Of a stretch of 64,000 nucleotides of DNA, positions 1 to 64,000 are shown piece by piece. The position numbers were made by a program, and so were the translations under genes. Position 1 is the first letter of the stretch. Each line of letters starts with the position of its first letter. Source of the DNA: Methanosarcina horonobensis HB-1 = JCM 15518 (GTDB lineage Archaea > Halobacteriota > Methanosarcinia > Methanosarcinales > Methanosarcinaceae); the NCBI RefSeq assembly GCF_000970285.1, contig NZ_CP009516.1, forward strand, positions 2,087,036-2,151,035. Direction: 5' to 3'. The notes below the pieces were generated by a model. It was not told the DNA's origin. It saw only the letters and a program-made list of their open reading frames with translations, and made no database searches.

Positions 1-1
1 C

Positions 2-271
2 GTCAACTACTACGGAACCGGAGACATACTTCCCATTCCACGTATTGAATGGGGGGTGGGTATGTCTCACAAAGACATACGTGGTAGCCTGACAACCGGA
101 GGTCGTCTGAGAATGGAAAGAATGGCAAACCTATGTACCTACGGAAGAATAAAACCGGAAAAAATGGCCACCCACGTATTCAAAGGATTCGACAAAATAG
201 AAGATGCTCTCATGCTCATGAAAAATAAACCAAGAGATCTGATCAAACCTGTTGTTCTTCTGGATAAATAA
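2..271 (+). CDS. Zinc-binding alcohol dehydrogenase, C-terminal part (partial at window edge)
   Basis: An open frame runs from the left edge to TAA at 269-271, giving about 89 residues. It resembles the C-terminal part of medium-chain zinc-dependent alcohol dehydrogenases: a segment with GVGMSHKDIRGSLTTGGR followed by the family-like ending HVFKGFDKIEDAL and a short basic tail. The zinc- and NAD-binding regions lie outside the window, so substrate and cofactor cannot be judged. A GTG at 56 is internal to the frame and is not taken as the start. A strong hairpin follows the stop, which suggests this is the last gene of its transcript. The subfamily assignment rests on overall resemblance only. 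Confidence 0.75.
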   Translation, partial: VNYYGTGDILPIPRIEWGVGMSHKDIRGSLTTGGRLRMERMANLCTYGRIKPEKMATHVFKGFDKIEDALMLMKNKPRDLIKPVVLLDK

Positions 272-284
272 GCGAGTCAATTAT

Positions 285-327
285 CCCTTCCAAAACTCTT
301 CACAAAGCTAAGAGTTTTAAGGAAGGG
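285..327 (+). terminator. Long hairpin downstream of the alcohol dehydrogenase
   Basis: CCCTTCC plus AAAACTCTT at 285-300 pairs with AAGAGTTTT plus GGAAGGG at 310-327, leaving a 9-base loop and a 2-base bulge. The 16 bp stem begins 13 bases after the stop codon. Its position fits a 3' end or processing signal. It has no long U tract. Confidence 0.6.
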
Positions 328-380
328 GTATTCTCGCCTTATGTAAGGGATTGATCAGATAGGATAGAGTCGTAAAAACC

Positions 381-510
381 CTGCAGAGTGCACCTTCTAA
401 AGCTGCAAAAATCACGGGTTTTTAATTTTACATTCCTTAGCCCTTTTCTTAACAAACCTATTCGGGGGAGATTTAAGCAGACCGCCAGCAGGAAAAGTAT
501 ATTAAAATAG
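381..510. repeat. Dispersed repeat family, copy 1
   Basis: This is one of four degenerate copies of a 110-130 bp sequence in the first 5 kb, all in the same orientation. Shared blocks are a GAGTGC/AAGTGC-type start, TTCTAAAG, TGCAAAAAT, a T-rich stretch, TTCTTA-ACAAA, TATTCGGG, GATT-AAGCAGACCG and CCAGCAGGAA. Copies lie at 381-510, 2528-2640, 3480-3603 and 4712-4821. On the minus strand the last two read a related peptide (DDLL-x3-PN), so the family may be a fragment of an old gene. Confidence 0.6.
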
Positions 511-729
511 AAAATAAGAGGGAATGAAAGAAGTTTCAGCATTTTTCTATAGTAATTATAAAAGCTAAAGTATGAGATTTCAATAAATCGTCTATAGAAT
601 CTTGCCAGCAGCAACAGAGACGCGCTTCTGCAGAAAAGTAAAATATGGATTTCAGGCATCTTTTTCAGACACCTTTGTTTCAGATACCTGTTATATCAGG
701 CATATCTTTATTCTATACTTTTAAAATCT

Positions 730-1080
730 TTACTTAATATAGCCTTTCCGCTCAAGCCATTCGACCTGAGGTCTTGTATATTTCCAGATTACTTCGGCTT
801 TGGAGTCCTGGATTTCCCAGGGATTGGCTATGACAACATCGCCTTCGCGGATCCACATCTTCTTCTTTTTAGAACCTGGAATCCTGCCCATGCGAACGAC
901 TCCATCCATACATTGAAGCGTTACCCTTTTCGAACCTAGTAAACTCGCAACCGTTGCCAGGACTTCATTTCGGTCTTTGCGGGGGATTCGTACCCTTGAT
1001 ACTTCAGGGGTATCTCCTGCATTTACTGGTTTGTTTGATCCCGATTGTCTTTTTCTAATAGTGCTTCTGTAATTAGCCAG
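730..1080 (-). CDS. eif1A: Translation initiation factor aIF-1A (CTG start)
   Basis: A 116-codon frame encodes a complete archaeal initiation factor 1A, an OB-fold protein of the small ribosomal subunit. The body reads [58 protein letters not shown] and ends [10 protein letters not shown]. The family N-terminus is normally [11 protein letters not shown]; here the same residues begin with CTG (complement of 1078-1080). A Shine-Dalgarno GGAGG sits 7 bases upstream. No in-frame ATG, GTG or TTG exists before residue 40. Either CUG is used as the start or the reading carries a point change. The gene stands alone on the minus strand, upstream of a 226-base gap. The function call is secure. Confidence 0.92.
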
Positions 1081-1306
1081 ATTAATTCCTCCTTGACATA
1101 CTTATGTTAATTTGTTTAGAAGTAGTGTATTGAATAATTCGTACCGGTTCCCATTATCTATGCCGGTTTGTTCTTACTTTTTCTTTCCTCATGAGGTGGA
1201 AACAAGTAAAGAAACAAAGAGAATAAACCAAAAAAAACAAAAAGAAAAGATGAATCAGGCGTTAATGTAACTTTAATGACAAATTAACACCTGATGCAGA
1301 TTATCC

Positions 1307-1489
1307 TTAAAATTTCCTGTGGTTAGGAAGACATTCCCTGCAATACACTGGTCTTCCTTCGGTGGGTTTGAACGGTACCTCAGTTTCAACACCGCAGTCA
1401 GAACAGGTCACTTTTGTCATTTCCCTTGGTCCGCTGTTACCGCGGAAACCTCCGGAATTTCCCCTGAAATTTCTGTCATTAAAAGCCAT
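1307..1489 (-). CDS. CxxC-x17-CxxC domain zinc-ribbon protein, copy A
   Basis: This 60-residue protein has a Gly/Asn/Arg-rich N-terminus (RNFRGNSGGFRGNSG) followed by the zinc-ribbon signature CSDC, 17 residues, CREC. The spacing matches the CxxC-x17-CxxC family first defined from Methanosarcina barkeri. The RG-rich arm plus zinc ribbon suggests nucleic-acid binding, which is inference. The start ATG has a good ribosome site (GGAGGTG). It is a tandem paralogue of the gene at 1964-2149, and the two share a conserved leader of about 130 bases containing a hairpin at 1556-1581. The molecular role of the family is not established. Confidence 0.85.
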   Translation of the reverse strand: MAFNDRNFRGNSGGFRGNSGPREMTKVTCSDCGVETEVPFKPTEGRPVYCRECLPNHRKF

Positions 1490-1555
1490 TTTCGTTTCAC
1501 CTCCGCTTGTAGCGGATATTTAATAATTTTAAAAACAAGATTGTATATCCCCTAG

Positions 1556-1581
1556 ATTAAAAACAAAAATCGGTTTTTAAT
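1556..1581 (-). promoter_or_regulatory. Conserved leader hairpin upstream of zinc-ribbon copy A
   Basis: ATTAAAAAC (1556-1564) and GTTTTTAAT (1573-1581) form a perfect 9 bp stem about 70 bases upstream of the start codon. The same stem with a changed loop occurs upstream of copy B. The leader also shares AATAAAGAGACGTAT with copy B. Confidence 0.5.
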
Positions 1582-1830
1582 AACAGATCATACGTCTCTT
1601 TATTTTCAATACATACATCATACAGTCAAATTACATAAAGGTGCTTATACAAAAGAGAGCTCACTCTCTCAACGTAGAGAACTCTTTTTTTAAACATAGT
1701 TTACAGAGAAGGTAGCAGCCCATTTTTTGATGTTATGCTTTTGAAACCAGGATTGCTTGAAAAATTTTCACTATCCTTTAAAAACAGCCACTTCAATGCC
1801 AAAAGATCACTAAATTACATAACAATTGGC

Positions 1831-1872
1831 TCTGTAAAGTGCTCCTTCTCAAACTGTAAAAGGTCACAGGTA
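1831..1872. repeat. Partial copy of the dispersed repeat
   Basis: CTCTGTAAAGTGCTCCTTCT, AACTGTAAAA and GGTCACAGGT resemble only the first 40 bases of the repeats at 381, 2528 and 3480. The rest of the unit is missing. Confidence 0.35.
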
Positions 1873-1963
1873 TAATAATTATATTTTAAGACAGCCTCTA
1901 AGATAGACCTCAAAAAGTGGAAAAGAAAAAAGTGTTGATGTAACTCAGTTACATAAACAACAT

Positions 1964-2149
1964 TTAGTATCTGTTTTCTCTGGATTTCCTGTGGTTAGGA
2001 AGACACTCTCTGCAATAGACCGGTCTTTCCGGGTCAGGTTTGAAAGGCACTTCTGTCTCAACATTGCAGTCAGAACAGATAGCTTTGTGCATTTCTCTGG
2101 GAGCGCCGAAATTATTTCCTCTAAACATGTTTCTGTCATTAAAAGCCAT
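1964..2149 (-). CDS. CxxC-x17-CxxC domain zinc-ribbon protein, copy B
   Basis: This 61-residue paralogue of the gene at 1307-1489 contains CSDC-x17-CREC and a similar end (ECLPNHRKSRENRY). Its N-terminal arm is shorter (MAFNDRNMFRGNNFGAPRE) and has lost the duplicated RGNSG block of copy A. The ATG follows an AGGTG ribosome site. Only 475 bases separate it from copy A, and the upstream regions match closely, so this is a tandem duplication that included the control region. The overlapping frame starting at 2160 is a shadow. Biochemical function is unknown; nucleic-acid binding is inferred from the zinc ribbon. Confidence 0.85.
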   Translation of the reverse strand: MAFNDRNMFRGNNFGAPREMHKAICSDCNVETEVPFKPDPERPVYCRECLPNHRKSRENRY

Positions 2150-2213
2150 TTTTGTTTCACCTTGTTTTAGTTTTTGTTAATTGTTTGAAAATAAGATTGT
2201 ATAGAACTCTTTG

Positions 2214-2239
2214 ATTAAAAACAAAAATTGGTTTTTAAT
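2214..2239 (-). promoter_or_regulatory. Conserved leader hairpin upstream of zinc-ribbon copy B
   Basis: ATTAAAAAC (2214-2222) pairs with GTTTTTAAT (2231-2239), the same 9 bp stem as before copy A but with a changed loop base. Conservation of the stem across the duplication argues for a role in RNA or transcription control. Confidence 0.5.
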
Positions 2240-2527
2240 AACAGATTGTTATACGTCTCTTTATTTATCAACATACATAAATGGCACTTAAAATATATAA
2301 ATTTATCTATAAAATATGAACATACTCTTTATCAAATTAGATAACAATTTTTTTTAATACGGTTTGCAGAAAAGCTAACAACCCATTTTTCTGATATTTC
2401 TGAAAACAGGCTTCGTTTGAAAAACCTGACAGCATAATTCGAAAACAGATATGCAATACCAAATATCTGATTAATGACTTATGAACCAGCTTCAAAGGTT
2501 TGATCGATAAAGCAAAATTTGTCAGCC

Positions 2528-2640
2528 CTGTAAAGTGCCTCTTCTAAAGTTGCAAAAATCGAGAATTTTTTAGTTCCCTTTTCTTACAAATGTATTGGGT
2601 GAGATTCAAGCAGACCGCCAGCAGGAAATAATATCTTTGA
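2528..2640. repeat. Dispersed repeat family, copy 2
   Basis: This copy matches copy 1 over CTTCTAAAG, TTGCAAAAATC, TTTCTTACAAA, and best over TTCAAGCAGACCGCCAGCAGG, where CAGACCGCCAGCAGGAAA is identical. It fills the gap upstream of the methyltransferase together with AT-rich sequence that otherwise holds nothing recognisable. Confidence 0.6.
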
Positions 2641-2839
2641 ACTGAGCTAAAACAATTAGAAAAATATACTTTGACAAACGAAACTTACTCTAATAAATCA
2701 CCAAATCAAAATTTTTTACTTTACTATAAAAATTATTCTCCCAAAATAGAGGTCACCCAGAAAATTTATTTGAATTAAGGTTTATCGTTAACCGGTATCA
2801 AATTGTAACTTAATATTTTTAGCTTAGAGGAGGAGAAAT

Positions 2840-3427
2840 TTGTTCTGGAATGAAGTATATAAGGGCACGCCGCCGTGGGACCTAGATCACCCCCAGTCTG
2901 CTTTTCAGGCTCTTATACAAAGTGGAGAGATCAGGCCTGGTCGAGCTCTGGACATAGGATGTGGCCGGGGTGAGAATGCGATAATGCTGGCTATGAGTGG
3001 ATGTGATGTTACAGGTATGGACCTTGCTGAAAATGCCATCTCCGACGCAAGGGCAAAAGCTGTAGAGCGTCATATTAAGGTAAACTTTGTTGTAGGAAAT
3101 GTACTGCAGATGGACCGGTTTTTCAAGGAAGGCGAGTTCGATGTCGTCATAGATTCCGGCCTGTTTCACGTGATGACAGATGAAGAGAGACCGGTTTTTA
3201 CGCAACAGGTGCACAGGATACTCAGGGAAGGCGGCAAATATTTCATGCTATGTTTCTCTGATAAGGAGCCGGGAGAATACGAGTTGCCCAGAAGACTCTC
3301 AAAAGCTGAAATAGAGAGTACTTTTTCGCCCCTTTTTAATATAGTCTATATAAAAGACGCGGTTTTTGATTCGTTGCTCAGTCCGAGTAGTAGAAAAGCC
3401 TATCTTTTATCAGCTACAAGAAATTAA
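2840..3427 (+). CDS. Class I SAM-dependent methyltransferase
   Basis: A 195-residue Rossmann-fold methyltransferase. Motif I is ALDIGCGRGENAIMLA (about residues 36-51). An acidic residue ends strand 2 (VTGMDLAENAI), and motif IV is FDVVIDSGLFHVM. The N-terminal FWNEVYKGTPPWDLDHPQ is typical of the small thiopurine/tellurite-resistance-like methyltransferases. The start is TTG, chosen because a strong ribosome site (GAGGAGGAG) lies just upstream and the protein needs no extension. No partner gene is adjacent, so the substrate cannot be inferred. Length is normal for the family. Confidence 0.85.
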   Translation: MFWNEVYKGTPPWDLDHPQSAFQALIQSGEIRPGRALDIGCGRGENAIMLAMSGCDVTGMDLAENAISDARAKAVERHIKVNFVVGNVLQMDRFFKEGEFDVVIDSGLFHVMTDEERPVFTQQVHRILREGGKYFMLCFSDKEPGEYELPRRLSKAEIESTFSPLFNIVYIKDAVFDSLLSPSSRKAYLLSATRN

Positions 3428-3479
3428 TCGGATAAGAAAGTAATTTCGAAAATATCGATAAACGTGAAATTAATAAGCT

Positions 3480-3603
3480 CTTCAGAGTGCGAGTGCTCTC
3501 CAAATCTGCAAAAATTACGGTTTCTTCAATTTCTTTTTCCTTACAAACATGTTCGGAAGAAATTGAAGCAGATCGTCAACAGGATAAACATATTTAAAGC
3601 CGG
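3480..3603. repeat. Dispersed repeat family, copy 3
   Basis: This copy lies between the convergent methyltransferase and flavoprotein genes. It shares CAGAGTGC, CTGCAAAAAT, CTTACAAACA, TGTTCGG and GAAGCAGATCGTC with the other copies. The minus-strand frame through it reads VDDLLQFLPNMFVRKK. Confidence 0.55.
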
Positions 3604-3696
3604 TTAAGAATAGACGAAAAGTAGCAGATAAAAAATAAGAAAAATCTTTTTTATTGATCGTGTTCACAAAAATAGAAAAGTAGTGAGCGAATTCCG

Positions 3697-4422
3697 TTAA
3701 CACTTCTCCAGTGCTTCTAAAGTTTGCTGGAAATACTGGTTTACAATCTGAATATACATTTCCTTCGGCAAGAGTTCACGGCTCACAGCATCAAGGTTTT
3801 CCTGTGATATCTTCTGTCCTTTTGCGAGCTGACGACCTGCTTCCTTTGCCGCCTCAAAAATGTCATTTATCGGTGCACCCATCTCCAGCATACCGGGCAT
3901 AGCTTCGCCATGAGGGCGCAAAAGTGCCCCTGCAAACTCGGCGGATGCATTCTTACAAAATGCTTTCATAAACACAAGCAAGGGATCAAAATTATCCTTC
4001 TCCCAAAAACCACAATTAGAGATCAGCACAAATTTGAGAGTCTTAGCTTCCCCACGTACTGAATGGCGACAGTGTTCTTCTCGTAGCTCAAAGAAGGGCT
4101 GTACCCTTGGTATCATCCTGTCAATCAGATTCTTCATCGGACCCGTGACCCCGTCTACATAAACGGGGGTAGCAAACACTATAACGTCAACCTCAGCGAT
4201 CTTAGGATATAAGATATTCATGTCGTCATTATGATAACACTTACCTGGGGTCTTCAGCCAGCAGTTAAACTCACCTGTACAGGGGTTGATATTAAGCTTC
4301 TTTGTATAGAAGAGTTCAACCTCTGCTCCTGCTTCTTTCATCCCTTCAAGAAAAGGATTCAGTATCAAAGCCGTGTTGCCTTTATCCATTCTTGGACTGG
4401 AATTTATTGCCAGAACTTTCAT
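3697..4422 (-). CDS. NADPH-dependent FMN reductase / flavodoxin-like iron-sulfur flavoprotein family
   Basis: A 241-residue protein beginning MKVLAINSSPRMDKGNTA, the FMN-phosphate loop of NADPH-dependent FMN reductases. It continues with VDVIVFATPVYVDGVTGPMK, the second FMN contact region. The start is the ATG at 4420-4422, preceded by GGAGGG at suitable spacing; a longer frame exists upstream but begins outside the fold. Cysteines at NPCTGEFNCWLKTPGKC lie where related iron-sulfur flavoproteins carry a cluster motif, but the spacing is not the classical compact CxxCxxC, so cluster binding is uncertain. These proteins handle electron transfer or quinone/oxidant reduction in methanogens. No operon partner is present. 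Confidence 0.8.
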   Translation of the reverse strand: MKVLAINSSPRMDKGNTALILNPFLEGMKEAGAEVELFYTKKLNINPCTGEFNCWLKTPGKCYHNDDMNILYPKIAEVDVIVFATPVYVDGVTGPMKNLIDRMIPRVQPFFELREEHCRHSVRGEAKTLKFVLISNCGFWEKDNFDPLLVFMKAFCKNASAEFAGALLRPHGEAMPGMLEMGAPINDIFEAAKEAGRQLAKGQKISQENLDAVSRELLPKEMYIQIVNQYFQQTLEALEKC

Positions 4423-4711
4423 ATGTGATTCCCTCCAACATACCTCAACCACTTTTAGCAAAGAACAGGTTTTTGTTTCATTGCGTCAAAAAGCAGTCCT
4501 TTTACGCTCATTACTTATAAATCACATTTTTTGGGTCTTACAAAAATTAAAAAAGCTCCACTGAAAAAATATTGCAGTAAATCAGAAATTACACTCTTGC
4601 ATAAAAATGTATTTGAGAAATTATCACACAAACTGTATTTGTACTGAGGAAAACAACTCAGAAGAATCTATTTCCGGGTCAAAAAACTAATCTTTCTGAA
4701 GATTTCTCATT

Positions 4712-4821
4712 TTTCAAATCTATAAAAACTATGGGTTTTTTAGCTCTTTTTTCCCAATTCTTTTTTAACAACTTATTCGGGAAAGATTCAAGTAAATCGT
4801 CGGCAAGAACAATATGTTTTA
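4712..4821. repeat. Dispersed repeat family, copy 4
   Basis: This is the most diverged copy: TATAAAAACTATGGG, TTTTTTAGCTC, TTATTCGGGAAAGATTCAAG, TAAATCGTCGGCAAG. It lies in the 4423-4934 gap between the flavoprotein start and the CstA end. The minus-strand frame reads ADDLLESFPNKLLKK. The rest of the gap is AT-rich with no gene. Confidence 0.5.
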
Positions 4822-4934
4822 ACTGAATTGATTACAGGGAAAGGTTTTCATTTCATATTTGTCGACTCATTACCGGATGTTTTGACTTTCTGAGGTCTTA
4901 CTATCACAGTTATATATAGCCATCATATCTTTAT

Positions 4935-6374
4935 TCATTGTTTACTCACCGAGTAAGCTGATGATAGAGATCTTTTCCTTAAAAAGGTAGCAAATAAACC
5001 ACAAGCTGCGGCTGCACAGCCTACTCCTGCAGGATAAGTGATACTGGTTGGTAGGCTGAACCCTTCAGGGGCCTGTAAGATATATGTTGTTACCACCGCT
5101 GTCATAAATGCAGCCGGGATGGTAGCGATCCAGTGAAATCTGTCGTTATTTGACAAATATACAGCAGATGTCCAGAGAACTATGGTAGCTAATGCCTGAT
5201 TCGAGAAAGCGAAGTAACGCCAGACTATACTGAAATCGATCAGAGTCAGACTGAACCCGATGGCAAATATTGGCAAAGCTATTATTAACCTGTTCTTTAA
5301 AGGTCTCTGGTCCAGGTTAATTGCATCAGCTATGGTTAGACGTACACTCCTGAATGCCGTATCTCCAGATGTAATGGGGCAGGCAATAACTCCGAGGATT
5401 GCTAGAATTCCTCCTACAGGCCCCAGCAAACCCAATGATACATTCTTTACCACCAGGGCAGCACCTCCTGCAGTAGTGATTTCACTCAGACCGGTTACTC
5501 CTCCTGGAAAGAAAGACATTGCAGCAGCAGCCCAGATAAGGGCGATAACCCCCTCTGCTATCATAGCTCCGTAAAAAATACGTCTGCCATATTTCTCATT
5601 AGTCAGACATCGGGACATTACCGGAGACTGGGTTGAGTGGAACCCGCTAACAGCTCCGCAGGCTATGGTTACAAAAAGCATAGGCCACAAAGGAAGGCCT
5701 TCAGGATGGAAACTCCTGAAGGCTATTTCAGGTATCTCATATCCTTTAATGAGAAGCATGGAGACGATGCCTAATGCCATTATCAACAGGACAGCTCCAA
5801 ATAAGGGGTAGATACGGCTTACGATCTTGTCGATCGGATCGACAGTAGCCAGGAAGTAATATAGGAGGATGATGACCAGCCAGAAATTCGATTGGGCCAG
5901 TAGCCCTGTGAATCCCAGATTTGCCATAAGTCCTGCCGGTCCGGACATAAATACCGTTCCTATAAGTATGAGTAAGATGGTGGAGAACACGATAATGGCA
6001 ACCCTGGCCTTTCTTCCTAAATATATCCCCACAATTTCTGAAATGCTCTTTCCCTCATGACGGACACTTAGCATTCCGGAAAAATAATCATGCACTCCGC
6101 CTGCAAAAATACTACCCAGGACGATCCACAGGAAAGAAGCGGGACCGTATAAGGCTCCCAGAATAGCCCCATATATAGGGCCCAGGCCAGCAATGTTGAG
6201 AAATTGGATGAGGAATATTCTTGGCCAGCTGAGGGGAACAAAATCAACACCGTCTTCCTTGGTGTACGCAGGCGTTCTTCGTGAAGAATCAGCTCCGAAT
6301 ACATTTTCGACAAACATACCGTACGAAAAATAGCCCAACAAAAGAGTGGCCAGAGAGATAAGGAAACTGATCAT
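4935..6374 (-). CDS. cstA: CstA-type carbon starvation / peptide-pyruvate transporter
   Basis: A 479-residue integral membrane protein with more than ten hydrophobic segments. CstA landmarks include TPAYTKEDGVDFVPLSWPR near the N-terminus, FLNIAGLGPIYGAILGALYG, GGVHDYFSGMLSVRHEGKS, FHSTQSPVMSRCLTNEKYGR, and the late motif GDTAFRSVRLTIAD. The family imports peptides or pyruvate in bacteria; the archaeal substrate is not known. At 479 residues it is the short form; E. coli CstA is about 700 residues with a C-terminal extension absent here. It appears monocistronic and is followed at its 5' side by an AT-rich gap with a tandem repeat. Confidence 0.88.
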   Translation of the reverse strand: MISFLISLATLLLGYFSYGMFVENVFGADSSRRTPAYTKEDGVDFVPLSWPRIFLIQFLNIAGLGPIYGAILGALYGPASFLWIVLGSIFAGGVHDYFSGMLSVRHEGKSISEIVGIYLGRKARVAIIVFSTILLILIGTVFMSGPAGLMANLGFTGLLAQSNFWLVIILLYYFLATVDPIDKIVSRIYPLFGAVLLIMALGIVSMLLIKGYEIPEIAFRSFHPEGLPLWPMLFVTIACGAVSGFHSTQSPVMSRCLTNEKYGRRIFYGAMIAEGVIALIWAAAAMSFFPGGVTGLSEITTAGGAALVVKNVSLGLLGPVGGILAILGVIACPITSGDTAFRSVRLTIADAINLDQRPLKNRLIIALPIFAIGFSLTLIDFSIVWRYFAFSNQALATIVLWTSAVYLSNNDRFHWIATIPAAFMTAVVTTYILQAPEGFSLPTSITYPAGVGCAAAACGLFATFLRKRSLSSAYSVSKQ

Positions 6375-6503
6375 ATTATTTAATAAAGAGGTTTTTTATT
6401 ATTTGCTGGTTTCCCTTCAAATTTTCTATTAAATGTACTCAAGAATTCTTCTCTATTGGATGTAGGATTGTTTCACTTATTCATAAGTAAGCCATAAAAG
6501 GAC

Positions 6504-6583
6504 AAAAGTATCAGGATAAAAGTATCAGGATAAAAGTATCAGGATAAAAGTATCAGGATAAAAGTATCAGGATAAAAGTATCA
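6504..6583. repeat. Tandem repeat, 14-bp unit, 5.7 copies
   Basis: Five perfect units of AAAAGTATCAGGAT followed by a 10-base partial unit. It lies in the 6375-6703 gap upstream of the CstA start and downstream of the DUF1699 end. The unit is not a multiple of three and no gene spans it. Copy number would be expected to vary between strains. Confidence 0.9.
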
Positions 6584-6703
6584 AAATTTAAGTTGGAGAT
6601 TAGAGAACGGAAAATTCAAGCCATTTCTATCCACCAATCTCCAGTAAAACCCTCGATCTAATCTCTGGCAAAACACCTGCAAAAGTATTTTACTTACTTG
6701 AAT

Positions 6704-7111
6704 TCAAACAGAAATTTCTTTTGTCAGGAGATAAGCGACCATTTCGGGTTTTAGCTTACTTTCACTTGAAACCATCTTCTCAATCTCCTCAGTGGATTTA
6801 CCTTCTATTTTCATTTCCTTGATGTTTTCAAGTAGCAGGGGTGGAATTACGTAATATTCATTGATGTCTTTCCTGTGACCCCAGATATCTCCTTCGAGAA
6901 GCTGGATTCTCTGCATCTGAAGGAACATTTCTATGGACTTTGAGACAGTAGCCATATAAGATTTAGGCAACTGAATTACTTCAATCCTCGGGCATGTTTC
7001 TACCAGTTCAAAGATATCCTTGTTTGAAGGTCTGAATGTCAGGTGTACGATACGCTCATTTGGGTTAAGTGTAGAGATTTCTTCTCTAGAACTGACCACT
7101 CTAATTTTCAT
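6704..7111 (-). CDS. DUF1699 family protein
   Basis: A 135-residue soluble protein that resembles DUF1699, a family seen mainly in Methanosarcina. The start reads MKIRVVSSREEISTLNPNER; the middle (FELVETCPRIEVIQLPKSYM) looks like a repeat of leucine-rich strands; the end (EKMVSSESKLKPEMVAYLL) is helical and could be a small DNA-binding or dimer segment, which is inference. The ATG has a strong GAGGGGG ribosome site. No function is established for the family. Four 12-base repeats lie 120-166 bases upstream of the start and may be part of its control region. Confidence 0.7.
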   Translation of the reverse strand: MKIRVVSSREEISTLNPNERIVHLTFRPSNKDIFELVETCPRIEVIQLPKSYMATVSKSIEMFLQMQRIQLLEGDIWGHRKDINEYYVIPPLLLENIKEMKIEGKSTEEIEKMVSSESKLKPEMVAYLLTKEISV

Positions 7112-7230
7112 GTTTTCCCCCTCTATTTATTTTTATTTACAATAATATAAATTATACATACTTATTATAAATATTTTTCTTATTAAGCTAATATTATTTA
7201 GGTAGTATTTAAAGACAGACACGAATTATA

Positions 7231-7277
7231 TAAGGTCACTAATAAGGTTCTAATAAGGTTACTAATAAGGTTACTAA
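7231..7277. repeat. Short tandem repeat upstream of DUF1699
   Basis: Four units of the form TAAGGTTACTAA (one is 11 bases, one has C for T). They lie in the 7112-7628 divergent gap between the DUF1699 gene (minus) and the TPR pseudogene (plus). The gap otherwise holds only AT-rich sequence. The array could be an operator or simple slippage. Confidence 0.7.
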
Positions 7278-7628
7278 TTTGATTTAGTGGCGTCAAAAAT
7301 GAAATAAAAACTATTTTCTAAAGCTATTTTGTTTTTTGCTTCGATTTTTACTCTCAATTCCACTATAGTTGCTTCCAAAGTTTAGCTTAATTATTTTATT
7401 CATTCATTTCCACAGCTTCAAACTTTCATGAGACTTCCATACATGCAAATATCCTCACAATAAGAGTTCCGGTGTTTACTTCCTGAGACAAAAATGTATT
7501 CAGCTAGAATCAAGTATAAAAAGCAATAAAAGCCTATCAGATCTAAAAATATTATAAAGAATTAGATGCTTATACACGGCGAGTAGTCTTTGATTAAGTA
7601 AGATATACATGTTTCTGGTGTTTATTAC

Positions 7629-8561
7629 ATGGGTTTATTAGATGTCCTTAAAAACAAAGCAAAAATCTCTCAAAAATCTCCCAAACTAAATTATTCGATT
7701 ACTGACAATATTCTATCAGCTGGCGATTTTACGGGAGAATATCATCAATCACCAAAAGGCAAATTCATTTTAACATGGAAAGATCAAAATGAAAATGGGA
7801 AGTATATTTTATTGGAAGGAGGGAAAGTAAAACTTCAAGCTAAAATGAGGCACCCTGATAACGGAATGGTTTCAAACTCTGGAGTGTTTATTCTCAGCGA
7901 TTTGACTTCTAAGGGCATGTACGGAGTGTTCCATATAATTAATTCAGACGGAGAGACTCTAATAAAACAAAGATTCAAGGCAAATCTGGGTCCTGCCAGC
8001 ATTTCAGATGACGGGAGTTTCGCTGTTTGCCAGGCTTTAGAAAGTACCGGTAAGTCGGATAGCTGTAAATTGTTTTTCTTTGATATAAAGAATAGAAAAC
8101 TGTTATGGAAAAAAAATACCTGAAACAATCGGACCTGAACTTAACTGGGCAAAAAAGTACCGCTTTGATACTAAAAGAAAAGTCCTTTATTTAATACACG
8201 ATAAGAATAGAGTTTACCGTTATACCTTTGAAGGAACTTTCATTGATTCTAAATTATATAGACATGACTGCATCATTGTTGGGAACGATACTGAGTTTCT
8301 TGAAGCCATTAAAGAACTGAAAGTAGACCTTTCTGAAAACATCGATCCCAGAGAATATGATGCACTTATAATTCCTCTAAAAAAAGGATTAAAAAATTTT
8401 CTGACAAAGGCACCAGATCGATAATTCATAGAGTTTTGGGAGAAATACTCCATTTACAGGGAAATAATGCTGAGGCGATAAAACATTTTGAAACCGCATT
8501 GAAACTTAATCCCAGGGTGGGAGTAAAAAGGACACTCGAAAAATTAAAGAAAATCGATTAA
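7629..8561 (+). pseudogene. TPR-ending beta-propeller-like protein gene with two frameshifts
   Basis: The first frame (7629-8123, 164 residues) reads a repeated strand-rich protein: TGEYHQSPKGKFILTWKDQ, GVFILSDLTSKGMYGVFHI, DDGSFAVCQALESTGKSD. It stops after a run of eight A at about 8106-8113. Shifting frame there continues with IPETIGPELNWAKKYRFDT through KNRVYRYTFEGTF to about 8395. A second shift in an A-rich run then leads to GEILHLQGNNAEAIKHFETA, LKLNPRVGVKRTLEKLKKID and TAA at 8559-8561. The tail is a TPR unit. Both breaks sit in homopolymers, so real decay, phase variation or read errors are all possible. No close function is recognised. Confidence 0.65.
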
Positions 8562-8699
8562 CTTGACTAAGGTCACATTAAAAGTAAAGTTTCCCCAGAT
8601 TTCATATGCCAGATGTACTTTCATAGTGAAATCAACAACATCAATTGGAGTAACTGTATAATCTGACGAAGTCAAGTTATAAGTCAAGTTATTCTCCAT
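8544..8699 (-). other. Possible short coding remnant (51 codons), secreted-domain-like
   Basis: The minus frame reads MENNLTYNLTSSDYTVTPID then VVDFTMKVHLAYEIWGNFTF and ends LVKLIDFL. Alternating strands and four N-x-T sequons resemble a piece of an extracellular domain. There is no ribosome site, and it overlaps the end of the convergent TPR pseudogene, so it is probably a remnant or chance. Confidence 0.25.
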
Positions 8700-8795
8700 C
8701 TAAGGAGGAAATGACTAATTACTGCCTCTAAAAGAACTGCCCGGAAACTCTTTATTCTCGGGAAATCTCAGCCTGCGGACCAGACAGGGGCTGCT

Positions 8796-9455
8796 TTATC
8801 CACCTAATGTAATATCTTGATCCTGATAAAACTCCAGTGCACTGTATAAGTGTTCTGGCTTAAAATCCGGCCACATTTCATCGACTACATATATATCTGA
8901 GTATACTGTTTGAATCGGAAGCATTCCGCTGAGCCTATGTCTCCCTCCCCACCGGATAAGTAAGTCTATTCTTGGAATCTCTGCTGATGCAATGCTTTCT
9001 ACCATTTTTTTACTATCTGAAGAGTTATCAAATGCATACGTTAAATCCCAATACCAGCCATAATTTACCAAAAAATTTATCCTTATTTTACCTTTCCCAA
9101 ATTTAGTTCTCTTTGTATATGCAAGCAACTCTTTTGGAAACATATCCGAACTAGTATTCCCTAGTACAAGTAATTCAGCGTCACGTTTAGAAATCTCTTG
9201 AACTGATTTTATACAGGCATCTACAAATGCTTTTCTTTGAACCTGAGGCCTTTTTGTGTTATCTTGAGTGAATCCAAAATAAGTAACTTCGTCTATTCCG
9301 ATTTTTACGCATATATCATATAATTCCAGACCCGGAACTATTCCGTTGTCGTATCCTTCATGTTTTTCTAAACCTCTAGATAGAGCCCATCTTCTGTTGC
9401 CGTCCGGTATTATAGCAATATGTCCTGGCAATCTTTTGAATTTTGGTATCCCCAG
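8796..9455 (-). CDS. uppS: Cis-prenyltransferase (undecaprenyl diphosphate synthase family)
   Basis: About 220 residues. Family motifs in order: HIAIIPDGNRRWALSRG (catalytic Asp before GNRRW; the usual Met is Pro), HEGYDNG, YFGFTQDNTKRPQVQ, and RIDLLIRWGGRHRLSG with MLPIQTVYSDIYVVDEMWPD. The late Glu that helps bind magnesium in bacterial enzymes is Asp here (YSD). Archaeal members make the polyprenyl phosphate carriers for glycosylation. The TTG at 9431 begins inside the conserved RLPGHIAII block and has no ribosome site. Eight codons upstream a CTG at 9453-9455 follows GGGGGG at 7 bases, which I prefer; an upstream start is uncertain. It is a divergent member and may be a second paralogue. 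Confidence 0.8.
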   Translation of the reverse strand: MGIPKFKRLPGHIAIIPDGNRRWALSRGLEKHEGYDNGIVPGLELYDICVKIGIDEVTYFGFTQDNTKRPQVQRKAFVDACIKSVQEISKRDAELLVLGNTSSDMFPKELLAYTKRTKFGKGKIRINFLVNYGWYWDLTYAFDNSSDSKKMVESIASAEIPRIDLLIRWGGRHRLSGMLPIQTVYSDIYVVDEMWPDFKPEHLYSALEFYQDQDITLGG

Positions 9456-9744
9456 AAAATTACCCCCCTATGTCTTTGCTTAAAATACTATAAATAATCT
9501 TCATTGGACTTAATTAATAACGGATTTTATGCACAGTTTTGATTACTATATAGTATTTTTCCAATACTTTCTCAGATATATGACATAAAAAAAAATAATA
9601 CTTTTTGGTATTTTGTACCTTAATCCAAATGGAGTTACCCTATATTGTAAGAAGAGATTTTTTAATCCTGAAAAGCCGGGTCCACAAAAATTTTAGTTTC
9701 AAAAATCTATAAAGCTTTTTCAATTAGTCTTAAATTAACAAAAA

Positions 9745-9770
9745 AGCCGCCGCGGTATTTGCGGTCGGCT
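9745..9770 (-). terminator. GC-rich hairpin with U tract after DUF1428
   Basis: On the minus strand AGCCGACCGC, a 7-base loop and GCGGCGGCT are followed by TTTTT. The stem is far more GC-rich than the surroundings and sits 30 bases after the DUF1428 stop. This is an intrinsic-type terminator shape. Confidence 0.7.
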
Positions 9771-9799
9771 GGAGCTAAAAATCAGGTCAAAATTTCAGG

Positions 9800-10174
9800 T
9801 TAAAGATTTACCAGTGTTTTGAAGCCGCCATAAGCCATGCGCCTGTAATCGAATATATCAGGGCTGCCTGACTCCATCATTTCTTTCATTCTTGGATCGT
9901 TCATAACTGCTTCATTTACTTTGTCTCTTTGCTCTTTTGATTCATAAACAATCCATGAGAAAACTACGGTTTCTCCTTCAGAAGTGTTAGCTGCTTTTTT
10001 GAAAGAAACCATTTCTTCGATATCCAGTTCATCCCCAATACATTCGTAGTACTCTAAAGCACCAAGCTCTTTCCAGATCTCACCTGCTTTTTGAGCAATT
10101 TCTCTGTATTTGCTTACTTTGTCTTTAGGTATAGGAATTAAAAATCCGTCCACATATCTTTCTGCATTTCCCAT
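9800..10174 (-). CDS. DUF1428 (YbaA-like) family protein
   Basis: A 124-residue protein beginning RYVDGFLIPIPKDKVSKYRE, the signature opening of DUF1428, followed by KKAANTSEGETVVFSWIVY and ending DIFDYRRMAYGGFKTLV. The fold is a ferredoxin-like alpha/beta barrel related to antibiotic-biosynthesis monooxygenases. A catalytic role has not been shown for the family. The ATG follows GGAGAAGAGGG. It is followed by a clear hairpin terminator, so it is a single-gene unit. Length is normal. Members are widespread in bacteria, which fits horizontal acquisition, but base use here looks ordinary. Confidence 0.85.
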   Translation of the reverse strand: MGNAERYVDGFLIPIPKDKVSKYREIAQKAGEIWKELGALEYYECIGDELDIEEMVSFKKAANTSEGETVVFSWIVYESKEQRDKVNEAVMNDPRMKEMMESGSPDIFDYRRMAYGGFKTLVNL

Positions 10175-10467
10175 ATTCTCTTCCCTCTTCTCCTAATTTC
10201 CTTTCTGGTCTAGATTGACGATACAGACATTCACGTTTTTGACCCCGGAAAAAATAAATACAAAGTACAACTGCTGGTTGGGCTTTTGCACTTTTTCTTC
10301 TCGATGACTATAATCTCTTTTATTACCATGATATTTTAATCTCTCAGTAACCATTATTCAGGTAACTATTCAGCGTATCTAAAATCAGTTTAAAAACAAT
10401 AATTAGAATTATCAAAGATATATAGCTGTTAGACTATATGGTGAACAGGGGAATCAGAAAGCATTTA

Positions 10468-11037
10468 TTACTGGATCTTTTCCAATAAAGCAAAAATTAT
10501 ATTTTGTTGGCTTATAAAATGCCTTTTAAATTGCAAAAACATTTCTGCGTTATCATCCGATGGTAACCGTTTGCTCATTTCAATCCAGTTCCTGACGGTC
10601 TTTGACTCTTCATCGAAATCATTCAGTTTTTCAGGAAGAAGTTTCTCTATGAAATCTCTGGAAGATAAAGCCCAGTTTATATATCTTCTAAATAAGTCAT
10701 CCTGCACAAGAAACTGGTCATTAGTAAGTTTAAACCATCTGTAGCAAAGAGTCGGATCTTCAAAAGGATCGAACTTCATATCCGGATCATGCTCCCACAT
10801 TTTGGGAAGGTCAGACACGCTACCGACTCCTGCACCAAGATGAGGATCGCATTGAATGGGAACCGAATAAAAAAATTCACGTAAAGATTCCAGCATGATA
10901 TCTGATTCTGAAATCAGGTCATCAATTTGTTTTTTATTATCTTGTTTTTTATAATCAATTTGTTCTTTATCGTTAACTTGTTTTTTATTGACAATTTGCT
11001 TATCAACTTCAATTTGCTCTTTAATCTCCTGAGCCAC
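10468..11037 (-). CDS. Hypothetical soluble protein with N-terminal KQ-rich repeats
   Basis: A 189-residue protein I do not recognise. The start is GTG at 11035-11037 after GGGGGGTG. Residues 6-40 form five imperfect six-residue repeats of the type QIxxKK (QIVNKK, QVNDKE, QIDYKK, QDNKK, QIDDLI), a likely charged helix. The rest is a folded-looking region: SLREFFYSVPIQCDPHLGAG, LCYRWFKLTNDQFLVQDDLF, and a helical C-terminus. There is no signal peptide or membrane segment. It is alone on its transcript. The 18-bp DNA repeat behind the N-terminal segment could vary in copy number between strains. Confidence 0.6.
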   Translation of the reverse strand: MAQEIKEQIEVDKQIVNKKQVNDKEQIDYKKQDNKKQIDDLISESDIMLESLREFFYSVPIQCDPHLGAGVGSVSDLPKMWEHDPDMKFDPFEDPTLCYRWFKLTNDQFLVQDDLFRRYINWALSSRDFIEKLLPEKLNDFDEESKTVRNWIEMSKRLPSDDNAEMFLQFKRHFISQQNIIFALLEKIQ

Positions 11038-11382
11038 ATCTACACCCCCCAGAAAGTACAGATTTTTATTCCTTTATCCACGATCGAAAATTTATGTTGG
11101 ACAGCACAGGCTGCCCCTTTAAAATTGTTTCTTTTTCGGTCCTTGTGCGCGTGTTCTGAGAACCATGATCTGATGATCTAAAAAGATCCTCGAAAAAGTC
11201 TAACGCTAAATAAAAGAAATGATCAACCCTGAGACGTGCTCTTTGAATCTTTAAAAGTTCGCTGGTTTTCTATCTTTTAGATTCTACAAAAGAAGCTATC
11301 TTCAATAAGTTAATTGATTTTTATCCTACTGTTAGATTTCATCCTTATTGTTCTCTTTTTATCCTTACTCTTCCAGGCTTAT

Positions 11383-11559
11383 TTAGACCCTGCCTGTCCC
11401 GTCGCAATTGATACAACTGTTAAATCCATCTCCCCAGCATAGGGGACATTCTTCCCACTCCCTATCGCCTGCAAATTCTCTCCACGTTCCGCCTGCTCCG
11501 TCACAGTTCCAGCATTTTTCCTTTCCACTGCCTCCACAGTTACGACATACGTCGCTCAT
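11383..11559 (-). CDS. Small DnaJ-type zinc-finger protein (58 aa)
   Basis: The minus strand encodes 58 residues with ATG at 11557-11559, preceded by GGGGTG. The sequence is almost all cysteine knuckles: CRNCGGSG, CWNCDGAG, CPLCWGDG and CINCDGTG. These are four CxxCxGxG modules, the pattern of the DnaJ cysteine-rich domain, which binds two zinc ions and acts in thiol exchange or protein holding. No J domain or other partner is nearby. Standalone mini-DnaJ zinc fingers are known in bacteria and archaea and are usually of unknown role. The gene is short but the motif leaves little doubt that it is real. Confidence 0.8.
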   Translation of the reverse strand: MSDVCRNCGGSGKEKCWNCDGAGGTWREFAGDREWEECPLCWGDGFNSCINCDGTGRV

Positions 11560-11901
11560 AAATTCACCCCGGATTTTTGGTAAATACTGGTGTCTAAGTA
11601 AATATTGGTGTCTAAGATTACATGCATTTCATGCATTTCAGTTCCTATGCAAATGCTAAAAACTAAGAGTATTTTTATAATTGTTGTTCTATATTAAAGC
11701 GGTTTTGAAACAATGTTCCTGATAACTGATTTCCCCTGCCAGTAACCTGTCGGTCTAAGATAATTCTTTTTGCAATCATTTGCAGTTCTACAACAAGCCG
11801 ACAATTCCTCCCGATCCCAATACTCGATGATAAGCCAGAGAAATCCAGTCTTCGGTTCATGGCTCGCTGCGGAGTGCTGCAAATAGTACTCTAGCGGATT
11901 T
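11560..11901. other. Intergenic gap, decayed sequence
   Basis: No complete gene. A direct repeat of TAAATA-TGGTGTCTAAG occurs at about 11581-11618. The plus frame that leads into 11902 is open from about 11765 but is broken by TAG at 11884-11886, so an older, longer gene may have reached into this gap. Confidence 0.4.
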
Positions 11902-12270
11902 ATGGGGCTCACACATCTCGATGAGCAGCTTTTCAGAGTAGCTGTCGGCTTTCCGGGAAAACATCCAGTTTCAGATAGGGACACGGTAATCGAGGAACTG
12001 AAAGCTCAGGGTAAGCGGCAAGAAGAAAATCAAACTGTGAATAAAACAAACAATACCGGAGTAACAGAAAATACAGAAACAATGGGTAAGCAGGAAGAAA
12101 CTCAAACCGTTAATAAGGAAAGAGATACAGGAATGGCAGAGAAAACGAAGACAGCAAGAGGTCAGGAAGGGAATTACAGCTCTACTCAGAAATCTAATAG
12201 CATTCCTTTCATAAGCTTTATCTGGTTGCTTACAACGGTACTGGGTGCAAGCATGTATGTAAGGAAGTAG
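11902..12270 (+). CDS. C-terminal membrane-anchored surface protein, probably a fragment
   Basis: The 122-residue frame begins MGLTHLDEQLFRVAVGFPGK, continues with a Gln/Asn/Thr/Glu-rich linker containing repeated EEXQTVNK units (about residues 40-80), and ends with one hydrophobic segment IPFISFIWLLTTVLGA and a basic tail YVRK. This is the layout of the C-terminal stalk and anchor of Methanosarcina surface proteins. No signal peptide is present, and the frame is open upstream through a TAG at 11884, so the start is likely lost. The stop is also TAG; reading through would add eight residues before TAA. Treat as a remnant or as a protein whose true start is unclear. Confidence 0.5.
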   Translation: MGLTHLDEQLFRVAVGFPGKHPVSDRDTVIEELKAQGKRQEENQTVNKTNNTGVTENTETMGKQEETQTVNKERDTGMAEKTKTARGQEGNYSSTQKSNSIPFISFIWLLTTVLGASMYVRK

Positions 12271-12559
12271 AGATTTTTGCAGGATTTAGTGGAAATATAA
12301 GATCAATATTAATACAGAAAAAATAAGAATTGATTTATAAAAAACTATTTTGTAAGAGAGAATGCTGAAGACAAAGTGATATTTAAGTGTTATTTGTTAT
12401 TTTTACCCTCCTTTCTGCAACTTAAGCTAGTATGAGCAGAATCTTAAAGTTGCTTAACCTTCCTGGATTTTTTCTAGGAAATCCATAACAGAATTTCCTA
12501 AAATTTCCTCATTATGATTCTGAATATAGGCTATTTTTTCTAGTATTTTAAAGTTGCCG

Positions 12560-13827
12560 GGCAGTGTGCCTGAATTTCTGTAAAATTCTCTATACCTTTT
12601 TCCTCTTCTTTTTTGATTACTGTTCCATTATTAAATACTTATTTCCTGTAATCCACTCTTCATTAATATCAATCAGTATTGAGACTTGTAGTCTCAATAC
12701 TGATTCCTGACTCGGGAATGCCCCTACTACCTTAGTTCTTCTTTTTATCTCCTTGTTAGTTCTCTCCATGATATTTGTTGTCCTTATTCTTCTCCAATGA
12801 TTTTCCGGGAACTGCATATAATTCATTACATCATACTGGAAACTTTCAAGTGTATCAGCTGCGCTTTTATATCCCATTTTATCCAGTTCTCTAATCAATT
12901 CCTGTAACTTCTGACGGTCTACCAATGCTTCTTTTATTTTATCTGCTACTTCTTTTTGCTTCTTTTTTGGAACCTTTTTTAGGGCTTGTCTTATCAGATG
13001 GACATGACACATTTGCCAGCTTGATCCAACAAAGGACTCTCTAACTGCTTTTTGTATTCCTTTATGACCATCAGAAACAATTAACTTGACACCTCTTAAC
13101 CCTCTTACTTTAAGGTCTTCGAATAGATCTTGCCAGAATAGAGAGTCTTCACTGTCTGCTAATCTTGCTCCAAGAATCTCACGATAACCGTCGTCCCTGA
13201 CTCCGGCAACTATGAAAAGAGCTTTATTTTCATAGTGAAGTCCATCTCTCACTTTGAGATAAGTCGCATCGATAAACAGATAAGGAATTTCGTGTTCTAT
13301 TGGCTTTGATAAGAACTCTTCAACCTTTTGATCAAGTTCTTTAGTAATCCTGGAAACAGAAGAGGCTGAGATTCCCTCTACTCCTAAAGCAGTCATGATC
13401 TTATCCACCCTTCGGGTGGAAACACCTTGGAGATAAGATTCACTCACGGCAGCTAAAATGGCCTTTTCAACTCTTGAATACTTCTCAAAAACCTCTGTTT
13501 CAAAGGGAAACTCACGGAACTGAGGTTTTAATAATTCAAGTTCTCCATACTTGGTCAGGAGAGTACGGGGTTTGTAACCGTTTCTACTAGCTTTGCGAGA
13601 ATCAGTCCTCTCATAACGTTTTGCACCAGATTGGAGGAGGGCTTCCTCCTCCATTACAAGGTTTAAAAACCAGGTAATTAACTGGCGAATTCCATCTTCC
13701 TGATCGAAAAGATAATCTTTTATAAATGAGACGACATTAACCATTGACTCTGCATCCTGTTTTTTTTGTGGTGAAAGGAAAAGGATATAGAGTCAATCAT
13801 ATTTTACAGAACTTTCGGTACACTGCC
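12560..13827. mobile_element. IS256-family insertion sequence
   Basis: Imperfect 26-bp terminal inverted repeats flank the transposase: the left end runs GGCAGTGTGCCTGAA then TTTCTGTAAAA from 12560, and the right end reads GGCAGTGTACCGAAA then GTTCTGTAAAA inward from 13827. They match at 22 of 26 positions. Total length is about 1.27 kb. I could not find a convincing 8-9 bp target duplication at these limits, so the insertion may be old. Confidence 0.8.
12617..13744 (-). CDS. IS256-family (mutator type) transposase
   Basis: A 375-residue full-length DDE transposase. N-terminal basic region: SRNGYKPRTLLTKYGELELL. The catalytic triad lies in LFIDATYLKVRDG (first Asp), LIVSDGHKGIQKA (second Asp) and NIMERTNKEIKRRTK (Glu). 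The CHVH segment (WQMCHVHLIRQALKK) is also typical. The frame is intact from ATG to TAA and the inverted repeats are present, so the element could still be active. It sits next to a TnpB element, making a small mobile-DNA cluster. Confidence 0.95.
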   Translation of the reverse strand: MVNVVSFIKDYLFDQEDGIRQLITWFLNLVMEEEALLQSGAKRYERTDSRKASRNGYKPRTLLTKYGELELLKPQFREFPFETEVFEKYSRVEKAILAAVSESYLQGVSTRRVDKIMTALGVEGISASSVSRITKELDQKVEEFLSKPIEHEIPYLFIDATYLKVRDGLHYENKALFIVAGVRDDGYREILGARLADSEDSLFWQDLFEDLKVRGLRGVKLIVSDGHKGIQKAVRESFVGSSWQMCHVHLIRQALKKVPKKKQKEVADKIKEALVDRQKLQELIRELDKMGYKSAADTLESFQYDVMNYMQFPENHWRRIRTTNIMERTNKEIKRRTKVVGAFPSQESVLRLQVSILIDINEEWITGNKYLIMEQ

Positions 13828-13902
13828 GGATCTCATACTTAGACTCAAAAATAGAGTCTAATGCAATACTAAAAACGCGCTGTCGTTTGTAAAAGTGCCC
13901 TA

Positions 13903-14012
13903 GTGAACTACCCCTCCCTGCTTTCTGATGAAAGCGAGGAAGTGGCTTCTTGCTTCATCCCTCGAACTACTGTTCGCAAGTCCACAAGCTCATCCCCTGC
14001 GTTCCGTAGGTG
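13903..14012 (-). ncRNA. Predicted omega/reRNA scaffold of TnpB copy 1
   Basis: The 110 bases after the tnpB stop contain hairpin-forming GAAGCAAGAAGCCACTTC and the end GGGAGGGGTAGTTCAC. In characterised TnpB systems this end is the RNA scaffold and the next bases outside the element act as guide. Here the outside bases on the minus strand are TAGGGCACTTTTACAAACGA. The RNA is inferred, and its 5' limit may lie inside tnpB. Confidence 0.55.
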
Positions 14013-15137
14013 TCAGATAACTATAAGATTTTGATCTTGAAGAGAGAATTTTTTGATATTGATTGCAGCATTTATGTCTCTGTCATGCTTTGTTTTGCAA
14101 CCAGGACACGTCCACTCTCTAACATCAAGAGTTAGATTGGAATTGTGATACCCACAAACATTGCATAATTTAGAAGATGGCTCAAATCTTCCTATTCGTA
14201 AAATGGTTTTTCCCAACCATTCAGCTTTATACTCTAATTTTGTTACAAAACTACTCAACGAAGCATCGGAAATAGACTGAGCCAGACAATGATTTTTTAC
14301 CATACCTTTAACATTCAGAGTTTCCAGCGCAATAGCTTGGTTCTCGCTAATCAGTCTAAAAGAGAGTTGATGCTGGAAATTATTTCTCTGATTGCTAATA
14401 GTTTCATGGATTTTTGAAAGATGCTGTCTAGCCTTATTCCTATTCTTAGAGCCTTTAACTTTTCTCGATACTCTTTTTTGCAAACATTTCATTCTTTTTA
14501 GAGAATTTTCAAGGTATTTTGGATTTTCAACCTTTTCTCCATTTGATAGAACTGCAAAATCTTTGATGCCTGCATCAATACCTATTGTAGTTGATTCTGA
14601 AAAGTTCTGCTTTTCAGGAATATCTTTTTCGTTATCTACAAGGATACTGATATAATATTTTCCTGTACTTGATCTTGAAATTGTTGCGGTTTTAAGTTTG
14701 CCTTCAAACCTTCTATGAAGTATGGTTTTAACTTCACCTATTTTAGGAAGCTTAATTATCTGCTTCTCAAAATCTACCGCATAATGTTGAGGCATTTGAT
14801 ATGATTGAACCGGATTTTTCTTAGACTTGAACTTGGGAAATCCGGATTTCTCTCTAAAGAATTTAGTAAATGCTGATTCTACATTTACTAAAGAGGCAAG
14901 TAGAGCCTGTGAATTAGCTTCTTTTAACCATTCGTTAGAAGGTTTTACTTCATGGACTAAAATGTGCTGTAAATCAAACCTCGATATTGATTTCCCAGTT
15001 TGTTCATAAGTTTTTATCTTTTGTTCTAAAGCCCAGTTATAGACAAATCTACATGCACCAAAATGAACTTGTATCATTTCCTTTTGTTTTTTGCTAGGGT
15101 AGATTCGATATTTGTAGGCTTTTAACATACTATACAT
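14013..15137 (-). CDS. tnpB: RNA-guided endonuclease TnpB (IS605 OrfB), copy 1
   Basis: A 374-residue TnpB with an N-terminal helix-turn-helix (LKAYKYRIYPSKKQKEMIQ), a RuvC-like nuclease and a zinc finger. Catalytic acidic residues are visible: Asp in TTIGIDAGIKDFAVLS, Glu in IALETLNVKGM and Asp in HDRDINAAINI. The zinc finger is CNVC...CPGC. All key residues are intact, so the protein may be active. It differs from the copy at 50232-51356 by only five residues (Y/C, E/K, Y/H, G/D, I/V). Known TnpBs cut donor joints with an RNA from the element end, aiding element retention. Confidence 0.93.
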   Translation of the reverse strand: MYSMLKAYKYRIYPSKKQKEMIQVHFGACRFVYNWALEQKIKTYEQTGKSISRFDLQHILVHEVKPSNEWLKEANSQALLASLVNVESAFTKFFREKSGFPKFKSKKNPVQSYQMPQHYAVDFEKQIIKLPKIGEVKTILHRRFEGKLKTATISRSSTGKYYISILVDNEKDIPEKQNFSESTTIGIDAGIKDFAVLSNGEKVENPKYLENSLKRMKCLQKRVSRKVKGSKNRNKARQHLSKIHETISNQRNNFQHQLSFRLISENQAIALETLNVKGMVKNHCLAQSISDASLSSFVTKLEYKAEWLGKTILRIGRFEPSSKLCNVCGYHNSNLTLDVREWTCPGCKTKHDRDINAAINIKKFSLQDQNLIVI

Positions 15138-15278
15138 TATGCGTTTTAAAGAAATATATAGGTTTTGTTAAACTTAATATAGTGAAGTTGACGGCTTTCA
15201 TCCCCCACCTGTCGCTTCGCTCCGAGGAAGGGGACTTCACGCCTTAAAGTTAAATGACTGTCACTGCATTAATTAGGG

Positions 15279-17033
15279 TTACTTGCTCATTTTTTCTATT
15301 TTGCAAATTGAGACTATGAATTCTGTGCCCTTATCTTTTCTAAGCTCGATACAGCCATCTATCTGCTCAACAAGAATGTTTATAAGCTGAAACCCAAGGG
15401 AATCAGCGGTTCGGAAATCTGTTCCTTCTGGAATACTGATTCCATTGTCAGATACTGCAAGTACATAATTGAAATTTTCTTCTGTACATCCGTTCTCTAA
15501 CTTGAAACATTTTCCATTAACAGTAAACTTTTCCGCTCTTTTCAAGGCTATGCTTATTTCCCCTTCCCTTCTATCCGGAAAAGCATGTTTCAGGGAGTTT
15601 GAAACCAGCTCGTTAACAATAATTCCAAGAGGTATGGCGGTATCCATACCGAGATATATCTGTTCAAGGTCCAGTTTCAGTTTGATATTGTCGTTTCTAA
15701 GATTATACGAGGAAAAGAGGTCCACAGCCAATTTTTGAAGATAATCTGCAAAATCAAGAGTAGTTATTTTGTTTCCTGTGTAAAGCTCCTCATGAATCAG
15801 AGCCATTGAAGCCACACGATTCTGACTTTCCCTGAAAGCTTCAAGCACCTTTTCATCACTGAACCTTTCCGCCTGAAGGCTGAGAAGAGAAGAAATGACC
15901 TGCAGGTTATTCTTTATTCTATGGTGGATTTCTTTTATATGAGTCTCCTGTATCTTTTCGAGCTCTTTTTCAGCTCTTTTGCGTTCTGTAATATCCTGAA
16001 TTGTTCCGCTCATAAAAACAGGATTATTGTTCTCATCAAAGACAGCACCACCCTGAGCATGAACTATAAGTTCTGCTCCATCAGCTGTAATTATTCGATA
16101 ATCAATCTCATAAGGCTCTCCGTTTAAGGATCTCTTAATAGCGGTATCCGCATATTTCCGGTCTTCGGGATGTATATAATCCAGAATCTCATTGTAAGGC
16201 AAGCCAAATTTTCGAGGTGCAAGCCCAAAAATGCGGTATAATTCATCAGACCAGTATACCTCACCAGTCACAAGATTCCAGTCCCAGCTTCCGATATGGG
16301 CTATTTTTTGGGCTTCTGAAAGCCTCATCTCGTTCTCCTTTAAGGAGTTATAAGTTTTTTCAAGTTCAGCTGTACGTGCTTTAACCAGATTTTCCAGGTT
16401 ATCAAGTACTCCTTTCAGCCTGGATTCTGCCTCTTCAGCTCTCTTTCTACCGGAGTTTTCTATTCGCTCCCATTTTCCTTCCTTTTTAGCCAGAATAAAC
16501 TGATGGTTCGAGACTATCTCAGCAATCCCGGCTACATTACATTTTTCGAAGGAATAGGTACACATAGTTATCATACGATATTTGCTGATGACGCTATCTA
16601 TTTCTCCCTCACGATAAGCAAAGTCCTGCCTGCGTTCCTCTAACAAGAAAAAATCGCCACTTAATCTCAAACCATCGTAATCTTTAGCGATTTTCTGGTT
16701 GAGCTTCTCAAGCCCATTTCTTATAGGATTGCTTGAATCCGAAATATAATATCTTGCGTACCAGTTATCATACGAGATTATCTCCATCTGCCCTCTCTGT
16801 AGATAAACATCAAAGTCAGGAACGCCCTTTACCAGGGCTTCCTTTGCTTCTTCTACATCAAGAAGTTGTGATGTGACCCACATACAAAATTCATCATTTT
16901 CCAGTCCTGCTTTGAAATAAGGAACAACTACATCCATCAAATCTTCTTTCGTCTTGTAGAACTGGCAGAAATGTGTCCCCCATGATATGTTTCCGATAGT
17001 TTCGACGCCAGAAATCCTTACTCTTCCTTCCAT
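15279..17033 (-). CDS. MEDS-PAS sensor histidine kinase (HisKA_2 type)
   Basis: A 584-residue cytoplasmic sensor kinase. Residues about 10-190 form a MEDS domain (SWGTHFCQFYKTKEDLMDVV; YDGLRLSGDFF; ITMCTYSFEKC), a methanogen/methylotroph sensory module thought to bind a small ligand. A coiled coil (about 195-235) leads to a PAS domain (IGSWDWNLVTGEVYWSDELY; HPEDR). The HisKA_2 dimer domain contains the phospho-His in EIHHRIKNNLQVISSLLSLQ, and a HATPase domain carries NELVSNSLKHAF and DNGISIPEG. No membrane segment or response regulator is adjacent. It is paralogous to 57730-60138. The gene starts 25 bases from the TnpB element end, so the insertion lies directly behind its 3' end. Confidence 0.93.
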   Translation of the reverse strand: MEGRVRISGVETIGNISWGTHFCQFYKTKEDLMDVVVPYFKAGLENDEFCMWVTSQLLDVEEAKEALVKGVPDFDVYLQRGQMEIISYDNWYARYYISDSSNPIRNGLEKLNQKIAKDYDGLRLSGDFFLLEERRQDFAYREGEIDSVISKYRMITMCTYSFEKCNVAGIAEIVSNHQFILAKKEGKWERIENSGRKRAEEAESRLKGVLDNLENLVKARTAELEKTYNSLKENEMRLSEAQKIAHIGSWDWNLVTGEVYWSDELYRIFGLAPRKFGLPYNEILDYIHPEDRKYADTAIKRSLNGEPYEIDYRIITADGAELIVHAQGGAVFDENNNPVFMSGTIQDITERKRAEKELEKIQETHIKEIHHRIKNNLQVISSLLSLQAERFSDEKVLEAFRESQNRVASMALIHEELYTGNKITTLDFADYLQKLAVDLFSSYNLRNDNIKLKLDLEQIYLGMDTAIPLGIIVNELVSNSLKHAFPDRREGEISIALKRAEKFTVNGKCFKLENGCTEENFNYVLAVSDNGISIPEGTDFRTADSLGFQLINILVEQIDGCIELRKDKGTEFIVSICKIEKMSK

Positions 17034-17569
17034 TCCATATTTTCCCCAACAGAACGAATATCCAATAATAACAAATGAAATTATTATTTCAATCAGGAAG
17101 CCGAAATATTTCTTCTTTGAACATAAAGGAATTTATCGGGTAGTTATTTATACCAAATAGATAATATACTGGCCTTTTAGAAAATGAATGGTTTGAAAGT
17201 TATTTGTAGCAAATATTGATTATATCAATAATGAAAACTTCGAGATTTAGATAATATATAATATTTATTTTCTCAAAGGAGAAATATTAAGTTTAATTTC
17301 AGTAAAGATAATACATAAAATGTCAATACTTTCTAAACATAAAATATTATTTTCAAACTGCTGAGCGTATTTTTTTCAAACCTGGAAATACCTGTATTAA
17401 CCATTTATAGCTGGTATAATAAGAAGTTACTCCAAGTACTTGCAATAATTTAAGAAAAATCCGGGTGATATCTAATTTCAGATTCATTTATTTAAGGTAG
17501 CTTGTTGATATATCAAGGGGACAAATACTTTACACTTAAGTACATGGGTCCGATAAGATAAATGCAGGC
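17034..17569. other. Intergenic gap, promoter region of the MEDS kinase
   Basis: AT-rich sequence with no gene, hairpin or repeat that I can support. It holds the likely promoter of the kinase at 15279-17033, but no single TATA box stands out. Confidence 0.4.
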
Positions 17570-19474
17570 TTATCTATTATTTTCTGTAGCACTGAAATTT
17601 ATGGTAAATTTCGTTCCACCGTTTCTTTTTAGCTGAATTTTACCATCTAACTGGTCCACTAAACTATTTACCAGCTGGAGGCCCAGCGTACCGGGGTCTT
17701 CGAGATTAACTGTTTCCGGAATGCCAGATCCGTTATCGGAAATTATCAAGGCGTATCGAGCGCTTCTTCGAGCAGATTCTTCTTCTCTACTGCTTAATTT
17801 ACTGCTGTCCTTTTTTTTAAAGAGTTTAATTTGAATTTTTCCTTTGTCCCTACCTTTAAATGCATACTTTAAGGAATTGGATATCAGCTCATTAACGGTC
17901 ATTCCCAATGGGACGGCAATATCCGTGTCAAAGAATATATCATCTTCGATATTCAGGTTTAAACTGATATCAGTGTCTCCAACTCTGTAAGTCTGGAAAA
18001 GATTTTTAGCAAGTTTTTCAAGATATAACGAGAAATTCAGAGCATCATCTCTTCCTCCCTGATGCAGTTCCTTATGGATAAGTGCAATAGACATTACTCT
18101 GTCCTGGCTTTCCCTGAAGCCTTCAAGGACTTCCGAGGCTTTAATAGTCTTTCTATTTCTGAATTTTTCAGCCTGGAGATCCAGAAGAGAGGAGATTACC
18201 TGAAGATTATTTTTGATTCTATGGTGCGTTTCCTTTTTACGGGCAATTTCAAGATTTTCCAGAGCTTTTTCTGCCTCTTTTTTCTCAGTGATATCATAGG
18301 CGGTCCCCTGGTATTTATCAGGTCTTCCATCTTTTCTCTGGACTTTCTGGTAAGACTGGTGCACCCATATTATTTTGCCGCTCTTATGCATGATCCGAAA
18401 GTCAAGCTCCCTAGATAAATTATAAGATGATACTCGGATGTCTTCTATATCTTTAAGGACAAGTGGCAAATCTTCAGGATGAATAATTCCCACCCATGAA
18501 ACTCGCCTTAAAAGGAACTCTTCTTCACTATATCCGGTTATTTCTTTTACCTGGCCATGCATAAACTCCGGGAAAAAATTTTCATCCAGCTGGAAGGCAA
18601 TCCCCTTAAAATTCTGTATAAACGACCGATAGTTCTCCTCACTAAACTCCAGTCTTTCCTGGACAAGCTTCCTCTCGGTGATGTCTTTCATCACACCAAG
18701 AGCTCTATTTACACTGCCTTTTTCATCTTTCAGGCAGATCAACTTTTCTTCTATCCAGGCGTAGCTCTCATCCATCCTCCTGAATCTGTATTCCATACAG
18801 AGATTTTCCCCACATTTTATGCAATTTTCAAAAGTCTGCCAGATTCTGTCCCGTTCTTCCGGATGAACTCGATTTAACCATACATCGAGACCTGTACTTT
18901 TAAAGTTTTTTGAATCAAATCCCATAAGTTTTCTGGTAGCTCCAGACCAGGAAATTTTCTTATTTGTTATATCATAATCAAATACGATTTGTCCTGTTTG
19001 TGTCGTAACAACTCGATATCTTTCCTCGTCTTTCTTAAGCTTCTTCTCTACTTCATCAAGTTCTGTAATATCCTGGAGTACTGTAACCAGTCCGGCAATT
19101 TCACCTTCCTCATTGTCAAAGGTCGACTTATTTACCAGGAAAGTTCTTTTTATTCCGTCTGCACAAATTCCCTCGTACTCATGTGTGCTTGCTCCGCCAC
19201 GATTGAGAAGCTCGGTATCATCTGTATTCCACTCTGCTACATGCTCCAGCAGAAGTGTCTCGTTTACAAAAGTTCTTTCGGGAAACTTTTCAACAATCTT
19301 GCTGGCCACTTCAGGCAGAGTATATCCGATAATCTCTTCTTCAGGAAGACCGACAATCTGTCTAGCAAAAGTTCTGTTTACTCTAACATAAATTCCATTC
19401 CTGTCTTTATAGCAGATAGGGTTAAGCATTGTATCGAGCATATTTCTTATAAAATAACAATTATTTTGAGGCAT
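17570..19474 (-). CDS. Triple-PAS sensor histidine kinase (HisKA_2 type)
   Basis: A 634-residue soluble kinase. Three PAS domains follow each other: first with NPICYKDRNGIYVRVNRTFA, second with GQIVFDYDITNKKISWSGAT, third with GIAFQLDENFFPEFMHGQ. The C-terminal kinase has HisKA_2 (KKETHHRIKNNLQVISSLLD) and HATPase (NELISNSLKYAFKGRD; IISDNGSGIPE). It has no transmembrane helices and no MEDS domain. The kinase half is closely related to those at 15279-17033 and 57730-60138, so these three belong to one expanded family. No cognate regulator is encoded nearby. The second PAS motif (TQTGQIVFDYD) matches one in the 57730-60138 kinase, suggesting module shuffling. Confidence 0.92.
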   Translation of the reverse strand: MPQNNCYFIRNMLDTMLNPICYKDRNGIYVRVNRTFARQIVGLPEEEIIGYTLPEVASKIVEKFPERTFVNETLLLEHVAEWNTDDTELLNRGGASTHEYEGICADGIKRTFLVNKSTFDNEEGEIAGLVTVLQDITELDEVEKKLKKDEERYRVVTTQTGQIVFDYDITNKKISWSGATRKLMGFDSKNFKSTGLDVWLNRVHPEERDRIWQTFENCIKCGENLCMEYRFRRMDESYAWIEEKLICLKDEKGSVNRALGVMKDITERKLVQERLEFSEENYRSFIQNFKGIAFQLDENFFPEFMHGQVKEITGYSEEEFLLRRVSWVGIIHPEDLPLVLKDIEDIRVSSYNLSRELDFRIMHKSGKIIWVHQSYQKVQRKDGRPDKYQGTAYDITEKKEAEKALENLEIARKKETHHRIKNNLQVISSLLDLQAEKFRNRKTIKASEVLEGFRESQDRVMSIALIHKELHQGGRDDALNFSLYLEKLAKNLFQTYRVGDTDISLNLNIEDDIFFDTDIAVPLGMTVNELISNSLKYAFKGRDKGKIQIKLFKKKDSSKLSSREEESARRSARYALIISDNGSGIPETVNLEDPGTLGLQLVNSLVDQLDGKIQLKRNGGTKFTINFSATENNR

Positions 19475-19835
19475 TTATTTTACTTCCGGAATTTTATTAT
19501 TCAGTACTCGAAACGCTGAGGTTTATTACTGGTTTGTAATTTTGTAGTTTCAGTTCTTTTGCACACAGGGTTTTTACAATTATTTGCGATCATCTCATTT
19601 TTTCTCCCATCCCTCGTTTTTAAGAAAAGGTTCTATTATTGATTAATTTTTACATGTATTTTCATCTAAAAGTATAGTGGAAGGAGCTAATAGGTAGCTT
19701 TGTCCTGCAATATTACTTTTAACAAGGTCTATAGTTCTGCTAATTTTTTATTTTCCAGCAGTACTTCTCGAAGAGTAAATACCGATTAAGCAGATTAATT
19801 TTGATGAAATTTTTTTGCTTGTAGTTTTAAAAGTA

Positions 19836-19923
19836 CTAAGACGATAATTTATTTTAAATTAATTATATCAAAAATTGCTTCTAAGCGAAAAGAAGTTTAA
19901 TGTTGAAAATTTAAAGCCTAGGA
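19836..19923. repeat. Direct repeat A flanking an RNA candidate
   Basis: About 85 bases, including ATTTATTTTAAATTAATTAT, TTTAATGTTGAAAATTTAAA and GCCTA, recur with about 75 % identity and in the same orientation at 20300-20387. The pair brackets the hairpin-rich segment at 20142-20222. The surrounding 19475-19835 gap holds no gene. Confidence 0.5.
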
Positions 19924-20141
19924 TAACTTTTTATATATAATGCTTATGAGAGTGCATCATTTTGAGGAAATTAAAATTTTTAAGATACTATGGTTATTTA
20001 ATTGTATCCAAATTTTCGATTAGAAAAACCTTTTTATAATCCTACCTAAGTAAATGCCCTGTATATCTGCATATTGAAAGTGAAAAACGTGATAGAAGGG
20101 AAAACAGGAATTTAAGAATAGTAAGAAGAAACCTAGAGGCA

Positions 20142-20222
20142 CTGGATCCATACTGCATCCCCCGATACAGTCTCTTCGAATGTTATGCTCCCCCAAGCAT
20201 ATCGATTCGAAGGAAGGATCAG
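20142..20222 (-). ncRNA. Candidate structured RNA: three-way junction with two G-loop hairpins
   Basis: On the minus strand an outer stem CTGATCC/GGATCCAG (one bulge) encloses two arms. Arm 1 is TTCGAAT/ATTCGAA with an inner ATGCT/AGCAT stem and a TGGGGG loop. Arm 2 is a perfect 8 bp stem ACTGTATC/GATGCAGT (with one G-U) closing a GGGG loop. This amount of nested pairing in 81 bases is far beyond the neighbourhood. A minus-strand 80-codon frame crosses it but looks non-coding. It may be a small RNA or a leader; the family is not recognised. Confidence 0.5.
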
Positions 20223-20299
20223 CGACCCCCGGGTAATTCTTTATGCGGTAGATTTTCCCCAACTCTCTATCCCATCTTACTTCCCAACTCCAGAATATA

Positions 20300-20387
20300 C
20301 TAATAAGATAAATTATTTTAAATTAATTATACAAAAAATTGTTTCCAAACAAAAAATAATTTAACGTAAAATATTTCAAGCCTATCA
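20300..20387. repeat. Direct repeat B flanking an RNA candidate
   Basis: Second copy of the 19836-19923 repeat (AATTATTTTAAATTAATTAT, ATTTAACGTAAAATATTTCA, AGCCTA). It lies just upstream (minus strand) of the structured segment at 20142-20222 and could contain its promoter. Confidence 0.5.
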
Positions 20388-20529
20388 TGAGATTTTCTTA
20401 TGTAACTCGAGTTATTTTCAATGTAATTAAAATTTTCAATACAATATAATTATTCAATTATATTAAAGTTTAAAATATGAACTAATTTTTTGCATCAATT
20501 ATGATATATATAACCCTGTTATTATATAT

Positions 20530-20657
20530 GTCTGGATTAAGGGTAATAGGGTTTCCTCTTAATCTATGGGTTGGATCGCAGGTAGGGACCTCGAGAATAG
20601 GGACTCAGACCCTACCATCTACTTTTAAACTGGACCCGGAGATATTGCCTCTTTTTT
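20530..20657 (+). ncRNA. Candidate small RNA with TATA box and U-tract end
   Basis: A TATA-like ATATATATAAC at 20504-20514 precedes the segment by about 25 bases. The body can form GATTAAG/CTTAATC (20535-20541 with 20558-20564) and GGTAGGG/CCCTACC (20581-20587 with 20610-20616), the latter enclosed by GGGT/ACCC. It ends in CCTCTTTTTTA. Spacing of box, stems and T-run fits an independent transcript of about 125 bases. No open frame explains it, and no known family is recognised. Confidence 0.45.
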
Positions 20658-20828
20658 ATCATTTCTGGATTTGTCCCTAGCTTATATTTGATTTGTGGCT
20701 CTATTGAGGATTATATTGACCTGAACTTTGAGTTTGGATTTAACTGAAAAAAAAGCTCAAATTAGTGTTTATTTTTGCCCTTCAAGGGCCTGGAAATTTA
20801 TTTATGTTTTAGATATTAATAGTATAAT

Positions 20829-20987
20829 ATGTCTACACTGGTAGGTAATGCTGAAGCTATTAGTCAACAAATCTCTCCTGATGCAGCTTTTGGATGCGTC
20901 CTTACCCTGGCAATTATCGGTCTTGTTATGCTCTTCCTTTTGTTCTTCACGCTTCGTCATAATATCCGGAGTAAGCCAAATATCTGA
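20829..20987 (+). CDS. Small single-pass membrane protein (52 aa)
   Basis: The frame from ATG 20829 encodes MSTLVGNAEAISQQISPDAA, then a hydrophobic segment FGCVLTLAIIGLVMLFLLFF and a basic end TLRHNIRSKPNI before TGA. This is the typical layout of a one-helix membrane protein. There is no clear ribosome site, so leaderless translation is likely (a TATA-like ATATTAATAGTATAAT sits just upstream). An overlapping frame starting at 20848 runs to 21174 (108 residues) and is less protein-like; I prefer the shorter frame. Function unknown. Confidence 0.45.
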   Translation: MSTLVGNAEAISQQISPDAAFGCVLTLAIIGLVMLFLLFFTLRHNIRSKPNI

Positions 20988-21176
20988 AATCCTTGCTGCC
21001 TCTGCTCTTTTTGTCCGGTATATCTGTGATGTTCTGTTTCTTAAACAGTCACGGGTACGACTTGGTGAATATCCGATCCGTAAAACATTCGTGAGCTACT
21101 CAGTCACTATAAATGGAAATGGCGTTATCTACCGAAGGATAAAGCTGAAGTCTAAAATCAAAAGCGAAGTCTAAAG

Positions 21177-21329
21177 TCATTTTTCTTTAAAATACTTAAA
21201 AAAGATGAAGAAAGCAAAAAAGGCAACATATCCTGCCATTCCATAGCTTTCGGTTGCGATTCCCACTATTCCTTGAATTCCTAAAAATCCAAAAAATCCA
21301 AAATAACCTAAATTTTTTTTATTTTTCAT
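21177..21329 (-). CDS. Small Gly/Phe-rich membrane protein (50 aa)
   Basis: A 50-residue frame on the minus strand starts MKNKKNLGYFGFFGFLGIQG, continues IVGIATESYGMAGYVAFFAF and ends FIFFKYFKEK. Two hydrophobic segments are joined by a short polar turn (ATESYG), with lysines at both ends. The N-terminal part resembles the opening of DUF3796-like small membrane proteins. No ribosome site is evident. It overlaps nothing convincing and lies between the 20829 frame and the LysE exporter. Function unknown. Confidence 0.55.
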   Translation of the reverse strand: MKNKKNLGYFGFFGFLGIQGIVGIATESYGMAGYVAFFAFFIFFKYFKEK

Positions 21330-21580
21330 AGTGAAAATAATATAAGTAAATATTTAAGATTTCCTGAAAATGAATTCCTGTAACTCGTTAATCTGAAAAT
21401 TTTCGTTTTTCTTGCTCGCTTTTCCGGTGATTATCTTCGAGTGCATTTATTTTTTAGGTATAAGTTTTATCTGCTTGCCTGTTTTGAACCTACGTGTTGT
21501 TTCATGTTTTTACATTCTCTCTCTTTTCTCTCTTCTTTGTTAACCGAAAGGGCATTTAAATTTACATGGTATTTAAGACC

Positions 21581-21599
21581 CCGCCAGCCTGTCTGGCGG
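21581..21599 (-). terminator. Hairpin after the LysE-type exporter
   Basis: CCGCCAG and CTGGCGG form a perfect 7 bp stem with a 5-base loop, 17 bases beyond the exporter stop. No long U tract follows, so it may act as a processing or weak termination signal. Confidence 0.5.
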
Positions 21600-21615
21600 C
21601 TCTGCCCAGAATAGT

Positions 21616-22242
21616 TCAAATCAAGTTCAATGACCCCATGCCCACCTTAATAAAAGTCAATCCAAAAATAATCTGGGCTATCCCCAGAAACTGAACGATG
21701 GAAAAATAATATTTGCTGTTAATAAAGAACTTTGACTTCTCTACAATTAATGCGACAATTACCTTTGACCCTACAAGAAGTAGATAGAAACCTGCAATGA
21801 ATAAGACTGTAGCCAAGATATGAATGCTTAAACTCTTAAAAATTATCGGGCCGCCTATGGAGAGCCAGAATACATATGGGTGCGGATTGCTGAAATTGAC
21901 AATAACTCCTTTTTTAAGGGCATCTTTTTTTTCTACATTTAATTCGATACTGTCCTTTTTGATTTTAAGGGATTCGACTCCCGAATATATAAGATATGAG
22001 GCCCCAAAAAAAGCAATAATCCCTATAAAAAAATCAGAACTTGTCAGATGGGATAGAACAAACAGTACAGCTAAAATTATTGGCAGGTCTGTAATCAGAG
22101 GAGATACTGCAATCTTTATCCCTTCCCACTTGCCATACCGCAGAGTTTCAGAGATAGTTACAGCCAGGAGCGGGCCAGGAGATGTGCCTGCAGCAAGACC
22201 GAGAAATGCTCCCATAGCTAAATATTCAATAAGATCTAACAT
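21616..22242 (-). CDS. LysE/RhtB-family amino acid exporter
   Basis: A 208-residue membrane protein with six hydrophobic segments. The N-terminal LAAGTSPGPLLAVTISETLR carries the SPGP signature of LysE/RhtB transporters. A second landmark is NFSNPHPYVFWLSIGGP, where LysE proteins have a conserved NPK/NPH turn after the cytoplasmic loop (about residues 95-110, rich in Lys/Glu). These proteins export amino acids or related metabolites by proton antiport. It is transcribed alone and followed by a hairpin. The substrate cannot be deduced. Confidence 0.85.
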   Translation of the reverse strand: MLDLIEYLAMGAFLGLAAGTSPGPLLAVTISETLRYGKWEGIKIAVSPLITDLPIILAVLFVLSHLTSSDFFIGIIAFFGASYLIYSGVESLKIKKDSIELNVEKKDALKKGVIVNFSNPHPYVFWLSIGGPIIFKSLSIHILATVLFIAGFYLLLVGSKVIVALIVEKSKFFINSKYYFSIVQFLGIAQIIFGLTFIKVGMGSLNLI

Positions 22243-22422
22243 TACGATGCCTCATTTTTCACATGTCAATTCAAATGACGATAGTAACATTCGACAATAG
22301 TGCAGGTTAATACATTAATGGCTTAAATAATACATTGAATTACAGATAAGAGTTTAGTGCTATATAACCACACACTATTTTAAACAAAATTTCGAACTTT
22401 TAAATCTATTTTTTGGAAGGAA

Positions 22423-22440
22423 AGAGGCTTTTATGCCTCT
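22423..22440 (-). terminator. Hairpin overlapping the ABC permease stop
   Basis: On the minus strand AGAGGC, six loop bases and GCCTCT then TTTCC overlap the last codons and stop of the permease. It is short but well placed. Confidence 0.35.
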
Positions 22441-23183
22441 ATCTTTGAAAAAAGAAATGCGCCGATCATACAGACAAAGACAGATAATGCACTTATTGTT
22501 GCAAGGTCACTATAAATGCCAAACACGCTCATGCCTGCAAGGGCTCCTCTCATGCCGTCCACGCCGTAAGTGAGGGGATCGATCCTGCTTATGAAATAAA
22601 TTGCAGGAGGCAGGTTTTCAAGAGGGAAGAGGGCTCCTGAGAGGAAGAAGATGGGCATTATCAGGAAGTTCATGATCAGCTGGAAGCCGTGCATATCTGT
22701 CATTTTTGAGGCAATTGCAAGGCCAAGGCCGGTAAAGAAAATAGCTATCAGGAACATGAATATTAACCCTATCCCGAGGCTCCCTATACCAGGAATCCTG
22801 AACCCGAGCATGTAGGAAAGGCTAAGCACGATCAGTCCCTGAACCATAGCTATGGTTGCGCCTCCAAGGGTTTTCCCTACCATGATTTCCGTCCTCGAGA
22901 TTGGAGCTACAAGGGTTTCTTTGAGAAAGCCGAACTGTCTGTCCCAGATAACCTCAAGACCTGAAAAAACGGCTGTAAAGAGGATTGACATCGAAACAAT
23001 TCCGGGTGCGAGGAAGTCCATGTAATTTGCTCCTCCGCTAGCTCTCGTATACATTGGCCCGAATCCGAAGCCAAATGCGACCATGAAAAGAAGCGGCTGC
23101 CCGAGAGAACCTATCAGCCTCGCTTTTGAACGCCAGTAGTGTTTAAGCTGCCTGAGCCAGAGGATGTAGATTACTTCGATCAA
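22431..23183 (-). CDS. ABC-2 type exporter permease (DrrB-like)
   Basis: A 250-residue permease with six hydrophobic segments and the ABC-2 pattern: N-terminal IYILWLRQLKHYWRSKARLI before the first helix, the conserved GLEVIWDRQFGFLKETLVAP cytoplasmic stretch, and GALFPLENLPPAIYFISRID near the C-terminus. The last is the DrrB/NodJ signature region. It overlaps the upstream ATP-binding gene by four bases (ATGA), so both come from one transcript. Family members export drugs, lipids or polysaccharides; the substrate here is unknown. Confidence 0.9.
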   Translation of the reverse strand: MIEVIYILWLRQLKHYWRSKARLIGSLGQPLLFMVAFGFGFGPMYTRASGGANYMDFLAPGIVSMSILFTAVFSGLEVIWDRQFGFLKETLVAPISRTEIMVGKTLGGATIAMVQGLIVLSLSYMLGFRIPGIGSLGIGLIFMFLIAIFFTGLGLAIASKMTDMHGFQLIMNFLIMPIFFLSGALFPLENLPPAIYFISRIDPLTYGVDGMRGALAGMSVFGIYSDLATISALSVFVCMIGAFLFSKIEA

Positions 23184-23983
23184 TTCCTGCTCCTCCTTCC
23201 CATGCCTCGCATAAACCTTATCTTATTTCCTCCGCCGCTATTTTCGTCTCTTATATCTCTACCCGTAAGCTTGAGGAAGGCTTCTTCCAGTGATTCGGTG
23301 CCGGTATTGGCTTTTATTTTTTCAAGGGTGCCGGATTCTATAATTTTTCCGTGATCGATAATTGCTATTTCGTCGGCTATCTCTTCAGCTTCGTCCATAT
23401 AGTGAGTCGTCAGAAAAATCGTCATGCCCCTTTCTTGATTGAGGCTTTTTATATGGGTCCATATGGACTTTCGTGTCTGCGGGTCAAGACCTACGGTGGG
23501 CTCATCCAGAAAAAGGATTTTCGGATAGTGGACAAGGGCTCTTGCAATCTCAAGCCTGCGCTTCATCCCACCTGAGTACTTTTTTACGTAATCTTTCCGC
23601 CTATCCCAGAGCCCTACGATCTCAAGAGCCTGCCGGATCCTGTTTTCCCTTTCTTTTTTGGGAACTCTGTAAATCACGGCATGGTATGTCATATTTTCGT
23701 AGGCTGTAAGCTCTTCATCAAGGCTGTGGTCCTGAAAAACTATTCCGAAAGAAGCTCTTGCTTCATCCTGTTGTTTAAGAGCGTTGAAGCCGTTTATCCT
23801 GATTTCTCCGGATGTTGGCTTCAGAACCGTTGTAAGCATCTTGATGGTTGTGGACTTGCCTGCCCCATTAGGTCCGAGGAAAGCAAAAATGGAGCCTGCT
23901 TCGACATCAAAACTGATCCCCTTTACCGCTGTAAAATCCTCGAATTTTTTTGTTAGAGATTGAACTGAAAGTATGTTTTGCAT
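23180..23983 (-). CDS. ABC exporter ATP-binding protein (DrrA-like)
   Basis: A 267-residue nucleotide-binding subunit. Visible motifs are Walker A GPNGAGKSTT, Q-loop FGIVFQDHSLDEELTAYEN, signature YSGGMKRRLEIARAL, Walker B ILFLDEPTVGLDPQTR and the H-loop FLTTHYMDEAEE. The sequence QDHSLDEELTAYENM is typical of the DrrA/daunorubicin-resistance group. Its last codons overlap the permease start, giving a two-gene exporter operon. The C-terminal 30 residues, rich in Arg/Gly (GGGNKIRFMRGMGRRSRN), are a basic tail not needed by the fold. Confidence 0.93.
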   Translation of the reverse strand: MQNILSVQSLTKKFEDFTAVKGISFDVEAGSIFAFLGPNGAGKSTTIKMLTTVLKPTSGEIRINGFNALKQQDEARASFGIVFQDHSLDEELTAYENMTYHAVIYRVPKKERENRIRQALEIVGLWDRRKDYVKKYSGGMKRRLEIARALVHYPKILFLDEPTVGLDPQTRKSIWTHIKSLNQERGMTIFLTTHYMDEAEEIADEIAIIDHGKIIESGTLEKIKANTGTESLEEAFLKLTGRDIRDENSGGGNKIRFMRGMGRRSRN

Positions 23984-24741
23984 GACTGGTCCTGAAATTC
24001 TTTTTTTAATAAAGAGAGAATTAGTTTATACGTTCAAATTAGAAGTGTTCTGCTCCTGAAAAGTTGAGCAGTTCAATTGAATATTTATAAAGAACAATAT
24101 CTGTAAAGAATATATCTTTCTGCTACTGAAATGAAGACATTATTTATAAATTCTGTTATTGAAATAGCATCTCAGTTCTAAAATCCTAATTATAAATAAC
24201 CTGCCGATTTAAGTAACTGTAGAATGTATCAACAGGTTCTACTACATACTATGTCTTCAAGTCGTCTCTTTATGGATTTACTTTTATTTTTAAAAAGGAA
24301 AGGATTTAAATCCTTGAGGAAATGTTTTATTGAAGACAAAAGCAGGCTGGCTTTCAGATTTTAATTAAGTAATGGCCAAAGCCTTTCTATTATTATTCTT
24401 GATATTTGAACTTTACTTCTTTGAATTCGTTTATTTGACTCGGGCTTAATTTGCATTACTCATGAATCCATCAGATGTCATCCGTTCAGTTTATGGTCTA
24501 TAAGATGTACCAATGTTTATAATTGTAAGAGCAGTTATGAATCTATCAGGATATCCATTGTTTACTTCTTACACACCAGAGGTTATTCGTTAATTAATCA
24601 GTTCTTTATATTTGTTAATTAATAAGTTCTGTAGACACCTTTATTCAATTTAATCTATCGGACTTTACCTCACTATCAAAATTGCCATCTTGTTATCAGC
24701 CTATAATACAGCCTATTTATAATTGGCAGGAGCAACAACAT
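23984..24741. other. Intergenic gap between the ABC operon and htpX
   Basis: This divergent AT-rich gap has no supportable gene. It shows AATTTATAAAGAACAA-type promoter-like stretches and a repeated TTTGTTAATTAATAAGTTCTG motif (with a near copy ATTAATCAGTTCTTT) close to the htpX side. These may form the htpX control region. Confidence 0.4.
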
Positions 24742-25629
24742 ATGAAAAGAAAATGGGAACGTGACTTAGGACTTCAGGGACGAATGCTTTTTACGATGTT
24801 TCTTCTGGCAGTAGTTTACCTTGCCTTCCTAGCGTTCCTTTCATACTATGGAACACCTCCGATTTTCATGATTCTGTTCGTTGGTCTTTTCATGGCCATC
24901 CAGTACTTTTATTCGGATAAAATGGTGCTCTGGACAACGGGTGCGCATATTGTTTCCGAAAGTGAGGCTCCGCAGCTCCATGGAATGATTACCAGGCTCT
25001 GCGCAATAGCCGATCTCCCAAAGCCCCAGGTTGCAATTGTAAGAACACAGGTACCAAACGCCTTTGCCACAGGCAGGAGCCAGAATAATGCTGTTGTTGC
25101 AGTTACGACAGGAATTCTGGATAAACTCTCTCCAGCCGAACTTGAAGCAGTACTTGCCCATGAACTGAGCCATGTCAAGAATAGAGATATGGCTGTTATG
25201 ACGATTGCCAGTTTTCTCTCAACAGTGGCTTTCTACATTGTCCGTTACAGCCTTTACTTCGGGCATATGGGAGGAGGGGATAGGAGGAGAGATGGAGGAG
25301 GCATTATCCTCGTCTGGCTAGTTTCCATTGCAGTCTGGGTTGTTAGTTTTATCCTGATCCGTGCTCTTTCCCGTTACAGGGAATTTTCTGCGGATAGGGG
25401 AGCTGCAGTTATTACGGGACAGCCTTCAAATCTTGCCTCTGCCCTTATGAAAATAAGTGGAGTTATGGACCGGGTGCCAAGCGAGGATCTCAGAAAAATA
25501 GAAGGAATGAATGCCTTTTTCACAGTACCTGCACTCTCAGGCTCTTCTATAATGGACATTTTTTCCACTCATCCATCTGTGGAAAAAAGAATAGCCAAGC
25601 TTGAGAAGATGCAACAGGAAATGAGTTAA
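24742..25629 (+). CDS. htpX: Membrane zinc metalloprotease HtpX
   Basis: A 295-residue M48 protease. Two hydrophobic helices lie near the N-terminus (MLFTMFLLAVVYLAFLAFL; IFMILFVGLFMAIQYFY). The zinc site is HELSHVKNRD (HExxH), with the third ligand Glu in REFSADRGAAVITG. Two more hydrophobic segments follow the HExxH helix. The start is the ATG at 24742, 13 bases after GGAG; an upstream ATG at 24682 would add a non-conserved 20-residue tail. HtpX degrades misfolded membrane proteins. Length and motif order are normal. It has its own promoter region and no operon partner. Confidence 0.93.
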   Translation: MKRKWERDLGLQGRMLFTMFLLAVVYLAFLAFLSYYGTPPIFMILFVGLFMAIQYFYSDKMVLWTTGAHIVSESEAPQLHGMITRLCAIADLPKPQVAIVRTQVPNAFATGRSQNNAVVAVTTGILDKLSPAELEAVLAHELSHVKNRDMAVMTIASFLSTVAFYIVRYSLYFGHMGGGDRRRDGGGIILVWLVSIAVWVVSFILIRALSRYREFSADRGAAVITGQPSNLASALMKISGVMDRVPSEDLRKIEGMNAFFTVPALSGSSIMDIFSTHPSVEKRIAKLEKMQQEMS

Positions 25630-25821
25630 TAAAAAGGCGGGTTAAAAACAAAGGTAAAGAAACGATTTAGTCTCCCAGATTGAACCACTACTCCTGCAGA
25701 TATCCGAAAATGTTTATTCCTTCTTCATTATTCCTTCTTCATAACAGAAAAGGAATTCTATTGATAATAATTTATAATATGTGAGTAAAAGCTTTTGATC
25801 CAAAAAGTTAGATAGATTTGT

Positions 25822-26523
25822 ATGAGAATCCACGTCCTCCAGCACTCTGCCCTTAACACCCTCGGCAGCATAGAAGAATATGCTAGAACCAAAAACTACC
25901 CCCTTGAGTCAACCCGCTTTTACAAAATTACAAACCCACCAGCCCTTGATTCTTTTGACCTCCTTATCATTATGGGCGGTCCTATGGGAATCTACGACTA
26001 CGAAGAAAATCCCTGGTTGAAAGACGAAAAAAACTTTATCAAACAGGCAATTGATGCAGGAAAATCGGTTCTCGGAATCTGTCTCGGCGCTCAACTGCTT
26101 GCTGACGTGCTCGGCGCGCGAGTCTATGAAAACGGGCACAGGGAAATGGGCTGGTTCCCCATAAAGGCAGCAGCAGTGAAATATAAACAAGAATTTCTCA
26201 AAGGGCTGCCGGAAGAAATCACGGTTTTTCACTGGCACTCGAGAACTTTTGATCTTCCTGAAGGAGCTGTACACCTTTTCCGGAGCGAAGGATGTGAAAA
26301 TCAGGGCTTTGTCTACGGTGGAAGGGTTGTAGCACTACAGTTTCATCCCGAGGTTACATATGAGAGAATTAAAAACATGATCGGAAGGTTCGGAAATGAA
26401 ATGGGGAACGGGCCTTTTATCCAGAAAAAAGAGGAAATGATCGGACAGGAAGAGTATCTGGCAGGAACAAAAGAGTTTATGTTCACGGTACTGGACAGGT
26501 TTGAGAAGATTATTCATTCTTAA
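25822..26523 (+). CDS. Class I glutamine amidotransferase (GuaA-like domain protein)
   Basis: A 233-residue standalone class I amidotransferase. The nucleophile lies in SVLGICLGAQLLADVLGARV, and the catalytic His-Glu pair in VVALQFHPEVTYERI. The oxyanion segment is LLIIMGGPMGIYDYEENPW. This subgroup resembles gamma-glutamyl or GMP-synthase-like amidotransferases of unknown acceptor. No synthetase domain is fused or adjacent. It is convergent with mprF, and the stops are only 15 bases apart. Reaction: hydrolysis of glutamine or a gamma-glutamyl compound; the acceptor cannot be inferred. Confidence 0.88.
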   Translation: MRIHVLQHSALNTLGSIEEYARTKNYPLESTRFYKITNPPALDSFDLLIIMGGPMGIYDYEENPWLKDEKNFIKQAIDAGKSVLGICLGAQLLADVLGARVYENGHREMGWFPIKAAAVKYKQEFLKGLPEEITVFHWHSRTFDLPEGAVHLFRSEGCENQGFVYGGRVVALQFHPEVTYERIKNMIGRFGNEMGNGPFIQKKEEMIGQEEYLAGTKEFMFTVLDRFEKIIHS

Positions 26524-26537
26524 AGAATTATAAACTC

Positions 26538-29114
26538 TTAAAAGATGTCTTTAAAAGGATCTTTCATCCCTGAGATAAGGGTTGCAATATCTTTTAGTGC
26601 AAGGCTTTTCTTAAATCCTGTGGGGAGAGCAATGTACTTTGGGCTCCATACCGGGTTGAATTTTTCTTTGTAAGCCCTCAGACCTTTGTAGTTATAAATA
26701 TAGTCGCCATTGGCAAAGATTAAAGACCCGACTTTATGCCAGAGAGGGGCAAACTGCCTATTTTCAAGGCCCGAAAGTGGAGCCATTCCGAGGGAAAAGC
26801 GTTTGTACCCGTTTTCTTTTCCCCAGAGTATGAGTTTGACAAAAAGGTAGTCCATTGCCGGAGCACTGGATTTGTAACGCATTAGGTCAATACTGAACTC
26901 TTCTGTGCCTGCTCCTGCCCATATATTTGTAAAGGCAACGATTTCTTCTTCGTTCCTGACAATTGCAAGAGGAAAATTACTTAGATATTTCTCGTCAAAA
27001 AAGCCTACTGAGAATCCCTTCTCTTTTCCGGTTTTCATTTCCAGCCAGGCGTCAGAAACCTGTTTAAGTTCAGGAGTGAGGACAGTTATGTTTTCTGGCT
27101 GAATAATTTCAAACCAGTACCCTTTCTTTTCTACATTTTTCACTGCATAGCGGAAATCTTTACCTGCGCTTCCTTCCAGTGTAAAGGACTCTAAGGAAAC
27201 TTTTGCCTCTTCCCCTATTTTGATCAGAGTCAGGCCAAGGTCAAGGTAAATTGGAATGTGTTTTTCACTTACTTCATAAAAAACGGCTCTTCCCTGGTGC
27301 AGCCTGGTCATTTCATAAAAGTCCCAGATCAACTCTTTTATCCTGTCACTCTGCCCTACAGGATCTCCCATAGCAATCCAGCTCTTTCCTGAGACTCCGT
27401 ACATCAAAAAAGCCTTTTTTTTGTCGTCAAAAAGCAGGTATTTGTCACCTGTAAACGCCAGGTTTCCCAGGGGTTCCCTGTTGTCCCTTACAATCGCTTT
27501 TGCAAGCTCAAGTTCTTCATTCCCCGGGAGATGAATATCTTTGGAAAAGGGGCTCAGCATTTTCATGACCCCGAGGACAAGCAGGATGAAGAAAACTCCT
27601 ACTACGGCTCTTAAAAAGCTCGATGCCTGAGAATTAACCCCGAACTGCCACCACAGTTCGTTTGAATACTCCACATTCCTGTATGAAAAGAACCCGAGCC
27701 AGACAAAGCTTACGAGCACCAGAATTATTGCAATTATGTTTTCCCTGCTAAAAGACTGGTGCAAAAGAGAAGATTTTCTGTAAAAGTGCTTCCTTGAGGG
27801 AAACAGGAGAATAAACATAGTAAAGAGCACTGCAGCTTCGTGATAATCAAAGTCCTTAAGGAGGGCAAAGACTCCTCCCAGTAGAAGGACTATGAGGGAA
27901 AGTACATAAGCTCCATCAATCCTTTTCCAGAGTCCGTTTGCCAGAAGCAGGAGCAGTACGCCTATTATGCTTCCAAAAAGCCTGGAAGCCTCAATGAGAG
28001 GGAGAGGGACAATGTATGCTATTTCGCGCAGGTATCTGGGATCTGAAGGTAGGGCTCCGGAGAAGAGGAGGGAAATGCCTCCGAAAAAGATTAGAATAGA
28101 AAATATCTGGGGCGTTATTTCTGACAGGCTGGAATAAGTGACCTTTCCGGCTTTTTTTAGGAACTCTTTCTTCTCTTCAAACTCGTGGAATATCAGAGTC
28201 AGGAAACCCATTAGGAACGGGACAAAATAGTAGATGAACCTGAAGAGTACAAGAGCCCTCATAATGTCTACCGTGCCAAAATAAGGTTCCAGCATGAACA
28301 GCATAACTGTCTCAAAAACCCCAAGCCCACCTGGAACGGTGCTTATAAGCCCTATCAGCTGTGCCAGTGCAAAGAATAAAAGCACATGCAGCAGAGTAAG
28401 CTGCGAGTTTGAGGGAAGGAGGAGATATATGATGCTTCCAGGAAGCAGGTAGTCTCCTGAGGACAATGCAAGCTGCATGAAAGCAATTTTTGGCTCAGGA
28501 ATCCTTATTTTATGCCCTTTTACCTCCAGGTCCAGTTTTGTGAATGAGAAATAGAAATAAGTGACAAGAAGCAGCAGTAACAGGATCCCTACAAGATTGA
28601 GGGGAACAGGAATTCCAGGAACATACTCAGACAGCTTCAATGGATAAAATGTGAAAAGCAAACCTGCAATAAAGCAGAACCCGACCCAGAAGGTAGAGAT
28701 ACAAAAAACTATGATGTCCCATATCTGAGCCAGGCTCAGCCCGTATCCCGAATATAATCTGTAGCGGAGGGAGCCTCCTGTCAGGAAATTAAAACCTGCA
28801 GTATAGCTGATGGACGTACTGATAAAAGAGGTTCTTGCAACCTCTTTATAAGGCAGGGTCTGGTTGATATGGCGGGCTGCAAGGTAGTCGTATCCGGTTA
28901 AGCTAGCATAGCTTAAAGAAGTTAGAAAGACAGCTATCCCAAGGTGACTTAAGGGAACACTGGAAATACTTTTCAGAACATAGCTCAGATGCAGATAGCT
29001 CATTTGCTTATCCAGAGTCCATAAAGCCAGAGCAAATATGATAGCCGGTAAGAGATAACTGACAAGCCTCTTTACTTTAAGGGCTTTTTCCTTTTTGCTG
29101 CCGTTTTCTTTCAT
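26538..29114 (-). CDS. mprF: MprF-like bifunctional lipid flippase / aminoacyl-lipid synthase
   Basis: An 858-residue protein with an N-terminal half of about 14 hydrophobic segments (UPF0104/flippase domain: SISYTAGFNFLTGGSLRYRL; STVPGGLGVFETVMLFML) and a C-terminal DUF2156 (GNAT-like) transferase domain: YGVSGKSWIAMGDPVGQSD, GRAVFYEVSEKHIPIYLDLG, KRFSLGMAPLSGLENRQFAP. In bacteria MprF adds lysine or alanine to phosphatidylglycerol and flips it. An archaeon lacks that ester lipid, so the likely substrate is archaetidylglycerol; this is inference. Length matches full bacterial MprF. It is transcribed alone, convergent with the amidotransferase. Confidence 0.9.
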   Translation of the reverse strand: MKENGSKKEKALKVKRLVSYLLPAIIFALALWTLDKQMSYLHLSYVLKSISSVPLSHLGIAVFLTSLSYASLTGYDYLAARHINQTLPYKEVARTSFISTSISYTAGFNFLTGGSLRYRLYSGYGLSLAQIWDIIVFCISTFWVGFCFIAGLLFTFYPLKLSEYVPGIPVPLNLVGILLLLLLVTYFYFSFTKLDLEVKGHKIRIPEPKIAFMQLALSSGDYLLPGSIIYLLLPSNSQLTLLHVLLFFALAQLIGLISTVPGGLGVFETVMLFMLEPYFGTVDIMRALVLFRFIYYFVPFLMGFLTLIFHEFEEKKEFLKKAGKVTYSSLSEITPQIFSILIFFGGISLLFSGALPSDPRYLREIAYIVPLPLIEASRLFGSIIGVLLLLLANGLWKRIDGAYVLSLIVLLLGGVFALLKDFDYHEAAVLFTMFILLFPSRKHFYRKSSLLHQSFSRENIIAIILVLVSFVWLGFFSYRNVEYSNELWWQFGVNSQASSFLRAVVGVFFILLVLGVMKMLSPFSKDIHLPGNEELELAKAIVRDNREPLGNLAFTGDKYLLFDDKKKAFLMYGVSGKSWIAMGDPVGQSDRIKELIWDFYEMTRLHQGRAVFYEVSEKHIPIYLDLGLTLIKIGEEAKVSLESFTLEGSAGKDFRYAVKNVEKKGYWFEIIQPENITVLTPELKQVSDAWLEMKTGKEKGFSVGFFDEKYLSNFPLAIVRNEEEIVAFTNIWAGAGTEEFSIDLMRYKSSAPAMDYLFVKLILWGKENGYKRFSLGMAPLSGLENRQFAPLWHKVGSLIFANGDYIYNYKGLRAYKEKFNPVWSPKYIALPTGFKKSLALKDIATLISGMKDPFKDIF

Positions 29115-29646
29115 CAGGATCGAGTATCCTTTTGCATTGTAGGCTCACTGTTTAGTTAGAGTTAAGAATCGTATTAGAGTTAGATTTAGAGTTAGATTTT
29201 ATGATTAAAATTTTTAATGTTGCACCTACTCTTTTAAAGTTAATATATTTTTTGTAAGTGGTTATCTGGAGATTCTATAATTCGGATATCTGAGTTCTTT
29301 GTGCCCGAGTTTCGCTTCCTGAGTTTCGCTTCCCGAGTTTCGCTTAGGCACCCGAACTGTCATATTCGACGCAGGAGAGAGGTCTTTTCCGTAAAAAAGA
29401 GAAAAAAGAGAATAAAAACCAAAAAAATGAAAATGACTCGATATCAGGTAAGAGACTAGCAAGAAACAAAAACTTTTGGGCAGGACTGCCAGATTAGCTG
29501 GCGGAGACACTTATAGTTACCAGTGATTAAAACGCAGTTTTCGTGATCAAGAGAAGTGGTTCTCTGGCCAGGCGGTAAATTTCTCTATCGCTAACGGGAG
29601 CAATATTACCGACTATTAAGGTACAAAGGCTCGGTTACTGGAAGTC
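29115..29646. other. Intergenic gap between IS1341 element end and mprF
   Basis: No supportable gene; an 82-codon minus frame here has unlikely composition. The side near 29647 is the outer end of the IS1341 element and may include its guide-RNA end. GTTAGATTT-AGAGTTAGATTT repeats lie near the mprF start. Confidence 0.4.
29306..29347. repeat. Three 14-bp tandem units
   Basis: CGAGTTTCGCTTCC, TGAGTTTCGCTTCC and CGAGTTTCGCTTAG follow directly. Like the array at 6504-6583 the unit is 14 bases, but the sequence is unrelated. Confidence 0.75.
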
Positions 29647-31086
29647 TTAAGTTAAAAACTGACATACTTCCCACGCAAAATGTGGAGAAGTTTTTTTACC
29701 GGCTGTACGTTTTCTGAAGAAAGTACGTGCCAGGACTTTTTGAGGGGTATCAGGGCTCCCTTTCCCTGCATCTCTTTCTGCAGAGAATTGACCGTTGCCT
29801 TTTGGCGTCAATGCTATATTAAAGGCAGCGTTGACATCGGCATGGTCAACGTGCCCGCAGTGGGGGCACTCAAATTGCTTGCTGTGACGGTGGCCTTTAT
29901 GTCCGCAGCGGCTGCACTTCTTGCTTGTCGCATGAGGATCAATGTAGACTACCTCTACTCCCTGCAGCCTGGCTTTGTATTCGATAAATTGCTGGAGCTG
30001 ATGAAAAGACCAGCTGTTCAGGGAATATTCGTTTGACCACACATGTTTTTTAACTTTTTTTAGAGCGATTTTTCTACTCATTTCTTTGCTTTTGCGTTCT
30101 GGTTGGGTCTTCTTTTTATCATCGTTTCTATTTTTCCTGCCTTTTCCTCCACCTTCTGCCTTGCTGTCGAGTTTTCGGATTCCTTTAAGGTTCTCTAGCT
30201 TAATTCCGCATTCATTATACAGGGCGATGTCTACAATCTTTCGGCTGATTTTATGGTTCAGGTTTTTTACAATGCTCTTCTCTCTTTTTTTTACAGCTTT
30301 CAGCTGTTTATGTTTGCCACCCTTGCAGAGCCGTTTTTTTATGTTTTCGTATTTCTTATGCGTATGATAACGCATTTTTCCAAACTTCCAGACCTTTCCG
30401 GATTCAGGATCTGCAGCAACTGCAATATGACCTCTTGTATTGCGGTCAACTCCTATGTAATGCCCGGTACTCTCAGGTTTTTCATCCGGGAAGACAACTG
30501 CTACATAAGCGTAAATGCTGTCGATTTCTATCTGGGAGATTTTCTTGAAGTTGCTCGAAAAATGATAGTTAAGCAGAAGTTTAAGGCAGGGGATAAGAAG
30601 GATTTTCTCTTCCCTATCGACCCTGACCGCCCTCGAAGGGATAATAAGTTTCACATTTTTTACGGATTTTAACTCCCTGTTTCTTGAATATTTCCTGAGA
30701 ATCTGGCCGGAAATGGTTGATTTCAGGCCTATATGTCTGACATTCCCTGGAGAAAGTGAACCCGATCCCGGAGAAAAATTCATTCCCGGTAGTGAGTCGG
30801 AAAAAGAAGGAACAGAAGAAAGAGATAATGATTCGTTAGAAGAGTCGGACGATAAAACCTGGGAAGAAAGTGAGGAAGAAAGGGAAGAAGAAAGAGAAGA
30901 AAAGGGAGAAAGAAGAGAGGCAGGAAGATAATGGCCGGAAGCCCCGGATCTTTGTATTTGTATTGGGGGCGGGTTAAGGGTATGGTTTTGAGTCCGGTAT
31001 TCAATACAGAACTCAGCAATCTTTCGCGCCTTTCGGAGTTCTTCCGAAAAGTCCCGGTTATGCTTGATTTTATAAGTCAGTAGCAT
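29647..31086 (-). CDS. tnpB: IS1341-type TnpB with serine-rich insertion
   Basis: A 479-residue TnpB of a different subgroup from the two IS605 copies. The nuclease residues are present: Asp in HYIGVDRNTRGHIAVAAD, Glu in GIKLENLKGIRKL, Asp in DHADVNAAFNIAL; the zinc finger is CSRCGHKGHRHSKQFECPHC. Between RTQNHTLNPPPIQIQRS and HIGLKSTISGQILRKYSRN lies a Ser/Leu/Pro-rich stretch of about 60 residues (SSLSSSLSSSLSSQ), coded by a purine-run DNA segment at 30770-30930. Normal relatives lack it, so this looks like a repeat expansion. The C-terminus (SPHFAWEVCQFL) reads into the element end. No tnpA is present. Confidence 0.85.
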   Translation of the reverse strand: MLLTYKIKHNRDFSEELRKARKIAEFCIEYRTQNHTLNPPPIQIQRSGASGHYLPASLLSPFSSLSSSLSSSLSSQVLSSDSSNESLSLSSVPSFSDSLPGMNFSPGSGSLSPGNVRHIGLKSTISGQILRKYSRNRELKSVKNVKLIIPSRAVRVDREEKILLIPCLKLLLNYHFSSNFKKISQIEIDSIYAYVAVVFPDEKPESTGHYIGVDRNTRGHIAVAADPESGKVWKFGKMRYHTHKKYENIKKRLCKGGKHKQLKAVKKREKSIVKNLNHKISRKIVDIALYNECGIKLENLKGIRKLDSKAEGGGKGRKNRNDDKKKTQPERKSKEMSRKIALKKVKKHVWSNEYSLNSWSFHQLQQFIEYKARLQGVEVVYIDPHATSKKCSRCGHKGHRHSKQFECPHCGHVDHADVNAAFNIALTPKGNGQFSAERDAGKGSPDTPQKVLARTFFRKRTAGKKTSPHFAWEVCQFLT

Positions 31087-31225
31087 TCAGGGTACTGCTC
31101 CATAACTCTTTTTATTTTTGTTCCAGAAAGATCTGGCGTCCTGGAGAACCTAGGTATTTTTGACAATATCTATAAACAATTTTTAGCTACTATATTTATA
31201 ATATCTATAAACATACTTAAACATT

Positions 31226-31398
31226 TTGTCAATAGGGAAAACAGAGTTTTCTCCTACCAAAGGTCTCCAGAGAAATGGCTCAGGGAAGCCAGATACGAAA
31301 AGTTAGGCTCTGAAATCAGAGCCCAACAAATGCCTGAAAAGTACATGGAAAAGTTCCTTGATCTCCATGCCTTACAAAAAATGAGATTAAAGAGTTAG
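31226..31398 (+). pseudogene. Unrecognised C-terminal coding fragment
   Basis: The plus frame reads VNRENRVFSYQRSPEKWLRE, then ARYEKLGSEIRAQQMPEKYM and EKFLDLHALQKMRLKS before TAG. Composition is that of a soluble helical protein, clearly more protein-like than chance, but there is no start codon and the frame upstream turns AT-rich. It sits between the IS1341 element and the MATE gene, so it is probably the tail of a gene cut by the element. I do not recognise the family. Confidence 0.4.
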
Positions 31399-31399
31399 T

Positions 31400-32881
31400 T
31401 CACAAGGCTTCCCTATCAGCATGCTTGAGAGTAATGAACCCCACACCTTCTTCACTCCCTGCTTTTACACTGCTTTTTGAAACAGATGTTGCATGTTTTG
31501 TATCTACTGCCTTCTTGATCTCTACCCTTATCTCTGCCTTTCTGCTGTTCCTGAGGAATTTGAACTCCTTTGAAAGCATGATCATTACCATTACCGTCAT
31601 AAGATATTCCGTAGCAGGAGATGCGGCCCAGACTCCGTTAAGGTCGAAGAACTGAGGCAAAATGAACAGCAGGGGAAAGAGGAAGATAAAGATCTTTCCA
31701 AGATGGATGAAAAGTGCTGCTCTGACTCTATTGATTGACTGGTAGTAGATGGCAGTAAGCAGTACTATGCCTTCAACAAGCAGAGAGAACATGAAAATAT
31801 TCATTCCCTGAAGTGTGGCATCGAGAAGTTCTGAGTCATTCTGGCTGAAGATCTGTACCAGGCTCTCAGGGAAAAGATAGACCAGTGCAAATCCCAGGGC
31901 TCCTATCAGGGTACATGAGAGCATTGTCAGTTTCAGGGTCTTTAAAACCCTTCCGTACTGACCGGCTCCGTAATTGAAACCTATAATCGGCTGCACACCG
32001 AGGGCTATCCCTTCAAAGAGCATGTAAAATATGGAAAATATGTATCCTATAATGCCATAGGCCGAGACCGCAAGTTCAGAATCATACCTGAGCAGCATGT
32101 AGTTTTGTGCAAAGAGCACGAGAGCAAATGATATCTGCATAACAAATGACGGTATGCCGGCTTTAAGGATCTGCAATGTTGTATCGATTTTGACTCTCAT
32201 GGCTTTAAGTTTCAGTCTCAGCTTTGCCTCGCTGCCGAAAAGGTAATACGTAAGCATCACTGTCGGCAGAGCAAAGGAAAGAATTGTCGCAGCGGCTGCA
32301 CCTGACATACCCATTCCAAGACACATGACAAAGAGATAGTCAAGAACGACGTTTGAAAGCACTCCTGCAACCATTATTTTCATGCAGAGTTTGGGTTTTC
32401 CATCATTCCTTACAAGTGGATCGAGGGCAATCGCAAGGATCATAAAAACCGAGCCTGCGAAGATTACCTGGAGGTATTCTCGAGCAAATGAAAGGACAGG
32501 TCCGCTGGTCCCGAGCAAACTGATAGATGTTTTGCAAAAAATCAATCCGCCTGCAGTAAAAATGGCTCCTGCCAGGAGACATAGTGGAAAAGCGTTATTA
32601 ACTATTTCCAGGGCTTCTCCGGTCTTCCCTTCTCCAAGTTTCAGAGCTATGAGGCTTGAAGAACCGATTCCGATAATTATTCCTGCTCCAATTACAGCCA
32701 GATAAGGAGGATAAGCAAGGGTAATGCCTGCAAGCCCGTGGCTCCCAATGGCATTTCCAATAAAGAAGCCGTCAATTATCCCCTGGATTCCGGCAATAAG
32801 CACTCCCACAACTGCCGGGAGCGCAAATTTCCAGAATAGGTTAAAAATATTTCCGGACTTCATTTCCTCATCGCTTACCAT
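31400..32881 (-). CDS. MATE-family multidrug/metabolite exporter
   Basis: A 493-residue membrane protein with about 12 hydrophobic segments in two related halves. Landmarks: FWKFALPAVVGVLIAGIQGI IDGFFIGNAIG at the N-terminus (the MatE opening), DPLVRNDGKPKLCMKIMVAG in the first half, and GVQPIIGFNYGAGQYGRVLK in the second, which is the strongly conserved MATE signature. The hydrophilic 50-residue C-terminal tail is Lys/Val/Ser-rich. Transport is by sodium or proton antiport; the substrate is unknown. Start ATG follows CCAGGAT. It is not linked to other genes. Confidence 0.92.
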   Translation of the reverse strand: MVSDEEMKSGNIFNLFWKFALPAVVGVLIAGIQGIIDGFFIGNAIGSHGLAGITLAYPPYLAVIGAGIIIGIGSSSLIALKLGEGKTGEALEIVNNAFPLCLLAGAIFTAGGLIFCKTSISLLGTSGPVLSFAREYLQVIFAGSVFMILAIALDPLVRNDGKPKLCMKIMVAGVLSNVVLDYLFVMCLGMGMSGAAAATILSFALPTVMLTYYLFGSEAKLRLKLKAMRVKIDTTLQILKAGIPSFVMQISFALVLFAQNYMLLRYDSELAVSAYGIIGYIFSIFYMLFEGIALGVQPIIGFNYGAGQYGRVLKTLKLTMLSCTLIGALGFALVYLFPESLVQIFSQNDSELLDATLQGMNIFMFSLLVEGIVLLTAIYYQSINRVRAALFIHLGKIFIFLFPLLFILPQFFDLNGVWAASPATEYLMTVMVMIMLSKEFKFLRNSRKAEIRVEIKKAVDTKHATSVSKSSVKAGSEEGVGFITLKHADREAL

Positions 32882-34289
32882 ATCCTGGCCTCCACAGGCT
32901 GCAAAGGCATTACTTCGGAAGCGTGCAGCCGGATTTCCGGTCCTTTCTGATAGAGAAAAGCCCTGACTTTTCGTACCACGGACCTGTTCAAAGCGACATA
33001 GTTGAGGTTATTTTTCTGTGAGTTTTCTTCTTTTAAAAAATTGAGACAACGTCGATCAACTTTTTTAAGTGGTTGATATAAAGACATTTTCCGTCCCGGA
33101 TGAAGCCTCGGAAAGTATGCGAGTCAAAGGCGTGCTCCTTTTTTACAGAACCTTTTTTCTGCCTGCACTTAACCGATAACTGCATATATTCTTGAGGTTG
33201 GTTGTTTTTGGGAATTGTTAGGGCAATTTGCATTGCATCCCTGTAATACTTTTAAAATTTTTACAAAGCTTCATCATTATTAAACCGGTAAATCCGGATT
33301 TGATCGAAATAGAAATTTCCTGGTATAAAGTATTGAACAAAAATTCCAGATTGGAACTTATGAGTAGAAATTTCAGATAAAAATTCTGAATAGAGATTTT
33401 ATGAACTATAAATAAAGCAAATTAGCTATTATTCAGATTTTTAGACTGAATGGCTAATCTTTACTCATTAGTTTCTGATATTTAAGCACTAATTAATATT
33501 TACACTATATTTATACATTCACATTCTCTTCTGTTTTACCAGGTTACTTTTTCTGAGACCAAAAACACACGTTTGAGCCTCTCCTGGAGACTTGTCACCC
33601 TAAATGAGAGAAACTCCTGTAAGCTGATCTTCAAGCTTGTTCTCAAAAAGCATAAAAAACGGTTTCCAGGCAAAGGATAAAGAGGGTCAGCTTTTACCTC
33701 TCAATCATAACATCTTGCCGGTAATCACCTGTTTCGTATTTTTTGAATTTTATTTATGTACCTGCTAATTTTATGTACCTGCTTTATCTCTTTTACAGGA
33801 CCTTTTGAAAGAACTATTTCAAGCCTGATATTAACGTATTAGATCCAGATTAGATCCAGGCAAGTTTTATTTATCATAAATATATATAAATTTTCTGTTA
33901 TAATTGCAGGATATTTTCTTAAGGTCCGGCACTCAATCTTTAAATCCAGAGTTTAATCCATAAAACTCAAAACATCACCTGCTATGAATTTTTATTTAAA
34001 AATAGATAGATATGTTATTATGTGATAGAAGTAAACTGAAAGAGAGCTGGAAGCTCGTTAAAACCGGGATAGGTGCTGTAACAGGGAGGTGATTCGAATA
34101 CAAAATCCCTTCTTATGATTAGAATGTGCTGATGATCCGGTATAAGAGTGTTCAAAAGGAACAAATCGTGAACCAAAATAATTCAGGAAGTATTTTCGGA
34201 TCATCTTTGAACTTGTTCCCGGGATATTTCCTGACACGAAAACCGGACTAGGAACATTTATGCATTGAGGCTACGTTTAACCAAAAGAG
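32882..34289. other. Long intergenic gap
   Basis: About 1.4 kb with no gene I can support. A hairpin at 33421-33457 (ATTAGC...ATTCAG with CTGAAT...GCTAAT) stands out but is not next to any gene end. A minus frame at 33033-33233 could be a remnant, but nothing supports it. The final 250 bases probably hold the promoter of the lipoprotein gene. Confidence 0.4.
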
Positions 34290-35222
34290 ATGAAGCTTAA
34301 AAGCCTGTTAATTATTGAACGTCTGTCAATTCCGGGGAACCTGCGATTTATCCTGAGAGGACTGCTCCCACTGGTGTTATTTTTGATACTTATTGCAGTC
34401 TCAGGGTGTACGGAGGCTCAACAAAAAGACTCGACTCCACAACTAAAAGCTTCAAATTTCTCCTTTGACTCCTCCCCTGTAAAGTACGTGTATGTTAACG
34501 GAGTTGAGCTCGGATACAGAGAGTTCGGGTCAGGAGAGCCTCTTCTGTTGATAATGGGATTTGGGGGAACCATGAATGCATGGAATGAAACTTTTGTATG
34601 GGCGCTGTCTCAGGAATACAGGGTCATCATATTCGATAACAGGGGAGTGGGATACTCTTCAGATTCCGGAGAAAATTATTCCCTTGAACTGTTTGCCAGT
34701 GATACAGCAGGGCTGCTTGAAACACTTGAAGTCCAGAAAACGAGTGTTTTCGGGACAGCAATGGGGGCATCAATTGCCCAGGAACTGGCTCTCAATTATC
34801 CGGAAAAAGTCGATAAGCTCATCTTCTCGTCAGCAGTTTATAGCGTTGATGCCCCTGAAGCCGGGCTTCTTAAAAAAATGTTTCAGTCCTTTGCAGGCAA
34901 TTCCGAAATGAGTCCCGCGCTCCGGAGGCAGGCAGATGCAAATCTCAAATGGAACGGTACTTACGAACGCCTGCCAGAAATCAGGAGCGAAACCCTGCTT
35001 CTGATTGGTACGGAAGACGAATATGCTCCCCCTGGAATCACCCTTGCAATGGCAGAGGAACTTCCGGAAGCACATATTATTGTGTTTGAAAACGCAAAAC
35101 ATTCCGGAGAACGCTATCTGCCGGATAAATACTCAAAGGCAACCCTGGATTTCCTTAAAGAAGGAGAGTTAGCAGATCTTAAAGACCGGACTCCCTTTTC
35201 TAATGGCTTTGAAGATCTTTAA
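34290..35222 (+). CDS. Alpha/beta-hydrolase-fold lipoprotein lacking the nucleophile serine
   Basis: A 310-residue exported protein. Residues 1-42 form a signal with hydrophobic LLPLVLFLILIAVSGCTEA, a lipobox-like end (SGC). The hydrolase fold follows: LLLIMGFGGTMNAWNETF, RVIIFDNRGVGYSSDSGENY, FGTAMGASIAQELALNYPE and LLLIGTEDEYAPPGITLAM. The nucleophile elbow, normally GxSxG, reads GTAMG, so the catalytic serine is alanine. The acid (Asp in TEDEYAPP) and the histidine (ENAKHSGERYL) remain. It may be a non-enzymatic binder, or use another residue. The frame is intact and well formed, so simple decay is not evident. Confidence 0.85.
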   Translation: MKLKSLLIIERLSIPGNLRFILRGLLPLVLFLILIAVSGCTEAQQKDSTPQLKASNFSFDSSPVKYVYVNGVELGYREFGSGEPLLLIMGFGGTMNAWNETFVWALSQEYRVIIFDNRGVGYSSDSGENYSLELFASDTAGLLETLEVQKTSVFGTAMGASIAQELALNYPEKVDKLIFSSAVYSVDAPEAGLLKKMFQSFAGNSEMSPALRRQADANLKWNGTYERLPEIRSETLLLIGTEDEYAPPGITLAMAEELPEAHIIVFENAKHSGERYLPDKYSKATLDFLKEGELADLKDRTPFSNGFEDL

Positions 35223-35269
35223 TTTATTGATTTTCAATTTAAAGATTTGTAACTTTAAGATTTGCAGTT

Positions 35270-37972
35270 TTAAGGGTTTGCCAGCTTGTCTTTGAATTTC
35301 CTGTCCTCAACTCTATGGAGCACATTCAGGAGAGTTTCCCGGTTTATCCTTCCTTTCTGCATAACATAAGAAACATTTCTGTTAAGCAGCTCTTTATCTT
35401 CAAAGCTCAGATCCTTTGCTGTACAAACAATGATAGGAATATCTATGGTTTCAGGATTTTCTTTTAAAGCCTTAATAACATCATAACCCGTAAATTTCGG
35501 CATCATCAGATCAAGGAGAATTGCATCAGGGCGGCTGTCTATAGTTTTATCCATTGCTTCTTTGCCCCCGTATGCACAGATCGGTTCGTATCCTTCCTGT
35601 TCGATGATGGAACTGAGAAGTTCGACCACGGTTGGTTCATCATCCACAACTAAAACCCGCAGTGAGGAGTTCGCATCTGTAGTTCTTTTTATTTTCTGCA
35701 GGCTGGAAAGGAGACGTTCCTTTTCCACAGGCTTGATCAGATGATCAAACGCACCCCATAGAATGCTGCAGTTTTTGTCGTCATCCATGGAAATAACCAG
35801 GATAGGAATACCGGCTGTCATAGAATCCTTTTTAAGATCTTTCAGAATGTCCCAGCCACTGATCCCTGGAAGCATTATATCAAGAGTAATTACGGAAGGC
35901 TTCAGCTTACGTGCAAGCAAAAGAGCCTCCTTCCCACTGGAAGCCGAAGCAACCCTGTATCCTGCCTCAGAAAGTGTGATAGTAAGAAGCTCCCTTGCCA
36001 TTTCGTCGTCTTCAACAATCAGCACAAGATTCTCGTTCCCTGAGGCATCAGAAGGCTCTATAATTATCGGAGTTTCAGTTTCTTCAGATGTTTCTGTTAT
36101 TATTGGAGTTTCAGTTTCTTCAGATATTTCGGTCTTTAAGTCTTCTTCCTTTTTTGTCTTTTCATCTGTCAACAGAGCTGTCTTTTCGGAAACACCTGAG
36201 TCGGAAACATCTGAATCGGAAGCATTTGAATCGTTTGCACATGTTCCGAAAGTTTTTTTGTAATTCAAAAGTAGTTCGAATGTAAAGATTGAGCCTTTTC
36301 CGGTTTCACTTTCGACCCAGACCCTGCCTCCGTGAAGGTCTACGAATTTCTTGACCAGAGCCAGCCCGAGCCCTGTGCCTTCATACTGACGGTTGATACT
36401 GGAATCTATCTGCCTGAACGGCTGGAAAAGGAGTTTCTGGTTTTCTTTTGAAATCCCTATCCCTGTATCTGAAACACTAACTCTGACATAATCTCCTGCT
36501 TTTATTGCTGAAACCTTTACTGACCCGCCTTGAGGTGTAAATTTTATGGCATTACTTATAAGGTTGTAGATAACCTGCTTGAAACGTACCCTGTCAGCAT
36601 AGACTGAAAGTTCGGGCTCCAGATTGTACCCTATTGAGATGTCCTTTTTCAGGGCAAGAGCTGAGGTTACGGCTCGTGTATCGTTAAATACTTCGGACAC
36701 TGAAAACATTTCCATTTCCAGTTCCATCTTGCCTGCTTCAATTTTTGAAAGATCGAGAATATTGTTTATGAGGGTAAGGAGATGTTTTCCGCTGTTAGCT
36801 ATATTAGTGAGAAACTTTTTATTCTGCTCGTTGAATTCTCCGCTCATTCCGCTGAGCATCACATCTGAAAATCCTATTATTGCAGTGAGAGGAGTCCTCA
36901 GTTCATGACTCATGTTTGTCAGGAACTCACTTTTGGCGCGGCTGGCACTTTCGGCAGCAAGTTTAGCCTGTAATAACTCTTGTTCGGCTTTTTTGCGTTC
37001 TGATAGGTCAATGAAGCTTTCAATAAGATATTCTTTCTCTCCAATTTTTACAGGAACCACACTTTTCAGGACAGGTAAATGCTCACCTTTTCCATTGCTC
37101 AGCAGTTTTCTTTCAGATTTATCTATAGTCTGCCCCAGGTCAGTTATCGGGCACTTATTTTTTTCAGCAGGACAGACGAATTTATGACAGATATGTCCGA
37201 TTAATTCATTCCTCGAAAGCCCTATTGTTTCTTCAGCTGCCTGATTTGCTTCCACTATTTCGTGTGTTTTGGAGTCTATCAGCAAAATTCCACAGAGAGA
37301 GTTATCAATTATTTTTTTTAGCCTTTCCTGGCTTTCCTGCTCAATTTTTTCGGCTTTTTTACGTGAAGTTATATCTCGAATAACAAACTGGACTTCTCCA
37401 TCCTCAAGGCTCAGGAACGAAGAGTTAACTTCAACATCAATAATAGACCCGTCATATTTCTGAATTTTCATTTCAAAACGTGCATCCCCACTTTGGAAAG
37501 TTGTCTTCAAAGCTTTCCGGACTGTCGGAAGATATTCTTCAGATACCAGAGAACTGAGAGATAAGTTCTCAAGCTCCCCTTCGCCAAACCCGAGGGCTAC
37601 ACGACCCTTTTTATTAAGGTCAAGGACTTTTTCCTCATTCAGGATTGCAATTGCATCATTTGACTGCTCGAACAGAGCTCTGTATCTTTTATCCTTCTCC
37701 TTTAAGCTCTCTTCTGCCTGTTCCTGAACTACCAGGGCATTTTCGAGTTCCATCCAGCGCCGCAGGGAGAAAATCCCAAGAGCAAAAGAGAGATAAACAG
37801 AAAGGGTAAGCAGCCCTCCGAGCTTACGCTGGTTGTACCCTTCAACAAATAAAACAATGGATTCAAAGAGGCCAAAATAAGAGGCAAAAGCTGTAAAAAA
37901 GAGTCCTACGGCTAAGATAATTAACAACTCATCCGATTTTTTTCCGAAGGTGTCTCTGAAAAAATCTGACAT
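35270..37972 (-). CDS. Hybrid sensor histidine kinase: PAS-PAS-HisKA-HATPase-REC-REC
   Basis: A 900-residue membrane-bound hybrid kinase. Two N-terminal helices (ELLIILAVGLFFTAFASYFG; LLTLSVYLSFALGIFSL) are followed by two PAS domains, HisKA with SEFLTNMSHELRTPLTAIIG (phospho-His), HATPase (NLISNAIKFTPQGGS; DTGIGISKEN; GTGLGLALVKKF) and two receiver domains (VEDDEMARELL...TLDIMLP; VVDDEPTVVELL...LLDLMMP). A Glu/Ser/Thr-rich linker with duplicated SEETETPII precedes the receivers. The start at 37972 is chosen because GGGGAC lies just upstream; a TTG 7 codons earlier is weaker. It follows a single-domain response regulator on the same strand, 48 bases upstream, likely an operon. Confidence 0.93.
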   Translation of the reverse strand: MSDFFRDTFGKKSDELLIILAVGLFFTAFASYFGLFESIVLFVEGYNQRKLGGLLTLSVYLSFALGIFSLRRWMELENALVVQEQAEESLKEKDKRYRALFEQSNDAIAILNEEKVLDLNKKGRVALGFGEGELENLSLSSLVSEEYLPTVRKALKTTFQSGDARFEMKIQKYDGSIIDVEVNSSFLSLEDGEVQFVIRDITSRKKAEKIEQESQERLKKIIDNSLCGILLIDSKTHEIVEANQAAEETIGLSRNELIGHICHKFVCPAEKNKCPITDLGQTIDKSERKLLSNGKGEHLPVLKSVVPVKIGEKEYLIESFIDLSERKKAEQELLQAKLAAESASRAKSEFLTNMSHELRTPLTAIIGFSDVMLSGMSGEFNEQNKKFLTNIANSGKHLLTLINNILDLSKIEAGKMELEMEMFSVSEVFNDTRAVTSALALKKDISIGYNLEPELSVYADRVRFKQVIYNLISNAIKFTPQGGSVKVSAIKAGDYVRVSVSDTGIGISKENQKLLFQPFRQIDSSINRQYEGTGLGLALVKKFVDLHGGRVWVESETGKGSIFTFELLLNYKKTFGTCANDSNASDSDVSDSGVSEKTALLTDEKTKKEEDLKTEISEETETPIITETSEETETPIIIEPSDASGNENLVLIVEDDEMARELLTITLSEAGYRVASASSGKEALLLARKLKPSVITLDIMLPGISGWDILKDLKKDSMTAGIPILVISMDDDKNCSILWGAFDHLIKPVEKERLLSSLQKIKRTTDANSSLRVLVVDDEPTVVELLSSIIEQEGYEPICAYGGKEAMDKTIDSRPDAILLDLMMPKFTGYDVIKALKENPETIDIPIIVCTAKDLSFEDKELLNRNVSYVMQKGRINRETLLNVLHRVEDRKFKDKLANP

Positions 37973-38020
37973 TATACAGTCCCCATAAAACAAAAGTAAC
38001 GTTTGCTCCCGGTTTTCACT

Positions 38021-38383
38021 TCATGAGATGAACTCTGCTATCATCGATTTGAGTTTCAGAATATCAATGGGCTTGGAAACGTAACCACTGCAACCCGCTT
38101 TAAGAAACTTTTCCTCATCGCCGCACATTGCATGGGCTGTGAGAGCAATAACCGGGATCTCTTTAGTCACAGGATTTTCTTTCAATATTTTAAGCACTTC
38201 TATCCCATCAATTTCCGGCAACTGTATATCTAATAATATTAAGTTAAGCTAGCTTTTTTTACTAAGTTCTATAGCCATAACTCCATCTACAGCCTCTATT
38301 GGCCTGTATCCAAAAGAAATCATTAGAGTTCTGACAAGTTCCATAATTAAAGGATTGTCTTCCACGACAAGTATATTTTTCAT
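38021..38383 (-). CDS. Single-domain response regulator (CheY-like) with in-frame amber codon
   Basis: Read from ATG at 38381-38383 the frame encodes 120 codons that fit a complete receiver domain. Start MKNILVVEDNPLIMELVRTL (acidic pair E8-D9), phospho-acceptor D52 in LNLILLDIQLPEIDG, T82 in PVIALTAHAM and K104 in GYVSKPID. Codon 45 is TAG (complement of 38249-38251), inside the loop ELSKKS-TAG-LNLILLD. No frame change is involved. In Methanosarcina UAG is read as pyrrolysine, so the full protein could be made; otherwise the gene is a nonsense mutant. AAG to TAG is one base away. It lies just upstream of the hybrid kinase. Confidence 0.8.
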
Positions 38384-38895
38384 AGGCAACGACCTCTAAT
38401 CTACTTTATCCCCCGAACTTTCGCAGCCTTATATGAGTGTCTATCTGACAGGATAAAACACTTTGTCAGAATAAACAATTTTGTCAATCATACCAATATT
38501 TGTTAGTATATTTGATTTATTTATTTAAATAAGTTTCAGTATTAATTGAAACAAATATATTAATTATGTAATAGATATACTCAAAACCCCATAAAACCTC
38601 AAAACACTACACCCAGGTAAACCTTAACAAAACAGGCTTGCGGTTATTATTACCTGTTCCGTTAATACGCAGTTTGCTAATATTCCTTTTACCATCTATT
38701 TTTTATGCGAGAAGCACATTTACATTTTAACTTTAAGGCGGAAAGTCTCTCCTCAATTCCAGAGGAGCAGGGGTAGCTTACAATGACTTTGAACTGAATT
38801 GCTTAATCCCTTTTTTACAGTTGTTATCCATTTCCAGCTACTGAAGTTCTTTATTCGCCAGAAGTTCAAGTTACTTGAAGAAAACACTGATCAAC
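38384..38895. other. Divergent gap between the regulator operon and the U32 gene
   Basis: No gene. AT-rich blocks at 38500-38570 (TTAGTATATTTGATTTATTT and ATATATTAATTATGTAATAG) could hold TATA boxes for both directions. A weak inverted pair lies near 38750-38770 (TTCCAGAGGAG). I see no repeat or operator I can support. Confidence 0.35.
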
Positions 38896-41469
38896 ATGTC
38901 TGCTAAAATATCTCCTAATAATTTCACCTGCACTCCCCCAGAAATCCTTTCTCCTGTAGGCGATCAGGAAGCCCTGCTCGGAGCAATCAAAGGAGGAGCT
39001 GATGCCGTTTACCTTGGGGTCGGCGAATTCAATGCCCGCCAGGGAGCTAAAAATTTCACCGTTGATGACCTTGAAGCTGCCCTCGACCTTGCCCATTCAC
39101 ATGGAGTACTTGTTTACCTTGCTCTGAATATCCCTATTAAACAAAAAGAACTGCAGCATGCCCTTGACATAGTGGACCGTGCATACGCAGCCGGGATAGA
39201 TGCAATTATTCTGCAGGATCTCGGGCTTCTCAGGCTTTTAAACGAAATCTACACCGACCTGCCGCTTCATGCAAGCACGCAGATGACCATCCACAATAAA
39301 GAAGGAGTGGACTTTGCAGCAGGACTGGGAGCAAAAAGAGTCATAGTTTCCAGGGAACTTACCACTGACGAGGTAAAGGATATTGTGGATCACTCCGGAG
39401 TGGGTATTGAAGTCTTCGTTCATGGAGCTCTCTGCTATTCTTACTCCGGAAAATGCCTTTTCAGCAGCTTCCTGCACGACAGAAGCGCAAACAGAGGAGC
39501 CTGTGCACAGCCCTGCAGACGCAGGTACAGGTTCCTGGTAAACGGCAGGGAAATCGACGAAAGGCATATCGGAGGCAGTTACCCTATAAGCTGTGCCGAA
39601 CTCTCAACTCTTACCGGGCTTGAAGATATAATAAAAACCGGGGTTGTAAGCCTAAAAATCGAAGGCAGGATGAAAAAACCCGAGTATGTGACTGCAAGCG
39701 CCTCTGCCTACAAAGCTGCAATTGAAAGCATATGCACCTCCGGAGAAAAACCGACAAAAGAGGAGCTCGAAGCAAGGGAAGCCGAGCTTGCAAAACTCTT
39801 TTACAGGGGTTTTACGCGTGGCTTCATACTCGGGGAAAAAGGGGTATCCCATCCCAAATACAGCTCAAATTACGGGGCATTTCTCGGAAAAGTCCTGGAT
39901 ATCTCCCGTTCGAAAGGTAACACAAAACTTACAGTCCGGCTGGAAGAAGATATCCGGGTAAAAGACGGCATAAGTATCTTTACGCGGGAAAGGATGCTCG
40001 GCTCTGCAGTAACCGGCATAGTAACAATTGCAGGCGAGCATGTCAAAAGTGCAAAAAAAGGCGAAAAAGTCGGGCTTGAGATCAGTTCAAAAACAGGCAG
40101 AGCAGTTCAGAGAGGAGATGAACTCTACCTCACGACAGACACGCAGCTCCTTGATACCCTTCAGAAAACAAAACTGAAAACTCTTCCGGTAAGCCTGAAA
40201 GCAAGGGCAAGGAAAGGAGAAAAGTTTGCGGTTGAGATAAGAAAAGAAATCGGAAAAGGCAGCAAAACCGAAGAATCCGCGTACGCAGAGTTTACGGACG
40301 ATTATGTCGTACAGGAAGCCGAAAAAGCCCCGACAACCGATGAACAGATAAGAAAAGCAATGGAAAGCCTTGGGGATACTCCTTTCGAGGCCATCTCCGT
40401 TGAGATAGAATCTGACGAAAATATCTTTATCCCCGTCGGCGTGCTGAAGAATACCAGGCGAAAAGCTGCGGAGCTCCTTCTCGAAAAAACCCTGAAGGCA
40501 AAGAAAAAAGAGCAAAAACACCCTGACCTAGAAGGTTTCAATCACCTGTGCAGTGCAGAAAGCGGTGCAGAGAGTAAAATTGAAGCCGGTATGAAAAAGA
40601 CAGGTACAGGATTAAGAGGCAAAGATTCGAAAAAACTCCTCCTGAGCGTTGAAGTGCAGGATATTTCTTCTCTCTTACAGGCAGCCACAGCCGGAGCAGA
40701 TATAGTTTACGTCCCTGTTTCGTTGTTCGAAGAACTGATGTCTCCCAGAAACGCTGACATGCTTGAGGACCTGAAAGCAGAAAGAGCCGAACTGATTTTC
40801 AGGATTCCCCGTATTACCCATGACAGGGAACTGGAGGAACTAAAACCCCTGCTTGAAAAAGTAAGAGATGCCGGCTTCACATTAGCATGTTCAAGCCTCG
40901 GAACATCACAGCTTGCAAAAGAGCTTTCCATACCTTTTGTTGCTCAGAAAGATCTCAACATCTTTAATGCTTTTACTGCCAGCGCCTTCTACCAGGCAGG
41001 CGCATACAGGGCAACCCTTTCAAGCGAACTTAACCTGAATGAAATTAAAAACGTCTGTGAAACGCTCCAGACCTGCTGGGCTTCAGGCCAGATCGAAGTT
41101 TTAGTTTATGGCAGGGAACTGATGCTCGTTACGGAAAACGACCTCTTAAAGCCCCTTGTCGACCGAAAGATCGTAAGAAATGAGAGTGAAGTGCTCCTTG
41201 TTGACCAGAGCGGCTCCGAGTTTCCTGTCCGGCGCCTTGGCACCCGCACCCTTATCTATAACTCAAAGGTACTTGATATGCTGAAGTATGTTAAGAATAT
41301 GAAAGAATATGGTGTGGACGTACTCAGGCTTGACCTCTCGCTCAATACCAATGCCGAGGTAAAAGAGATCACAGAAGCGTATAAACAGGCAATTGCAGGA
41401 AAAGAAGCAAAATTGAAGCCTGCAAGAGGGGTTGAATATACTACAGGGCATTATTTTAAAGGAGTTTGA
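38896..41469 (+). CDS. Peptidase U32 family protein (RlhA/TrhP-like), with C-terminal DUF3656
   Basis: An 857-residue U32-family protein. The core reads PEILSPVGDQEALLGAIKGG ADAVYLGVGEFNARQ, followed by the Cys motif CYSYSGKCLFSSFLHDRSA NRGACAQPCRRRYRF, four cysteines typical of the iron-sulfur members. Bacterial homologues (RlhA, TrhP) act in RNA hydroxylation rather than proteolysis, so a tRNA/rRNA modification role is likely; this is inference. The second half (from about residue 400) matches DUF3656 with beta-barrel repeats and a C-terminal second U32-like barrel (LLSVEVQDISSLLQAATAGA DIVYVPVSL). The start is the ATG at 38896; a TTG 7 codons before it has no better support. Confidence 0.88.
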   Translation: MSAKISPNNFTCTPPEILSPVGDQEALLGAIKGGADAVYLGVGEFNARQGAKNFTVDDLEAALDLAHSHGVLVYLALNIPIKQKELQHALDIVDRAYAAGIDAIILQDLGLLRLLNEIYTDLPLHASTQMTIHNKEGVDFAAGLGAKRVIVSRELTTDEVKDIVDHSGVGIEVFVHGALCYSYSGKCLFSSFLHDRSANRGACAQPCRRRYRFLVNGREIDERHIGGSYPISCAELSTLTGLEDIIKTGVVSLKIEGRMKKPEYVTASASAYKAAIESICTSGEKPTKEELEAREAELAKLFYRGFTRGFILGEKGVSHPKYSSNYGAFLGKVLDISRSKGNTKLTVRLEEDIRVKDGISIFTRERMLGSAVTGIVTIAGEHVKSAKKGEKVGLEISSKTGRAVQRGDELYLTTDTQLLDTLQKTKLKTLPVSLKARARKGEKFAVEIRKEIGKGSKTEESAYAEFTDDYVVQEAEKAPTTDEQIRKAMESLGDTPFEAISVEIESDENIFIPVGVLKNTRRKAAELLLEKTLKAKKKEQKHPDLEGFNHLCSAESGAESKIEAGMKKTGTGLRGKDSKKLLLSVEVQDISSLLQAATAGADIVYVPVSLFEELMSPRNADMLEDLKAERAELIFRIPRITHDRELEELKPLLEKVRDAGFTLACSSLGTSQLAKELSIPFVAQKDLNIFNAFTASAFYQAGAYRATLSSELNLNEIKNVCETLQTCWASGQIEVLVYGRELMLVTENDLLKPLVDRKIVRNESEVLLVDQSGSEFPVRRLGTRTLIYNSKVLDMLKYVKNMKEYGVDVLRLDLSLNTNAEVKEITEAYKQAIAGKEAKLKPARGVEYTTGHYFKGV

Positions 41470-41667
41470 GCACCCGAGTTGTATTTCGGGATCACAGGAA
41501 ATTATAGATATCTTCGATCGATGCAACGTCATTATCTATACCGAACCATTCTTGTACGCTCGACGAAGGAGAGCGGCCTTGCAGACAAATAAGAAGAAAA
41601 AGACTGGAAAGTAGAAATCGAAAAACGACTGAGAAAACCGGCTTCAGGATTAAGGAAGCTTTTACCC

Positions 41668-43248
41668 TTAACCCAGAGCCTTTCTAATTTTTCCCATTTT
41701 GGTAAGGGTCGAGCATACAAGCTGCGAGACTTCTTCATCCATGCAGTTTCCTGCTGTCCCTGCCTGCAGAAGGTCGGGCTGCATCATTTCGAGCAGGATG
41801 CGGTATGAGGGTTCGGGTCTGACTTTAAGGTTGAATGTGTCGCTCAAAACCTCAATGTCTTTACGGACTTCTTTCAGGCAGGCCTCTGAAATGAAGCGGG
41901 AGGCTACATTCAGGTCCAGGTAACCGGAAGCAAAACTCAGGTCGCTGCCAAGGGAAGGAAAATATTTAGTAAGTAGTCTTTCACAGGTTTCCTCGCCGAG
42001 TTTTTCCCGGGCTTCTTCAAGGGCAGTGCCTGTGCCTATAAATTCGGGAGGCAGGCCTATTGAGTAGAGGGCGCCGGTGAACTTTATAGCTCGTGGCAGG
42101 TGCAGATCTTCCGAAGGCATGCTCGTTTCGAGCTCTTTTCCGATATCACTGCGGCAGAGACTTACAAGGCATGAGATATCCGGAGCGTTTCTCGAATAAC
42201 CGCCTGTTCCTTTATGCATCAGACGGTCCCGCTGCTGGGGGAGGAGACATGCGAGCTGGTTTATGGCAGGGGACAGTTCACGGATAATGCGGCTATACCT
42301 TGTCCCGAAAACTCCTATAAGGTTTATAATTTCTTCTTTCTCTTCACTGGAATAGATATTTGGAGATTCCGGAAGCCTTGCCTCTGCAAGACGGACAAGA
42401 GCTTCAGCTTCTCCTTTTCCATGGCTGTACCTGACAGCTGACTGCAGGGTGATTGTACTTATGCCCCTGTACTCTCTGAAGAAGTTTTCCGCGTTTTTCA
42501 GGTTCAGGTTTCCCCTGAAAGGTAGAGTCCCTGCTCCGAATATGATGCCTGTGCCGGTATCGAGTTCCGAGTTCAGTTCGGAAATTCCGCTTATGGCGTA
42601 TTTGCACGAGAGTGTGCTTGCCACATGTCCGAAAGAGAGAGCAGAGTCGGACTTGCCCAGGAAGACCCTGAACTTTTCAGGTGCTGTTCCGAAGCGTTCT
42701 TCCCAGGAAAGGATCGTACTTTTTACCAGTTCCTTTGCATGAAGAAGGGCAGGAGCGTCTTCTATAAGGGGAATTATACGCGGGACTTCCATTGCAACCC
42801 CGAATTCCTTTTTTGCAAGCTCGCCCACATCTACCATGTGCTGCTGAGCATCAAGGATCTCTCCTACCGTAGCTGTCATGGGGTGCACGAATTCGTTAAT
42901 TGCCTGCACATCCGAGTATTCAACGGCTCCGTAATTGGCTTCGGCAATGGACATCATGACCATAAGCTGCCTGAAGCGATTTTCCTGCGCTGCACTCGGA
43001 GCCCTCGGAGTGATAAAAATGTCTTTTCCGGGTATCAGGTCTGTTTCTTCTATGAATTTTGATACTATCTGGACGTTCTGGTGGTAAGGTGTCGCCTTCC
43101 CTTCATAATCCGGCATATATTCATCACAGCCGAATACCACTGCAGCTTCAATGGCTTCACCGGGTTCTTCCTGCGTGGAGATATACTTTGATGCAGAGTC
43201 CGGGTGCTGCGTGCACATTACTTTAGGATAGGTTGCTTTCCTGCTCAT
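41668..43248 (-). CDS. ppcA: Phosphoenolpyruvate carboxylase, archaeal type
   Basis: A 526-residue archaeal-type PEP carboxylase, about half the length of the bacterial enzyme. N-terminal KVMCTQHPDSASKYISTQEE is the family signature. Other blocks: PRAPSAAQENRFRQLMVMMS, EVPRIIPLIEDAPALLHAKE, RVFLGKSDSALSFGHVASTL and the C-terminal LLEMMQPDLLQAGTAGN. It makes oxaloacetate from PEP and bicarbonate to feed the incomplete TCA pathway in methanogens. The ATG follows GAGGGTCC. It is transcribed alone, divergent from the mini-Hcp gene across a 362-base gap with a palindrome. Confidence 0.96.
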   Translation of the reverse strand: MSRKATYPKVMCTQHPDSASKYISTQEEPGEAIEAAVVFGCDEYMPDYEGKATPYHQNVQIVSKFIEETDLIPGKDIFITPRAPSAAQENRFRQLMVMMSIAEANYGAVEYSDVQAINEFVHPMTATVGEILDAQQHMVDVGELAKKEFGVAMEVPRIIPLIEDAPALLHAKELVKSTILSWEERFGTAPEKFRVFLGKSDSALSFGHVASTLSCKYAISGISELNSELDTGTGIIFGAGTLPFRGNLNLKNAENFFREYRGISTITLQSAVRYSHGKGEAEALVRLAEARLPESPNIYSSEEKEEIINLIGVFGTRYSRIIRELSPAINQLACLLPQQRDRLMHKGTGGYSRNAPDISCLVSLCRSDIGKELETSMPSEDLHLPRAIKFTGALYSIGLPPEFIGTGTALEEAREKLGEETCERLLTKYFPSLGSDLSFASGYLDLNVASRFISEACLKEVRKDIEVLSDTFNLKVRPEPSYRILLEMMQPDLLQAGTAGNCMDEEVSQLVCSTLTKMGKIRKALG

Positions 43249-43383
43249 GAAACTGGACCCTCATTGTTTAACGGAGTAAATTTTTAGACATTATTGGTTT
43301 TGATTCTTCTGTCGGCTTCCAGATTAATTCCTTTACTGGACTATTGTTAACCAGCAAATAAACTTGAACTAACATCGGTAAAG

Positions 43384-43407
43384 AACGTTTACTTCATAAT
43401 AAACGTT
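43384..43407. promoter_or_regulatory. Palindrome AACGTTTA-n8-TAAACGTT
   Basis: Perfect 8-bp inverted repeat in the divergent ppcA/mini-Hcp gap, 136 bases from the ppcA start. Its size fits a dimeric transcription factor site. The regulator is unknown. Confidence 0.45.
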
Positions 43408-43440
43408 TTCGTTGACAATAGTTGACATTAAAGTATCGGC

Positions 43441-43463
43441 TTTGAAACTGTTTGCTATATATG
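43441..43463 (+). promoter_or_regulatory. Promoter-like motif upstream of mini-Hcp
   Basis: TTTGAAACTG followed by TTTGCTATATATG (23 bases) matches the sequence upstream of hcp (43986-44008) at 20 of 23 positions. The CTATATATG core is TATA-like. It sits 148 bases before the ATG of the mini-Hcp gene. Confidence 0.55.
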
Positions 43464-43610
43464 TATCAAAGTACAGCATAATAGTATCTAAAATATACTG
43501 GTATTGAAAGTATACTTATGTGTGTACTCAAATACCCTTAAAAACGAATTCAAAGGAAAAAAGAAACAACAAAATAATCAATAATTCCATAAAAATTAGA
43601 GGGTGTAAAA

Positions 43611-43784
43611 ATGTATTGTGACCAGTGCCCTGAAGTCCTGAGTGGAAAAGGCTGTACAAAAAACGGACCCTGCAAAAAGCAGAGAGATGAACTCTTAAGA
43701 ACCGAAAAACGGGACAGAGAAGGGGGTTTGAGCCTGACAGTTCGGTTAAAAGACTTGATGGGCGTTTTCAAGAAAAAAACTTAA
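43611..43784 (+). CDS. Mini-Hcp: small protein with the Hcp N-terminal cysteine motif
   Basis: A 57-residue protein beginning MYCDQCPEVLSGKGCTKNGP and C, followed by a Lys/Arg/Glu-rich tail (QRDELLRTEKRDREGG) and end VFKKKT. The four cysteines (positions 3, 6, 15, 21) have exactly the spacing of the iron-sulfur motif at the start of the Hcp encoded downstream (CNQC...GCTRNGVC). The ribosome site GAGGGTG lies upstream. The gene is 382 bases before hcp on the same strand, each with its own promoter-like motif. It could be an iron-sulfur electron carrier or regulator for Hcp, or a remnant of a duplicated hcp. I favour a real small gene. Confidence 0.65.
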   Translation: MYCDQCPEVLSGKGCTKNGPCKKQRDELLRTEKRDREGGLSLTVRLKDLMGVFKKKT

Positions 43785-43958
43785 ACGACACTATAGGAAA
43801 ATTATAAAAATTCCAGTTAATAAGTCCAGTAAATAAGTGTTTAGCGATCTTTCAGGATAACAAATCTTTTCAGGCCTTTTTCAGATACTTATTGGGTTTT
43901 TTCAGACTTCTTCTTTTTTCATTGATACTTTTCTCTCTCCTTGCTCCTGATATAGTTC

Positions 43959-43982
43959 GGTATCAGCTTTGATACTGATACC
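43959..43982. promoter_or_regulatory. Inverted repeat GGTATCA-n10-TGATACC upstream of hcp
   Basis: A perfect 7-bp inverted repeat directly ahead of the promoter motif. Further GGTATC copies follow at 44012 and 44033, and GTATC also recurs before the mini-Hcp gene (AAGTATC, AGTATC). This suggests a repeated operator for one regulator. Confidence 0.5.
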
Positions 43983-43985
43983 TAC

Positions 43986-44008
43986 TTCGAAACTGTCTAC
44001 TATATATG
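43986..44008 (+). promoter_or_regulatory. Promoter-like motif upstream of hcp
   Basis: TTCGAAACTG followed by TCTACTATATATG, 20 of 23 bases identical to the motif upstream of mini-Hcp (43441-43463). It lies 159 bases before the hcp ATG, leaving a long leader. Confidence 0.55.
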
Positions 44009-44166
44009 ATTTGGTATCATATGAAAATTGGTATCCTAATGATATCAGTATTAAAAAGATATCCTGCATGAGAGCGATTGAAAACGATAGAAAAATGAAG
44101 ATAAGATTAAAAAAGCGAGGAAAATCGGAAATTAACTGTACAAACAGATTTGAGGTGGAAGAAGAT

Positions 44167-45789
44167 ATGTTCTGTAATCAATGTCAGGAAGCACTTAATG
44201 TAAAAGGTTGCACCAGAAACGGAGTATGCGGCAAAAAAGGGGAAGTTGCAGACCTCCAGGACAGGCTGCTCTATGTCCTTAAAAGTATCTCATTCTATAA
44301 CCTGAAAGCAAGGGAATATGGCCTTAACGAAGAAGCAACCGACAGGTTTGTGCTTGACAGTTTCTTTGCCACCCTTACAAATACTAATTTTGACAAACAA
44401 GCAATCGAGTCCTATATAAGGAGAGGGTTTGAGATCCGTGACACCATCAAGGCAAAACTGCCTGAGGGAGCGCTACCTGCCAGAGGAACTCTACCTGCTG
44501 TGGCTACAGTCACCCCTGAAAACATAAATGAAATGGATGTCGCTATTCACTCCACGCAGGACGAAGACGTCCGGTCTCTTCGTGAACTTCTGACCTATGG
44601 AATGAAAGGGCTGGCTGCATATGCGCACCATGCTTATATCCTCGGGTATAAAGACAAAGCAATTTTTGAATTCATAGAAAAAGGGCTGGTTTCTACAACA
44701 GACGACAGCATAGGTGTGGAAGCCCTTATAGGCCTGGTTCTAGAATGTGGACAAAAAGGCGTATCCGTCCTCGCCCTGCTGGACAAAGCAAACACCGAAA
44801 CTTACGGAAGCCCAGAGCCGACTGCAGTCAACATAGGGGTGCGGAACAATCCAGGAATCCTTATCAGTGGGCACGACCTGTGTGATCTTGAACAGCTCCT
44901 TGAGCAGACCAGAGGAACAGGAATCGATGTCTATACCCATGGGGAGATGCTGCCTGCAAACTCATACCCTGCTTTCAAGAGGTACGACAACTTTGCAGGC
45001 AACTACGGGAACGCCTGGTGGAAGCAGAATGAGGAATTCGAGAAATTTAATGGCCCAATCCTCATGACCACAAATTGCATAATCCCGCCAAAAGAATCGT
45101 ACAGAAACAGGATATACACTACAGGAGTTGTGGGTTTTGAAGGACTGACCCATATCTACGAAAAAGAAGACGGTACAAAAGACTTCACCCCGCTTATTGA
45201 ACAGGCAAAAACGAGCAAGCCCCCGGAGCAGCTGGAAAGCGGAACAATCGTCGGTGGCTTTGCGCACGAAGCAGCCCTCTCGGTTGCTGACAGGATAGTA
45301 GATGCCGTAAAAACCGGAAAGATCAGCAGGTTCATGGTCATGGCAGGCTGTGACGGCAGGCACAAGGAAAGGGCCTACTATACCGAGTTTGCAAGAGCTC
45401 TTCCGAAAGATAGCGTAATTTTGACAGCCGGATGTGCCAAATACCGCTACAACAAACTGGACCTCGGAGATATAGGAGGAATCCCGAGAGTTATCGATGC
45501 CGGGCAGTGCAATGATTCTTACTCGCTTGTGGTAATTGCCCAGAAGCTTGCAGAAGCTTTCGGGCTTGAGGACATAAATGACCTGCCAGTTTCCTACAAC
45601 ATTGCCTGGTACGAGCAAAAAGCCGTGCTTGTTCTGCTCGCTCTCCTGAGCCTTGGTGTAAAGAATATTACTCTTGGACCGACACTTCCGGCTTTTATCT
45701 CTCCGAATGTCCTTAAAGTGCTGGTAGAGAATTTCAATATAAGGCCGAACACAACGGTAGAAGAAGATATGAAAATTCTGCTGGGTTAA
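44167..45789 (+). CDS. hcp: Hydroxylamine reductase (hybrid-cluster protein)
   Basis: A 540-residue hybrid-cluster protein. The N-terminal cluster motif is [25 protein letters not shown]. Hybrid-cluster ligands appear in the C-terminal half: Cys in [20 protein letters not shown], Cys/His/Glu in [20 protein letters not shown] and [20 protein letters not shown]. It reduces hydroxylamine or nitric oxide and acts in nitrosative-stress defence. The ATG at 44167 is chosen because the family begins with MFCNQC; an upstream frame to 43969 has no homology and overlaps the promoter. The mini-Hcp gene upstream shares its promoter motif. A hairpin follows the stop. Confidence 0.95.
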
Positions 45790-45849
45790 AAACAATTTTG
45801 AATTTAAAGACAGAAATTGAAGATGAGCGCCATCCTGTAATTAATTAGA

Positions 45850-45887
45850 AAAGTGAGATGTTTTTTTATAGTTTACATCTTACTTAT
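45850..45887 (+). terminator. Hairpin after hcp
   Basis: AAGTGAGATGT pairs with ACATCTTACTT over 11 bp (one G-U), followed by a T-rich run ATTTTTTATTTT. It lies 60 bases after the hcp stop and is a good terminator candidate. Confidence 0.65.
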
Positions 45888-46116
45888 TTTTTATTTTAAA
45901 GTAGAACTGGTCCCGCCAAAGCCTATTGTTTAATTTTTTGTTTGTTTTAATATATGGCAGATATCTTTTGCCTGCTCTTTCAGCCTTTTGCCCGCAACCC
46001 ATCCTTTTGTCCTGTAGTACCATTTTTACTGGTTTCTCAGCTAAACTGCGTAAGTCATATGTTTCAATAGCTTCAATGACGATTATTTTATTCTCTACTT
46101 GAAACCTTGAATAAAC
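45880..46116 (-). pseudogene. Unrecognised coding fragment
   Basis: A minus frame without a start codon reads VYSRFQVENKIIVIEAIETY, then DLRSLAEKPVKMVLQDKRMG and CGQKAERAGKRYLPYIKTNK, ending DQFYFKIKNK and TAA. The composition is protein-like (charged, mixed hydrophobic), and the codon use is plausible. It is most likely the decayed tail of a gene. I do not recognise the family. The rest of the 45790-46590 gap is AT-rich and empty. Confidence 0.35.
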
Positions 46117-46590
46117 GATTTTATTATTTATTTTTAAAAATATAAGGTTTTAAAGAGCTAAATGCATGTTTAAGTCCATATTGTCAATTATATATTAGAT
46201 TAAAAGTTTAAAAAAATCTTATTTACTCACATGGTTCTTTTCAGGCTTTTTTCAACTCAGAGCCGATTTACTTTTTGAATAAAAATTTTTTTAGTCGGAA
46301 AATATAGAATACCTGGAAAATAAGATAGCAGACGTCAACTATTGATCAAATTTGATTGCTCGAATTTGTAAAAAGAGACATATTCTCTGTGTCATGGAAA
46401 AATGAAGAGAGATTTTTATGATCAATATTTTCAATAAACCATTCTCAAAACTGATTTTTAAGGTGTCTATTAGCATTTAATGCCTTTTTAATAAATATAA
46501 TTTAATTATAACAATTATTAAGTTTTATTATTTTATTTAAACCCTTAATAACTGTTATTTTATTAATTAATCCGTTATAATTTATTTTAA

Positions 46591-46633
46591 ATTATAAGTA
46601 TACTTATATTTAATTGAGTCAATTTTAGAATTG
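46591..46633 (+). promoter_or_regulatory. Promoter shared by the two secreted repeat proteins, copy 1
   Basis: The 43 bases ATTATAAGTATACTTATATT, TAATTGAGTCAATTT and TAGAATTG match 49848-49890 (minus strand) at 35 positions. ACTTATATTTAA is TATA-like. The motif lies 243 bases before the ATG at 46876. A hairpin, ATTGTC...GACAAT around CCGC...GCGG, begins at its 3' end (46630-46661) in the presumed leader. Confidence 0.6.
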
Positions 46634-46875
46634 TCAAGCCGCAGGTGGCGGGCAAGACAATTTGAGGATAGGTTGAGACGTTTTGAAGATAAGTTGATTT
46701 CAATAACCGGCAGATAGCTGGGAAGATAGTTAAAAGAACAAACCAGAACAAAACCGATGGTTTCAGAAATAAATCTAGACGAAATAAATCTAATAAATTC
46801 GGAAAATTCATCGGTGCTGTTTGATCTGTGTTTGGTATTAACAGAGATATTAAATTACGGGAGTGGATTCTGAAA

Positions 46876-47274
46876 ATGAAAATGAAAAAGATACTGGGTA
46901 TTTTGATGGCGGTATGCTTTGTACTGTCAGTAACAGTTGCATCAGTAAGTGCGGCGCCCTCGAAAAATGAGAAGCAATGGGGTAACGAGAAATATAAATT
47001 TGACAATGATAAGAAAAAATATGATAATGATAAGAGAAAATGGGACAATGACAGGAAAAAGTGGGACAACGAAAAGAGAAAGTGGGACGACGACAGGAAA
47101 AAGTGGAACAATAAGAAACACGGTTACGATTACAGGAAATGGGAACAGAACTATTACCAGTGGTTCCTGCTTTACATAAAATGGCTCCAAGGTTATAATA
47201 ACTGGCACAAAGGTTATAATGGCTGGTATAACGGTTATAATAACTGGAACAAAGATTATAACAGATATCACTGA
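46876..47274 (+). CDS. Secreted repeat protein rich in Lys/Asp/Trp/Tyr
   Basis: A 132-residue exported protein. Start MKMKKILGILMAVCFVLSVT followed by VASVSAA gives a signal peptide, with cleavage likely after SVSAA. The mature chain has a 7-residue repeat of the type KKWDNDR (at least six copies, about residues 40-85), alternating charged residues with Trp/Tyr, then a C-terminal repeat of NGYNNWNK-type units. The start ATG at 46876 fits the signal peptide; an upstream ATG at 46828 would put 16 charged residues before it. Family not recognised. It shares its promoter with 49443-49781. It may be a surface-coat or matrix protein; function unknown. Confidence 0.75.
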   Translation: MKMKKILGILMAVCFVLSVTVASVSAAPSKNEKQWGNEKYKFDNDKKKYDNDKRKWDNDRKKWDNEKRKWDDDRKKWNNKKHGYDYRKWEQNYYQWFLLYIKWLQGYNNWHKGYNGWYNGYNNWNKDYNRYH

Positions 47275-47427
47275 ATAATTCTGAGGTAAGGTTCTTCACC
47301 ACTGGAGAGTGTAGAGGATCACGAGCATTCCGCCTTTTGTGCAGCATTCAGCCTTTTGTGCAGGAAATGTAAAGTGAACCCTCACTAACCTCTCTTTTTG
47401 TTCCTTGATTCAGGCTCATGTGAGATT

Positions 47428-48366
47428 TTAGGGCTCTTCAGGATCTTCGTATACTAAAACCACAATATTCTCACGTCCGTTTCTGAACTTCTTAATCAGC
47501 CCTCTCTTTTCCAGCTCAGAAAGCATGAGGCTGACTTTTACTTCCGAATAACTCAACCTGCTGCGCAGATCTTTTTGAGTGATCCTGCCCTTATGCCCTC
47601 TAATTATGTCAAGGACCTCATGTAAATCCGGAGAAACAGGTTGTTTATTTAGAGCAGCAGTATTGATATAAGAATTATCTCCGTCGTAGTTGTCTCCGGG
47701 TTCTATTACTGGCTCTGTCAGGAATACTGCTTTTCCATAATTTCCGGATGCCGATTTAATTCCAGAATCAGTGCTTTTACCCAGGACTTTTACCAGAAGC
47801 CCGGACATATTGGATTTTCCTTCCTGAGCCCTATTTTTTTTCGTTTTTTGGTCTTTTCTGGAAAATTTATAGACTCCGCCCAATATAAGAAAAAGCATAA
47901 GGGCTATTGACAGGTAACTCGCATTTAAAGAGTCAGTCCCTGTTTGTTCGGGGGGATTTATACCATTGGGGTCATTTATTCTGGTTGAGATTATTCCCGT
48001 TACCCCATTTTCGGGAACAGGATAAAGCAGGAGATCAAAGACATAATCTCCTTCATCTTCAATCCTGAGAGTTATTTCTTTTGAATAAGCTAGAGTGTTG
48101 TTCTGGTAGTAACTGGCTGTAATAACATAATCTCCGGGCATTAATTCAAATGAATATGTGCCGTCTTTTGCTAGTATTGACTGGGGGGGAGTAGAGTTTA
48201 CATAAATCACAGTATCATTTATAGGTTCGAGAGTATCCCATGCATATGTTACTCCGTGAATTGTTGCAGTAGTAGTGTTTTTATCCTCTAAAAAAGGTAC
48301 TCCTAATGCAAGTACAGGTAGCCCTAAAACGAGTAAAGCACCAATACAAATAATATAGAACTTCAG
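47428..48366 (-). CDS. Membrane-anchored winged-helix regulator with extracellular beta domain
   Basis: A 312-residue protein of three parts. N-terminal signal/membrane segment: KFYIICIGALLVLGLPVLAL. Extracellular domain: TATIHGVTYAWDTLEPINDT, DGTYSFELMPGDYVITASYY, a carboxypeptidase-regulatory-like beta sandwich. Then a single membrane helix (LSIALMLFLILGGVYKFSR), a Lys-rich linker, and a C-terminal winged helix (VLDIIRGHKGRITQKDLRSR; VSLMLSELEKRGLIKKF). The topology suggests it senses something outside and binds DNA inside. The frame has no upstream ATG; a CTG at 48364-48366 follows GGGGGA at 7 bases and fits the signal peptide. The GTG at 48210 would delete it. Such proteins are common in Methanosarcina. 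Confidence 0.75.
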   Translation of the reverse strand: MKFYIICIGALLVLGLPVLALGVPFLEDKNTTTATIHGVTYAWDTLEPINDTVIYVNSTPPQSILAKDGTYSFELMPGDYVITASYYQNNTLAYSKEITLRIEDEGDYVFDLLLYPVPENGVTGIISTRINDPNGINPPEQTGTDSLNASYLSIALMLFLILGGVYKFSRKDQKTKKNRAQEGKSNMSGLLVKVLGKSTDSGIKSASGNYGKAVFLTEPVIEPGDNYDGDNSYINTAALNKQPVSPDLHEVLDIIRGHKGRITQKDLRSRLSYSEVKVSLMLSELEKRGLIKKFRNGRENIVVLVYEDPEEP

Positions 48367-49442
48367 ATTCGTTTCCCCCAGAACCCAGTATTGTAAGTCG
48401 AAGTTTCGCAGAAATCAGGTGCTAAAAACTGCAACTACAAAATCCCTTTACATCTTTTTAACCACAGGAAATCTATTAGCTTTGAATATACTCGTTTTTT
48501 AGATTTATTAATGACTTGTCCCCTCGCTCCCTCACCATCATAACTTAATTTGTGTTCTTTATCGAGCACGTTTCAAAATCTTTCCTGATAAGCTCAAATT
48601 ATTAATGAGTCCAAAACTCAATCACATCATATCTTGAACTCGAGTAGTCAGTTGAGTTTCTGGTATGGAAATAGTCTGAAACTCTTATTGATTGAGATAA
48701 AATTGATGTTCGTATGAGCTCAATAGAACCTTAAATCAGGTTCATTGAGATTTTTCTTCACGCCTGTAGACTCTTTAAATTTTACAGTTTTTTCCAATCC
48801 CCTTTTGAATTTACTGTTTATTTTTGAGTCTATGAATCCGTTTTAGTTCCGATCATTTACAACGGCATAACATTGTTTTAAATGTAGACATCTATATAAA
48901 GATTCAATCCAAAGGATCTGGTACCAATCAGGAGTTAGTTTCATTAATGATATACATTGACTGAAGCTTTTGCTTCTAATTACGTTGAGTTGACCATGCC
49001 CACTGATACAGTTAAGTAAGTATATATGGCAGATAAACATTTCGTTTATTATTTACCTTCCTTTAAATAATTGATTGAATTAATGAAGACACACATAACT
49101 AAAATTTTAAGCAGTGAACTAATCATAAAACTCGAACTAATAAAACTCGAATTACATTCATCACTTTCGAATCTGGAATAATCAACCTGTCTTTTGATTG
49201 GAAAAACAGTTCAGAAATTCTTATTGATATGAAATAAAACCAGTTTAGACTAATTCAACAATAATTCTTAAAATAGATTCTTTGAATGGCAGACATTTCA
49301 TCGTGAATATCTAAAAAAATCGCAAACAGAGTTATTGAATTTAATGTGTTTCTGGAGAAAACTCTTTTTAGCGATACAGTATCATTTTAAAGATTGAATT
49401 TTTTTATTCTATTTCCAGTCTATTTCCAGAACTCTTTCTTCC
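48367..49442. other. Intergenic gap, no supported gene
   Basis: About 1.08 kb of AT-rich sequence. Small minus frames (for example 48843-49040) have no ribosome site and odd composition and are not accepted. No repeats or strong hairpins were seen. Confidence 0.4.
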
Positions 49443-49781
49443 TCACTTCAAGCATGTATATCTGTTTGCATTGTAGCCGTCTATGTATCCTTTTTGGTAA
49501 CCTTTGTTGTAACTATTTTTGTAAGATTCTGTCCAGCTGTCTTTGTTGGGTGGCGTAGGAATTTTATCGAGGTTTTCTCTGCTACCGTATTGCTTGCAGT
49601 CTTTTTCACCCTGTTTTTTGCCGTCATCTTTGCCATCATCGTATCCTTTGTTGTATCCATCGCTGTATCCTTTGCTATTATCAGCTGCGCTTGCTGATGT
49701 GGATATTGTTGACAATGCAAAGCAAATTACCAGCAAAATAGCAATGGTCTTTTTTATTTGTTCAAATTTTTTATATCTCAT
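49443..49781 (-). CDS. Secreted Gly/Tyr/Asp-rich repeat protein
   Basis: A 112-residue exported protein. The signal is MRYKKFEQIKKTIAILLVIC FALSTISTSASAA, cleaved probably after SASAA. The mature chain has repeats of the form YxxGYxxGxxDG (KGYSDGYNKGYDDGKDDGKK) and a C-terminal copy NSYNKGYQKGYIDGYN, with two Cys (at about 62 and 110) that could pair. The ATG follows AGGAG. It shares 35 of 43 promoter bases with the secreted protein at 46876-47274, so both are probably co-regulated. Family unknown; a cell-surface or matrix role is inferred only from composition. Confidence 0.75.
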   Translation of the reverse strand: MRYKKFEQIKKTIAILLVICFALSTISTSASAADNSKGYSDGYNKGYDDGKDDGKKQGEKDCKQYGSRENLDKIPTPPNKDSWTESYKNSYNKGYQKGYIDGYNANRYTCLK

Positions 49782-49847
49782 AAAATTTTACTCCTATTTT
49801 GTTCGATTAAATGAAAATTATCTGTAAACCAATGATCTATTAATTGC

Positions 49848-49890
49848 CAATTTTAAAATCAACCGGATTAAATATAAATATGCTTATAAT
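49848..49890 (-). promoter_or_regulatory. Promoter shared by the two secreted repeat proteins, copy 2
   Basis: Minus strand: ATTATAAGCATATTTATATT, TAATCCGGTTGATTT, TAAAATTG. It matches 46591-46633 at 35 of 43 positions, including the TATA-like core. It lies 67 bases before the start of the gene at 49443-49781. Confidence 0.6.
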
Positions 49891-50121
49891 AACAGTTTAA
49901 ACAATTTAATTGCGAAAAAAAAGTATTTTCAAACTTTTAATTTAAAATACAGATCTAAATAATGCATTTAATATTAAGAAAACTCTGAATAATCCTTATT
50001 TATCAATTCTAACACATAAAACCTGTTTTTTCTCACGTAATAATAATGAAAAAGCAGGGCAGTTCTACCAGAGAGGTCAGTCAGCTTTCTTTATATCATT
50101 CTGGACGCGAATACTCAAGCC

Positions 50122-50231
50122 GTGAACTACCCCTCCCTGCTTTCTGATGAAAGCGAGGAAGTGGCTTCTTGCTTCATCCCTCGAACTACCGTTCGCAAGT
50201 CCACAAGCTCATCCCCTACGTTCCATAGGTG
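50122..50231 (-). ncRNA. Predicted omega/reRNA scaffold of TnpB copy 2
   Basis: Same scaffold region as at 13903-14012. The flanking guide bases read GGCTTGAGTATTCGCGTCCA on the minus strand, different from copy 1, as expected for a guide taken from the insertion site. Inferred by family, not observed. Confidence 0.5.
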
Positions 50232-51356
50232 TCAGATAACTATAAGATTTTGATCTTGAAGAGAGAACTTTTTGATATTGATTGCAGCATTTACGTCTCT
50301 GTCATGCTTTGTTTTGCAATCAGGACACGTCCACTCTCTAACATCAAGAGTTAGATTGGAATTGTGATGCCCACAAACATTGCATAATTTAGAAGATGGC
50401 TCAAATCTTCCTATTCGTAAAATGGTTTTTCCCAACCATTCAGCTTTATATTCTAATTTTGTTACAAAACTACTCAACGAAGCATCTGAAATGGATTGAG
50501 CCAGACAATGATTTTTTACCATACCTTTAACATTCAGAGTTTCCAGCGCAATAGCTTGGTTCTCGCTAATCAGTCTGAAAGAGAGTTGATGCTGGAAATT
50601 ATTTCTCTGATTGCTAATAGTTTCATGGATTTTTGAAAGATGCTGTCTAGCCTTATTCCTATTCTTAGAGCCTTTAACTTTTCTCGATACTCTTTTTTGC
50701 AAACATTTCATTCTTTTTAGAGAATTTTTAAGGTATTTTGGATTTTCAACCTTTTCTCCATTTGATAGAACTGCAAAATCTTTGATGCCTGCATCAATAC
50801 CTATTGTAGTTGATTCTGAAAAGTTCTGCTTTTCAGGAATATCTTTTTCATTATCTACAAGGATACTGATATAATATTTTCCTGTACTTGATCTTGAAAT
50901 TGTTGCGGTTTTAAGTTTGCCTTCAAACCTTCTATGAAGTATGGTTTTAACTTCACCTATTTTAGGAAGCTTAATTATCTGCTTCTCAAAATCTACCGCA
51001 TAATGTTGAGGCATTTGACATGATTGAACCGGATTTTTCTTAGACTTGAACTTAGGAAATCCGGATTTCTCTCTAAAGAATTTAGTAAATGCTGATTCTA
51101 CATTTACTAAAGAGGCAAGTAGAGCCTGTGAATTAGCTTCTTTTAACCATTCGTTAGAAGGTTTTACTTCATGGACTAAAATGTGCTGTAAATCAAACCT
51201 CGATATTGATTTCCCAGTTTGTTCATAAGTTTTTATCTTTTGTTCTAAAGCCCAGTTATAGACAAATCTACATGCACCAAAATGAACTTGTATCATTTCC
51301 TTTTGTTTTTTGCTAGGGTAGATTCGATATTTGTAGGCTTTTAACATACTATACAT
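50232..51356 (-). CDS. tnpB: RNA-guided endonuclease TnpB (IS605 OrfB), copy 2
   Basis: A 374-residue TnpB with five substitutions relative to the copy at 14013-15137. The nuclease residues (GIDAGIKDFAV, ALETLNVKGM, HDRDVNAA) and zinc finger (CNVC, CPDC) are intact. The close match and identical element ends imply recent transposition or gene conversion. Without a tnpA in either copy, mobility would need a transposase supplied from elsewhere. Confidence 0.93.
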   Translation of the reverse strand: MYSMLKAYKYRIYPSKKQKEMIQVHFGACRFVYNWALEQKIKTYEQTGKSISRFDLQHILVHEVKPSNEWLKEANSQALLASLVNVESAFTKFFREKSGFPKFKSKKNPVQSCQMPQHYAVDFEKQIIKLPKIGEVKTILHRRFEGKLKTATISRSSTGKYYISILVDNEKDIPEKQNFSESTTIGIDAGIKDFAVLSNGEKVENPKYLKNSLKRMKCLQKRVSRKVKGSKNRNKARQHLSKIHETISNQRNNFQHQLSFRLISENQAIALETLNVKGMVKNHCLAQSISDASLSSFVTKLEYKAEWLGKTILRIGRFEPSSKLCNVCGHHNSNLTLDVREWTCPDCKTKHDRDVNAAINIKKFSLQDQNLIVI

Positions 51357-51551
51357 TATGCGTTTTAAAGAAATATATAGGTTTTGTTAAACTTAATATA
51401 GTGAAGTTGACGGCTTTCATCCCCCACCTGTCGCTTCGCTCCGAGGAAGGGGACTTCACGCCTTAAAGTTAAAATGTGGCAACTTATTATTGATGAACCA
51501 CTAAATTCAATTACATATCATAAAGGTATATACAGCGACTAATAAAGGTAT

Positions 51552-54500
51552 ATGAAGCGACTGGATTCAGGCATGAAAGGATGCGAAGACATGGTAACAA
51601 ATAAAACTACAAACAAAAAGAAAATACAGGCACCAGTAGGGAAACCGTTACTAAAAGGAAAACGGATACCAGAAGGAAAACAGATTCTAAAGGAGGAATT
51701 GATCTCAAAAAAGGAACAGGTATCAGAAGGGGAACAAGAACCGGAAGAAAAGAAAGAGCCAGAAGAGGAACCGAAACCGGAAGAACAACAGAAACCGGAA
51801 AAGAATTTTCCCATCGTGGGCATCGGCGCATCGGCTGGTGGGCTGGGTGCATTCGAAGCCTTCTTCTCAGGTATTCCCAAAGACGTCAATCCTGGCGTAG
51901 CCTTTGTAATAATACAGCATCTTGACCCAAAATACAAGAGCATTCTTACCAGTCTGATAGGACGCTACACAAACCTGCCTGTTTACGAGATCGAGGAAGG
52001 GATGGATGTCAAGCCTAACAGCGTTTATGTTATCCCGCCTAACAGAGACTTAATTTATCGTGAGGGTTTGCTCCACTTAGTAGAACCGATCGAACCACAT
52101 GGTCGTCGTATGCCTATCGATTTCTTTTTCCGTTCCCTGGCAGAAGAAAAGAGAGAATGGGCTATCGGAATTGTACTCTCAGGCACTGGCAGTGACGGAA
52201 CATTAGGAATAAGGGCAATCAAGGCTGAAGGCGGAATGGTAATGGCACAGACTCCCGAATCCAGTGAGTACGACAGCATGCCGCGCAGTGTTATCGACAC
52301 CGGTCTGGCAGATTATATTCTCCCGCCGAAAGAAATGCCTGCCCAGCTCATTGCCTATGTAACTCAGGTTTTCGGGAAAGTATTCCATCCGGCTGCCAGG
52401 ACAGAAGATTCGATGAACAGGGTATTCAACCTGATATTTTCCCAGACAGGTCATGATTTTTCCCGTTATAAAAAAGGCACCATCACCCGGCGCATTGAGA
52501 GGCGTATGGCTGTTCACGCTATTAAGCGTGTAGATGAGTATGTGCAATACTTAGAGCAAAAACCTGCCGAAGTAGAATCGCTCTTTCGCGACTTCTTAAT
52601 CAGTGTCACCAGTTTTTTCCGTAATCCCAAGGCTTTTGACTTGCTTCAGGAAGAGGTTATCCCGAAACTCTTTGTCGAAAAGAATATACACGAAACAATA
52701 CGGGTCTGGGTGCCCGGCTGTTCCACAGGCGAGGAAGCTTATTCAATCGGCATCCTGCTCCAGGAACATATGGAAACATTGAGGCGAACTTTTAAGGTAC
52801 AAATTTTTGCAACGGATATTGACAGCCGGGCAATCGAACGTGCCCGCGCCGGTATATATCCTGCCAGCATCGCAGTCGATGTCTCGCCTGAACGACTGGA
52901 ACGCTTCTTCGGAGTGGGTCCAGACGGCAGCTACCACATTCATAAAAATATTCGTGAAATGGTGATCTTTTCCGAGCATGACCTCACAAAAGACCCTCCC
53001 TTCTCCAAACTCGACCTGCTCAGCTGCCGCAACGTACTGATTTACATGGACTCGGAGCTGCAGAAGAGACTTATTCCTCTCTTTTACTACGCGTTGAGCC
53101 CTGGCAAGTTTCTCTTTCTTGGATCTTCCGAGACCATTAACGGGTTCACTAACCTTTTTGACACGCTGGATCGCAAGGCGAAACTGTACCAGAGCAGGCA
53201 GAATGTTGGAATAGAGCAACTCCGTTCCATAGCTGCATATATCCCACCAAGAGTGGAACCCAGGGAGATTCAAGCAAAGGCAATTGAGGTTCCTATTCAG
53301 GGCAAACCTAAATTTCGCGAGTTGACCGAACGGCTTCTGATTCAAAATTATGCTCCTGCCGGTGTGCTAGTAAATGAAAAAGGTGACATCCTTTATATAC
53401 ACGGACGTACCGGCATGTACCTGGAACCGGCTCCGGGTGAAGCTGGAATGAATATTCTGGGTATGGCACGGGAGGGACTGCACCAGAGGTTGACTATTGC
53501 CCTGCACAGAGCGGTAACTGATAAAAAACTATTATTTTACCCTGGAGTGCAGGTCAAAACCAACGGCGACTTCACCGGAGTTAATCTGGCGGTAATACCC
53601 ATAGCTATAACTCCTTATGCAACCGAAGGGCAAGACCTGTTCCTGGTCATTTTTGAGAAACCTCCAGAATGGGAACAGAAAACAGCAGAGGAGGCAGCTC
53701 TCGGTGAAGGAAAGGGTGAAGCTCTCGCAAGTGCAACGGAGACTGACAGGCGCATTTTGGAGTTGAGGGAGCAACTGCGGATCAAAGAAGAAGAACTCAA
53801 AGCCACCAATGAGGAACTGGAGACTTCCACTGAAGAACTCAAATCCTCCAATGAAGAAATGCAGTCGGTAAATGAAGAATTACAGTCTTCAAACGAGGAG
53901 CTTGAGAGCTCAAAAGAGGAACTGCAGTCAGTTAACGAAGAGCTGGCTACGGTCAATGCCGAACTGCAAAATAAGGTCGCTGATTTGTCTCAGGCCAATA
54001 ACGATATGAACAACCTGCTTGCGGGCACGGACATAGGCACTATCTTCGTGGATTATGGGATGCGCATCATGCGTTTCACTCCCGCAGTCACAAATCTTGT
54101 TAATCTAATACCGACAGACGTGGGACGGCCTATCTGGGATATTGTCCCGAGTATTACAGGATATAACCGGCTAATAGAAGACATAAGAGAAGTACTGGAC
54201 AAACTGACGTCAAAAGAGGTAGAAGTTCAAACCCGGAATGGCATGTGGTTCCTGATGCGCATCAAACCTTACCGCACCCTTGATAATGTTATCAAAGGAG
54301 CGGTGATTACCTTTATAGACATTACCGAGCGCAAGCGAGCTGAGGAAGCACTACGCCAGAGTGAAGAGCGTTTTCGCGCTTTGGTGATGACCAGCTCGCA
54401 AGTAGTGTACCGCATGAGTCCAGATTGGAGTGAGATGAGCCGGCTCCATGGTAGGGGTTTTCTTGCAAATACGGAAAATCCAAGCCGCAACTGGCTTCAG

Positions 54501-54749
54501 GAGTACGTTCCTCTAGAAGATCAGCCGCATATGACCGCTGCCATTAATGAAGCCATCCGGAAAAAGAGAGTTTTCGAACTGGAACATCGAGTCAGGAAAG
54601 CGGACGGCAGCGTGGGATGGGTGTACTCTCGTGCCGTTCCTATTCTCGATGAAAATGGTGAAATAATTGAATGGTTTGGTGCCGCCAGTGACATTACCGA
54701 GCGCAAACGGGAAGAACTTTCGGCAAAAGAGCAGGAAACCAAAAAATGA
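51552..54749 (+). CDS. CheB-CheR-PAS fusion protein
   Basis: A 1065-residue fusion. Residues 1-85 are a Lys/Glu-rich repeat arm ([18 protein letters not shown]). The CheB methylesterase domain follows with catalytic Ser in [16 protein letters not shown], His in [11 protein letters not shown] and Asp in [11 protein letters not shown]. Then comes the CheR methyltransferase ([38 protein letters not shown]). A coiled coil of repeated [17 protein letters not shown] type (about residues 730-830) leads to two PAS domains. No receiver or kinase domain is attached, unlike many relatives. A start at 51591 is an alternative; the N-terminal arm is poorly conserved. It may handle a non-chemotactic methylation circuit. 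Confidence 0.9.
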
Positions 54750-55468
54750 GTATGGGAAAAACCGACCGTGACTAAAACTCTATCCAGATAGGTAGCCCAG
54801 ATAGGTAGCGGAGACTTCTCAAAGGGAAGAGGGAAATATCAAGGATAAAACTCTCGTCCCGGAAACTGCAATTTCAGCGTCCTTGAAAAATATTTACAAA
54901 ATAGATTCGTAGAAATTTTCTAAATAAATTATTTTTTATTTAAATTTTTTTGATTATAATTGTCATGATGTGCTTTTTAGGGAATAGTCCATTGTTAGAT
55001 TTTTTTTAAGATTCTGGAAAACAATAAAAACATTACTAATATTAAATTGTTGTTTGATTTTAAAATATTTTAAATAAAACTAACATTTTATCAGGAACAA
55101 TTTTTCTGATAATTAATTTAAAATAAAATCGGGACATTGTATATTATAACGGAGAGAACAAGTCTAAAAGAGTGGAAATAACCGGTAGGGTATGTGAAAA
55201 GATAATTGCCTGGAAGACTTTTTTCCAGTTTCGAATAACTAAAATCAAGGGGAGAACTTTCGGAACCACTGTATCGGGAACTACAGTAAAAAGAAAAATG
55301 ATTCTTTCAGGCAATTTCCTCCTATTTCTTAATGCGCTTTTTATCCAGTGGCTTCATAACTGTTTTTTGTCTGCTGTTTTGATGTTTTTCGGGCTCTTTC
55401 ATTCAGTTAATGTAAGACTAAATAACCTCTGGAATTTATTAGTTAACTTTGCTGGCATCGCAGATAGT
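54750..55468. other. Intergenic gap after the CheBR fusion
   Basis: No supported gene. A TATA-like GTATATTATAA at 55139-55149 precedes a 107-codon plus frame (55172-55495) with unconvincing composition and overlap with the next gene. I see no strong hairpin. Confidence 0.35.
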
Positions 55469-56200
55469 TCACAAATCCTTGTGGGGCCCGTTTAAATGTT
55501 TCATAATCCAATCTTTTATCTCCACATAAACCTCATCGGCTACATTATCCAGTTCATGACCGGCTTTAGCGTCATATACTTCTATTCTTTTAGGTTCGTG
55601 TGCCATATCATATGCAAGTACCGAAACATCCGGAGGTATGACCTCGTCCTCCTCGCCGTGGATCAGGAACACCGATGTGTCTTTTGGGAGGAAAGAGATC
55701 GGATCAACCCCACGGCCCTGAGTTGAGAGCATCACTATGGTTTTTACGTTCTTATTGTTAAAAGCAGCCTGAACAACGACTGCACCCCCAAAAGAGTGCC
55801 CTATCAGGCCAAGAATCCTTACATTTTCCGATTTTAAAAACTCTATTCCCACAAGGACGTCTATTAAAGCCTCAGCCATATCTTTTGGACTCCTGAATTT
55901 TATCCTTAGAGAACTTATGCCTGTTTCTCTTAGATCACTGGATAAACGCGGGTACAGGCTGTCTGCAGGTGAATCAAAGCCCCCGTGCACTCCTGTGACC
56001 ATAATTACGCCTTTATCTGTCCCCTCTGCCCCGTAGTAAGCGCAATCTATCCTTCCACGGCTTGTCCCTATCTGGACGAACTCATAAAAATCTTTTTGTT
56101 CTCTTTTGACATCGAGAATAATTGTTTCCAAATCCCGTTTTTTGATATTAATTATCTCTGTGCCCTGAAGCTTTGTGCCCCTCAATTCCGTGCCCTGCAT
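55469..56200 (-). CDS. Alpha/beta hydrolase family protein
   Basis: A 243-residue cytoplasmic hydrolase. It has a normal nucleophile elbow GLIGHSFGGAVVVQAAFNNK, acid region VFLIHGEEDEVIPPDVSVL and catalytic His in KAGHELDNVADEVY. The strand before the nucleophile contains VIMVTGVHGGFDSPADSLYP (oxyanion loop). Residues 1-15 are a short direct repeat (MQGTELRGTKLQGTE), so the start could be later, but the frame is open and no better ribosome site is seen. In contrast to the lipoprotein at 34290-35222 the serine is present. Substrate unknown. Confidence 0.85.
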   Translation of the reverse strand: MQGTELRGTKLQGTEIINIKKRDLETIILDVKREQKDFYEFVQIGTSRGRIDCAYYGAEGTDKGVIMVTGVHGGFDSPADSLYPRLSSDLRETGISSLRIKFRSPKDMAEALIDVLVGIEFLKSENVRILGLIGHSFGGAVVVQAAFNNKNVKTIVMLSTQGRGVDPISFLPKDTSVFLIHGEEDEVIPPDVSVLAYDMAHEPKRIEVYDAKAGHELDNVADEVYVEIKDWIMKHLNGPHKDL

Positions 56201-56284
56201 GATTATAGTTTGACTTTTACTTATTAGCCACTTATGGATAACATTAAATTTCTAGCAAGAAGTGAAGCATTGATAGGCAGTGTA

Positions 56285-56317
56285 TCGATTTTTCAGTAAA
56301 ACCACAAATCTCATAAA
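56285..56317. repeat. Flanking repeat A of the 56.3-57.6 kb module
   Basis: TCGATTTTTCAGTAAAACCA then CAAATCTCATAA; matches 57563-57595 at 27 of 33 positions, same orientation. The two copies bracket the IS5 remnant, the retropepsin-like pair and a MITE. Confidence 0.5.
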
Positions 56318-56466
56318 GTCCCTGAATACAAAATTCGAGATCAAGAGATTAACTTAATTCGTAGTATACAAAAATTTGACTTCGAATTTACAGCAAATTC
56401 ACGACACTTCTTTACGCCCAATATTCAAATTTCTTCCTTTTTGGGTAGGGCCGCCCGACAAAACGT

Positions 56467-56670
56467 AAAATCGGCTACGACTACGAGATTTCTGAGAACT
56501 TATTGAAAAAATCTGGATTAACAGGAGCAAACCCCACTGATCGTGGAAAAAAAGGGACAAAAAAGAGTATCTTAACTGACGGAAAAGGTATTCCACTTTC
56601 AGTAATAGTGGATGGAGCGAATCGTCACGATAAAAAGCTTGTAATTTACCGCGAAACCCGTGTATTTTAA
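56467..56670 (+). pseudogene. IS5-family transposase fragment
   Basis: The plus frame reads KIGYDYEISENLLKKSGLTG, then ANPTDRGKKGTKKSILTDGK and GIPLSVIVDGANRHDKKLV. The block NPTDRGKKGTKKSILTDG-GIPL-ANRHD is the N-terminal part of the IS5/IS427 DDE domain, including the first catalytic Asp (TDG). It runs to a stop at 56668-56670 and lacks its start and most of the catalytic core, so it is dead. It marks this region as an insertion hot spot. Confidence 0.75.
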
Positions 56671-56704
56671 CCATTTAATCAAGAAAACGATGTTTTATTA
56701 CTGC

Positions 56705-57072
56705 TCATTCTATGTACAATTTAGAATTCCTACCATCGAATGTGACAGAATATTCATCAAGAACATTCCGCCCGATCAACATATCTCCGGCAACTTCATT
56801 ATAAAAAACTTCAACATCCTTATGTTTGTTTCCAAAAAATTCCAGATCTATAAATGTATACCAACCAACAACTGTACTATTAACAGCACTAACAAAAGTA
56901 CGATATTCTTCTTGTAATCCAAGTCTTAACCAAAGATCTCTTGGTATGACAATTGCATCAGAACCAGTATCAAGATAGGCACAGGCAGTTTCTCTTTTAT
57001 TCAAAATAGGATAATCAGAGTGACCTTGACAAGTGGGTCATTATCATAATAATCCAAAACTTTTTTACGCAT
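56705..57072 (-). pseudogene. Retropepsin-like aspartic protease family gene with -1 frame break
   Basis: The ATG at 57072 starts MRKKVLDYYDNDPLVKVTLI, then a frame change of one base near 57005-57020 leads to PILNKRETACAYLDTGSDAI and VIPRDLWLRLGLQEEYRTF, ending GDMLIGRNVLDEYSVTFDGR. LDTGSDAIVIP is the aspartic protease DTG motif (clan AA), and LIGRNVLDEY is the matching second region, so the family is clear. Without the shift, translation would restart at TTG 57004 and lack the first strand. The gene overlaps its partner at 57065-57316 by 8 bases. It may be broken, mis-sequenced or, less likely, frameshifted in translation. Confidence 0.65.
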
Positions 57073-57316
57073 GGTTTCTATTCCTGATACGAAGAGCTAC
57101 AGGATTCTTGCCAACTCTACGCACAAAAAAACGATGACCTGGGCGCTTCTTTCTCGCCTCAAGACCAACATCTCTAAGGCTATCACCAACAGATGCGAAG
57201 TCATTGGCATCAATATCTATGGCTATAATCTTTTTGTCATATAACTTCTCCCATTCTTCCTTATGGGCTTCATAGATACTATTTGCTTTTTCATCGAATT
57301 TATTGGCATCTAACAT
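57065..57316 (-). CDS. DUF5678-like small protein, partner of the retropepsin-like gene
   Basis: An 83-residue protein: NSIYEAHKEEWEKLYDKKII then AIDIDANDFASVGDSLRDVG and PGHRFFVRRVGKNPVAL. This matches the DUF5678-type pattern (W-x2-LY...K-x-I/V-A-I...GDSL...PG..F..RRVG). The stop codon overlaps the start of the aspartic-protease-like gene (ATGCGTAA). In other genomes this small protein often precedes clan AA protease-like proteins, so the pair is a unit of unknown purpose; an antitoxin-like or chaperone-like role is speculation. It is flanked by transposon debris, consistent with mobility. Confidence 0.7.
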   Translation of the reverse strand: MLDANKFDEKANSIYEAHKEEWEKLYDKKIIAIDIDANDFASVGDSLRDVGLEARKKRPGHRFFVRRVGKNPVALRIRNRNHA

Positions 57317-57399
57317 ATGTTTACCTCTTCGATCAGACCTTTGCTTTAAACTATGTTTTATTATCTAAATAATACTTTTTCTTTATTATCAGTGTTTAA

Positions 57400-57511
57400 G
57401 AATCTATTCGAAAAGTATAATGAACTGTGTCTCAAATTAAAAATCAACTTTCAATAAACATTTTCTTCAAATTTGTGTACAACCACTGAAACAGACTTTT
57501 CGGATAGGCTC
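57400..57511. mobile_element. MITE-like element with 17-bp inverted ends and TTAA duplication
   Basis: The element begins GAATCTATTCGAAAAGT and ends ACTTTTCGGATAGGCTC (14 of 17 pairing), 112 bp long, with no coding capacity. TTAA occurs immediately on both sides (57396-57399 and 57512-57515) as a target duplication. The ends resemble those of IS5-group elements (GRGCCTATCCGAAAAGT type), matching the dead IS5 transposase nearby. Confidence 0.65.
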
Positions 57512-57546
57512 TTAATGACCCTCTGCGCTCCCTTAGCAATAAATCT

Positions 57547-57570
57547 TAAATCGGAAAGTGTTCCGATTTA
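57547..57570. other. Perfect 10-bp hairpin TAAATCGGAA-AGTG-TTCCGATTTA
   Basis: A perfect stem with a 4-base loop between the MITE and the second MEDS kinase. It overlaps the start of flanking repeat B. It may be an end structure of a lost element or a terminator. Confidence 0.5.
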
Positions 57571-57595
57571 TCTGTAAGACCATAAATTTCATAAT
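57563..57595. repeat. Flanking repeat B of the 56.3-57.6 kb module
   Basis: CCGATTTATCTGTAAGACCA then TAAATTTCATAA; matches 56285-56317 at 27 of 33 positions in the same orientation. Confidence 0.5.
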
Positions 57596-57729
57596 TAACG
57601 ACACTGCCATCAAGAAATCACAAATTAATCAAGACAAAAATTAATCAAAGCTAAAATCACAAATCCAGATGCAACGGAGTCAAACTTGATTAACCCTCAA
57701 ACGTGTGATAGAGGAATAACTTATCAGGA

Positions 57730-60138
57730 TTATGGCTTTTCAGTTACTTCGAAAGTAATTACGAATTCCGTTCCGTGGTCTCTTCTAAGCTTGATTTCTC
57801 CATCCAGTTGGTCAATAAGGATGCTCACTAACTGCAGTCCGAGCGACTCAACATTCCCTAATTCCAGGCTTTCAGGAATTCCTTTTCCGTTATCCGAAAT
57901 TGTCAGGCTGAAAAGAGATTTATGCGTTTCATTATTCTTTTTTTCTCTGGAAAGCTGGACTCGAATTTCTCCGTCTTCGCTTTTGGTAAATGCATATTTG
58001 AGGGAGTTCGAAATAAGTTCATTAACAATTATTCCCAACAGGACAGCAATATCCATATCGAATAATGCATTTTCTTCCAGATCCATGTGAAGGCGGACAT
58101 TCTCACTATTAAGGCTGTAAGTATGGAAAAGGTTTTCAGCTAACTTCCGGATGTATTCAGAAAAATTCAGCGTATCGGTCCCTTTTCCTTTATAGAGTTC
58201 TTCATGGATAAGGGACATTGAAAGTACCCGGTTCTGGCTTTCTACGAAGGCTTCAAGAACCTCCGAGTCTTTGATACACTCTTTGTCCTGGAACTTTTCA
58301 GCCTGCAGATCCAGCAATGAAGAGATCACTTGCAGGTTATTCTTAATCCGATGATGGATTTCCTTTTTACGGCTAATCTCGATGCCTTCAAGAAATTTTT
58401 CAGTTTCTTTCTTCTCGGTCACATCATAAATCGTACCCTGGTAGAATTCCGATTTCTCATCTGTCTTTTTAATTTTCTGGTAAATCTCGTGAACCCACCT
58501 GATTCTTCCATCTTTGTGTTTTATGCGGTATTCGATATCTCCATAACCTGTGGACTGGAAATTTCGAATCTTTTTCTCTTCTTTGAGAACAAGAGAGAGG
58601 TCATCAGGATGAATTATCTCTTTCCACTTAATCCGGGATGAAAAGTCTTTTTCTCTATACCCGGTGATCTCTTCGGCAGCCCCATGCAGATACACGGGAA
58701 TAAAATTTTCATTACGCTGATAGACAATACCGTGGAAATTTTGTATGAAAGATCGGTATTTCTCTTCACTTTCTTTCACTTTTTTTAACGCAAGTTTCCA
58801 ATCCGTAATGTCTTTGATTACTCCTATAGCCTCGTAAGGATGACCTTCATGATCCCTGAGGTAAATTCCTTTATTTTCTATGTCAATGTAAGTTCCGTCT
58901 TTTCTTTTCAACCTTAATTCTTCTTTATACCTATCTCCGGTAGATTTTATGTCTCGGAATCTTGCGCCCACATGAGTTTCACTTGAAGACTGGATATTCG
59001 TAGTCCAGATGTACTTGCCAAGCATCTGAAATTCTTCAAAACTATATCCTGTGGTTTCTTCTATTGCACCTGCCCAGGTGCATTTATCAGTTCTTAAATC
59101 ATAGTCATAAACCAGCTGCCCTGTCTGTTCTGTGATAATTCTGTAGATTTCCTTGCTTCTCAGAAGTTTTTCTACTGTTTGTTCATTTTCAGTTATGTCC
59201 CTGGACATAACCAGGGCAGCTGTCGGATTTCCGGAAGCATCGAAAATCGGAGAAAGAGTTAATGAGACGTTTATTACCTTACCATCCTTTCTTAACTGTA
59301 AAGTCTCATAGTGATGTATTTTTTCTTCATATCTGATAAGTTCAGTTAGTTCTTTTATTTCTTCGACTAAAGTAGGTGGTTCAAGGACGTCTATGGGCTT
59401 TCCCAAAACTTCCTCTGCCGTATAACCGTAAATTCGCTCTGCACCTTTATTCCAGCTGGTAATAATGCCATCAAGAGATTCGGTCATAATAGCATCATCG
59501 GATAATTCAAGAATATTTGCAAGTATCTCGGTTTCTTCCATTTTTTTATATCTGGAATTTCCTACCAGTTCCCACTTTCCTTCCTTTTTTATCAAAGCAA
59601 ACTGGTGATTTGCAATTATATCGATAGTCTCGGTTGCGTTAAACTTGTCAAGAGGATAGGTGCAAAGAGCTGTTATCCGGCACTTGCCTGTGATCCGATC
59701 CAGTTCTTTTTCATAATCAGCAAAATCATTCCGGTTTTCTTTTTCCAGCCAGGAAGTATCTTCGGTCAGCCTCAAACCGTCATAACCACTGGAAAGAGCC
59801 TGATTGAATTTCTCAACCCAGCCATTCAATACTCTCTCCGAATTAAAAACTCCATTTTTAAAATACCAGTGAGTATATGGGATAATTTCGATTTGCCCTT
59901 TTTCCAGATAGATATCAATGTAAGGAATAGCTTTTCTAAGGGCTTCTTTTGACTCTTCTATTTCCAGAGGTTGTGACGTGATCCACAAGCATAATTCGTT
60001 ATTCTCCAGTCCTGCTTTAAAATAAGGAAAAGCTATATCCATCAAATCTTCTTTTGTCCTGTAGAACTGGCAGAAATGTGTTCCCCATGGCATATCTCCA
60101 GTAATATTGTGACCGGAGTTTCTCGATTTTTCTTTCAC
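57730..60138 (-). CDS. MEDS-PAS-PAS-PAS sensor histidine kinase (HisKA_2 type)
   Basis: An 802-residue soluble kinase. MEDS domain at about residues 12-190 (MPWGTHFCQFYRTKEDLMDI; YDGLRLTEDTSWLEKE; ALCTYPLDKFN). Three PAS domains follow: DDAIMTESLDGIITSWNKGA, GQLVYDYDLRTDKCTWAGAI and GIVYQRNENFIPVYLHGAAE. The kinase has HisKA_2 EIHHRIKNNLQVISSLLDLQ and HATPase NELISNSLKYAFTKSEDGE, ending ISDNGKGIPESLEL. Its MEDS half is paralogous to 15279-17033 and its PAS/kinase half to 17570-19474, so it looks like a combination of both. No regulator is adjacent. Confidence 0.93.
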   Translation of the reverse strand: MKEKSRNSGHNITGDMPWGTHFCQFYRTKEDLMDIAFPYFKAGLENNELCLWITSQPLEIEESKEALRKAIPYIDIYLEKGQIEIIPYTHWYFKNGVFNSERVLNGWVEKFNQALSSGYDGLRLTEDTSWLEKENRNDFADYEKELDRITGKCRITALCTYPLDKFNATETIDIIANHQFALIKKEGKWELVGNSRYKKMEETEILANILELSDDAIMTESLDGIITSWNKGAERIYGYTAEEVLGKPIDVLEPPTLVEEIKELTELIRYEEKIHHYETLQLRKDGKVINVSLTLSPIFDASGNPTAALVMSRDITENEQTVEKLLRSKEIYRIITEQTGQLVYDYDLRTDKCTWAGAIEETTGYSFEEFQMLGKYIWTTNIQSSSETHVGARFRDIKSTGDRYKEELRLKRKDGTYIDIENKGIYLRDHEGHPYEAIGVIKDITDWKLALKKVKESEEKYRSFIQNFHGIVYQRNENFIPVYLHGAAEEITGYREKDFSSRIKWKEIIHPDDLSLVLKEEKKIRNFQSTGYGDIEYRIKHKDGRIRWVHEIYQKIKKTDEKSEFYQGTIYDVTEKKETEKFLEGIEISRKKEIHHRIKNNLQVISSLLDLQAEKFQDKECIKDSEVLEAFVESQNRVLSMSLIHEELYKGKGTDTLNFSEYIRKLAENLFHTYSLNSENVRLHMDLEENALFDMDIAVLLGIIVNELISNSLKYAFTKSEDGEIRVQLSREKKNNETHKSLFSLTISDNGKGIPESLELGNVESLGLQLVSILIDQLDGEIKLRRDHGTEFVITFEVTEKP

Positions 60139-60615
60139 TCTACCCCTCTCCAGCTGTCGGGAAAAATTTGAAAGCGCTTATTTACTTTCTTGAGTAGTAT
60201 ACTGTTATATTCCGGGTTAATACTTCTTATATCAGTAGCTTCCTAAGAATTATTTTTGTATTAAGTGAGTACGTTTTTGCAACTTCTTTTTTGGAAAAGT
60301 ATAGGATCAGTTTACCAGATAATTTTCAGTATTAATATTTAAATTAGTATATTAATATTCTCCATGGCACTTTCTCATATTCTGTTCTTCAGATCATCTC
60401 TCTGTTTTCGAAATATTGTCAGTTTATGGTCATCTTTTTTACGAAATATTTGGATAAAATCAGGAAAAGTATGCCGGACGAGTTTCAAAAATCAAGAGAT
60501 CAATTCCGGAATATATGCATAACTTAGGAAAAATTACATTAAAAAGGCAAAAAGAGTAGTGTTTGTTAGCTTTAGTAATAGCTAACAGAAACGAACAGAC
60601 CTTTTTAATTTTAAC
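60139..60615. other. Intergenic gap between kinase and DUF5996 gene
   Basis: No supported gene. AT-rich, with ATTAGTATATTAATATTCTC (60342-60361) as a possible TATA region for the kinase. The last 40 bases are the possible extension of the DUF5996 frame. Confidence 0.35.
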
Positions 60616-60678
60616 TCAATCATAAGGCCTTTCCAGCTTTTCCAGTAGACTCTGATACTCTCTCTGTTTCTCTTCAAC

Positions 60679-61626
60679 CTATCCTTCAAACTGCTTTTCA
60701 GATGAAGGAAGCCTGAGAGCTCCGATATTCCAGTTTGTTCTCTTTGCTCCTGCCTGATATACGCTTTCAAGGAAGTCAAGTATAGCTTTTTGAGGCGAGT
60801 CAGCTGCGTTTCTGACATATTCGTACATAAGGAGAGCTTCTCCTGCTTCCCTGCTCCAGAAAGCTTCTTCAGGGCTGAGCCGCTCGTCCATAATATCCTG
60901 AGGCTGCGGGTGCACGTATGCGTAAAAAGCCGGCTCCCTTACATTCCGGTCCCCTGCCCAGAACCCAAAGCTGATCATCTCGTGCGAGGAAGCTTCACGC
61001 TCTACGGGATTTGCCCCTTCCCTGACAGGAGCTGACCTGCCTGAAAATAAGGTAAAAGCCAGGTCGGCGTGGTGCCAGAAAAAATGCACAGGCGAGCCTT
61101 TACCTGTAAACCAACCTCTAAAAACCTTGAAAACAGAATCGACCTGTACAAGAATTCTCCAGAACCTGTTCACATACTCTTCATCATAAGATGCATGTTC
61201 ATAGTCCGATACAAAAGGCTCTGTCACTCCGGGGATGTCATAAGGCACAGGCCTGATGCCTGCTACTATCCCGAGTTCGTTCAGGCTCGAGAAAACCTTC
61301 TCATAAAACCCGGCAACTGACAGCCCCTTCAAAGGCACGGTTTTTGAGTCCCCTTCACTTGTCTCGATCTTTAAAGTGTGCCCGCTGTCCCTAAAATTAA
61401 ACTCCATCTCAAAAGTCATGTCCTCATAAGGAATGGATCCGGTAGTAAGCCCGCGCACAGAAACATAAAATGGGACATGCCACCAGTGGTTCATTTTCGG
61501 ATGCAGTGAAAGCCTGACCTTTCCCACAACCTGCAGAAACAGGTGCAGCGTACTCTTTGTATCTTCCCATTCTTCAAGCGGCAAAGCCGGAAACTGAACG
61601 TCCCGTGTAAAACTGGTATTTACCAT
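60679..61626 (-). CDS. DUF5996 family protein (TAG end, readthrough possible)
   Basis: A 315-residue protein matching the DUF5996 family: FPALPLEEWEDTKSTLHLFL, WWHVPFYVSVRGLTTGSIPY, the PVHFFWHHADLAFTLFSGRS block (family hallmark of clustered His), EMISFGFWAGD and an ending NWNIGALRLP. The ATG follows GAGGGG. The frame ends at TAG (60679-60681); if that amber codon is read as pyrrolysine, 20 more charged residues follow (VEEKQREYQSLLEKLERPYD) before TGA at 60616-60618. The extension looks coding-like, so readthrough is worth testing. Function of the family is unknown. Confidence 0.82.
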   Translation of the reverse strand: MVNTSFTRDVQFPALPLEEWEDTKSTLHLFLQVVGKVRLSLHPKMNHWWHVPFYVSVRGLTTGSIPYEDMTFEMEFNFRDSGHTLKIETSEGDSKTVPLKGLSVAGFYEKVFSSLNELGIVAGIRPVPYDIPGVTEPFVSDYEHASYDEEYVNRFWRILVQVDSVFKVFRGWFTGKGSPVHFFWHHADLAFTLFSGRSAPVREGANPVEREASSHEMISFGFWAGDRNVREPAFYAYVHPQPQDIMDERLSPEEAFWSREAGEALLMYEYVRNAADSPQKAILDFLESVYQAGAKRTNWNIGALRLPSSEKQFEG

Positions 61627-62034
61627 ATTTATCCCCTCTAAAAATCTCCCCGATTAATGACAGTAAGCTTACTGAAGTTCAATTAGTACATTTATTGTAA
61701 CTCGATTAGTGTTATAGTATTTATTTCAGTCGAATACCAAGCTGTGGAGATGGAGAACTTCCCAGGTAATCGTTGTAAAATTATCGATTTATATTTTATC
61801 CACTTTTTTACTGTAAATGAAACTAAGACACGCAAATCAGTGTCTCTATAAAAATAAGATAATGTATGATTTTTTGTATAAAGTGCCGTAAAAGACTTAT
61901 TTTATAGATCAAATCACAAACTTTTCGAAAAATGTGCATTTTGAAATTCATGAAAGATGCTATTTTTTGAATATGACGCGGTTGTAACTATGATCGTGAT
62001 ATCTTTTTGTAGAAACTAATTCAAGCATTCTCCT
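61627..62034. other. Intergenic gap upstream of DUF5996
   Basis: No gene. A TTATAGTATTTATTT stretch near 61712 may be the TATA box of the DUF5996 gene. Weak direct repeats ATTAGTACATTTATTGTAAC and TCGATTAGTGTT lie nearby. Confidence 0.35.
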
Positions 62035-63776
62035 TCAATACTCCCAGAAATAGCCTTTTTCTCTTACAACAAGTATTGTAAACATACCCCCAAAGATTAG
62101 CATATCAAAGACAAAAGTATTCAGCCCTGTACCTTCCGTAAGTCCCAGGTAGCTCATCCCTAAGTATAGTAGCCCGAAAGATTCGGCCACGATCAAGATA
62201 CCCAGCAATACCGCAACTTTTGCCAGTGATGCCATGTTCCATGACTCAGGTTTCCTGAAAGGTTTGACGTTGTCCGTTGCTATAGATATAGTGACGAAGT
62301 CGATCAAAAAAAGTAGCAGGACGATCTCAAAAGCACCTATGACATATTTCCCGGTAATCAGAAATGCAAGGACGACAAACAGCACTATTTCAAAAGTTTT
62401 TACTATCTTATTTAAAATCCATGAAGAGATTCGCTGGTGTATTTGCCTTCCCGTTTTAACCAGCTCAATTATCTCGGCAAGACCCTCATCAGTAAGAACA
62501 ACACTTGCGGCTCCTTTTGCAATGTCCGTAGCATTACTTACTGCAATTCCCACTTCTGCCTGCCTTAATGCAGGGGCATCATTCACGCCGTCTCCGGTCA
62601 TACCAACGATGTGTTCTTTTTCCTGGAGGTTTTTCACTATAAGATACTTATCTTCAGGGTAAATTTCAGCAAACCCACCACTTTGCTCGCTGGCCTGTGC
62701 AGCTTTTTTTGTTGGCAAGCCTTCCATCTCTCTTAGCTCAGCCACCTTGATGATTTTTCCTTCAATGCCTGCTTCTTCTGCAACTTCTTTTGCTACTGAC
62801 AACGCGTCTCCAGTAAGCATCTTTGTTGTAATTCCAAGTTCTTTAAGCTCAGCGATTAGCTTCGCAGATTCTGGTCTAGGTGCATCATAGAGGGCTACCA
62901 TACCAACAAGTTCCATCTGAGATCCTGTTTTTTTCACTGCGACAGCCAGAGTTCTGTAACCCTTTTCGGCATACTCCCTAATTTTTTCCTCCAGAATAGA
63001 AATCCTTCCGGCATCATAGCTGCATAAAGTTGCCAGCACCCTTACTGCTCCCTTGGCCACCTGGATGCGTTCATCATCCTTTTGTACGACTGATTCTGTT
63101 CTTCGGATAGATGGATCAAAAGGAGTGAAGCTGATCTGGGCATACTCAGCTGTATCGAGGCCTTTTTGCTTGGCGGCTTCAATGAAAGCAACATCAATGG
63201 GATCCTGGTTTGCTTCACTGGATGCAAGTGCTCCATAAAGAATCGCATCTTCTTTAGTATAGCTGTCAAGCTCGGTTATGTCGGCTACTGAAAGCTTGTT
63301 CAAAGTAATTGTGCCTGTTTTATCTACGCACAGTACATCCATCATGGACGCATCCTGCGAAGCATTGAGTCTTTGTTACCAGCACACCCTTCTTAGCTAG
63401 CTCCAGCGAGCCCAGGGCCATGGTCACCGTGAACATGGTAGGCAGTGCAACGGGAATAGCTGAGACAAGTAATATCAGTGCCAATGGCAATATCTCTACA
63501 AGGTTAATGCCCCTGATATAAGATACAGAAAAGGCGATGGCGAGCAAAACGACTACCAGCGAAATAAGCCACTTGAGCAGGTTAGTTATGACTTCTTCGA
63601 TATACATTCTTGGTCTGGCAATATGAACAAGTTGTGCTGTCCGGCCGAAATAAGTCTGCACACCAGTAGATACTACCACACCGGTAGCCTCACCTTTCCG
63701 GATAACCGAACCTGAATAGAGAATATCCCCTTTTAAACAAGGGATAACGGCTCCATACAGTACTGACATCTAACCA
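62035..63776 (-). pseudogene. Truncated, frameshifted plasma-membrane H+ P-type ATPase
   Basis: The minus strand reads the middle and C-terminal part of a P3-type proton ATPase: KGDILYSGSVIRKGEATGVV, LPLALILLVSAIPVALPTMF, then DVLCVDKTGTITLNKLSVAD (phosphorylation Asp), MLTGDALSVAKEVAEEAG and GMTGDGVNDAPALRQAEVGI. One extra A near 63370-63380 breaks the frame between LVTK and LNASQDASMMD. The N-terminal actuator domain and first helices are gone, with the sequence merging into another decayed gene at about 63776. The C-terminus stops after EKGYFWEY, before the last two helices. It is inactive. Confidence 0.85.
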
Positions 63777-64000
63777 AACTGTCACTGCTGTCGTCTTTGC
63801 AGCCGGCTGTGCTGAAAAATACCCGAAAATATAACTGTTAACAACACAACTCAAGTTAATGAAACAATGGAAACTGGTCAGATAGTAACCGAGGCTGACA
63901 GCGGAAAAACCATACCTCAAAAACGGAGAGAACTTTACCCTAAATTCTATTGAATGATTCTGCAGCAGGCTATGAATGGGAACTTAACCCGAGCAATGGG
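63775..64000 (+). pseudogene. Chagasin-like (I42) protease-inhibitor lipoprotein, decayed, partial at window edge
   Basis: Piecing three frames together gives a lipoprotein signal end (TVTAVVFAAGCAEKYPK), then NITVNNTTQVNETMETGQIV with TEADSGKTI, then LKNGENFTLN, and finally NDSAAGYEWELNPSNG. This is the typical order of Methanosarcina I42 inhibitors: lipobox, Thr/Asn-rich linker, GKTI-LKNGENFTL and the tGYxWEL loop. At least three frameshifts are needed within 225 bases, so the gene is dead. It abuts the truncated ATPase. The remainder lies beyond the window. Confidence 0.6.

Follow-up and report, generated by a model that had tools for sequence, protein, structure and literature searches.

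The window analysed here, a 64,000-nt stretch of the Methanosarcina horonobensis HB-1 genome, holds what appears to be one gene of a previously uncatalogued family of small structured RNAs, called RNA A below. Judged from sequence and alignment, there is about an even chance that the locus belongs to a multicopy, co-regulated and independently transcribed sRNA family whose members would act in trans through twin GGGG loops, most likely by contact with a protein. Of the elements of this reading, the structure is the firmest: RNA A is almost certainly a structured noncoding RNA. The predicted transcript (Table 1) would begin with a conserved 5′ end (GGAGUUGGGAAGU), continue through a variable linker into the structured domain, and finish at UUCUUCUUAC; its putative start is placed from a TATA box about 27 nt upstream, and its predicted transcription rests on promoter and covariation.

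Table 1. Features of the RNA A and RNA B loci in the window (window coordinates)
Feature	Position	Strand	Basis and remarks
RNA A structured domain, three-way junction	20125-20242	-	covariance model R1, 119.0 bits, E 9.7e-34; covariation
RNA A predicted transcript	20117-20291	-	sequence, alignment and fold; both ends putative
P1 outer stem, 3′ strand	20132-20144	-	alignment structure, R1
P1 outer stem, 5′ strand	20220-20233	-	alignment structure, R1
Hairpin A	20173-20213	-	GGGG loop at 20191-20194; fold and alignment structure
Hairpin B	20152-20171	-	GGGG loop at 20160-20163; fold and alignment structure
Second RNA A copy, divergent	55200-55318	+	R1, 41.4 bits
Family promoter of window RNA A	20297-20387	-	sequence model R2, 70.4 bits; TATA-like TTTAAAATAA at ~20313-20322
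Stand-alone family promoter	19834-19923	-	R2, 56.4 bits, E 1.5e-16; upstream of PAS histidine kinase gene 17570-19474
Family promoter of second RNA A copy	55054-55133	+	R2, 34.2 bits
RNA B window copy	20532-20624	+	model R3, 102.8 bits; divergent from RNA A
RNA B flanks			TATA-like TATATATAA at ~20508-20516
RNA B extent	20532-20658	+	T-run at ~20652-20657, a possible terminator

A sequence-only reading had proposed a three-way-junction RNA at 20142-20222, and this candidate holds, on the minus strand: homologues covary, and protein-like conservation is absent. The outer stem and two arms nest as that reading described, and the minus strand of the span folds at -33.0 kcal/mol (z -3.9; none of 200 shuffles folds as well), while the plus strand folds less well (-26.2 kcal/mol, z -3.3). 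Hairpin B has the 8-bp stem and GGGG loop ascribed to it, one of the pairs being G-U, and hairpin A has the outer and inner stems expected of it, its G-rich loop being GGGG with a U-G closing pair. The structure given for the span therefore stands, but its extent does not: the lower outer stem was cut off, and the covariation-supported structure lengthens the domain to the limits in Table 1. The surroundings are indeed free of genes, with none of 100 aa or more from 19474 to about 20850, unsupported overlapping ORFs excepted.

Approximately 90 RNA A copies were gathered and aligned, and the structure drawn from them has 41 pairs. These fall into five helices, namely P0 (AAGAA/UUCUU), P1, hairpin B, and a lower and an upper stem in hairpin A. 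The homologues do carry the compensatory changes by which the sequence-only reading proposed to judge the candidate. In a MAFFT alignment of 56 sequences (A1), pairing holds in 92.6% of cells and two-sided changes occur at 30 pairs, with 0 of 500 shuffles as high, while slid structures pair in 43-55% of cells. The model-aligned set of 118 distinct sequences (A3) pairs in 92.8% of cells, with two-sided changes at 38 of the 41 pairs and 358 double-change cells versus 100 in shuffles (again 0 of 500 as high; slid structures, 41-49%). Having been aligned to the model structure, A3 is biased towards it; A1, whose structure was drawn from A1 itself, gives the same picture. It is this covariation over 118 distinct homologues, rather than folding energy, that excludes a chance fold. 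The GGGG loops are among the most conserved positions, remaining nearly constant while the stems covary. Neither the whole window at gathering score nor a 1.2-kb local search at E up to 5 matched any Rfam 15 family.

It is extremely improbable that the locus is instead a small protein gene. Open frames do cross the region, for example an 80-aa ORF with a TTG start at 20020-20262, but 294 of the 317 indels among homologues (93%) are not multiples of three, only 23 being so, and at most 74 of the 118 copies keep any given reading frame uninterrupted. The second outcome by which the candidate was to be judged, protein-like conservation, is thus not observed.

RNA A very likely has its own conserved promoter, nearly identical from copy to copy. 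The sequence-only reading had noted an 85-bp direct repeat bracketing the structure; the repeat is real (19834-19932 versus 20298-20396, 78% identity over 99 nt), and on sequence evidence it is the family promoter, a conserved AT-rich block of about 95 nt, one copy of which is predicted to drive the window RNA A while the other stands alone. Nearly all RNA A copies have this block directly upstream; its TATA-like element precedes a conserved GGAGUUGGGA, the likely RNA 5′ end, by about 27 nt. No RNA A match follows the stand-alone promoter; it could be a remnant, or the PAS histidine kinase gene could be expressed from it. In the window's own genome the sequence-only model R2 has 23 matches, 17 of them at RNA A copies, so that 17 of the 18 copies have a promoter just upstream. 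The exception, at genome positions 414571-414691, is without one; a promoter truncated at position 74 of 94 lies at 412313-412385, transposase genes separate the two, and this RNA appears to have been split from its promoter by their insertion. The transposase genes (L040, 3433-5241) stand among the members of an RNA A array. Five R2 sites are without an intact RNA A, namely the stand-alone promoter of the window and genome positions 1887797, 1340405, 1341015 and 1722382. A decayed RNA follows the first of these genome positions, and the last adjoins an RNA B copy (see below); 1340405 and 1341015 lie on either side of a response-regulator gene. The flanked regulator (1340405-1341099; L166, L171, L214) is of the single-domain kind, with a MEDS-type histidine-kinase gene adjoining, and the same kind of response-regulator gene is found beside RNA A copies in other genomes.

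The family is confined to a narrow set of the genomes surveyed. A search of the window's genome with DNA of the 20142-20222 region gave 12 matches, and matches were found in all 31 Methanosarcina genomes. Covariance model R1, on which, with the other models, the genome-wide work in the window's genome is based, finds 18 copies there, and in the class it finds RNA A in 31 of 31 Methanosarcina genomes and in all four genomes of a second genus of the same family (g5), and the 203 further genomes of the class give no match. Copy number reaches about 18 per Methanosarcina genome. Copies lie, for example, at 2577994-2578111 and 5369065-5370046 of G001, presumed to be M. acetivorans, and at 1740461-1740576 of G008, presumed to be M. 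mazei, all on the minus strand. Because no more than 15 candidates were scored in each genome, the total of about 265 R1 matches is a minimum. Among named genomes, the two-loop pattern occurs in 24 stretches, of which 22 are from Methanosarcina, one is from a 'Methanosarcinaceae archaeon' and one from a 'Euryarchaeota archaeon' bin. The second RNA A copy of the window, 35 kb from the first, has a family promoter of its own. A divergent family member (L168; genome positions 2752794-2753135) lacks hairpin A, and its 5′ part contains a possible 22-aa ORF (MEHELEEVERDFIEFRKEMGED) after GGGGG.

The genomic arrangement of the copies suggests an old array and a later spread. Several genomes have three to four distinct RNA A genes in an array beside a URO-D-family gene (PF01208), two of these arrays with a beta-helix protein gene on the far side from it, and in one g5 genome (G112) all six copies form one array beside the same URO-D gene; an array of three to six RNAs at this gene is thus common to both genera. 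In the tree, array types I and IV each cohere across species, as orthologues do, while a single group (support 97) unites 62 of 74 dispersed copies with 9 of 10 type II members and one g5 copy; the alignment of 119 columns resolves little beyond these. The dispersed copies, the window copy among them, group with one array position. We infer that type II, with its promoter, spread from the old array. Many of the dispersed loci are common to more than one species; they adjoin LysE, GGPP-synthase-like, pyruvate-synthase-like and exonuclease-III-like genes, names given by sequence resemblance and confirmed by Pfam for LysE only. At the LysE locus, flanking sequences align only in the conserved elements and not outside them.

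A second multicopy RNA candidate, RNA B, lies head-to-head with RNA A in the window; it was first noticed as a conserved element directly upstream at LysE loci. It has two hairpins, each with an AAUAGGG-type loop, and an alignment of 34 sequences has 95.9% of its cells paired and two-sided changes at six pairs. Its structure is less firm than that of RNA A, because two of the five covariation measures (pairs with two-sided changes, and pair types) are not clearly above shuffles; the window copy alone folds no better than shuffles. R3 matches occur in 29 of 31 Methanosarcina genomes, in all four g5 genomes and in both genomes of a further related genus (g4). Across 85 sources with RNA A there are 17 RNA B matches, and 16 of the 17 stand head-to-head with RNA A at 218-323 nt, an arrangement expected in one in four under random orientation. 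At some loci RNA B occurs in tandem dimers. A weak R3 match at window 41609-41676 on the minus strand (18.3 bits, E 0.037) is probably due to chance.

Sensor genes are also frequent near RNA A. Of 15 RNA A loci, 8 have a histidine-kinase ATPase domain, of which the genome has 76, at a distance of 3 kb or less; circular shifts predict 1.2 such loci, and 2 in 20,000 shifts reached as high a count. This proximity is a lead only, because long intergenic spaces around histidine-kinase genes may contribute to the count. A speculative and rather unlikely extension is that RNA A and RNA B, unrelated in sequence, constitute an archaeal RNA circuit of repeated head-to-head pairs, linked to two-component sensors, whose G-rich loops are read by a dedicated archaeal RNA-binding regulator.

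RNA A shows two features of a trans-acting multicopy sRNA, a conserved promoter for each copy and a compensatory structure without coding conservation, and on this sequence evidence it is probably a trans-acting regulator. In the mechanism that we propose, one signal would cause many copies to fire together, yielding abundant RNA; this RNA would act in trans, the junction holding two identical loops that bind one common partner; and the partner would be a regulatory protein that binds RNA and that RNA A titrates or delivers, much as CsrB/RsmZ RNAs do with theirs. That the loops bind protein is a tentative suggestion, to which we give somewhat less than an even chance. It is also possible, if unlikely, that RNA A is a trans-acting antisense family, the GGGG loops and single-stranded UUGGG stretches pairing with C-rich mRNA sites in LhrC-like fashion. 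Bacteria are known to have multicopy sRNAs that share one promoter and use repeated loop motifs (LhrC, PMC4132741), and UUGGG occurs in 11 of 45 variable linkers, versus 1.2 in shuffles. However, exact 8-mer loop complements (TCCCCCAA) are not gathered at gene starts, 3 of 65 lying within -150 to +40 of a start versus 9.9% of random positions, and sites complementary to UUGGGGGA number 131 genome-wide versus 92 for the reversed pattern, with about 27 inside the RNAs themselves, and are not in clear excess. The gene-start test covers one genome, exact 8-mers and an automatic ORF caller, and with this scope it makes mRNA pairing no more than less likely. A protein partner is nevertheless likelier than mRNA pairing, since the loops hardly differ between paralogues or species and loop-complement sites are unenriched at gene starts.

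Two further readings compete with these. The copies could be a MITE-like non-autonomous element spreading a cassette of promoter and RNA, the RNA serving its own spread and not the host. The dispersed copies do come mostly from one array type, with its promoter; at the LysE locus cassette and promoter are present together in 8 of 27 genomes and both absent from the other 19; and a decayed copy is present (L162). This reading is nonetheless improbable, given that no terminal inverted repeats occur around the window copy or in the alignment, that two genera retain the array next to the same URO-D gene, that the two-loop pattern has no match in viral contigs, and that compensatory stem changes extend over deep divergence, as would not be expected of a dead element. 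Still less probable is a cis-acting leader, whether riboswitch or attenuator, of a downstream gene. The ancestral array does lie upstream of the URO-D-family gene on the same strand in both genera, as the window copy does with respect to the PAS histidine kinase, but the dispersed copies share no common downstream gene, their 3′ neighbour is often on the opposite strand, and every copy, the apparently split one aside, has its own promoter and a T-rich end. A riboswitch reading was dropped because the downstream genes differ.

The bacterial RNAs CsrB, RsmY and RsmZ offer repeated G-rich hairpin loops to a shared partner, binding CsrA or RsmA; RNA A may be likened to them in its repeated G-rich loops. 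The LhrC RNAs are bacterial, have C/U-rich antisense motifs (UCCC loops) and are not known to form a three-way junction. RNA A nevertheless resembles LhrC of Listeria in its several near-identical sRNA genes, common control and repeated loop motif (PMC4132741). Closer in phylogeny, sRNA162/sRNA171 of M. mazei measures 191 nt and has three stem loops, SL2 and SL3 being joined by a single-stranded linker of 39 nt; it adjoins an ArsR gene and has two copies in M. mazei (PMC3510493). Like RNA A, these are Methanosarcina-specific stem-loop sRNAs with more than one copy and conserved promoters (PMC3510493), but the three-way junction and many copies set RNA A apart from the published description. 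In genome G008, where RNA A copies and their neighbouring ORFs were read by eye, no ArsR-like neighbour and no arrangement like that of sRNA162/sRNA171, with two copies a few genes apart beside such a gene, was recognised; this genome, presumed M. mazei by an exact published-primer match that also occurs in G027, is a species representative and perhaps not strain Go1. Identity with sRNA162/171 is therefore unlikely. sRNA154 of M. mazei, about 130 nt, is likewise an intergenic Methanosarcina regulatory RNA (PMC3177094, PMC11549558), but its published primer maps to G008:1649692, and to position 2243734 of the window's genome, away from all RNA A copies, which excludes identity. The open-access literature searched describes no multicopy Methanosarcina RNA of this kind; the 2009 M. 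mazei sRNA survey lay outside that search, and single RNA A members may be listed there as individual candidates.

Few archaeal regulatory RNAs are known to us, most of them encoded by single genes. With up to about 18 copies per genome and a genus-wide distribution, RNA A would rank among the larger archaeal sRNA families known to us, and its family promoter would also mark a regulon. One shared promoter and a fixed loop motif recur across a genus of model methanogens for which genetic tools exist (M. acetivorans, M. mazei), and RNA A would therefore let the use of protein-titrating or multicopy RNAs in archaea, as in bacteria, be tested directly.
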